Virus record (IMG/VR): IMGVR_UViG_3300045125_000023
Span: 1 to 39,916 of that record
Reading direction: 5' to 3' (one strand)
DNA length: 39,916 nucleotides
Source: a virus
Part shown: positions 1 to 39,916 of the stretch, piece after piece
How the letters are laid out: the number at the start of each line of letters is the position of its first letter
Numbering within the stretch: position 1 is the stretch's first letter
Made by a program: the position numbers and the translations under genes
The notes under the pieces: model-generated
Database searches by the model: none
What the model was told of the DNA's origin: nothing
The model's input: only the letters and a program-made list of their open reading frames with translations

Positions 1-64
1 ATGTTTTATTTAACCGTTTTCGCATTTATCGTGAAACGCTTTCGCGTTTTCGTGCGCCGCTTCA
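1..64 (+). other. Untrimmed Nanopore rapid (transposase) adapter, left end
   Basis: Positions 16-64 match, from memory, the ONT rapid adapter (it contains TTTCGCATTTATCGTGAAAC and ends GCGCCGCTTCA) with one T missing from a homopolymer. Positions 1-15 look like a corrupted copy of the GGGTGTTTAACC flank that precedes it. The same sequence in reverse complement closes the window. This is library sequence and should be removed before annotation; the insert starts at about 65. Confidence 0.93.
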
Positions 65-1331
65 CCTGTGATGGTGAGATAAGTGTGCATTAACCTTGGA
101 GTTCAAAGTACTCTGGGACATTCTTTATCACATACTTTACAATACCGGAACTCGGAGAAAGCTTTTTCCCAGAAACGCATAGATCTCGTACTTCTCATTA
201 AAGATCTTGCACTTTTCATCCAAAGTGCTTTCTGCTTCTTCACTAAAGTCATCCTCCTTGAAGGGATTCGTATGTCTGAATATCCTTTTGTAGAGAATTT
301 GTATTCGTTAGATGCTGTGATGCTCAAGATGAGGATATCGGAGGAGTTACAATCTTTCAAGCTTGCATATCCTTTACAGGAATACTCTAATGTTTCAATT
401 TCCGGAATAACATGCAAAAGCGCTTTCCACGAAGCTATGCTTGTAGTTATTTCCAGAAATTATTTGACCACAAGACTGCACATTTAGATTCCTGCTCTGG
501 GTTTCCTGATGGCTATCGTGAGCTTTTTAACCTTGTAGATTCTAACTGGTCGAGTCTTCTTCTTGGTATGTGCAATCTCCCATTGTGGTTGCTGCTACTG
601 TTCCTCAATACCAATAATATAATCTAAAGAAGTTTCTAGTGCTTCAGATACCATTAGATTCCTTTATCTGCTTTGCCAATCTTTCCTGGACGATCAAGTT
701 GCTTTATTGAACTTCGTAACGCAGGAATCATGCTCCTCAATTACCATCGCATCTCTTGATGCCTTGAGTATATTGAGACTTGGAGATACTTTGCAGATTC
801 TCTGAGAATCAAATAAGATAATCCAGATTCAGAAGAATTCTTTATGCTGATTCTCTTATCCTCTGGAGTGGCGTCAATAAACTCATATGTTGTTCTGCAT
901 GACCGAATACTGTTGACGCTAGAAATACCTTGTAATTGGTATTTGAAGTAGTCTCAATTAATGCTTGTGTTGCGGTAGCATTCTCTTGAGTTGATGCTTT
1001 GTATCACCTTCGAGAAGAGCACGAAGGACACGTGGGCTTCGTTCCACGTGCTATTTGAATCGTATCATTTGCAGTAATGCAGAACTGTGCAGTCCGCTTC
1101 TTGGATGCGTTATTTCGGAAGGCTTCCTCCGTAGACTTACGATGTAGCCTTACCGAACAAACCCCAAACTACGGACTCAAATGATTGCGCTCTTACCCAG
1201 ATCCGTTCGAGGCCGCCAGTATCCTTTATTGATACCCTCTACTGGGATTATTCGCATCAAACTTATCGAACGAATAGTTTTACATCCTTAAGAGAGTAGA
1301 AGTTAGTTATTTCTACCTTGTTGATTTTCAT
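65..1331 (-). CDS. 46: gp46-like (SbcC/Rad50) recombination nuclease ATPase subunit, C-terminus cut by read end
   Basis: SMC-type ATPase partner of gp47. In T4 this pair resects DNA ends for recombination-dependent replication. The start reads MKINKVEITNFYSLKDVKL. After three single-base insertions are removed near 1190-1230, a Walker A loop TGGSNGSGKSAIIE appears, followed by SVVWGLFGK. Further on, VFLASTVFGHAEQH and FIDATPEDKR match the region seen in gp46 and SbcC. The distal part near 110-200 reads SSGIVKYVIKNVPEYFEL, typical of the C-terminal lobe. The ATG at 1331 lies 3 nt past the gp47 stop. The reading frame breaks many times and the end of the gene lies outside the read. The middle coiled coil is too damaged to judge whether a zinc hook is present. 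Confidence 0.85.
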
Positions 1332-1334
1332 AGA

Positions 1335-2317
1335 TTATTTTGAGTCAACCAGGGTTCTTCCCTTAGGTATTGATGCGTTGCTGGAATTGATATAATGATC
1401 TATTACATCGTTGTCCATCACATTCAATATAGGATTGCTCCCAGTTACAAACTCCTCGTCATCATCTAATAGAGGTTTGTATTTGATCTACACATAAGGA
1501 ACCTTAAGCGAATCGCATATAGCTGCTGCATTATGCTGATCCTGAGCTATGGTATTTATATTTAATCTTACGAGAGCGTACTTATCTGGACCTGTGTATG
1601 ATCTAATCCAGTCTAAGTTTTCTTCTACCCTATCATAGTCCAACACAATATGTTTTGGACCTAGTTCTATATAGGAACTAGTTCGAGTTCTCAATCAGTA
1701 AGTATTCCGTAGAAGCAAGTCTTTTCCTGCTTCGTTGAAGCTGGTGGTAGAGACGTTCCGAGAACTGTAACTCTTTCATTTTGTCCAGCTTTATGGATGT
1801 GTGTCAAGTATTGTTGGATTACTAAAATCGGATAAAGACAAATTAAAATCGGCATCGCCAGCAGAATTAAGGACACCGTTGTGACCAAAATGGCCGAAAA
1901 TAATATAGCCGTCAGGATAAAGTGACAAATCTTTTTTAATAGTTTCTTCATTTTCATAATGTGGAATAAACACCCACTTGTTTTCATGGTCAATATATGT
2001 ATGCGTTATTACTTTAACTTTAGATGATTCAGATAAACTAAGAGCAGTAACTCCATCATCAGCCTTAGTTACGCTATCATTTGCCTCTAAGTATATAGAC
2101 TGTAAGCCCTCTTTCTACAAGCTTATCTATCATTTCTTTTAAAAACCAATCAATACTGTAGGTCTTGGGTTTCTATGCATCATAAGATCCCCAAAGAATA
2201 TAATTTTATTACAGTCAGTATTACTTTTACTTATATTTATAATGGCATTCTTCTGAGCCTCCATCATACCGAGAGGCTTATCATCAAATGCAAATCTCTA
2301 ATTACTAATGTACGCAT
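1335..2317 (-). CDS. 47: gp47-like (SbcD/Mre11) recombination endonuclease subunit
   Basis: Calcineurin-type metallophosphoesterase that works with gp46. Motifs in order: MRTLVIRDLHL (D-x-H), IIFFGDLMMHRNP (GD), ERGLTVYILRG followed by N and D (the GNxD motif, damaged), YIIFGHFGHNGV, and near 1800 LGHIHKAGQNERVTVLGT (the GHxH motif, restored by correcting one base). About 327 residues, close to T4 gp47. The C-terminal half includes WIRSYTGPDKYALVRLNIN. The ATG at 2317 overlaps the 3' end of thyX by 13 bp and the stop is 3 bp before gp46, so the three are one operon. Frameshifts near 2285, 2155, 2080, 1800, 1690 and 1490 are read errors. Confidence 0.85.
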
Positions 2318-2990
2318 AATGCATCCCATCCATAAGGAGCTATGAACTTTATAATAGCTCCAATTGCTTCTGCATGACTATAGTCTCTAGTTGAGTATGG
2401 CTATCAGTTCTTTGTTTAAACATATGATTCCAACCCAACAAGCTGCCTGTAGTTACAGTTGTAGTATACATTGGATTGTGGTAGAACCATACGAGCCATC
2501 TCTGGTGCTACACATTGGGATAACAGACTGTTATATTTTGCAACAGAATCCTGACAAGAGTTTTCATACAAGTCTAAGATATCCTGATTATTTTCCTCAG
2601 GAAATACTTCACCTGATCCTTGCTTGATGCCCTTCTCTGGACGCTTTCTAAATTGTTGTGGTGTACCAAAAATCTATAACACCATCTATGTATCTTCTTA
2701 GATACTTCACTCCAACTAAACCCTACTTGATGCTTCGCCTAACTTGACGTAGGACAAAAATAGGTGCGTAGATTCACAAGAGTGATATGAGTGATGACGT
2801 GAAAAGGTAGAACGTGTCTATGCTTTGCAAGATAGTTAATAAGTTTTTTCGTCAGATGTTTCGTCAAATTCTTCATGTTCTTTGGCAAAGGAAGCTCTAG
2901 CTGCATTGATTATTAATAGATCCGCGTCGGGAGTATGACTGATAAGTTCTCTACAAAGCCTTTATCTAGAACAAATGCTTTCTTAATCAT
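2305..2990 (-). CDS. thyX: ThyX flavin-dependent thymidylate synthase
   Basis: Makes dTMP from dUMP using FAD, NADPH and methylene-tetrahydrofolate. Visible stretches: MIKKAFVLDKGFVE, then DADLLIINAARASFAKEH, then LINYLAKHRHVLPF, a corrupted APIFVLRQVRR leading to GFSWSEVSKK (the ThyX signature region with a serine and R/K contacts), later VAPEMARMVLPQS, and TTGSLLGWNHMFKQRTDS, which is the nucleotide-binding helix region. It ends SHAEAIGAIIKFIAPYGWDA. Length is about 228 residues, normal for phage ThyX. The ATG follows the polymerase stop directly (stop at 2994-2996). Five or more indels break the frame. The motif order is unambiguous even though no single frame spans it. Confidence 0.88.
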
Positions 2991-2993
2991 AGC

Positions 2994-4952
2994 TTAGTGT
3001 ATACCATTCTCGAAGTGAATAGGCTCTCCTTCACCAAAAGGACTTGCCAACCTCAGCTTCGATGACCAGAGTGTTCATTAAAATTGATCTTAAAATTATC
3101 CCTAATTGTGGGATAGTTAACCATCTCATCATAGAGGATAAAGCAGAGGATTTCCTTTACTTCTTCCTCAGGACAGATAACTTCTATCGAAGTGCGTGTA
3201 CCGGTAGCGACAGGCTTTGCCTTTAATCCTGCTTGCTTGAATCTTCTTGATGCTCCAAGAAGTGAGCATAGAAAGGATGATCAGAGGCAGCACTTTGAAT
3301 TGTAAAGTTTAGTCCCTGTCTCAGAGCGCGGTTAACGACAGTACGGTCATCACTATGAACATCAGGAAGTTGGGTTACGCTTTCTACCAAATATAGTGTA
3401 GGCATAGCCATTCTTCTTAATAAACTTGTTAACGAAATCCATATACTCAAAGATTGCTGGGTAAACATTCTTGTAGTCCTCGATAATCTTTTCTGCACGG
3501 GACATAGGGATACCCATAGTCTCGCTAAGATTGAAAGCACCACACCACCATATACGATCAAGAAGGATACGGTCTTTGCTATCTGGCGCTCTTCCTTGGT
3601 GATTTCCTTCTTGTTGAATAGGAGCTTGGCAGTATATGTATGCCAAGTCAGCACCCTCGTTGAATGCTTTTTGCATATTAGACTCCTTGGAGATATGAGC
3701 AAGCACTCTAAGTTCCATAGCACCATAGTCAGCAGCTATGAAAGACCAACCCTTAGGTGCAGTAAACAAACTACGAATGTTATTCTCAGCTCTCTCCTCC
3801 CTTCTCCTCTTAGGGAGAGTGTGGAAAGAGGCTACCCATAGCCTCGTCTGCATTATAAGCAGCGCAGGATAGGCGACCCGTAGCTGTTCCATCAAATCCT
3901 AAAATCTGCATACACCTTGTTATGCTGATTGTAGCTGATGGCATTCTTAGTGCTCCTCGATGTAGGTCTTAGACAGCTTTTCAGAACTTACGAAGATCCA
4001 GTAATCCTTTGAGGAACTTCTTGGCTTCTGAGCAAATCCTCTGTGCTTTTCTCAGCAATAACAGACTTGCTGATGCGCTTACCTCCTCGTCTCTATATTG
4101 CCACTTACCCACGCTTACTAAGCTCCTCATCAATTTGTTCTAGCAAGAGGTTTTAATGTGGCTGCCGCCACAGAGAGGTTCTCTTTACCAGTTCTATCGG
4201 GAGGGTACAATCCCATGCCTTCTTCCCGTGTGTATAGAATCTCGATCAGGTCATTATTAGAGGAGAGGCGCATCCGTCTTCTTAACACCTTTGCAATAAT
4301 ACAGAGCGTCCTCCTGCTCCACGTTAAGATCACGGAGCTGCTTCCCTACAGATTGTAGCTTGTTAGGATCAACATCCAAGCCATTGTATTCCATGTCTGC
4401 AAGGGATTTCAATAGAAGGCATTACAACCTTCTCAATCAGCTTCATGGAAGTATGCTCCTCCATCTTATCCTTTGATCCAAAGGAATAGCTTGCGAGTAA
4501 AGTAAGCATCCATAGCGTTGCCTTCGCAACACTTGGAAAGCTCCATATTCTTCCAATCAACCTTTGACGGATTATCTACTGTAAGCATTAGAGAGTTCTC
4601 CAATTCATCTGCAAAGTAATACTTAGCTAGATCCATAAGACTCTTAGGCATATTCTCGTCCAAGCAGAAGTGATGCATAACTTTAGTGTCCCAGATGTTG
4701 ACTGGGTGAATACCCTTGTTCTTCAAGAACTTGATATCGAACTTAGCATTATGTAGAATCTTAGTGCTATTGGGATTCTCTAGAATGCGCTTGAGATTCT
4801 CTATCAGCTTAGGATCATTCTTGAATGGGCTATCCTTGTGATTAACGGGAATGACCCATGTTTCATCTTCAGCCGAAATAGCTATAGTCATGACATCATC
4901 GGTCAAGAAATTAAGACCAGTAGCTCTCAATATCTATTCCCAGTATAATCAT
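2994..4952 (-). CDS. polA: Family A DNA polymerase (PolA-like) with 3'-5' exonuclease
   Basis: Replicative polymerase of the Pol I family. The start reads MIILGIDIETTGL (exo I motif DIET, one indel). Exo II is LHNAKFDIKFLKNKG near 4740, and exo III lies around AMDAYFTRKLF. Polymerase motif A is FIAADYGAMELRVLAHI near 3720. Motif B is AKTVSFLIVYGG followed by AFNLSETMGI near 3540. Motif C is a restored VHDSIEVICPEEEVKE near 3190. It ends GEGEPIHFENGIH. About 650 residues, the size of Klenow-like phage enzymes without a 5' nuclease domain. The ATG overlaps the glycosylase stop (ATGA). T4 itself uses a family B enzyme, so a T4-type virion with this polymerase is notable. The most damaged part is 3900-4150. 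Confidence 0.9.
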
Positions 4953-5622
4953 CGGACGATTCTAGCTTCTCCGCCAAGCGCATCAACATACTCCATATGC
5001 ATTAGCGTTGTGTATGCAAACTTTGTAGAGGATCGCTTACCTAAGATATACTTCTCGTATGCGTTCTGAATATCCGGTCTTGAACAACGCAAGGTGGCGA
5101 GGAAACCGCTTGATACAGGAGTACGGGTGATAGATAGGAACTACCACACAAGTAAAGCCAGACTCAGTTGCAAAAGTAAATGCCTTACCTCGCTTATTAG
5201 TAATGCCACTCTTCTTAAGAAGCATCTTAAGAGCTAGGTTGCCACAGGCAAAGATTAGCTTAGGTCTAATCCTATCTATAGTAGCATCCAAGTGTACACG
5301 GCACAGGTTCATGTTCTTGGGAGACATATCAGCCTCGCCAACAGACGGACACTTAACTGATGCTGCTGTAACAAACTTATCCTTCTGTAGCATTCGTTAA
5401 TTAGATCCATCTCAGGCTTAGAGAAAGCCCAAAGGCGCACCATGCCTATACTTAACCGAGTCGGACCTTCCAGAACAGCGTAGGAGCCTCCTCCAGATCC
5501 TTATAATCCATTACGGAGTGGCAAGGTTTATCCTTATCAAGGATGTCTCGCAACCTTCACATAAAGGATTGACGGGACCGACTTCTATGACCTGGCAAGT
5601 AGAGTTTATTAAGATCAAACAT
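4949..5622 (-). CDS. Uracil-DNA glycosylase, family 4-like (iron-sulfur type)
   Basis: Removes uracil from DNA. Reading starts MFDLNKLYLPGH. After one indel it continues EVGPVNPLCEGCET, a Cys pair typical of the Fe-S glycosylases; further cysteines are in AASVKCPSVGEADMSP and NMNLCRVHL. IRPKLIFACGNLALKMLL is the core strand-helix, and VVVPIYHPYSCIKRFPRHL carries the catalytic-site HP motif. The C-terminus, after one more indel, is KRSSTKFAYTTLMHMEYVDA and stops in a 4-bp overlap with the polymerase start. Glycosylase-polymerase adjacency fits phages such as SPO1, where a similar domain is fused to a Pol I enzyme. There is no Shine-Dalgarno sequence before the ATG (see 5623-5635). Confidence 0.8.
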
Positions 5623-5635
5623 ACTATTATAGTGT
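5623..5635. promoter_or_regulatory. 13-bp divergent start region with back-to-back -10-like boxes
   Basis: Only 13 bp separate the glycosylase ATG (minus) from the gp55-like ATG (plus). The minus strand carries TATAAT (5626-5631), three bases before its ATG. The plus strand carries TATTAT (5625-5630), five bases before its ATG. There is no Shine-Dalgarno sequence on either side and no clear -35. The geometry would give leaderless or nearly leaderless mRNAs in both directions. This is inference from spacing only. Confidence 0.4.
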
Positions 5636-5992
5636 ATGAAAAAGAAACATTACATTGATAACAAACGGTTCGAGGAGGTCATCCTATTATACAAGAAGGA
5701 TCCAAAAAAGTACGAGGAAGAATTAATAATTTTGCTTTATTCGACGTACTAATAACTAACATCGTCGAGAGCTTCAAATTTAATGTAGATCCCGACGATG
5801 CCAAGCATAGAGTGTTTTTACTTTAGTGCTTAAAACTTTGAGAAATTTTAAGCCGAAAAAGGGTACAAAGCATTTAATTATTTTACGACCATAATCGTAA
5901 AAAATAACTTAAAGCTACTGTACACTAGAGAAAAGAAATATGCTAAGAAGATTGAAAATTATATTGAAAACAACAAAGACTTAGTTAGTTAG
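5636..5992 (+). CDS. 55: gp55-like late-transcription sigma factor
   Basis: Small sigma factor that, in T4, directs host RNA polymerase to late promoters (TATAAATA). The start is MKKKHYIDNKRFEEVI. After indels near 5738 and 5825 the frame gives VESFKFNVDPDDAKHRVF, then VLKTLRNFKPKKGTKAFNYF and TTIIVKNNLKLLYTREKKY, the sigma region 2-like helix typical of the gp55 family (NPxDA...LxxFxPxKG..FNYFTxII). About 118 residues, shorter than T4 gp55 (185) but like many marine relatives. It is one of only two plus-strand genes here. Its last 8 bp overlap the end of the convergent thioredoxin-like gene. The indels are read errors. Confidence 0.78.
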
Positions 5993-6340
5993 CCTTGAGC
6001 TTCTTGTGTCTAACAGGAAGCAAAAGTTTTCATTATCATTGGCAAGTAATCTTCTGAGATTGCATACCCTTGGTGCTTAGGCTGACCAAGTGTGGAACTT
6101 TGTTAGTGTTACATAAACTAACAAAGCTGTGTGGCATATAGAAGCTATCCACAATATAAGTATAGAGGCTTTGCCGTTCTCTACATTTGCATAAGTTTCC
6201 TTGAGCTTCTCCACTAAGCTAGTGCAGTAATCATCCCATAATGATATAAACAGGATGCTGAAGTCTGACTGCTCTCGCTTATGGTTCTTTATTGCTTTGT
6301 TTAAATCGTTTTCTTTTGAAAGAAAATTCAGCTTATACAT
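5985..6340 (-). CDS. Thioredoxin-like protein without CxxC
   Basis: About 118 residues. The order is MYKLNFLSKENDLNKAIKNH, then FSILFISLWDDYCTSLVEKL, ENGKASILI, a frameshift, then VDSFYMPHSFVSL and NKVPHLVSL, which is the cis-Pro strand pattern (xVPxLV) of the thioredoxin fold, followed by an EDYLP stretch. Only one cysteine (DDYC) stands where the active-site CxxC would be, so redox activity is doubtful. A binding or structural role is as likely. The ATG overlaps the upstream gene's stop by 8 bp, suggesting translational coupling. The C-terminus is uncertain: the frame giving RHKKLKAN fits best. Family assignment is by fold pattern only. Confidence 0.5.
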
Positions 6341-6706
6341 TAGAGTGGCTTATTAAGAATGCCTTCACCGGGTCTTGCAAACTAATACCACCCTGCTCGT
6401 CCTCTATGACAGTAGTAATACCTGAGGCGGCAAGCTCTTCCTTGTTTTCAACAGCATACTTGCGAGGCAAGTTCCGCGAAGCTTCTTTGCATTGAGGGAT
6501 TCAACTCCTGTAAGGAAGATTGTCTTTACGAAATCATCCATGCTAACCTCTTGAGGTTTGCACACATCCGCATCGTTCTCAAATGCAGTAGCTTCATCCT
6601 TTGAAAGTTTAACTTGAAGTTTCATTCTATCTCTACTCCGTTCGTCAATACGAACTTTCCATTGGTTAATGTCTAACTTGATATTATTGGTTTGTTTAGA
6701 ATCCAT
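6333..6706 (-). CDS. Conserved phage protein of unknown function
   Basis: About 124 residues. N-terminus MDSKQTNNIKLDINQWKVR, then KLQVKLSKDEATAFENDAD, VSMDDFVKTIFLTGVESLN, a frameshift near 6470, and NKEELAASGITTVIEDEQGG. It ends in frame at 6333. I recall similar small proteins in marine T4-like phages but know no function. It is charged and mostly helical, with no membrane segment. It is cotranscribed with the thioredoxin-like gene. Its ATG is 20 bp from the divergent resolvase-like gene and has no Shine-Dalgarno sequence. Confidence 0.65.
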
Positions 6707-6726
6707 TGGACTATTATGATTGTACT
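6707..6726. promoter_or_regulatory. 20-bp divergent start region with -10-like boxes
   Basis: The plus strand has TATTAT (6712-6717), nine bases before the ATG at 6727. The minus strand has CATAAT (6713-6718), six bases before the ATG at 6706. Neither gene has a Shine-Dalgarno sequence. The core ACTATTAT is shared with the divergent region at 5623-5635. A promoter role is inferred. Confidence 0.3.
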
Positions 6727-7241
6727 ATGCAAGATAATTACGATATTTCTAATCTTAAGAAAAAAAGAAAATTAACAGCCGCACAAAGGGTTCATCTTTT
6801 GAGCGAACCATCGCGGCACAACTAAATGATAGATTCAAGACTACGAGAATTTTCAAGAACTCCTGCGGGTCTGGTGCTTTTGCAAGCACTCACAAACTTC
6901 CAGATCGCTTAAAGGTTCATGGAGACTTGATCACACCTAGAAACTTTAAATATTGTATCGAATGTGTAAAAGGATATAATAAAGAAAGTTTAAATAGCTT
7001 ATTAAATAATAGCTCGGAGCTTTGGAATTTTATTGAACAATGCCAAAAAGATTCTGATAAAGCTAACAAGTTACCATTAATAATTTTCAAGCAAGATAGG
7101 CAACCAACTTTAGCTGTAGTTCCCTATGATGTAGGGTATAAATCTAATAACTACGTTGAACTACACAAAGAAGATAAATACTATAGAATGTATTTGTTTG
7201 ATGAAATACTTGATGAATCAGATACTATCTGGTTACATTAA
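6727..7241 (+). CDS. PD-(D/E)XK nuclease, Holliday-junction-resolvase-like
   Basis: The start is MQDNYDISNLKKKRKLTAAQ. After one indel near 6790 it reads SSFERTIAAQLNDRF, then KNSCGSGAFASTHK, then KVHGDLITPRNFKYCIEC, followed by VKGYNKESLNSLLNN. The pattern ER..A..L / GSGA / GDLI....IEC.KG is that of phage resolvase-like PD-(D/E)XK enzymes: the first E, the D of GDL, then E-x-K. Here the last motif reads E-C-V-K instead of E-C-K, so either one codon was inserted or the lysine is displaced. Later LPLIIFKQDRQPTLAVV is the usual strand before the C-terminus. About 171 residues. A role in recombination or packaging is inferred. Confidence 0.65.
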
Positions 7242-7259
7242 GAAGTGTCTCTAGCAATT

Positions 7260-9590
7260 TCATCTGACCATATAAGAACTTTGTAATGTATCAGCATTGA
7301 CAGGTTGTGCTTGTTGAGTAATTTGTCTTACAGGTCTATTTAATCTTTGCACAGTTTCTTTAGATATTTTAACTAAGCTTCTTGTATTTCTTTCAGAGCC
7401 ACCCCAAGTTCCTTCTTGGCTAAATTTAAAAGAAAGACCTTCAGGCGTTGTAAATACTGCTGTTGTTCCTTCTATCTCTATCTGTAGTGTTCCTTCTTTA
7501 TTAGATTTACATACCGCATCGAATACTTCATTATGTGAAATTACATAGCTTCTACCAGAGTCCTCTGTAATGATCTGAGACATATTTCTTGTATTAGCTC
7601 CACACACCAAAGCCATTCTTAGAAGTGCATTTCTAGCCTCTGGTTTACCAGCCTCTATGTCTTCTTTATACTGCTTAAACCTTGCTTCTCTTTGTATAAC
7701 TTCTCTAACTCTTTTTTGAGTTTCAGGATCTTCAAAATTTTTATAGTCCGAATTCTTCCCAAAAAACAAAGCCTTTCCTAAAGAAGACATTCTTAAATCA
7801 TCATAACTTAGTAAACCTTTTACTACTTTAGCTAGATTTTTTATAGTCTCCTCTGGAGAGACAGACTTTATTTTTCCGTCAGTTCCAATGTATACTTTAT
7901 GAGTTGAAAGAGGTTCAGTTGTTTTTTCTATTTTAGCTTCTAAATCTCTAAAATAATTTTCAGAAGCAGCCTGTTCTTCTGTAGCTTTGCGATCCAAATT
8001 GCATCTTAGATATTTTAGCAATAAACCCAGCTTCTAAACGGGAGTCTACAGTAATCTCTCCTAATACTAAACCATTTAATCTTGGAGTAGAATTTATTTC
8101 ACCTGCCTTAATAGCTTCTAATTGTATATCTTTTCTGACCAATTCCTATAGTAAACTTTCCTAATTCTTTATCAAAAACAACTTCTGATCCTATCTGTTG
8201 AGCAGCATTTCTAGCACTAAGTTCATCTGAATATACTAATTTAAGATCTTCTCTACCTCCAGTAGTTGAAGTTTTTCCAGTTGCTATCGCATCTTCGGCA
8301 CCAAGAGTTTGAAAACCTAAAGCACTTCTTAATTCACTAGATAAGAATTTTCGTAATGATGGAATATCATTTGCAACTCCTAAGTGTTCTAGTAGTTTAT
8401 CTCTTTCTATAACTGTATCAAGATCATATGCTCCCTCCATTTCTTGTGGAGGAAGGATGAACTATATTGTCTGAGTAAAAGTCTTTTTTCATGAATCTTT
8501 AATACAAGATCTCTAAAAGCTAACATTTTTTGCTCTGGAGTTTTTGCCGCTACTAATCTTACAGCAGTTTGTGCTGTTAATTCAAACATAGTTCCTTTAA
8601 CAGCGTTTAGTTCTTTTTGATTAACTTCTTCTCTAACTATTTCTGTAAAATCTATATCACCACATTGTTTTTTTGCTGCTTCAATAGCTCCTTGCTGTAA
8701 AGCATTTGGACGAATCGCTAAACCCTCATTTTTTTCTGCACCAAAAATTACTAATTTATCTTTAAAAATCCAACTTTATTAGCAATAGTATCACAATCAC
8801 CTTCACCAGCCATAAAAGCAATTAAGTCTGCGTGATTCTCTGCGGCATCATTTATTAATCCTACTTCTAATTCCTTTTCAGTGATGCTGTCCTGTATCTT
8901 TATCAATTATTGTAGTTTTACTATTGGCTAGTTTGTATTCCCATCCTCCTGAAGATTTACCACCTGTAAAAGTTCCTATACTATCACAAACTCTTTTATG
9001 GAAGAATTTGGATCAATGTCTTTAGGAAGATTAATACAAACTTTATTTCTTAAGTATCCATCAATTCTTTCTTGAGATGCTATAAATTTTTTGAACTGAT
9101 TAATATCTTTTCCAGCTAACTCTAAAGCCCCACCAATCTTTTCAAATTGAGCTAATCTCTGCTGTTCGGCTGCGGCTTGTTGTTGTCTTATTAATTCATC
9201 AGCTTTTAACTCAGGATTTTCATTTTTTTATCAACTTCACCACGCATGGCATCATACATGGCATTTAAAATTTCATCTTGAGCTTTTTATTTAAAGGCTT
9301 TCCTTTAGCATTTACTGTTTCTAAAATTTCCCTGAGGGTCTAATATAGTCATTTGTGTATGACCCGTTAAAACAGTTACTCCTCCACTTTTTGTTTTTTT
9401 ATATTTAAAGTTGGATAATCCAGGGTATTGCTCAGATTGTATTGGTCCTTCAACTTCCGAGGCTTGCATTAAAATTTGTCTAAGTTCTTGAAATGCAGGA
9501 TTCTCAGCTTGCTCATTAATATAAGTAAGTTTAAACGTGCGCTTCTTTAGCTTTTTTATAGCTGCATAATAATTCTGAAAAGTAGTCCAT
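7260..9590 (-). CDS. Large protein of unknown function after the tail tube gene
   Basis: Not assigned to a named family. About 776 residues in at least eight frame pieces. It starts MDYFSELLCSYKKAKEAH, then LTYINEQAENPAFQELRQI, a Gln-rich helix (IRQQQAAAEQQRLAQFEKI), CDSIGTFTGGKSSGGWEYKL, ENHADLIAFMAGEGDCDTI, FTEIVREEVNQKELNAVKGT, RKFLSSELRSALGFQ, GKFTIGIGQKR, and ends VRQITQQAQPVNADTLQSS. There is no signal peptide, no membrane segment and no recognisable catalytic motif. In T4 the portal gene follows gp19; this is not a portal. From memory, a similarly built large protein exists in marine T4-like phages, uncharacterised. The start is preceded by TATAAT and no Shine-Dalgarno sequence. Confidence 0.7.
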
Positions 9591-9595
9591 GATAT

Positions 9596-9601
9596 ATTAT
9601 A
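9596..9601 (-). promoter_or_regulatory. -10-like TATAAT just before the 9590 start
   Basis: A perfect TATAAT on the minus strand, five bases before the ATG at 9590, directly downstream of the hairpin at 9614-9644. There is no good -35 at 17 bp and no Shine-Dalgarno sequence. It is a candidate start of a new transcription unit that would be leaderless. Confidence 0.35.
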
Positions 9602-9613
9602 GATAAGCAGAAT

Positions 9614-9650
9614 AGCCCAGCCCGCAACTAGTACAGGCTGGGCTTTTATT
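9614..9650 (+). terminator. GC-rich hairpin between tail tube and the unknown large gene
   Basis: Nine-bp perfect stem AGCCCAGCC / GGCTGGGCT with a 13-nt loop. On the plus strand it is followed by TTTATTTAA, so the U-tract serves plus-strand transcription. On the minus strand the same hairpin is preceded by an A-tract and followed by ATTCTG. It sits 20 bp after the end of gp19 and may act on both strands. Confidence 0.6.
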
Positions 9651-9666
9651 TAAGACTTACTAACGA

Positions 9667-10257
9667 TCAAGGGTTCGAGTAGTTGTATACGTTCATGAAG
9701 TCGTATCTGAAGTTAACTGTTAATTGGTGGAATCCTTGAGTTGAATAGTTAAATTCAGCAGCACTCCAAGATGTTGGATAAACTCCATAGAGTTCAATAA
9801 CTGAGTGAGGTGTTAATGTATTATCTAACATAACAACTTCAACTTTATCAGCTTTGAAAGTGCTTCCAGTAGTACCACCAGGCTGCGCTCTCTTTGTCAT
9901 TTCTCCTGTTAAAGGATCGAGAGTATTTCTAAACCATCTGTAAAGATCTGAGGCAGTTTCACGAAGATAAAGGTTATCAAAGTCTACAGTTAATTCACCT
10001 GGAGTATTCTTACCAGGATAGTGAACTCTATCGTTAACTCTTTCTACTGTAATAAACTCATTCTTCATTTCTAAACCACCAACCTTCTTAGCAGCTAATG
10101 TTAAATCTGCGACATTAGATACTTCAGGAGGTAAGTTAAAAAAGTGAATTTCAAACTGATAAGTTCTTACTGAGTCTAGATCAGTTGAGATTACTGGAAG
10201 ACCTTGCCCTGGTGTAAATTCTCTTCCGTACTTTGTTTTATAGTATGATGTTGCCAT
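9667..10257 (-). CDS. 19: Tail tube protein, gp19-like
   Basis: Forms the inner tube of the contractile tail. One of the few genes intact in the read: 196 residues, against 163 in T4. It starts MATSYYKTKYGREFTPGQGL, continues TYQFEIHFFNLPPEVSN and LTLAAKKVGGLEMKNEFI, then NDRVHYPGKNTPGELTVDF, LYRWFRNTLDPLTGEM, VIELYGVYPTSWSAAEFNYS, and ends LTVNFRYDFMNVYNYS. This is the gp19/Hcp-like tube layout (PGK, ELTVDFDN, W.NT.DP, YGVYP). It lies 11 bp after the sheath gene and is preceded by AAGGAT. A GC-rich hairpin follows. Confidence 0.92.
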   Translation of the reverse strand: MATSYYKTKYGREFTPGQGLPVISTDLDSVRTYQFEIHFFNLPPEVSNVADLTLAAKKVGGLEMKNEFITVERVNDRVHYPGKNTPGELTVDFDNLYLRETASDLYRWFRNTLDPLTGEMTKRAQPGGTTGSTFKADKVEVVMLDNTLTPHSVIELYGVYPTSWSAAEFNYSTQGFHQLTVNFRYDFMNVYNYSNP

Positions 10258-10268
10258 TCAGATTATCC

Positions 10269-12448
10269 TTATAGTGATCCTAACTGTGCTGATTGATTAG
10301 TTAGGTTAACTTCAAAAATTAAGATTTCAGCGGTCTTTGTGGGTTTGATTAGAACTTTAGTCCACATTTCATTACGATCAATTCGTAGGGGTGTGTTTGT
10401 GGTTTCATCACAGACAACTCGGAATTCTGTAATTCCTCTACGTCTACGAATATCATCTAGGAATGGATTGAGGACACCCTCAACTTGCGCCCAAGTAAAT
10501 TCATCATTAGGCTCAAATACAAACCTTTGAGTCGCTAGAAGAATTATCTTTCTTATGTAGATCATTAGTCTACGAATGTTAATTCTGTCTAGAGCAGTTG
10601 GAGATCTTTGAGTTGTTCTTTGACCAAAGATAGTGATACTCTTGTTGTGGGAATGAAACTATTGGGTTAACAACATTTCCACCACTGTACATTGTATCTC
10701 TATCACCTTGATTAAGCTTAACTTCAACCTCTGTTGGCTTAGTTAAACGACCTCTACGGAAACCAGCAGGAGCGAACCAGCTATCAGCAACTGCATCAGT
10801 ATAAGCCATTTGACGAGCAGCAAATATGGTTGGGTCATACCAACGATCCTTACCGTCAAATACTGAGAACACCTTTACCCAAGGCCAATACACAGCAGCA
10901 TAGGAGTCATTTAATGCAGCAGTTCTTGAACCCGCTGTGCTTGTGGACTTACCATTAGTCCAGTCGATAGCATCTTGAACTGTTCCAACTGCAACAGGAG
11001 GAGCTAGTAGAGCTATAAAGTTTTGTGTAGTCTCTGCTAAAGTTACTAAAGCATTTTGAACATTCTGAGATTGGATTCCTGGAATTAACGCAATTCCTAT
11101 GTTTAAAACAGGATCATCAAGATTGCATTCCAGTCTTTGGAGTTACTGAAGCATTTCCAATTAATGCTACATCAGCACCTGCAATTTCATCTCCATTAGT
11201 TCCACCAGTCATTGAATAGGTTCCTTGAACTAATTTAACAAATCTACCACCACCAGAAGATGTTGTATCAACTTTAGTAGTTACTATATTAGTTGGTCTT
11301 GTTGAATCAGTATATAGAGTTGAAATTCTAAACTGATTAGTTCCAAACAAAGTACTAAGTGTTCCTGTAAAATCAGCTAGTTTCGCAGGAGTAGCATTTT
11401 GCCCCAGATCTTACTAGATAACCTTTGATGAAATCTGATGTAGCGTTTTCTACACCTACATTTATTATATCTTCTATGAAATTATTTCCATCTACAAAGT
11501 TAACTTTATAATTTTCAGCAGCTATACCTTCATCATTAGTAATAAATGTGAAATTTTGACCTCCTAGAGGATTTACAGTTACAGATGTTCCGCTAGGATC
11601 TCCATTCACTGTTACTCCAGTGTTGTATCCAGCTCCTGGATATAAACTTTCTGCTAAGTAAGCAACAGAGTTTGCACCTGTAGTATAGAAAGTAGAACCG
11701 TGAGCTTTAACAGATGATGCAAAACCTCCAGATAAACCATAAGCATTAGGACCAGTTGCTACAGCAGCACTAACACAGTTTACTGGTTTTAAAACTGATG
11801 CTATACCACCTGATCTAAATGCAGTGCTTTCAAAAGCGGAGGCTGTGACATATGCTCCAGATCCAGCATAAGCACCTACTACAAAACAGTTTGTTCCAAT
11901 TGGAGTAAAATGCTAAGTGATCTGTGTCTAATCCAGTACCTACTATTCTCTGGATCGCTGATACTTGAGTAGTAGAGGTTCCTACAGGAATTACAAAGTC
12001 TCTACCCTCTCCACCGTTTTGTGGATATTTTGCTATACCATCATTATCATATACTTGAATTCTTAATGTAAGAGGTCTACTTACTCCAAAACCTCCTCCA
12101 GTAGTAGGGTTTGCAGGAGCACTTACGTTAAATGCTGGACACGAGCCTAAAGGTACATAAGCAGATGCTTCAAAAGCTGTAGCATCATTAGCAGCTCTAA
12201 CAAAATATAAAGAGTTTGTTTGCTCTAGGATTTCTAAAGCACCTTCCAATGCTTGACCCAAGATATATTCTGAAGGATTTCCGAATGTCTTTAGAAGATT
12301 GGTTTGGCTTGTAATAAGAGTAGGGGTATTTGTTGGACCTTTAGACGCAAAACCTACTATACCTACAATAGATGTATTAATAGATGGTGCGTAGTCTGAT
12401 ATATCTTTTTCAATGGTGTATACACCTGGGCTTACAAAAATTGGGCAT
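10269..12448 (-). CDS. 18: Contractile tail sheath, gp18-like
   Basis: Contracts to drive the tube into the host. The ATG at 12448 (MPNF...) follows GGAGATAAACA. After one extra T the frame reads VSPGVYTIEKDISDYAPS and SIVGIVGFASKGPTNTP, the standard sheath N-terminus. The middle is a variable Gly/Ser/Thr-rich domain. The conserved C-terminal part follows: YWPWVKVFSVFDGKDRW, VADSWFAPAGFRRGRL, NVVNPIVSFPQQ, then ITIFGQRTTQRSPTALDRIN, IYIRKIILLATQRFVFEPN and the end EVNLTNQSAQLGSL. About 726 residues, against 659 in T4. Frameshifts near 12435, 11900, 11400, 11120 and 10640 are read errors. Confidence 0.93.
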
Positions 12449-12458
12449 TGTTTATCTC

Positions 12459-12634
12459 CTAAGCGTTGGTAATTTTAAATAATTTTCTTCTGCAAAGAGT
12501 CTGGATTTGCTCAGTAATATACCCCTCAGGGACTACTATGGTTTCTCCAGGTCGCATATACTTCTCCATACAACCAGCTTCTGTATTAAAATATACAGTA
12601 ATCGTTTGAGGCAATCGTTTTTAACTACTTTCAT
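12459..12634 (-). CDS. Small protein before the tail sheath, unknown
   Basis: About 58 residues: MKVVKNDCLKR, one indel, then ITVYFNTEAGCMEKYMRPGE, TIVVPEGYITEQIQTL and the end FKITNA. A good Shine-Dalgarno sequence (AAAGGAA) precedes the ATG and the stop is 10 bp before the sheath start, so it is translated as part of the tail operon. Predominantly beta-strand. No family recognised. Confidence 0.5.
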
Positions 12635-12690
12635 AACTAATTCCTTTACTTATATGTACTATAGAATGTTTAATTTTTTGAGAACTTTTT

Positions 12691-12955
12691 TCAACCAGCA
12701 AAAACCTTAGTTTGAGTTACTAGCGTTCTAGGTCGCTATGTAATCCAGGTCCATGAGGAGTTATTGTGTCCCCTTTAATGAAACATTAAAACCTTCACAA
12801 AAACCTTCTGACTACCTGGACCTATTATTATGCCACCAGCGGTACCTTTACCTACCCTACAAACCCCGTTTCCTTCAACAAATACTTTACTACTTCCAGT
12901 TTGAGAATCCCTCGCAGGTAGCAGCAGTATCTTTGTCTGATATTAATATTCCCAT
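12691..12955 (-). CDS. PAAR-repeat tail-tip protein (gp5.4-like)
   Basis: Caps the tail spike and sharpens it for membrane piercing, as T4 gp5.4 does. It starts MGILISDKDTAATCE. After one indel it reads GSSKVFVEGNGVCRVGKGTA and IIIGPGSQKVFV, then after another EGFNVSLKGDTITPHGPGLH, and finally RTLVTQTKVFAG with a stop. The repeated short strands (SKVFVEG, QKVFVEG), the D-x-I-T-P-H-G segment and the terminal VTQTKVFAG are typical PAAR features. About 88 residues. It starts 9 bp after the gp15 stop. Three indels. Confidence 0.75.
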
Positions 12956-12964
12956 ATTTATAAA

Positions 12965-13706
12965 TTATTTAGATAGAATAAATTCAGATTTAAACTCTTC
13001 TATTTGACCAGTAGAGGTTATTAAGAATTTAGGGCTAGGGATGTATGTTCTTAAAATAATATTAATAGTTCTTTGGATAACTCGGTCTTCCTTGTCATTT
13101 GCTGTGGCACCCCCAATTGCTTCTTCTTGAATCTAGAATGCTTTAGCTAAAGTAGAATACTCTGTAGGCACGTTCATCTCTGGATTAAACTTAATCTAAT
13201 CTGCTCCAGAATTTGATCCATATCAGAGATATATTTACACCAAATATTTAACTGATATCTAATGTTAACAGGTCTTGGAGATAGACTTAGAACCTAATAG
13301 CTCTGTGCTTATCATGATCCCAATACTTTTCATGCACTAGTACGCTTTCATACCTACGTCTTTGATCGTCGTTATCTGAGATCGTTTGAGTATATAGACA
13401 TTATTGGAAGAATGATATTATCTTCTTGATTTATTTTAGCTATAGTTCTTTCAGGACTTCCAAATATACATTTTACATTTACAAACTCTTCTTCTGAATT
13501 TATATAACCTACGTCATTGAAAGAAGCAATCATAGCTCGTAATGATTCTTTATACACAAATGAAATGTTATGCTTAGATTGCGTCATTTCAAATATGCGT
13601 TTACGAACATCGGTTTCTCTAGTGTTATATTTTTCACTTCTACTAATTAAAGAAGAAGCTTTATTGAATCAACAGGAGATATTTCGTAGGATGGATAGTT
13701 AGTCAT
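12965..13706 (-). CDS. 15: Tail terminator / sheath stabiliser, gp15-like
   Basis: In T4 gp15 caps the tail and joins it to the neck. It starts MTNYPSYEISPVD, then EKYNTRETDVRKRIFEMTQS, FVNVKCIFGSPERTIAK, NIILPIMSI, then after an indel DNDDQRRRYESVLVHEKYWD, LSLSPRPVNIRYQLNIW, DMDQILEQIRLKFNPEMN, and the end LRTYIPSPKFLITSTGQIEE. The order (IFGSPERxIAK, R-R-R-YE, SLxPRPVNI, QILEQIRxKFNP, IPSPKFLITSTG) is characteristic of marine T4-type gp15 as I remember it. About 247 residues. The start overlaps the gp14-like stop by 8 bp. Confidence 0.8.
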
Positions 13707-14274
13707 TGTCTATTCCTGCATAGCCACCGAGTTCATCACTAGTTTGAGTTAGTGGTGTATCTTGAACGTCAGGATTATCTCTCAAGAGTTTAGCAGAACA
13801 TACTAAGTGATAAACACCATATGATTCAAAGCTATCCTCAACTACCTGAAAAATTTCATACTTTTGATTTTGAAAGAATGGCTTAATCACATCACCAGAA
13901 TTACTGAACGATCCGTACGCTTTCTTTCAATATAACTCTTATTGAAAGTAAATACTTGATCGTTCTTTAATTCTATACCAAACTGAGTGAGATCTTCTGC
14001 TAATGATACTGGGTCGTAGTGACCGTGAACTACGATTGGAGTTTTTGAAACAGGTTTGTTTCTAGACTCCATATACACAGGATCATACTCTTCAGATTGA
14101 TAGTATTTGTAAAAGTGGAACTTTGAACCAGCTAATCTAATTAACTCATCATCTACAAGATTGAATAAGTTAATATCAGGATTTTCCTGATCGAAGAGAT
14201 TTAATAAGCTCTCTCCTTCAGTAACATCTGGTAGCTGAGGTAACTTTGTAGTTACTTTAAAGTTCTTCTTGCCA
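13699..14274 (-). CDS. 14: Neck protein, gp14-like
   Basis: Component of the head-tail neck. Reading gives KKNFKVTTKLPQLPDVTEGE, SLLNLFDQENPDINLFNLVD, SKFHFYKYYQSEEYDPVYME, then TPIVVHGHYDPVSLAEDLTQ, FGIELKNDQVFTFNKSYIER, a frameshift, GDVIKPFFQNQKYEIFQVVE, DSFESYGVYHLVCSAKLLRD and the end LGGYAGIDND. The order FG(I/L).(L)K(N/D) followed by (G)D.I and Y(E)I..VVEDSF..YG.YH fits neck protein gp14. The start codon is unclear: an AAGGAAAG Shine-Dalgarno sequence lies at about 14285 and the expected ATG near 14274 reads TTTTTGGC. About 191 residues. Confidence 0.7.
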
Positions 14275-14278
14275 AAAA

Positions 14279-14660
14279 CTACTTTCCTTGTAGTGTGCCT
14301 TTTTCTACACTCTTAGCGGAAGGTTGATCAGGAAGCTCTTCTCTTAGCTGCACCACCAGCATACTTGATATCCGCTGAAAGACCAGCTACACCTTTTTGA
14401 CCAGTTCGCTTTGAAGTATAACCAACTTTAGCTGGACCCATAGCTTTCTTAATAGCGGTATCAGCTTTTGCAGACTTGATTTTGGATCCTTGCTTGCAGG
14501 CTTTTCTTTATGCCACTGAAGCTGGGTCTTTCTTAGCTTTAACTCTAGCGTGAGAAGCCTTGATCGCTGCCATTCTATCTTCTTCCTCTTCAATTGAATA
14601 TCCTAAAGCCTCTGCAATAAGAAGACCTAGTTGATTGTATACAGTTAAATCTTGTTTCAT
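14279..14660 (-). CDS. Basic protein with prohead-protease leader, putative internal head protein
   Basis: About 126 residues. N-terminus MKQDLTVYNQLGLLIAEALG, so a T4-type prohead protease would cut after I-A-E at residue 17. Then a short acidic patch (SIEEEEDRM) and a Lys/Ala-rich body: AAIKASHARVKAKKDPAS, KSAKADTAIKKAMGPAKVGY, TSKRTGQKGVAGLSADIKYA. An in-frame TAA near 14510 is best read as local indels. The last part, after another indel, gives REELPDQPSAKSVEKG and the stop at 14279. The mature form would be strongly basic and DNA-binding by composition. Its leader matches those of 18242, 18439 and 18970. The Shine-Dalgarno sequence is AAGGAT. It sits between two neck genes. Confidence 0.7.
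14610..14660 (-). other. Leader peptide YNQLGLLIAE/A
   Basis: Residues 1-17 of the 14660 gene. Pattern Y-x-x-L-G-x-L-I-x-E then A, matching the [LI]-x-E/A site of gp21-type proteases and the capsid-targeting leaders of T4 internal proteins. Confidence 0.6.
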
Positions 14661-14669
14661 AATAATCCT

Positions 14670-15546
14670 TTAGAACAATGTGAACACTGGTGGTTCTTCG
14701 ATTTCAAGTAGAAGCTCTTCTTGAGCTTTCTTTCTCCTGTTGGCTTGCTTGTAATAAAGCACTACCATTTAAACTAGCACCACCACCAGGAGATGGAAGT
14801 GAACTATACTTTCCTCCTAACCTCGCCAAGAATCCCCTTAGCAACAGCAAGAGCGTATCTTTGTATCCAGTTCTTGTAATAAGGATGCATGGTTCCTGAA
14901 TCTAAACCACGATAAACTAATATTACAGTTTCTCCATTTAATGCTGGAACTGGGTAAAGTTGTAATACGTTTCCATTGATGATATCCCAAGTACCTTCTT
15001 GGCTTAGAATCTTTCTAATCATCTCTAAGTGCATCTGAGTTAGATAGAAATCTGATACAGCTAAGTCTCTGAATAAGAAGTTGTCTTGGAAATACTTAAT
15101 GAAGAAATCGAACTCCAAAGTACCAGCCATATTTTGTAGGCTAAGAAGTGATTTCTTATAAGTGCAATAAGTAAGACCGTTTGCTATGTGTGTTGGGAGC
15201 GTATACATATTAACTCCCGCATAGGTTTCAAACGCTGCCATCTGAGTTGTCCAGAATGGCGCATGGTAATCAAGATTAGTTATAGCTTCATCAATAGCAG
15301 TCTTAATTTGAAAGTCTGTAAGCTCTACACGGACTACAGGGTGTCCTAATCTTGCAAGAATAAAATCTCTAATACTTTTTCAAACTGATTTAATTCAACA
15401 CCCTCATCAAATGTTCCATTATTTAACTTAGAACTATCAATAGCAGTAGAGTAGATATCAGTATCACCTAAGTTCCTACCAGCGTAAGTGCCAAAGGTAT
15501 CACCATATCCTAACAATAAGGGATCTACTCTAACTGCTAAGGTCAT
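14670..15546 (-). CDS. Neck/connector structural protein
   Basis: About 290 residues. It starts MTLAVRVDPLLLGYGDTFGT, then after an indel ILARLGHPVVRVELTDFQIK, TAIDEAITNLDYHAPFWTTQ, MAAFETYAGVNMYTLPTHIA, VLQLYPVPALNGETVILVYR, WIQRYALAVAKGILGEVR, KYSSLPSPGGGASLNGSALL and an acidic C-terminus EEPPVFTLF. The segment LGxPxVxVEL....I..A...A...Y followed by W...YALAxAKxxLGxxRxKYxxxPxPGG.xxLNG is typical of a head-tail connector protein found near gp13/gp14 in marine T4-like phages. I lean to a gp13-type role. The SD is AAAGGA. Frameshifts near 15365 and 14815. Confidence 0.65.
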
Positions 15547-15758
15547 AATTATCCTTTATTTTACGTTTCTTTGGAGGTTCTTCTACTTCCAAAACATCCT
15601 CTACTAAAGGTTCTTGCAATTCTTCAACTACAAGTTCTAAGTGTTTTGAATCTATTAACTCCTTAGATTCAAATAGTTCTGATGGTCTTAATTTCAACTA
15701 TATGTTCATCAACACATAGTAACATATTCCATCTACATCTGCTTCTATATTTATACAT
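15530..15758 (-). CDS. Small acidic protein after the capsid gene, unknown
   Basis: About 65-76 residues with one frameshift near 15690. The clear part is RPSELFESKELIDSKHLE, LVVEELQEPLVEDVLEVE and the basic end PPKKRKIKDNYDLSS, overlapping the next gene's start by 17 bp. Two starts are possible: ATG at 15758 with GAGGTAGT in front (MYKYRSRCRWN), or ATG at 15725 (MLLCVDEHIVEIK). The second puts the TATAAATA box at 15748-15755 upstream, where a late promoter should be. No family recognised. Confidence 0.45.
15748..15755 (-). promoter_or_regulatory. Candidate T4-type late promoter TATAAATA
   Basis: An exact TATAAATA on the minus strand. It lies 30 bp after the hairpin that follows the capsid gene and 22 nt before the ATG at 15725. 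T4-type late promoters consist of this box alone and need gp55, a homologue of which is encoded at 5636. It would restart transcription for the neck-tail genes. Overlap with the alternative ATG at 15758 weakens the case. Confidence 0.45.
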
Positions 15759-15784
15759 ACTACCTCAATTATATAGGAACCAGA

Positions 15785-15818
15785 GAGGACCAGAGGATCA
15801 AAAATTCCTCTGGTCCTC
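15785..15818 (-). terminator. 13-bp perfect hairpin after the major capsid gene
   Basis: GAGGACCAGAGGA pairs perfectly with TCCTCTGGTCCTC around an 8-nt loop, 23 bp after the capsid stop on the transcribed (minus) strand. No U-tract follows (the next bases are TCTGGTTCC), so it may be a weak terminator, a processing site or a 3'-end stabiliser of the capsid mRNA. Confidence 0.6.
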
Positions 15819-15840
15819 AAATTGTCAAATATTAGCTAGA

Positions 15841-17505
15841 TTAATAACCTACAGTAGTTCCGAAGAGTGTAGTATTTCTAGCGAATGGTGTGAAGAGATA
15901 GTTGGCAGTAGGACCAATGATTCTGATCCACACGGTAGAATCTGTTAAGAGGCTGAATTTGAACCTTACCATAACGGGTCAAGATACCCTTTCTTGGTTG
16001 GAAGGTATCAGGATCAGTGATGGTAGGTAGTTGCTGAGTGGGATGTATGGAGCATAGATAAATCCAGCGTCCATAGCATTTGAACCCTTATAACCAACTA
16101 GAATTTCATCAGTTGGGAACATGGGATCAACATATAGGTCGTAGCGACCCATGAACTTACCCTTAAATTGAATGCTATTTGCAGCAAAGTTTGTTGGACC
16201 ATCTTCGCGTGCAATACCACCCTCTAGTTTTGCAGCACTCTCTAGAAGTGATGCAACTAGGGGCGAAGTTAGAATCCAGTTACCAGGACCACGCATTGTG
16301 GTGCGGTGAATATCCTGAGAAGCTAAGTTAATAGCTGCTAGGAGGTTTGCATAAACTTCACCAACGTGACGAGGATTTAGACCTAGTGTGGATTGTGTGA
16401 GGTCTACTACGAATACGTTAGATGCAACTGCTGGACCTGATGGTTTTTTCAGTTGAACCATTTGTAAAATCATAAGTAAATTGATTTGGAACAAATGCTT
16501 CTTCAGCAGCAGCATTTGTATTATCCTGCTTTAGACCAGGGAACGATCCTAATCTAACGTAGTCGTTATCCATTAGGTTTTGGTTTATTCCCCTCCAGCA
16601 GTTACACCTGATTGACCACGAAGACCATATGCAATCATACGAAGGTCTTCGATGAGTTCACGGTCTATTTCTAGTTGGAGTTCCTTCGATAGAAGGTCTG
16701 TTAGCTCACGCTCTAGATCGAGGTTGTGATAAGCCTTGAGATCTTGCGAAGCTTCAAGGGTCCACAATGCACGCATCTTACGAGTGTTAGCAACAACAGC
16801 TTCTTGCTCGATGTGGAAGGTCATCTCTGGAATTCCAGTGCCTTCTAGACGCTCACCACCTGATAAGCTCCATCCGTAGATTGCGCCTGAAAGAGGCCAT
16901 GCAGCGATCTGACCACCGAATGTGCCCGAAGCAGCACCAGCACCTTGAATGCTGAGTCCAGAACCTGCTAATACGTTGGATAGGTCAAATCCGCTTGCAA
17001 CTAGATCACCATCAAGACCTAATCCAGCAGTACCAGCTTGTGCTCCAGCAGCGGTCAACATAGTACCTAGTGTACCAAGAGCTTGAGAAGGAGCCATTGA
17101 ACCGATTCTTTGAGCAACATTACCTCTATAGGTTAGGTTATACTTGCTATAAATTGTTTGAACGTCTGTTGGGTTAGATCCACCTCTCTTAGCACGGCTG
17201 CTGCCGATATAAAGACTTGTGAAACTGGTCCTTGCATAGGTTGAACGCCAACAATCTTGTTAGCGATTAGATCTGGGAAGACTCTACGAACTAGTGGGAA
17301 GGCGAACTTTTTGGAATACACCTAGTTGACCCGTTGTGGTCGATGCACCCGTTAAGCCTTCATCCATGCGCTCTGAGATAACAGCCTTAGCTTGGTTCTC
17401 TAGAAGTTGAGCCGTAACACGACGAGTGTACTCGTTGCCGATGCCCTCAAGGACAGGCTCCCACTTCTGGACTAACGATTCATCAGTACGATACATTATA
17501 TCCAT
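15841..17505 (-). CDS. 23: Major capsid protein, gp23-like
   Basis: HK97-fold shell protein. It starts MDIMYRTDESLVQKWEPVLE, continues GIGNEYTRRVTAQLLENQAK, then FAFPLVRRVFPDLIANKIVG, VQPMQGPVSQVF, a Gly/Ala-rich insertion near 16900-17080, YGWSLSGGERLEGTGIPEMT, MRALWTLEASQDLKAYHNLD, LLSKELQLEIDRELIEDLR, then NWILTSPLVASLLESAAKLE, FIYAPYIPLSNY and the end PFARNTTLFGTTVGY. This matches gp23 (WxPLLEG, VQPM, YAPYxPL). About 554 residues, against 521 in T4. A candidate maturation cut is after M-D-E near residue 49. The start is preceded by AAGGGA. Frameshifts near 17310, 17160, 16575, 16445, 16010 and 15910. Confidence 0.95.
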
Positions 17506-17521
17506 AAATTAAATCCCTTAT

Positions 17522-18169
17522 TTATTTTGGGGAGAAGGGCATGAACTTCATGACCTCATCAGTTAAAAAGGCATTTCTTTGTTGGTAAGCTCTTTTCTTC
17601 GTTAATAACTTTATCCGCTTTGGTTACAACGACAGCTTGTTCCGAGGACTTGAAAAGCCTCATCCCGAGCAGCGACAAGATTCTCGACCTCTTCGAGAAG
17701 CTGTGCCTTTTGACCCTTGAGTTTCTCAACATTACCCTCCGATAGGATAACTTTATCTTTGAGAACCTTAACTGTGCTTTGAAGCTTTTTCATTTTCAAC
17801 GACAAGCTTGTTAACTTGTTCAGTTAAAACATCAAACTCTTCCTGAAGTTCACCATGTTGACTGGTCATTTCAGAAAGAGCATTGTCTTCATCACCATTG
17901 TTAAGTTCTAGAGCCATTAAAGTTCTTACCGATTCAAAGAGACGAGCATTACGGAATACTTCGTTCTCTTCACTTAGCTCAGTAAGAGCTTGTTCTTTAA
18001 GCTGATCAACTTTGGTTCTTAGATAGGCACTAACTTTTGCCTCAAGTAAACCAATCTTCTCTTCGACTTGCTCATTAATTGTAGCATCTACTAATTGGAA
18101 AATAGCTTCAACAGTAGACTCGTCAAGTCCTTCAGGAAGAATATCAGCAATATTCTTTAATTTTTTCAT
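17522..18169 (-). CDS. 22: Prohead scaffold (core) protein, gp22-like
   Basis: Assembly core that fills the prohead and is degraded by the protease before packaging. It starts MKKLKNIADILPEGLDEST. The sites L-P-E/G at residue 13 and L-L-E/A (IGLLEAKVSAYL) fit prohead protease cleavage. Then a long coiled coil rich in Glu, Lys and Leu: VDQLKEQALTELSEENEVF, TSQHGELQEEFDVLTEQVNK, GNVEKLKGQKAQLLEEVENL. The end, after two indels, is AYQQRNAFLTDEVMKFMPF. About 215 residues, shorter than T4 gp22 (269). AGGAGAT precedes the ATG. It is directly upstream of the capsid gene, the conserved T4 order. Confidence 0.88.
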
Positions 18170-18241
18170 GAATAATCTCCTAGTTTAAATATATCTATTA
18201 AAGATTCTTTAAAAAATAAGTTTTTTTAAAAAATGTATGCG

Positions 18242-18436
18242 TTACTTTTTAGGTTCTTTTGGCTTAGGTGGCGATTTAGGTTCTTCTTGTTTTACTGGAT
18301 GTGGTTTTTTCATATGAGACTTAGGATTTACTGGAGCTTGTATTTTAGGACGAGCGCCAGGACGATAAAAATTAGCCTCAATTAAGTTTAATGCCTCGGC
18401 TATTAAAAGCCCTAAGTGTTTATAAGTATTGTTCAT
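18242..18436 (-). CDS. Pro/Lys-rich small protein with prohead-protease leader
   Basis: 64 residues, intact. N-terminus MNNTYKHLGLLIAEALNLIE: a cut after I-A-E at residue 14 would leave a ~50-residue mature protein starting ALNLIEANFYRPGARPKI and then rich in Pro and Lys (KPHPVKQEEPKSPPKPKEPK). This composition suggests a disordered, positively charged polypeptide. It lies 2 bp after the 18439 gene stop and 72 bp before the scaffold gene. The leader is almost identical to that of the distant 14660 gene. No homologue known to me. Confidence 0.75.
   Translation of the reverse strand: MNNTYKHLGLLIAEALNLIEANFYRPGARPKIQAPVNPKSHMKKPHPVKQEEPKSPPKPKEPKK
18395..18436 (-). other. Leader peptide YKHLGLLIAE/A
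   Basis: Residues 1-14 of the 18436 gene, ending in the [LI]-x-E/A cleavage pattern. It shares LGLLIAEAL with the leader at 14610-14660. Confidence 0.6.
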
Positions 18437-18438
18437 AA

Positions 18439-18696
18439 TTAACCTTTTTCGCCTTCTCTTTTCTTAGCTGCTTTTTCCCATTGATCAGCACGCTTGGTAG
18501 GAGTTTTAACTACCTTAGCACTTGTTGTTAGTACCTTTTCTTCGCCTTCTTTTTCAGTTGGACTTCGGAATACCGATGCCTTACCTCCTCCTTTTTTTGG
18601 AGTTGACACCATACCAAATTTACCTTTACCTATTTGAGTAAATACTGCTTCTGCAAGCAAAGAACCAATTAATTTATAAGCATTAAATAATGACAT
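18439..18696 (-). CDS. Basic small protein with prohead-protease leader
   Basis: 85 residues, intact. N-terminus MSLFNAYKLIGSLLAEAVFT, predicted cut after L-A-E at residue 16. The mature part is Lys/Gly/Ser/Thr-rich and basic: IGKGKFGMVSTPKKGGGKAS, then EKVLTTSAKVVKTPTKRADQ and WEKAAKKREGEKG. It probably binds DNA by charge, like T4 internal proteins IPI-III. It starts on the base after the 18697 gene's stop and ends 2 bp before the 18436 start, so it is tightly coupled. The N-terminal leader is shared with three other genes here. Confidence 0.75.
   Translation of the reverse strand: MSLFNAYKLIGSLLAEAVFTQIGKGKFGMVSTPKKGGGKASVFRSPTEKEGEEKVLTTSAKVVKTPTKRADQWEKAAKKREGEKG
18649..18696 (-). other. 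Leader peptide YKLIGSLLAE/A
   Basis: Residues 1-16 of the 18696 gene, with the same Y-K-x-x-G-x-L-L-x-E-A pattern as its neighbours. Confidence 0.6.
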
Positions 18697-18963
18697 TTAA
18701 TTCTCCCACTCTAATAAAAACTTTTCAAACTTTAAATATTCTTCTGAACCCACTTTAGAGTAAATACCTTTTAAGAAATTTGTCATTTCTTGTTCGGTAG
18801 ATTCTGTAAGTAATTCTGGAAGATATAATCCTTGAGGTGGATTATTATATAATTCTTCGTAGATTATAGTATATGTAGCTGGTCCAACAGCTTCGTACAA
18901 GTTTTCTAAAAAGTTTTCTAGATATTTTATATCTGAATCAGTCCATACTTTAGTTTGTTTCAT
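18697..18963 (-). CDS. Small acidic protein made of two similar helical repeats
   Basis: 88 residues, intact: MKQTKVWTDSDIKYLENFLE at the start, LLTESTEQEMTNFLKGIYSK in the middle, LKFEKFLLEWEN at the end. The two halves align as FLENLYEAVGPATY and FLKGIYSKVGSEEY, each followed by an amphipathic stretch ending in leucines, so it looks like a tandem duplication of a ~35-residue helical unit. It is strongly acidic and could pair with its basic neighbours. N-L-Y-E/A at residues 21-25 is a possible protease site but lacks the shared leader. The SD is GAGGTAAG. Confidence 0.7.
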   Translation of the reverse strand: MKQTKVWTDSDIKYLENFLENLYEAVGPATYTIIYEELYNNPPQGLYLPELLTESTEQEMTNFLKGIYSKVGSEEYLKFEKFLLEWEN

Positions 18964-18969
18964 TATTTC

Positions 18970-20983
18970 TTACCTCCTCATTTTATTAAAGAAGCCTTTA
19001 ACTCTTGATCCAGCACTTCTTAGTTGTTCTGAAGCAGTTCTTCCAGATCCAGGTTGTTGTGATCCTTGTGCTGCGGCAGACCCAGCAGCCATCGCTGCTC
19101 CTGCGGCACCACCAGCAGTATCTACTGCGGTGTCTTGAAGTACCCCTCATTTGTTTTTATTCGATCACGCATACCACCAAAATCTACATCATCCTGCCCC
19201 CGAGCTTGTAATTTTCTTATTTGAAGTGCTTGTCGTTGAGCATTAAGTTCTGTTGCTGGACTATCAAACGTAGTTTTTCCACCAGAGGTTGTTACCTTGC
19301 CAGTCATAGGTGCAGAGTCTTGATCAACATAGGGACTACGAGATACTTGTCCATATGTTTCGCTATTTGGATCATTATCTACATAACCCCCTTGTCTTCT
19401 ATCATATACTTGTTTAGTAGATATTTTTTGACCCAAACCTTGTTGTGCTGAGTCAGATGCTAATTTATTTTCTACGTCAGTCTCTCCAGAAGCTCGTTTA
19501 CCAACTCCTCTTACTCTATCTTCAGTTCCTCTATTATACTGGTCATCTGATGCTTGACGTTCTTTAAATTTATCATGCATACCCTTGAATGCCATAGCAC
19601 CCATACCAACATCTAATGCACCCTTAGCAGCCTGTCCTATATTAGCTTTAGTAGCACCTAATAGTCCTTTAGTCTTTCTATCCATATTCCACTGTCTTGC
19701 TGCTCCAACTAAAGTTTTAGTACCTTGAGCCATTCTTCCACCAGCAGCTTGACCAGTGAAAGCTCCACCTAGACCTCCACCCATTACTCCACCAGCAACA
19801 CCTCCAGCTAATCTAGCAGCAGCAGTTCCTGGATTATTTCTAACATAATCCATAGCTCTTCCACCCATTTTATCTGCTAGTTTTAGAGCATCATTTTGTA
19901 TAAAGTTTTTTGGCCTTACCAGCGTAAGACTTCAAAGCTCCTAAAGTTCCGCCCTGCTTTTCCCGTTCTTGCTTGAAGTTTTGAACTCCAGTTTTAGCTG
20001 CATCTAACCCTCGTTTAGCAAGATCTCCTACAGAAGCTCCGCTTCTCGCGCCTACATAAGCTCCTCCTAAACCTCCCGTCGCTAAACCTACTGCACCTCC
20101 TGCTACACCTCCCAAGGCTTGCATTGGATTTTTCTTAGCCCAATCTAAACCTTTCTGTCCATATTCTTCAGCTTTAGATCCAAGTTTAGAAGTTAATCCT
20201 CTTGCTTGATCAAAGAATGAAGGCTTCTTTGAAGCTTCTGGAGTAGCAGCTTCAGGCTTTGTTGGGGTTGCTTGATTTTTGTCTGCTTACTTCGGGCAAC
20301 TCAGAAGTTTGCCCACTTATTTTCCCTGCTGGTTGTTGTGGTTGTTGTTGTGCGGCGGCTTTTTCTCTTGCTACTCTCGCTCTTGTGCTTTCAGGTCGCT
20401 TAGGTCTACCAGTTGGACCTACTCTAGGGTTCTGTGCTTGTGCTGTTGGCTTTGGTGGTGCTGCGGATAATGGAGATGCTTGACCTCCAGCCACGGCTAA
20501 TCTACTTTGAAGGGCTGATTCTGAGAACCCGTAGATGATTCTGGTCCTCTAGCTGCTGTCACCTGTTGATCAGATTTAGACCCTCCTCGCATGGCTTGAA
20601 TGCCTTTTCGAGCAAGACCAAATGCTCCTGTTACCCCTTTTCCAACAGCTTTGGCTCCTGCCTTAGCATAATCCATCTTAGTAACGGGCTGTCCAGCCTC
20701 TGCTCTAGCCCTAATTCTAGAAGCAGCAACATCTCCTAAAGCTGCACCCTTAGCTCTAGCTATTTCCATATTTCTAGCGTGTCTTTGTGCTCTCCAGTTA
20801 GACCACATACCACCTTGATCAGGTGCAGGACCAACACCTCGTTGAGCAGCCATTCTATCTTGTCTTTCTTTTCGCTAATTCATCAGCAAAAGCTTCATTA
20901 ACTAGAATACTAGCAATATTCTTATAAGCATTTACTAAATTAGGATTTAATTCTTCTTCAGCTTCCTGAAGTTTCTTTTTCAT
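18970..20983 (-). CDS. Ala/Gly-rich protein with glycine-zipper repeats and prohead-protease leader
   Basis: About 670 residues in five frame pieces. N-terminus MKKKLQEAEEEL, then NLVNAYKNIASILVNEAFAD, with a predicted cut after V-N-E at residue 30. The body is Arg/Ala/Gln-rich (RNMEIARAKGAALGDVAASR; EKAAAQQQPQQPAGK). There are two Gly/Ala-rich blocks (20038-20130 and 19737-19838), then a polar region (QVYDRRQGGYVDNDPNSE) and a tail GSAAAQGSQQPGSGRTASEQ ending GFFNKMRR. Glycine-zipper segments can insert into membranes, so a head-packaged, ejected protein is plausible. Position between protease and scaffold supports head location. It is not portal or scaffold. Function is inferred; the architecture is seen directly. 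Confidence 0.7.
19737..19838 (-). repeat. Glycine-zipper block 2
   Basis: Encodes NNPGTAAARLAGGVAGGVMG followed by GGLGGAFTGQAAGG. It matches block 1 in the preceding Asn-Pro and in the core L-x-GGVAGG...GGLGGA[YF].G, suggesting an internal duplication. Confidence 0.65.
20038..20130 (-). repeat. Glycine-zipper block 1
   Basis: Encodes NPMQALGGVAGGAVGLATG followed by GLGGAYVGARSG, a Gly/Ala-rich segment long enough to cross a membrane as a hairpin. The second copy is at 19737-19838. Confidence 0.65.
20894..20983 (-). other. Leader peptide YKNIASILVNE/A
   Basis: Residues 1-30 of the 20983 gene. The last eleven residues follow the shared Y-K-x-I-A-x-I-L-x-E-A pattern. The extra N-terminal stretch is Glu/Lys-rich. 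Confidence 0.55.
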
Positions 20984-20993
20984 CTTTTTTGGC

Positions 20994-21627
20994 TTAGAAT
21001 AGCAAGACTTTTCTTCTAAGAGTGGTTCGTAAGCCTTCACGGAGCTTAGAGCGAAGCATTACAACAAAATTGCTTTCCTTCTGTAACTTAGATTGAGATT
21101 CTCTTGCAAAGCGTGATTGAGTTGATTCAGCTAATGTTGGGAATGCACCTCTTGTAGATGGATCAGCTACGAGGTCGAATGTAACTAGTCTGAAATCTTC
21201 ATTAACGATCTTATTACCTTGGGCATCTTCAGAGAGTGTACCCATACCACGGGAAGAAATACCAATACGAACGCCACCATCTATTAATGCCTTTGCAGTT
21301 AAACCAGCAGGAGTCTTAAGAATCTCTGCTTCTCCGATGAGTTCATTACCCTTTATTTCAAGCTTCGTAATTAAGTGTGAAGCATTGGAAAGTTTTACGG
21401 TATCATTCGATGGGTGATCTAACTCACCGCGATAGTCTACGCTCTTGAATTAAAGGTTGAACTTTCTTTAGCTGACCTTCTAGAACAGTTGTAGGATAAA
21501 TACGTCCGTTATTGTTCTTCTCGTTGCAACGCCCGAAAACACCACGAATTCTCATGGTATCCCCTGCCTTACCTTCAGTAAGAACCTGTAAATTTTCTAC
21601 TATAAATACATCTTGTAATAACTGCAT
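20994..21627 (-). CDS. 21: Prohead maturation protease, gp21-like
   Basis: Serine protease (S77-type) that cuts scaffold, capsid and internal proteins after [LI]-x-E. It starts MQLLQDVFIVENLQVLTEGK, then RIRGVFGRCNEKNNNGRIYP (the NxNGRxYP motif), TVLEGQLKKVQPLI, an indel, then GELDHPSNDTVKLSNASHLI with the catalytic His, KALIDGGVRIGISSRGMGTL with the catalytic Ser, and DFRLVTFDLVADPSTRGAFP. About 211 residues, like T4 gp21 (212). The C-terminus is uncertain: one frame stops at 20994 and a shift would lead into YEPLLEEK. The ATG overlaps the upstream stop (TAATG). Confidence 0.92.
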
Positions 21628-22041
21628 TATTTATACTTCAAACCTCGTTTTTTCTTGATAGATCTGCTTCCATATTGTTGAGCTAACTTATCAGAACCTT
21701 TCCATATCGGAGTTTAGTTCTAACAGCGTGCTTCTCGATGCTACCCCAACCAGCAGAAGGTGTTGCACTTCCTGGAGTAAACTTTAGCAATTTTACCCCG
21801 ACCACTCTTAGCACCCCATTTTCCTTTTGAAATTACATATAATCTACCAGCAGCTTTTGTAGTGAAGATATCTCCATACTGACCATCTGATAGTGCATTA
21901 CTTATGCTACCATATGTTTTAACCTTGCCCTTGAAAGACTTTTTAACATCACGCTTGGTTCCTCTTTGAGGCAAAAGTTTTTCTACCTTCTACGGAACCA
22001 CGCGCTTCTAAAAGACTATCAATAGACTCAGTTATTTTCAT
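21627..22041 (-). CDS. Basic head-assembly protein next to the protease (gp68 position)
   Basis: About 138 residues. It starts MKITESIDSLLEARGSVEGR, where S-L-L-E/A fits the prohead protease site and the leader resembles that of T4 IPIII. After one indel it reads LPQRGTKRDVKKSFKGKVKT, then IFTTKAAGRLYVISKGKWGA, KSGRGKIAKVYS and, after further indels, WKGSDKLAQQYGSRSIKKKR ending LKYK. It is very basic throughout. In T4 this slot holds core protein gp68. From memory, a protein with the same ARG-x-x-EGRK start and GRxYVISKG core is conserved in marine T4-like phages. A core or DNA-contact role is inferred. Confidence 0.7.
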
Positions 22042-22536
22042 TTCTTAAATCTAGCTCTAATAGATGCTTTTAAAACTTGAGAACGTGATTGCTTAGGTGC
22101 TGGTGTAGCTTTTGTAACCATACTTAGTTTCTATCTTTTCAAAAGGAACATTCTTACCCTTTTGAGGTCCAGCTAAGTTCACACCTATACTACCAGTCGT
22201 AGTCATTTCCTGTAGTAACTCTATAACTTGTTGTAGAAGAGGTACTAGTTCCTGTGCAGTCTCCTCAGTCATTAGCTTAGGTTCTTGCTTAGGCTCATTT
22301 CCTGTCCATACAAGCTCTGGAATACTGTCAACAGGTTCGGATTCTTGAGGAGTATACTGCTCCTCGAGTATCTGCTTCATGAATGAATCAGGGACTTTGA
22401 CCTTAGAAATATCCTTACCAGCAGGTGCTAGACCAGCCTTCTTATGAGCGGATGGAGGTAACTCCTTACCACTCTTAATATTACCCACACTTTCTTGTAT
22501 GAGTCTTTCTGCGAAGTCTCCTATACTTCCCTTCAT
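22038..22536 (-). CDS. Conserved head-region protein of unknown function
   Basis: About 166 residues. It starts MKGSIGDFAERLIQESVGNI, with L-I-Q-E/S a possible protease site, then KSGKELPPSAHKKAGLAPAG, KVKVPDSFMKQILEEQYTPQ, EETAQELVPLLQQVIELLQE, TGSIGVNLAGPQKGKNVPFE and, after one indel, PAPKQSRSQVLKASIRARF as a basic C-terminus. The stop overlaps the next ATG (ATGA). I recall close relatives in marine T4-like phages between prohead-core and protease genes, annotated hypothetical. It is largely helical. Likely a prohead core component. Confidence 0.7.
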
Positions 22537-22555
22537 GAGCAGCTACTCCTTTTCC

Positions 22556-23061
22556 TCACTCTTCTTCGACTACTTCTTCGTCTTCGTCTAGAGTTTCAGT
22601 TTCGTCTTGTAGAAGAATTTGCTTGATCGTTTGATCACTCACAGCTTCAACATCCTTCTTCACCTTCATTTAGTTGGCTTAAACGCTCAACTAGACCCAT
22701 GATTACATCGAGGTGCTTCAAGAAGACGCTCTTCGAGAGCTTCTTCTAGCTGTGAGGTGCAAAGTGGGCAAACGTGAACTTCCTCTTCGAGTTGTTCAGC
22801 AGCCTCAGCATCTTCTGTTTCTGTGTCTTCTTCTTGCTTCATCATCTTTTTGATGAGCTTCTTATCTTCAGCCTCATCAGGGTGTGCGCCCTTCTTCTTC
22901 TTCATAGCCTTCTTAAGAGCAGGAGGAAGACCTCTTCTTCTCTCTTCAATAACCTCTTCAGAGGCTGACTCGTCTAGACGAGTTTCAACACCAGCCTTGC
23001 TCCACATGGCTGATTCAATAAGTTTTTGACGAAGTTCGTCGCTAAGTCTAACGTGATCCAT
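22556..23061 (-). CDS. Prohead core-like protein, highly charged (gp67 position)
   Basis: About 168 residues. It starts MDHVRLSDELRQKLIESAMW, with L-I-E/S a possible protease site, then SKAGVETRLDESASEEVIEE, a Lys-rich block (PALKKAMKKKKGAHPDEAED), a Glu-rich block around EDTETEDAEAAEQLEEEVH, then CPLCTSQLEEALEERLLE and, after two indels, VIMGLVERLSQLNEGE, SDQTIKQILLQDETETLDED and a poly-acidic end. The alternating charge and location upstream of the protease fit T4 gp67. There is a single C-x-x-C pair, so zinc binding by one monomer is unlikely. The SD is AAAGGAAAG. A 119-bp AT-rich gap lies upstream with no clear promoter. Confidence 0.7.
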
Positions 23062-23180
23062 AATACTTTCCTTTAAGTTTTAATTAAGATTTTAATCATT
23101 CTCATGTTATCTAGAGATGTAGGCAAAAATTGTATTTTTATTTTAAAAATGTTAAAAATTACTAATGTATAGGGCTTCAG

Positions 23181-26004
23181 TTAAGTTGGGGGGTTAAATG
23201 ATCTTACAATAGTACGCTTTATTGGAGTAAAGGTATCGGTTGATGCTGATTCCTTTCTCTTGTATATTAAGCTTTGATTAAATGCTAACTTATTATTTGC
23301 TTTATCTATTGGTTTAATAACTTTACATCTCTAGTCTCCATTTAACATAGCAGACTTTATTTCATTAAAGTTTTCTCAGTCTGGTTAGCTTGCATATTCT
23401 CTAAATTTTAATCGACTAAAAACATCAAACTCTGTTAAAGTTTTTCCAACCCCGTTTAGAGATAAATAATAGTTATCATCTATTTCAGATATAATTTCAT
23501 TTACTAATCGTAACCCTGTTTTTGATCTATTAGGCGTAAACGATTGTGCAGAGGTCAACTGCCCATCTTTAATATAGGTTTGTTGATAAATAGAATCATC
23601 GGAAAACATTTTATATGTTCTAGCTTGTATATCCGTTTCTCCTAGAAGCATTAACACCACCAAACCCTCTAAAGTTCTTCTTACTATCTTTGTAGATTGA
23701 GGATTATTTAATCCTGGTGTTATGGATGTTAAACATTTTAGTTGCCTAAAAGTAACCCCAGATGGATCAAAAGTTGTTATTTTAGATTTAGAATTAAATA
23801 CATTAAATTCTGGTCTATTAGTTGGACATACAATTATATAAGATGGAAAGTTTCTAACAATGATAGGTAGTGTTTGATTTTCTTTTGGAGAATCTGTAGC
23901 TATATCAAACTGTGAAAGATATAAAAGAAGAAGTTTGCTCTATGTAATCTAGCATTACATCTTCATCGTCTAAAAAGAATACCTTATGATTAGCTTTATA
24001 TTTTATAAAATCATTAATAACATTCAAATCAGATTCACTATCTGATTTAACTAACTCGTATTTGGCTTTAGTATTCTTTAATAATAAAGAATTATTTGAA
24101 GAGTTAGTTGCTAGTGTACCCATCACACAACTTAAAAATAAAAGTTTTTTCTTGGAGAACTTAAAGAATAATTGTACTCTATGTTTGCAGTGGACATAGA
24201 GCTTACTTCCAAAGTTCTTGAAGGATCCTCTCCCAATAAAGACACAACTCTTTGTCTAGTTTTTTCTGGAATCATAAAGGCATGATTCTTCTGAGAGTGT
24301 GTTAGTAACTGCTCATCCTTATTCCCAGATCTTATGGGTACAAAATCTCCATCTCTGATAGGCAAAGGTTCATTTAATATAAATGTATTATCATCGTAAA
24401 TAAATAATTTTTCTTCATCCTCTTCTATACAAATTGGAATAAATCTGTCAATATCTGATGATAGAATCTTTAAGTTTTCAACTATTTTTTTAGTTCCATC
24501 ATCATCATACATACTAGGATCTATACAGAACATATCATTTTCTATGATTGATAATGCAACTAATTCATTTACAGTTTGATTAGAACTTCTATTTATATTA
24601 AGACTTGTCCTCTGTTCACTAGCAACTTGTAAATTTTTAAGAAATTCTAATGTTACATTTATATGTGTTCCATCAAATATTCTAGTTCCTATTAGTGAAT
24701 ATATTTGTTTTTGCGTTAATGAAGTTCCATCGTGATTCTTTATCTTAGAAAGAATGTTAGTAATTTCAGGTCTTAAACTATCGTATATTAATGTTGGAGA
24801 AATATAAGATGATTTATTACTATCCCAATCATCCGAACTTGCATAATTATTTAAAACATATAATAAATTAGAATCAATAAAGTCTTTGAACAATACAGTG
24901 TTTGCATTATTTGCTACTAATTTTCCTTGCTCTGGAGTTGTATTAACTGTAATTAATGCGTTTTCTAATCCAGTGAGTTTATTATTTAAAATGTAATTAA
25001 TAATAATTGGATCATTTAAATCTATTGATCCTTCAGATGCTATATTTGCAACATAGTCTTCATAAGTAGGTAGTCCTTGTGAGATAACACCTGTTCCTGT
25101 ATCATCCACTGGAGGTGCTGTAGTATCAATAACTCCTACACTCTAAATCAGATTCTGTTGGTTTATTTATTTCAAAATTAATTAAACCACCTCCAGTCTG
25201 ATCTAATACACCTGAATCTTCAAAGATTGTTAAATCTTCTACGGGCTTATCCATTCCAATCCATAATCTATAACTCCTGTACCTGTGTCTTCGATGATAT
25301 CTGGAGGTTGGGGAGTTGTTACTGGTTTAAAGTATCTTATAAATACTGTTAAGATATCACAAGCTCCACCACATTCACCCGTAGCAGGATCTTTACAGTC
25401 TTTATCTGGATTACCATATTGACGTTTATTTACTATAGTATTGCCACTATTCGTAAATGATTTTAAATAATTATCTATAGACTGTGTTGCTGTGTTTTGA
25501 TCTACTTCTGTAACTGGAACCTTTTCACAAGTTTGTATAAAGAATATGGTCTTTCCAAATGATCCATCTGAGAAGCTTACTTCAGGTCGTTCTTGAATTT
25601 CTGTAACTCTACAAATACAAACTGTAGGAGGATTAGGGACACCTCCACCAGGAGTTGGACCACCACCAGAACCAGTTCCAGGAGTTGTAGGACCACCTCC
25701 ACCAGAACCAGGAGTTCCTCCACCAGGAAGTTCCTCCACCAGGAGTTGGACCTCCAGTACCAGGAGTTCCTGGAACATTAGGACCACCAGTCCCAGGAGT
25801 TCCACCACCTCCAGTACCTCCACCTCCTCCTGGAGGGATTCCATCACCTGGAGTTATTATCGGAGGTTCATCGGGTGGGGATCCCGTAGAATCCCCACCC
25901 CAACCAGAATCAACATTATCCCCTATACCAATAGAAGGTATATTATCTGGTCCGAATCCAGGAAGAAAACTTCCACACCCAAAGGTAGGAATTTCTTGGG
26001 CCAT
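23181..26004 (-). CDS. Fibre-like virion protein with Pro/Gly hinge and Cys-rich segment
   Basis: About 940 residues with several indels. It starts MAQEIPTFGCGSFLPGFGPD, followed by a long Pro/Gly/Thr hinge (see 25640-25860), then a Cys-bearing domain (PNPPTVCICRVTEIQERPEV; GNPDKDCKDPATGECGGACD), repeats of the type DTGTGVIDYGLEW / EDSGVLDQTGGGL / DTGTGVISQGLP, a helical-mixed domain (EDYVANIASEGSIDLNDP; DGTSLTQKQIYSLIGTRIFD) and a C-terminal domain ending IKRTIVRSFNPPT. An in-frame TAG at 23334 is probably a miscalled TGG. The start follows the previous stop by 3 bp. Likely a tail or head fibre, or a long flexible linker protein. No family named. Confidence 0.65.
25640..25860 (-). repeat. 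Low-complexity Pro/Gly/Thr coding repeat
   Basis: Imperfect repeats encoding P-G-x-G-G-x-T-P-G units (for example GGGTPGSGGGGPTTPGTG). One frameshift lies inside it near 25730, as expected for a nanopore read of repetitive DNA. The repeat number in this read may be wrong. Confidence 0.75.
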
Positions 26005-26007
26005 TTA

Positions 26008-28601
26008 CTACCCCTTCAATGATATAGTTGGATTAGATTGATTTAAATTACCATAAAGGTATGTCGCATCTGTAGTAGGAACACCAGTAAATGACCACAT
26101 AATCGTTGGATATGTGCATTTACCCATTCTTGGGTTTCCTACATAATAACCAGAACCCCCGACAGATCCCGCTAATACGCCAGTACCAGGATTACTACCA
26201 GGAGTTGGACCAGATCCTATATTCCCTAAAGACTGTATAGGTGATGTATTACTATACAGAATATCTTTAACTGGAACTAGGAAACTGGAGAAGCGATCAC
26301 CCCTCTCTCCGAGATTGTCGTAGTTCCAAAATAGTTATTATTTGTTCCTGGAAGTTGGACATAAGTTCTCGTTGTATGAGGCGCGGGAACTCTAGCATAT
26401 GTACTCGCCGCTGCAAAGCTTTCATTTAAACCTCCTAATGAATTGTTATCAGGACCAACGAATGCAATATAGATTGTGAATTCATCGAATCCTTTTTCTA
26501 CCCAAACACCAGTATAAGAGGCAGCACTTCCTCTACCCCTGTTCGTTTCGGGTAAGCAGTTTATAAATTCTACGTCAACTTTATAATCTGCTAACCAAGT
26601 AGGTCTATTAAATCTTATTTTTTAGAAACGTAATTAAAGTTTACTCTTGAAAAATCTCCAGCATTAGCCTGAACATTTGAGAATGAATACATTCTATTTG
26701 CTGTATCGGAAGCTCCAGTAGCAGATGAATCATACTTTCCTTTATAGCTTCCAGCAATTACTGAATTGTCTATAGCTGTTCCAGTGATCTTATTCTCAGA
26801 TATAAAAGTATTTATATAATCATTAGGATACAAACCCTTATCTGCTATACTTTGAATCTCACACCATTTTGCTAAATCCCAGTCTGGATATGCAGGAATA
26901 GCTATTTGAGATCCTGGAGAACCTACACCATATTTAGAAGATACATAACTTCTAATATATTGTAAGTTATCATTAGTGGTATTAGTGTCATCTGCAAATT
27001 GTTTCCTATAGAAATCATAAAGTGTTCCTTCAGGACCAAAATACCAACCACCAAACACATACCCTGTTGCTAGAACACTAGTGCCAGCTCCAGTAATATT
27101 TGTATTTGTTATGTCAATTCTATTCTTTAGATCATCATAAATTTGTTTTATTTCAAAAATCTAATTGAGCTTTTCCAACAGCAGGATTTGCTAAAGAGAG
27201 CTGTGGGAATGCAGCAGCTATTCCTGCTCTTTCATTATAAGCCAATTCTGCTGTTCTAAAGAATGGTCTGATATCTATAACGTCAGTTTCTAAAACTACA
27301 GTTGAACCACCATCTACAAATATGTAAGCTATTGGAAGGATTGATTGTCCTACAAGTTCATAAGCTGTATCTTCTAATCTTTCTGATATTAAAGGTGCTA
27401 AGTTTAGTAAATCGTCTGGAGCAGGGAAGCTACCTCTAATATCATATGAAAGATCATTTGCTGATGTTGAGGTAAATCCCATATTTGAATTTACTTGATC
27501 AGAGGGGCTTGCTAAAATAGAATCCTCAGCAGCTACAAGACCCATGCTTGTATAGTTTAGAGATCCTTGTAAATTTGTTTTAATCCCAGCACCTCTAACA
27601 ATTCCTAATGCTGGTTTTGTTAATGTTTGTTTTCCATTTTTATTTAAAATAGTTACTGAACTAGTATCTACTGGTTTGCTATAAATAAATACTAAATCTA
27701 TTCTTTGAGCAACTCCAGGAACAGGTTGATCTACTCCATTCTCATCTACATAAGAAAAATCAGAAGGATCAAATTGAGGAACTTCTACAGTTATTTCATC
27801 TTCAACATCAACGATAGCTAGGCGAGCAACACCTCTCCAAGCTTTTATAAAGTAGTTTTCAGTCTTAGGTAACTTAGAAAATCCTTGAGCCGAATCTGTG
27901 TAATCATATGAGGTTAGTATCATGGAATCATACTGTGCATTATTAGACTTTGCCCATAATAAAGCCTGTGTGATTACAAAAGGAACTACAGAGGCATCTC
28001 CTCCTGGATTATTAACATCTGCTCCAGCGTAATAAATTCCAAATGTATTATTAAAAACTCCTGCTCCCTTATTATCTATAGGTCTATCTGAATTAACAGT
28101 AGCCCATGTAAATGCTCTCTCGGCAAGACCATTCATACCTAATGCATTTTGCGCTACTAAAGTTTTAAAAGTATTTAAAGCTGCTACTAGTTTAGTATTA
28201 GAATCTCCTGCATTTAAATCATTTGGAGCTATAAAACTTCCAGGATTAGCTAACGCTGTGCTCCAACCATCTACATCTCCTAAAGCCTCACCCATAACTT
28301 TTCTTAAGTAGGCTAGAGGAGTGTTATTTGATGCGTCGTTTATTCTTGCTGTGTATCTTCCTGGCTTTACTCTAATAATTCTATCTGCCCCATTAGCATA
28401 AGGACGAAGCTCATCAATATCCCCTCTTTTAATTTCTGAGGATGGGTTGATTTTATTTAATTGATCTTTCAACCATAAGCAGTTCTCTTGAAGTTGTTTT
28501 AATGGAATATTATCAACTTCAAAATAGTATGGATCATTCGCTTTAAAATAACGAATGGGTTCTGTAAATCTATAATTACTATCAGCATAATTGGTTTGCA
28601 T
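26008..28601 (-). CDS. Virion structural protein with N-terminal attachment motif
   Basis: About 864 residues, with a long intact N-terminal piece of 482. It starts MQTNYADSNYRFTEPIRYFK, then NDPYYFEVDNIPLKQLQENC and LWLKDQLN, RIIRVKPGRYTARIND, a mixed domain (AERAFTWATVNSDRPIDNK), DVEDEITVEVPQFDPSDFSY and YELVGQSILPIAYIFVDGGS, ending at IRPFF. After a homopolymer shift near 27155 it continues through VFGGWYFGPEGTLYDFYRKQ, DWDLAKWCEIQSIADKGLYP and a C-terminal beta-rich part ending SNPTISLKG. I recall proteins with the FTEPxRYFKANDPYYxEVDN start in marine T4-like phages, annotated as structural or fibre proteins. The start overlaps the previous stop (TAATG). Confidence 0.7.
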
Positions 28602-31600
28602 TAGTTATCCCTCGATAGATCGAATATTAAAGCAGACTTAAATCCAGCGCAACCACTAACATCCCCTTCATACCCTTCAGATAGTCTATCATAAGTAATA
28701 AAATCTCTAATTCCTAGATTAGAATTATGAATGGTAACTTTCTTTGGTCTTCCAGAGAATCCTAAACTTGCATTTTGAGAATTAGCAAATGCTCTAGATG
28801 CAGATTCATCAAGAATACACTGTGTTGGATTATTTTCAAGCATTTCCGAACAATAATAAAATCCTGAAGTCCATAAAGTTTCTGCAACACCATCACCATT
28901 AGCATCTACTAATTTTAGTAAATCTGGATAGAGAGAGCTTACTTCAGTTCTTCCTGGTGGAATAATCGCTGATAATTGAGCGGAACAGTTATATCCTTGT
29001 GCAAAAATTTGATACGCTGGACCTACTACTCCAGAGAAATTTGTACCGTTTGAAGGTGCTCCATTTGTATATCCATACAAATCACTTGCTAGTAGCTTTG
29101 CACTAGACTTTGGACTCCAATAAATTCTAAATATACCTTTGTTATTAAAGGTTTGATTACCACCTAATTGGAATTTAGTATTCATGTTGTAATTTATTCC
29201 AGCACCTCCAATATTAATTTTTTCTCCAGTGGACTCGCTTCCAGTTATATAAGCATATCTATTAAATGGAGAATTGAATGAGAATCCTGTGGGAATAGTC
29301 CAGACAGCACTACCAGCACCAAAGAAATCTAGTACACTAAGTACTCCAGTATCAGGTGTTCCTACTGGAGCACCTGAGGCTATTCTATAACCAGCACCAC
29401 CGTCTGAAGATACCCAGAATGCACTAGGTCCGTGATAGATAGTGTCTGCTGGGTGTAACCCACTAACCGAAAGATATGAAGCATTCAATCTAGAAGTATC
29501 AGCAATATTCCAGATCATTAATTTATTACAATCACTTCCACTAGCATCATAAATAACACCATCTAATTCAGACGAATTTGGTCCAACTGGGAAGTGAACA
29601 TTTTTAACATTTACAACACTATTATCAACTGCTCTAACACAAACTCCTCCACTTGTTTTTGTTTTTCTAGTATTGTAGTTTGAGTAGTATTCACTATTCC
29701 ATCTTGAACAATATGTGTGTATACAGCAAAATCGGTTGTGTTAAATACTTTTGGAGTAGAAGGAATACTAAATCCACCAACAGCATTATCAAATAGATAC
29801 TCTATATGCATTCTTCTATTTTGACCATTAGGATAGAATTGTAAAGACCCGCAAGAAGTAAGTCCAACTAGTAGCGTAACTTGACATATAGTCTTGAACT
29901 TGACCTACAAGCCCTGCACCCGTAGCTATTCCTACTGGACCTCTAACCCAATTAGCTCTCCAATCTCCTAAATCTTTTAAATTTATTGTTGAATTTTTAT
30001 TTGCAACTAAACACGCTCTAGTTGAATGCAATTCAACGTGAGTATGATTAGCTTTATCAGTCAGTGAAAAACCACTAATATCATAACCTACTTGATCTTT
30101 TGTTTTTGGAGGTTGTATATTTAGAACTGAATTATTTTCAACTAAAGCGTCAACCCCAAACTGGGATATTACAGTTGGACCGTATATATTTATAACCGAG
30201 TTATTTTCTCCATGTAACCCAGCCACATATTGCTGATAAGGATAATCTTCACTTCCAGCGATCCAAGTGCATCCTGTCTTACTTCCAAATAAAGAAGCAT
30301 TAGAGTTATTGACAACTTTTAAAAATCTTCCAGGAATAGCTACAGAAGGATAGTGATTATTTGCCCAAGCATATGTGTGAAGAAGATCTATATTAGATCC
30401 ATTTTCTACAGACACTGATGGTAATTTTTCTCCAACTATTCCTGAAACTAAAGTAAATCCGTGATCATTTGTTAATAGAGTATTTCCATAGTTATCTGGT
30501 ATATAATTTTTTCTTTCAAATCCAAAATAACTATTATTATTAAGTTTTATATGTTGTCCATTAGAAGATAGATCAAGTTGATATCTAACCGATTGTCCCG
30601 CAGTTCCTGGATTATAAGAAGAATCCCAAATTAAAGAAGAGTTTCTTGCTTTAATTCCTTGTTTTTGACTACAATCAACAGTTAGTTCTTGGAATGTAAA
30701 TCTAGAAGTGTCTGCTTCAATTCCTATGTAGTTTCCATAAACATCTACTAATCCTTGAGTATCTACTACAGAGTTATTTAATTCAATTCCAACTTGAGTA
30801 TTAAGTTCGGAAGCTAGAACACTTTGTCCTGAGGGATCAGTAGCTATTGTTCTTTGTTTACCACCATAAAGTTTTGAATTGTTTAATACAAATCCAGCGT
30901 AGTTTCTAGAAGCGACTATTGCAAAATCAAGACCTGATGCTCCATTATCTCCTACAGAAGTAGATGTAGCATCAATTTGATTTGAACTTAGAATAACTTC
31001 ACTATTAAATATATTGAAACCTATACCTTTGTTTGGAACTCTTGTTCCTGTTCCACTGATATCGTAGTTTCTACCTGAATACGCTGATCTAGAAAGAATA
31101 ACTTTAGAATTATTAAATCTAAAACCAGAATCTCTATTTCTTATAGTAGAACAGTTCTCTAAAAGAACACTAGAGTTTTTGATATCAATTCCAACGTCTT
31201 CTCTATTTTCATTATTTACAAAGAAATTCCTAATATAAATAGGACCATCACAATTTTCTACTCTAATTTTTGTTAACTTATTAAAATAAATATTACCTGT
31301 GCATCTATTGTTATTAGAGATATTATCTCTTTTTAGACCATAAGCTGAATAATATTCATTAATTCCGCTTATATCAAATGTGCTTTTGTGTAAGATCAGA
31401 TCCTATGCCAGTGTTAACACTTTCATAAACTAGAGCACCTACTCCGAATGCATTTTCATATCCATTTACTCTAGGTAAAGATCTACCATCTACAATAGAC
31501 ATAGGTGCTTTTCTAAGAGTATGGATTGGATATGTAATTAAATTGCCTACGCTTTGATTGGCTCGTTGATCTGATACGCTACTAAAAACCTTTGTAGAAA

Positions 31601-32152
31601 TACTTATACAAGATGAATCAGTTAAGAACAGAACTAACATCAACTGAAGAAACAGCTCTAATAATTGAATGGTAAGAATTTACCGTAGGACTAGCTACAG
31701 TATACGCTATAGCGGAACTAGATAAAACTCTACTAAAATTTCTATTAATAATTTCAATAGATCCTCTTTCCTCTATTCTAAAAATTATTTAATTCTAGTG
31801 GTCCCATATTACCGAAGTTAGCCACTTCTATCAATACAGGGAATCTAACTACTTTTGGTATAGCAGCGATACACGCACTAACTGAGGTAAATATATTTCT
31901 ATTAGCGGCTAGAGTAGCAGCGGGAGCATCGGCAGAAACTACTAAAGCCAATCCTGGGACACCTGCCGAGGTAGCGAAACCCGCTTGTTCCCATAGCTCA
32001 TATGTTCGCTCTTCTAGGTCATATAGTGGAAGGTTATCTTGCTCCCAGTTATAGAAAGAACTAGTATCATACTTGGATACATAAGGTGTCCAAGAGTTAT
32101 AAAGTTTTACGCTACCGCTACTGGTATAAATATCGTTAGGATTAAAAGGCAT
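28601..32152 (-). CDS. Right-handed beta-helix tail spike or fibre
   Basis: About 1,183 residues. The N-terminal anchor is MPFNPNDIYTSSGSVKLYNS, then YNWEQDNLPLYDLEERTYEL. A long repeat domain follows with rungs built on N-[NS]-S-x-[VIL]-x-[VIL]: examples are KNSSVLLENCS, NNSKVILSRS, FNSEVILSSN, NNSVVDTQG, ENNSVINIYG, ENNSVLNIQ, NKNSTINLKD and DNSVVNVKNV. This Asn-ladder pattern is that of parallel beta-helix spikes and pectate-lyase-like folds. The C-terminal domain is different (GHPADTIYHG-like region, then GINYNMNTKFQLGG, SEMLENNPTQCILDE, end GCAGFKSALIFDLSRDN). It likely binds or degrades host surface polysaccharide. Frameshifts near 31790, 31640, 31378, 29835 and 29620. Confidence 0.8.
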
Positions 32153-32153
32153 T

Positions 32154-32754
32154 TTAGAAGTTCAATGTCCATCTGAAGATTAGACTAAAATCACTAGTCT
32201 TTCGTATATTACTAAAGGTTCTATAACAAACAAGAATAGGTCTTGGGTCAGCATTACCCGTGGGATTTCTCATTAACATACCAATCTCATTTAAACTTAA
32301 ATCAGAACCAGATCTGTTTATATTATTGCAAGCGTCCTCGTCTTAATACCAAGGTATATCTAACAGAAGAGTTTCCAATTCTTGTTATCTTTCCTTTAGG
32401 AATGAGTGCTGCTGCTTTAGTTGATAATGTGTTATTAGTTATTTGAGATCTAGTATCAACAAATAAATTACTATTAGATCCATACTCAGCAGCAGTTAAT
32501 TCTCCTGATAGTTGAAAAATAGAACTCGTAACTCCACCTGCTGGTGGTCCAGAAACGCCTACTTGAAATCTATCAATTTGATAATCTAATATACTGTTTG
32601 AACCAGATCCTGTAAAGTGATAGGATAAACCGACACCCATACCCGATACAATCATGTTAGGATCATCTAATAAAACTTCCTCAGAACCATCCTTATTTAC
32701 TTTAATGATGGTTAAGTGTCCGTTGATTCCTAAATCATCTACAAAATTTTTCAT
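32154..32754 (-). CDS. Small virion structural protein B (paralogue of the next gene)
   Basis: About 200 residues. The start MKNFVDDLGINGHLTII is chosen because its ATG overlaps the preceding stop (ATGA). It continues NKDGSEEVLLDDPNMIVSGM, GVGLSYHFTGSGSNSILDYQ, IDRFQVGVSGPPAGGVTSSI, LIPKGKITRIGNSSVRYTLV and, after one indel, SGSDLSLNEIGMLMRNP ending DFSLIFRWTLNF. It shares with 32751-33871 both the L-x-[DE]-P-N-M-I-V-x-G-x-G motif and the aromatic C-terminal strand (I-x-x-R/W-x-L). Probably a baseplate-periphery or fibre-attachment subunit. Confidence 0.65.
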
Positions 32755-33871
32755 AAGAATTTCAATCTCCACTTAATGAGTAAGTTTTTATTATAATAGT
32801 CTCCATTAGTTCCTTCAATAAATCCTAAATTTTTACTAAGACCTTTCCTACAGAAAAGTTTATACTTCCTTGGATTATTTAGTTGTCCAAATGCAAATGG
32901 TGGAGTATTTCCAGATTGTAGAGTTTTTGCATATCAATCGTCCATAATCCTAAATGATAAATACCTCCGTACATATTAGCAAACCCTATGTCTCCAGAAG
33001 CTAGAGATACTGAATACTCAATAATACCGTTTGAAGAAAAGTTAGAATTTGCTGATATGCAAAGTCCACTAGCCGTGCTACTCATTAAATAGGAACCTGC
33101 TGGTACACTAGACATTATCATATTAACAAAACCAGATACGTCCATAGAACTAGCTGAGTTAAAATAACCACCTATAACTGGAACTATAGCTTCAGTAACA
33201 TAAGGTGTAGGAGTATCATCTGCTCTTCTAATATATTCTTTGTGATAAAAACTACCAGCAGGAAGCTTTCCACTAGCATCTGGAAAACATCCAAGTAAAC
33301 TAGCCACAGCTACGGCTGATACAGTTGAACTAAAAACTGTATTTTGCATCATACTACTAAAAATAGCAGAGGGCATAAAATTAGTTAGTTGTCCATTCGA
33401 TGGAAATACAGAGCTAACTGCGATACCTCCTACTATTGCAGACATCCTAATATTAGGCTCCAACACTGTTAGTATTGGATCTGGAGGAACAGGTAATCCT
33501 ACTTTAGGAGGTATACATAAAAGTTCCGGCAGCTTCAGAGTAATTTTCTATAGAAGATATAAAAAAGTTATTGCTGGTATTACTCCACTAATATTAAGTA
33601 AATTAGCTCTATCGGTTACTATTAATTCTTTAGTAGAATCAAAAGCATGAGCATTCTGATTATAAGCATCTTTACCAGTTCCAAAAGATATAGCTTGAAT
33701 TCTGTAATTAGAAGCATCAAGAATAGCTGAGGTAGCCGTATTTTGTATTCCAGATAATGATCTAGATACGGTCATTATATCTGCTAATAGCTCACCAGCA
33801 CCATCAACGATCATGTTGGGTTCTCTTAATATTAGCTCATCTCCAGACCAAATTTCTACTTCGCCTCTCAT
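32751..33871 (-). CDS. Virion structural protein A (paralogue of the 32154 gene)
   Basis: About 373 residues. It starts MRGEVEIWSGDELILREPNM, then IVDGAGELLADIMTVSRSLS, SNYRIQAISFGTGKDAYNQN, a frameshifted hinge near 33500-33560, FPSNGQLTNFMPSAIFSSMM, KLPAGSFYHKEYIRRADDTP, a beta-rich domain (GIIEYSVSLASGDIGFANMY, GGIYHLGLWTIDMQK) and the end FCRKGLSKNLGFIEGTNGDY then LLIKWRLKFL. Both ends resemble gene B; the central domain (about 170 residues) is extra. Start and stop both overlap neighbours (TAATG, ATGA). The EPNMIVDGAGELLADIMT motif recurs in marine T4-like structural proteins as I recall. Confidence 0.68.
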
Positions 33872-36800
33872 TAGTTATCAAACTCCACACTTGTATAGTT
33901 ATTATAGGTTGACGCTTTTGTGTTTGGAACCCAATCAGGATTTGTTCTATAATTTAATCTGCTTCCACCGTTCACTTCCATTATTCCAGAAGTTATAGTA
34001 GCATCTCTCGTAGCTAAATTAGTAGAATATAATCCAGTTTCTTGAGCTATTAATCCGTTAAAGAATCTTCATAATATCTCGAAGTTCTTCTTTTTCGAGA
34101 TACATTAAATCTTCCTTAACAAAAGGAACTAGGGGTATTCCTTCAGTTTCTATTCCATATCCTAGAGGTATAGCTGCTCTATCTCTAAGAGTTAAATCTT
34201 GTAGTTGAATTGAATCAATTAATAGATATACATTTGATTTAGGAATTAAAAATATTTCTACAATATAATTAGTATCATCTCTATGGACTTGCTCAGTAAT
34301 CTTATACTCTGGATCTTGTATAGGTATAATTTCTAAATACTCTGAGTTATTCTGAGTGGTGTAGTTTCTAGTATCAAAATCTAGAGAGTATGTTTCAAGA
34401 TACTCTTGCTTTAAATTCTGTATTGATAAATTATTAACTTCCGAAGTAGGAACGGCAAAATTACCAAAGCAAGCTAATCCTGTTGGAGGCTTCATTTCAA
34501 AATTATAAATATTAGAAGATTGTATAACTTTGTTTATGGATAACTCTGAAGTTCTCATCGGAGTCCATCTACCTGAAACCCAAGACCAGATTAACCCATC
34601 TTTAGGTTGAGTATGAATCCAAACACCCATTTGAGGCACCACCTAAAATAGGTTCATGCTCGTTAGCTACCACAGCTTTAATATTTAATTTGAATCTGTG
34701 ATTCTTTACAAAGTAATTTCTTCTATCTCCATAAGAAGATAAATCAAATCTTATCCTGGGTAGTCCTCCAATAGACTTACATTTTATTACTGTATTTTCT
34801 ATTAAATAATCATCCATGCCTTTTACAGCACCAGAAGAATTCAATTTAAATATTGAGAAGCTGTTTAGATTTGCGCACCTGATATATCGCATGAATTCTA
34901 TACCACTTAAAATATGAGGATTTCTAAATTCTGCATTATAAGGTCTTCCTTCAATAAAAGTTCCACTAAGAGGTATTACACCCTGTTCACTAGTGGTTAC
35001 TACTGTGGTTCCATTAGCACCAGTTTTCCAAATACTATTAACATCTATAGCACTTGATGTATACACATCTGTTGCAATTAAATTACTAACAGCAGATCCT
35101 ACTATTTCAAAGTTGCAATTAAATAATCCTTGTCCAAGTACATGAGCAAAAATGTTTCCACCTGTTTTATCCATCTCTACAGGATTTAAACTATGCTTTT
35201 GCAAAATACTTACAATACTCTCTGTGTAGTTCGTGTAATCCTCTACCAAAACTAAAGTTTTCATAGTCAGCAAAAGAATTTATTACCATACCACTTGCTA
35301 CAGCTTGGTTAGCCAAGCTTACAATATTATTCTTCCAATAAGCGTCTCTAGAGTATTTTGAAGTAGTAGTTTTTCTTATAATTGAACTACTTAAAGATTT
35401 AGCTTTCTCGTATAAAAGCTTATTCATAGTTATGTAAATCTGTGGAACCTGTCCTTCTATCAACATAACGAGAAGGTCTAGATCCTTCCTCTGGGACTTT
35501 GGCATTCGAGCCTAATGAATAAAGTCCTCGATAAGGGAATGTACTGCTTGTGTATATTCCTGAAAAAGCTCTAGGTGAATCATATTTTTCACAAGCGTGC
35601 CAAACTCCTGAAGGATTAATTGGATCTACTACTGGATGGAATCTTCCTGCGGAAGCAACATATCCTAAGGTTAATTCACCTAATGACGAAGGGAATGATG
35701 ATTCATATACAGAAGGATCATAGGTTACAGGTCCATTAAATCCTGTACGATCATAATAACCTTCATGTGGTAACAAATATTTTAGATTACGTCTTCTTAC
35801 TGCTCTTCTAGCTACATTCTGTACAGGAGTTATGGTAGTAACTGAAGACAATAAATTATCTAAAATATTATCGACAGATGCTCGTTTAAATGTGCTTAAT
35901 CCACCTCTACCAGAATCAGAACCTAATCCAGTAGTATCCCCCACCTCCTGTGGCAAAGCTCATAGCTGCACCACTGTATTCAAAGCTACCTAAAACTGAA
36001 GCGGATGTATAAGAAGCAAAGTAAGTATCTGTATCTATTCCAATGTAATCATACTTTGTAGAAGATGTTGTAAAAATCATCTGCTGCACTTCTCCGTTTA
36101 AGTTTACTTTAGCTACCGCATGACCTGGAGAGAATTCTTTAACCACTCTCGCAGCTTCATACAGTGCATACTTACCATCGCCTTCTAAAGTAGTCTTCCT
36201 ACTAAAATCAAAATCAGTATCATCAAAATTTACAAATAAGTGAGAAGACTCTTCCGACACCAAAGACTTAATAAGTTTCTATCAAAGTTAGAAATATTAA
36301 GTATAAACTCATCAAAGTTTGGTGGAGTTTGGATTGAGCTCATAAGAACATTAACCAATCACTTAAAGATGCTAAATCGGTATCAGCAACAACCACTACT
36401 GCTTATTAAAAATCACCAACTTCTTCAGCAAAATCATTATTAACTTTAAAGCATTTTAGTCCTTCGGACAATGAAATCAACCATCTCAGCAGTTATACTA
36501 CAATCTTTGTAATACTTAATTTCCTCAAAAGGAGGTAAAGGATAATTTATTTTACCAACGATAACTAAATAAGAAATTAAAATCTCCAACTGGTTTTAAA
36601 TAAACTGCTTCATCACCTCGTTGTAATTCAGTCTCACCTGCTAAAATAAACACCAGATCCAAAGTACTCCATACGCTGTAGCCTCTCTGAATGCTTTCTT
36701 TGAATCTCCAGCTAATTTAGCATTAAATCTCATAAGCTTGAAAAACCTACTAACTGCTACTTTCCATGCATATGAGCGTATTCACATTAGGTTCGCCTAT

Positions 36801-38328
36801 CTATGTGATATAGATTCCAAACTCTCTTTCACCTGCATTTATTATCTAATAACATTAATCTAGGAGGATTAAATACTTTTCCATTAGATATAAAAATTAT
36901 TTGGGAATGCTTTATAAAGATCTAATATTATCGAGTCTGTAACTATTTTTAAATTTTCTTTCTAACCATTGTTATATTGATATGGCATTAGCTCTGCTGC
37001 TACTGAAAGTTCGTCCAGGGTATTTAAATCTTTAAATAAAGTGACTCTGTACCTAATGAGTACCAAATAATGTGCGGTAAATAAGATTCCCAGAGTTCTG
37101 TAATTTTCCTGACACATCAAACACAGAATCAACAACTAACAGATTTTATAGCAGCTTGTATAGCTTCTACCGTTCCACAAGATTTATAAAGATCTATGGC
37201 TGCAAGAAGTTGGTGTCTCCATTTAGTGGCAGAGTTACCTCTAATTTAAATCCAATTAGATCTGCAATATATTGTAAATGATCATCTCTAACATTCTCAG
37301 TTTATCATAACCAAACCAATATTTTCTACTTGATCACTTATATCTGCAAACTGATATGCTAGGTATTTAAAAATTTCATGGGTCCTTTTGAAACTAAATC
37401 TTCAAGATATAGACCAGAATCTAAAAATTGATCAAATGCGTTTTTTACAGAAAAATCAGTTTGATCAATATACAGTGGAGAATAAACAGAATATTCACTA
37501 ATGTTTTTAGTCCCTCTAATTTTTGAGTTCCTGATTAAAGTAGTATGCAACAGATTCACTGATGAAGTATTTAAACTGCATCCGCTATTCCAGAAATATA
37601 GGCTGTAGGAATATAATTATTATAAGATCCTAAATAATTACTTCTCCATAAATGCTCAGTTAAACCTTTTATACCATCTACAGTTTCTAGTTTATTTCCT
37701 CTGTATAACTGTATTTAAATGATTGTAAAACAAAACTAGATGGAGAATACTCTATAGGTCTCACCACCTAACCTAAATCCTCTCTTCCACCTATATTTAA
37801 AAAATAAAAAACCAGCCGAGAGCATCTACTAAGTAATTATGAACACTACTAGCATTAACATCATTAGTTAAAGAAGATAATGTAGAAATATTGTCTTGTA
37901 TTCTGTTTTCTATGTTCGTGGGTGGAACTATCTTTGGTAGTAATACTCCAGATAAATATGAATTAAACTCTGCGTTTGTATTAAAAATTTGCTAGAGAAG
38001 TTCCATAGGCATGGCAGTATTTTTGATTCAAAATCATAAGGAGATATATTTGTTAATTTATTTTGTTTTACGAAATATTGACAAATACCATAAATGTTAT
38101 CTAAGTTCTCTGTTTGAGTTCCAGGAATTGATGATAGAGGTATTACTTGTGAAAAATTTTGTGCTAATTTTATATGGCAATTTATAAGTTCCGATAAAGG
38201 ATTTAAACCCTCTCCACTAAGATTAATATCTTCCTCTGTATAAATATTAGAGTAATAGCTTCAAGAATATCCACAAAATTTGTTTTGTGGTACTTCCTAA
38301 TTTTAGGATTAAAGTTATTAACAGCCAT
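33871..38328 (-). CDS. Very large baseplate/tail structural protein (gp7 position)
   Basis: About 1,485 residues if it is one gene. I see no internal stop-start that fits a gene boundary. It starts MAVNNFNPKIRKYHKTNFVD with a TAATG overlap to gp6. Readable parts: NCHIKLAQNFSQVIPLSSIP, DNIYGICQYFVKQNKLTNIS, KNISEYSVYSPLYIDQTDFS, PPNFDEFILNISNFDRNLLS, VVKEFSPGHAVAKVNLNGEV, RRNLKYLLPHEGYYDRTGF, ENFSFGRGLHELHREYCKYF, HSLNPVEMDKTGGNIFAHVL, ASNGVWIHTQPKDGLIWSW, and the end VPNTKASTYNNYTSVEFDN. T4 gp7 (1,032 residues) is the only wedge protein of comparable size and order, so a wedge role is inferred from position. Damage is heavy at 36450-38300. Confidence 0.6.
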
Positions 38329-39833
38329 TAGTCTAGTAACTCAATATTAATTGTTAGATTGTTTAGTTGAATTATTTCATTAAATTCAATAGGAACATCC
38401 TGACTCAAATTATCTATAGAGGAGAATCTTACCTCTTCAATTTCAAATATTTTTCTGTTTAATTCTGCAATAATCAAATCCTGACCGAACTCTCTATTAT
38501 CAACATTCATATATCTTAATATACTATCTCTAACACTAGCTTTTATTTGATCTTGATTTTCTTCTAATTCTCTATCTATTCTTTACTGTTACAACTAAGT
38601 CTATAGTTCTTATTAATCCATCTACAATAACAAGATCATCTGTTGCCATTTTCTTTCTACTCATCGCTTCTAATAATTGAGTTTTAAAATTTGTAGTAGC
38701 TCTTTGTAATTGAATATCTGAAGCTTTTTCTAAAACATAAATATCAATTACGTTAGCAGAAGAATAGGCTTTTCTTAATGCTGCTAGCTCGTTCCTACAG
38801 TTCCATAGTTACTAATAAACGTATTAGCAAAACTGAGTAATCTTCTAGAGTAACAAGTCTATCTTGTCTTCTAAAAGTTAATGGAGCATACCTCTTTGCG
38901 TGTTCTATTGTTTCAGCATTAGATCCACCTGTGCCTTTAGATATATTTGTAGGCGCAGCTTGTCCCGTTCCTACTGCAACAGGTACTGTCAAATTTAAAT
39001 AGTTATTAGGAATATTACCTCTAGTTCCTCCACCAATTCTATATTGAACTAGATACGAAGCATTTTCTGAAGGACTTATTCCAGTGTTGTTATCTCCAAA
39101 AAGAACTGTAGCGTTGTAATTATCACTCATATATTACCTGGAATATCTTATCATTTATTCCAGAAGCAAAGTAAATATTTTCAACTTCTGTATAAGCACC
39201 TTCTAGAATTATTGTTTGTAGGACTGCAGTAATAAATACTTGAACACTACCATCAACAACTGGACCTTGTATAAGTTTTATTGATTTAACACCCTCTGTA
39301 GCGGCAAAATCTCCTGTCTCCTGAACAAGTGCCCCTTCTTGCAATATTAGGATTATCAACATACGTTTTTTAAAGAACCTTTTCCCTTCTGAATTAGCTA
39401 CTAAGTTTAGGGTTCCAGTTGAGTTGATAGTATCAACAAAACCATTTAACAACTTTATATAACGTAAAAGTAAGTGATCCACCATCTTCGGGTGATGTTG
39501 TATTACTATTCTTTTGAGAAGGGCTTATACTGAATGATTACGATTATTTAAAGAGGTATTAGTTCTAACAGTTAGTTTAGCTTGAGCCGCTGCGCCTCAA
39601 TGGAGCTTTCACTTTTACTCCAATTAAATTTAATAACTTCTTTTACACTTCTGATCTTTTGTTTGGCAGTAACTAAAAAGTTTTCATTAGCTAACATATC
39701 AGCTTTCATGGACAATACAGCACCCATATAAGCAGCTAATTCTATAAACATCATTCCTAAATCTGATTCTACAAAGTATTGATAGTCGTTAGGATATACT
39801 CTGCTTTAGCATAGTTAATTAAAGAATTTCAAA
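38328..39833 (-). CDS. 6: Baseplate wedge protein gp6-like (baseplate J family), 5' end missing
   Basis: Joins the six wedges of the baseplate. The N-terminus is cut by the adapter. Readable parts: YPNDYQYFVESDLGMMFIEL, AAYMGAVLSMKADMLANENF (the standard gp6 helix pair), then GALVQETGDFAATEGVKSIK, EVENIYFASGINDKIFQVIY, NYNATVLFGDNNTGISPSE, YRIGGGTRGNIPNNYLNL, GGSNAETIEHAKRYAPLTFR and RQDRLVTLEDYSVL, the baseplate-J signature (GG.(D/N)AE..(E)..(K)..AP..FR.Q.R.VT..DY). The C-terminus is LRYMNVDNREFGQDLIIAEL and ends IQLNNLTINIELLD. About 500 residues are present. Frameshifts near 39770, 39600, 39500, 39345, 39128, 38830 and 38580. Confidence 0.85.
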
Positions 39834-39916
39834 TGAAGCGGCGCACGAAAAACGCGAAAGCGTTTCAATGATAAATGCGAAAACGGTTAAACACCCAAAT
39901 TCGAGGCTGAACGAAG
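39834..39916 (-). other. Untrimmed Nanopore rapid adapter (reverse complement), right end
   Basis: TGAAGCGGCGCACGAAAAAC begins at 39834 and the adapter core ends at 39884. GGTTAAACACCC follows, then a tail ending CTGAACGAAG, which is the reverse complement of the ONT leader CTTCGTTCAG. No barcode lies between the GGTTAAACACCC flank and the adapter core. Not phage DNA. Confidence 0.93.

Follow-up and report, generated by a model that had tools for sequence, protein, structure and literature searches.

The motif that had been taken for an N-terminal leader in a viral DNA stretch of 39,916 nucleotides (IMG/VR record IMGVR_UViG_3300045125_000023, hereafter the window) is a movable tag and not strictly a leader, because most copies in related phages are internal and some are C-terminal. 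The tag is probably a docking helix similar to the capsid-targeting sequence (CTS) of phage T4, with an embedded cut site for the prohead protease.

Occurrence and anatomy of the tag

Sixty-five non-redundant IMG/VR relatives contained about 100 copies of a motif approximated by [HW]T-x-Y-x-Q-I-G-x-L-L-A-E/A-L-G-L (slash, putative cut). Nearly all copies were confined to two hypervariable places: region A, comprising the C-terminal extension of the protease and the small genes before the scaffold, and region B, the gene after a gp13-like neck protein. Strict-pattern matches in the relatives numbered 22 in region A and 29 in region B, against 0.02 and 0.005 expected. A loose skeleton, [YW]xx[hydrophobic]xxx[hydrophobic]xE, was observed 103 times in the two regions (1.1 expected) and was present in 81 of 106 region A/B proteins, while other genes of the same loci held 23 instances versus 41 expected. 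The weight matrix found zero matches in shuffled sequences. Shuffles, reversed sequence and the other genes of the loci thus rule out a chance similarity. Against the tag model counts that the skeleton was missing from 10 of 45 region-A and 8 of 50 region-B loci.

The copies of the relatives were mostly internal, some were located within 10 residues of the C-terminus and some at the N-terminus, and the claim of a strictly N-terminal leader had to be abandoned. A single ancestral gene for a small internal protein, duplicated and still recognisable only at its start, would explain why the four peptides of the window are alike and three of them N-terminal. Such ordinary homology has hardly any probability, considering that the tags of relatives occur at all three positions, in some ORFs two or three times and also within the protease, and that several modules change places independently of the tag. 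The proposed use of the leader as a search key was borne out by two additional tagged small genes in one relative (L131:863-1469), outside regions A and B. A tblastn search of cultured phages with a 26-aa tag consensus gave no match, short queries being weak in that search; in the tblastn comparison used for the major capsid protein (gp23), the best cultured-phage matches were spread across T4-like phages, all below 50 % identity.

Conservation was limited to positions -9 to +4 (2.14 bits per position) and dropped to 0.2 bits in the far flanks, which are basic and cannot be aligned. When 61 region A/B proteins were aligned, hardly any residue outside TxYxxxGxxxAExxG had a majority. Glutamate occupied position 0 in 96 of 105 copies (background 7.3 %) and alanine position -1 in 86; this count was scored without positions -1, 0 and +1, yet the matrix had been learned on Glu-centred windows, so that the glutamate statistic is partly biased. 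Leucine or isoleucine was found at -2 in about 80 % of the copies, and Ala, Ser or Gly at +1 in about 70 %. The Glu/Ala preferences agree with the L/I-X-E rule for cutting by T4 gp21 (PMC9026906). The helical moment of the tag exceeded that of shuffles of the same composition (z = 10). Nine copies, most of them site 1 of the protease tail, have no Glu and retain the helix, thus docking and cutting look like separable functions on the basis of these sequences. The nine copies would also suit a pure interaction helix, e.g., for oligomerization with the scaffold or the protease, in which the Glu belongs to the binding face and is not a cut site; conservation running past the supposed cut (+2, +3, +4) and the little gain from cutting C-terminal copies point the same way. 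This reading is nevertheless quite improbable: a hydrophobic residue, Ala and Glu followed by Ala, Ser or Gly is the form of a T4 gp21 cut site (PMC9026906), a gp21-family protease adjoins, and the N-termini of protease and scaffold in the clade hold comparable sites.

Tag copies and head genes in the window

A weight matrix trained on other phages only was run over the six-frame translation of the window with a cut-off of 8 bits. It recovered exactly the four peptides of the original prediction, all on the minus strand (Table 1). The genes starting at 14660, 18436 and 18696 have good tag copies at their N-termini, as had been claimed for all four, whereas the 20983 peptide lies inside the protease gene, some 230 residues from its start. 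Its role as an N-terminal leader was ruled out by the relative L095, in which the same stretch (AYKNIANILINEAFADEL) is found at about residues 235-252 of a continuous protease ORF of 510 aa. In the best register, this site has an Asn where other copies have the Glu, which comes one residue later; WHKIAYTLAEAFADEL in L120 and YYRLGNLIAEAFADEL in L089 occupy the same place. The proteins predicted to be unrelated and encoded between protease and scaffold are indeed dissimilar, but the set includes the protease's own tail. The first 20 or so residues of the 18436 gene are nearly identical in L095, L109 and L020, while the remainder diverges. Beyond the N-terminus only L020 recognisably resembles this gene; the resemblance was spotted by eye, and a scan of the collection with the 64-aa gene had yielded no relative above threshold. 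The 14660 gene occupies the same place as L095_12843 in L095. Scaffold N-termini of relatives reached 12.7 bits on the tag matrix.

Table 1. Tag copies and head genes in the window
Feature	Position	Strand	Remarks
Region-B gene, broken frame	start 14660, reaches ~14280	-	55 % identity over 49 aa to L095_12843
Tag YNQLGLLIAE/ALGY, near N-terminus of region-B gene	14598..14639	-	26.8 bits
gp13-like neck protein (head-tail adaptor Ad2), precedes region B	14804..15546	-	PHROG 211 for L095 homologue
Major capsid protein gp23, broken frame	15900..17505	-	PHROG 138; tblastn to T4-like phages
Acidic scaffold protein (gp22-like)	17600..18169	-	net charge ~-13 per 100 residues in relatives
Scaffold N-terminus LKNIADILPE/GLDE	18119..18160	-	tag spacing kept, aliphatic residue replaces Tyr
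Tag YKHLGLLIAE/ALNL, residues 5-18 of 64-aa gene 18242-18436	18383..18424	-	28.5 bits
Tag YKLIGSLLAE/AVFT, residues 7-20 of 85-aa gene 18439-18696	18637..18678	-	22.7 bits
88-aa gene without motif, between protease tail and 18696 gene	18697..18963	-	no family match
Prohead protease (gp21 family) with hypervariable basic, Gly/Ala-rich C-terminal extension	18966..21627	-	tail extent inferred from relatives
Protease-tail internal site 1, YKNIASILVNE/AFADEL	20880..20926	-	9.1 bits; 1 residue longer than standard motif

The protease and the exchangeable putative cargo

Sequencing errors probably explain why the protease frame of the window is broken in several places, with its pieces in three different frames. 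The piece 20994-21245 matched PHROG 207, and the piece 20853-20497 had 72 % identity to the protease tail of L095. The ORF is uninterrupted in relatives, with a match to PF03420 (E 1.9e-24) and the fold of the T4 gp21 structure 5jbl (E 6.6e-10), and the motifs ELDHP and ISSRG with the conserved His and Ser were invariant in the proteases of 22 relatives. By profile, fold and both conserved residues the protease of this clade belongs to peptidase S77 (T4 gp21), confirming the gp21-like protease predicted for the window. Its tail reaches up to 631 residues in the clade, with a median of 248. AlphaFold helices covered both tail sites (228-259 and 429-451) at low confidence (pLDDT mostly below 70), and the predicted tail structure was used for helix positions only.

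Cargo proteins have a charge of +10 to +12 per 100 residues and the core of -13 to -20; T4 internal proteins by comparison reach +2 to +5. The prediction of a gp21-type [LI]-x-E/[AGS] site on dissimilar, basic proteins of the head operon, adjoining a gp21-family protease, was supported. Modules were observed at both places. One cassette, a stand-alone gene in the window (18696), is fused to the protease in L095 and L109, with 82-85 % identity to the C-terminal end of the ORF; another is shared by the protease tail of L088 and region B of L071 and L060 (81-90 % identity). Apart from DUF6321, Pfam and PHROGs searches of the cargo yielded nothing beyond DUF matches of marginal quality and phage families of unknown function. 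DUF6321 was present in two of 61 proteins, and two further DUF matches were marginal. The lack of any recognisable effector domain counts against the favoured reading.

Alternatively, the extension of the protease and the small basic genes might form a sacrificial core: an accessory scaffold that attaches through the tag and that gp21 cuts up for expulsion, comparable to T4 gp67/gp68 or to the protease-scaffold fusions of herpesvirus UL26. The protease itself carries the tag, its tails are of low complexity, and [LI]xE[AGS] sites outside the tag numbered 62 against 41 expected from shuffles. Moreover, fusions resembling protease-scaffold proteins do occur; the QdP_Psa3 protease has 705 aa and directly precedes the capsid gene. 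We regard a sacrificial core as unlikely, however, as these phages already possess a separate, well-conserved scaffold, the scaffolds of the clade and of T4 are acidic and the tails strongly basic, and the extreme variation with module exchange between two places suits cargo better than a fitted scaffold.

Proposed function and related systems

For the favoured docking helix with a cut site, we infer the docking partner, the cleavage, the presence in virions and the delivery to the host. The amphipathic face would consist of Tyr(-9), Ile/Leu(-6), Leu(-2) and, past the cut, Leu(+2), with a small Gly/Ala at -5. The helix is similar to the acidic scaffold's own N-terminus and probably attaches proteins to the scaffold core while the prohead assembles, and the opposite charges of cargo and core may help. 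Activated gp21 would then cleave the helix at its centre, behind the Glu; this would destroy the docking face whether the tag is N-terminal, internal or C-terminal, and the basic cargo would stay in the head with the DNA. A single cut may in this way both free the cargo and end the docking. In some proteins cutting would free no cargo and only trim the end, because the tag is located within 10 residues of the C-terminus; this counts against the mechanism. The cargo around the tag is swapped freely in two genomic places. The protease itself may be tethered and carry cargo as a polyprotein, because its C-terminal extension is one of these places. The tag could serve as a sequence key to head-packaged proteins of uncultured marine T4-like phages, whose cargo genes are mostly without homologues and not recognisable otherwise, and it suggests what widespread basic modules of orphan status, e.g., DUF6321, may do.

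T-even internal proteins are a highly diverse set sharing only the conserved CTS (PMC3012670). As in T4 IPI, IPII and IPIII, a short tag with a gp21-type [LI]-x-E before A/G/S is present on basic proteins with otherwise unrelated sequences. The predicted likeness to the T4 CTS holds for the [LI]-A-E/A core shared with IPII and IPIII (MKTYQEFIAEA) and not for the upstream half: Tyr is at -6 and Phe at -3 in these proteins, whereas the clade tag has Y at -9, I/L at -6 and G/A at -5. In contrast to the T4 CTS, it is conserved beyond the cut site and may be internal or C-terminal; an N-terminal location, kept by three genes of the window, does not hold across the clade. A tag usable inside or at either end would be a more flexible packaging signal than the N-terminal one of T4. 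Unlike in T4, cargo is fused to the protease, and the two cargo places adjoin protease and neck genes, which differs from the T4 ip loci. The core domain of the protease has the family and fold of T4 gp21, but the latter has a tail of about 27 residues ending in ITES...LAEAMKKAL, in which EITES and ALAEAM are candidate sites, and not a long one with tag and exchangeable modules. The proteases of phiKZ and SPN3US are reported to cleave themselves at the C-terminus (PMC5694885). The principle is thus already known from T4; in the literature searched, no earlier description of the motif, its position-independence or the protease fusion was found.

Polyvalent proteins, e.g., DarA and DdrB of P1, contain several modules per chain, are predicted to be packaged, are in some cases freed by proteolysis and have been likened to polyproteins (PMC5512222). 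The clade shares with them several modules in one polypeptide; its modules are short and basic, however, and the several enzymatic or effector domains per chain were not found. Basic mosaics of small modules also make up the T4-GC119 structural proteins of cyanophages (DUF6321), some of whose modules are common to region B of L068 and L069. Unlike in the clade, the T4-GC119 modules are joined by a repeated peptide, SxWR[DE][DE][LF]. This WRDD motif is suggestive of a cyanophage counterpart of the tag, but the first 250 kb of P-SSM2 yielded just two fitting proteins from the structural cluster, too few for a claim. We tentatively consider it possible, with less confidence than for the docking helix, that a T4-like lineage made its prohead protease a cargo carrier, with an exchangeable basic polyprotein tail and scaffold-mimicking, position-independent docking helices switched off by a mid-helix cut, and that other lineages, such as cyanophages with the WRDD-type linker, evolved other tags for the same mosaic cargo. 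Herpesvirus UL26 and lambda C-Nu3 are protease-scaffold fusions. The clade protease likewise acts in the head and has a long extension at its C-terminus, which starts and ends with candidate cut sites; unlike in those systems, a separate acidic scaffold is present, and the sequence of the extension is hypervariable and basic.

Gene order and distribution of the tag

A T4-like head and tail module occupies the minus strand of the window, a 39.9-kb IMG/VR virus record, and profile matches were obtained for the capsid protein, protease, tail tube and DNA polymerase. Many genes, including those of the protease, the capsid protein and region B, carry overlapping-frame breaks resembling unpolished long-read sequence. 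No cultured close relative of the clade was found, and the top capsid matches were <50 % identical. Two scans provided 124 related loci, 65 after redundancy removal, with an invariant gene order: gp67-like, gp68-like, small basic gene, protease, region A, scaffold, capsid, small gene, gp13-like neck protein, region B and a second neck-region gene. The gp67-like and gp68-like labels were assigned by position and charge alone. Region A comprises the C-terminal tail of the protease and the small genes before the scaffold; region B is as a rule one hypervariable gene for a protein of 75 to 643 residues.

Among the relatives, a short, probably helical peptide, approximately [HW]T-x-Y-x-Q-I-G-x-L-L-A-E|A-L-G-L with the Glu before the presumed cut as position 0, was observed 22 times in region A (0.02 expected) and 29 times in region B (0.005 expected) in its strict pattern. 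Of the looser skeleton [YW]xx[hydrophobic]xxx[hydrophobic]xE, 103 copies were counted (1.1 expected), spread over 81 of the 106 region A and B proteins; at least one was present at 35 of the 45 A loci and at 42 of the 50 B loci. It was depleted in other genes (23 seen, 41 expected). Per position, information content was 2.14 bits over -9 to +4, falling to 0.2 bits far out in the flanks. Scored without positions -1, 0 and +1, 96 of 105 sites had Glu at 0, a count partly biased by a matrix trained on Glu-centred windows. The skeleton is kept in a more distant branch (L117-L119), e.g., NKYAFLKSVLSEN. In a whole-record search of 11 contigs, the tag was confined to A and B save two neighbouring small genes close to one end of a 76.7-kb contig.

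A weight matrix from the relatives alone, applied to the six frames of the window, exceeded the threshold of 8 bits at exactly the four sites of the original prediction (18436, 14660, 18696 and 20983), with 28.5, 26.8, 22.7 and a weak 9.1 bits, respectively. All four peptides claimed as leaders are present; that at 20983, however, is not a protein start. Its counterpart in the relative L095 (same contig as the L007 listing; best capsid-protein segment 83 % identical to that of the window) lies about 235-252 residues inside a continuous 510-residue protease ORF.

Protease tails and exchange of modules

The tag is not bound to one end of the protein: 77 of the 96 Glu sites were internal, 10 near N-termini and 9 within 10 residues of the C-terminus. 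The protease core has about 205 residues throughout the relatives and matched T4 gp21, the prohead protease, in the PDB and no other structure at E <0.001; the tail varies from 6 to 631 residues. Many tails have two tags, site 1 just past the core, e.g., ADGHWHRIADAIAEGFG, and site 2 closer to the end, e.g., HTEYKQIGLHLAEAFGL, and an additional gp21-like site, PWIEE|A, is located at the core boundary. Two comparable sites, EITES and ALAEAM, lie within the last 27 residues of T4 gp21. C-terminal autocleavage is already known for the phiKZ and SPN3US proteases (PMC5694885). The nine copies without Glu were mostly site 1, where a permanent tether might be favoured.

Modules recur in different contexts. 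The 18696 gene, separate in the window, corresponds at 82-85 % identity to the final part of the protease ORF of the relatives L095 and L109, and a module of 50-63 residues from the protease tail of L088 recurs, at 81-90 % identity, within region B of L071 and L060. Members of the 18436 gene family are nearly constant over their first 20 or so residues and mostly unalignable thereafter. That T-even internal proteins are diverse and have the capsid targeting sequence alone in common is an established idea (PMC3012670), and the name polyvalent proteins is already in use for packaged proteins built of several modules (PMC5512222). No account of a tag free of fixed position, or of a T4-type protease with exchangeable cargo fused to it, was found in the literature searched (open-licence papers only).

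Proposed docking and cutting, and likeness to the scaffold

The N-terminus of the clade's scaffold protein, MSNIKNIADILPEGLDES, shares the tag spacing and has an aliphatic residue at position -9; N-termini of scaffolds rank among the stronger matrix matches outside A and B. Net charge per 100 residues is +10 to +12 for protease tails and B proteins, -13 for the scaffold and -20 for the gp67-like protein.

In the T4 internal protein IPIII, the first ten residues suffice for packaging, residues 4 and 7 controlling targeting and 8 and 10 processing (PMC9026906). In the tag, the upstream hydrophobic positions would be the docking part and L-A-E|A the cut part; the cut would end docking regardless of the tag's location in the protein, because the conserved face spans the cut. 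The main rival explanation sees the tagged sequences as sacrificial core material, not cargo. The helical hydrophobic moment of the tag exceeds that of composition-matched shuffles (z = 10), and AlphaFold placed helices, at low confidence, across both tag sites of the L095 protease.

Further genes in the clade and in other phages

Coordinates of further features in the window, its relatives (L002, L095, L131) and compared phages (L137, L139, L141, L143 and L144)
Feature	Window	Other loci	Observation
DNA polymerase	3223-4930 (-)		PHROG DNA polymerase match; same record as the T4-like structural module
gp67-like protein	22687-23061 (-)	L095:5927-6451	C-terminal end is a Cys-containing stretch, HVCPLCTSQLEE
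915-residue ORF	25000-26004 (-)	L002:3341-6088	N-terminus rich in Gly/Pro; precedes gp67-like gene
Small gene upstream of protease		L095:6965-7384 and homologues	Conserved, strongly basic product, +17 per 100 residues
Two neighbouring small genes outside A/B		L131:863-1469	Tags YKRLGFVIAEY and YKRIGFVLAEV
gp21-family protease, Pseudomonas phage QdP_Psa3		L137:4944-7061	705 residues; directly precedes capsid gene
Cyanophage T4-GC119 proteins		L139:5671-6486 (P-SSM2); L141:691-3261 (ACG-2014f); L143; L144	Basic mosaics with small Cys-containing modules incl. DUF6321

The DNA polymerase looks family A-like, as judged by eye. The 915-residue ORF had no PHROG match; its position is about that of the T4 portal gene. 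A Cys-containing end is unusual in an acidic head core protein, and the stretch in the gp67-like protein has a weak Rad50 zinc-hook similarity under the Pfam cut-off. The small basic protein encoded before the protease matched neither Pfam nor PHROG and has an L-x-E|A/G site close to its start. In QdP_Psa3 a separate scaffold gene is absent between the protease and capsid genes, and the 705-residue protein is apparently a protease-scaffold fusion. Some T4-GC119 modules are linked by repeats of the peptide SxWR[DE][DE][LF], after which x-E-G often follows; these cyanophage mosaics may represent an analogous system for cargo that uses another tag.
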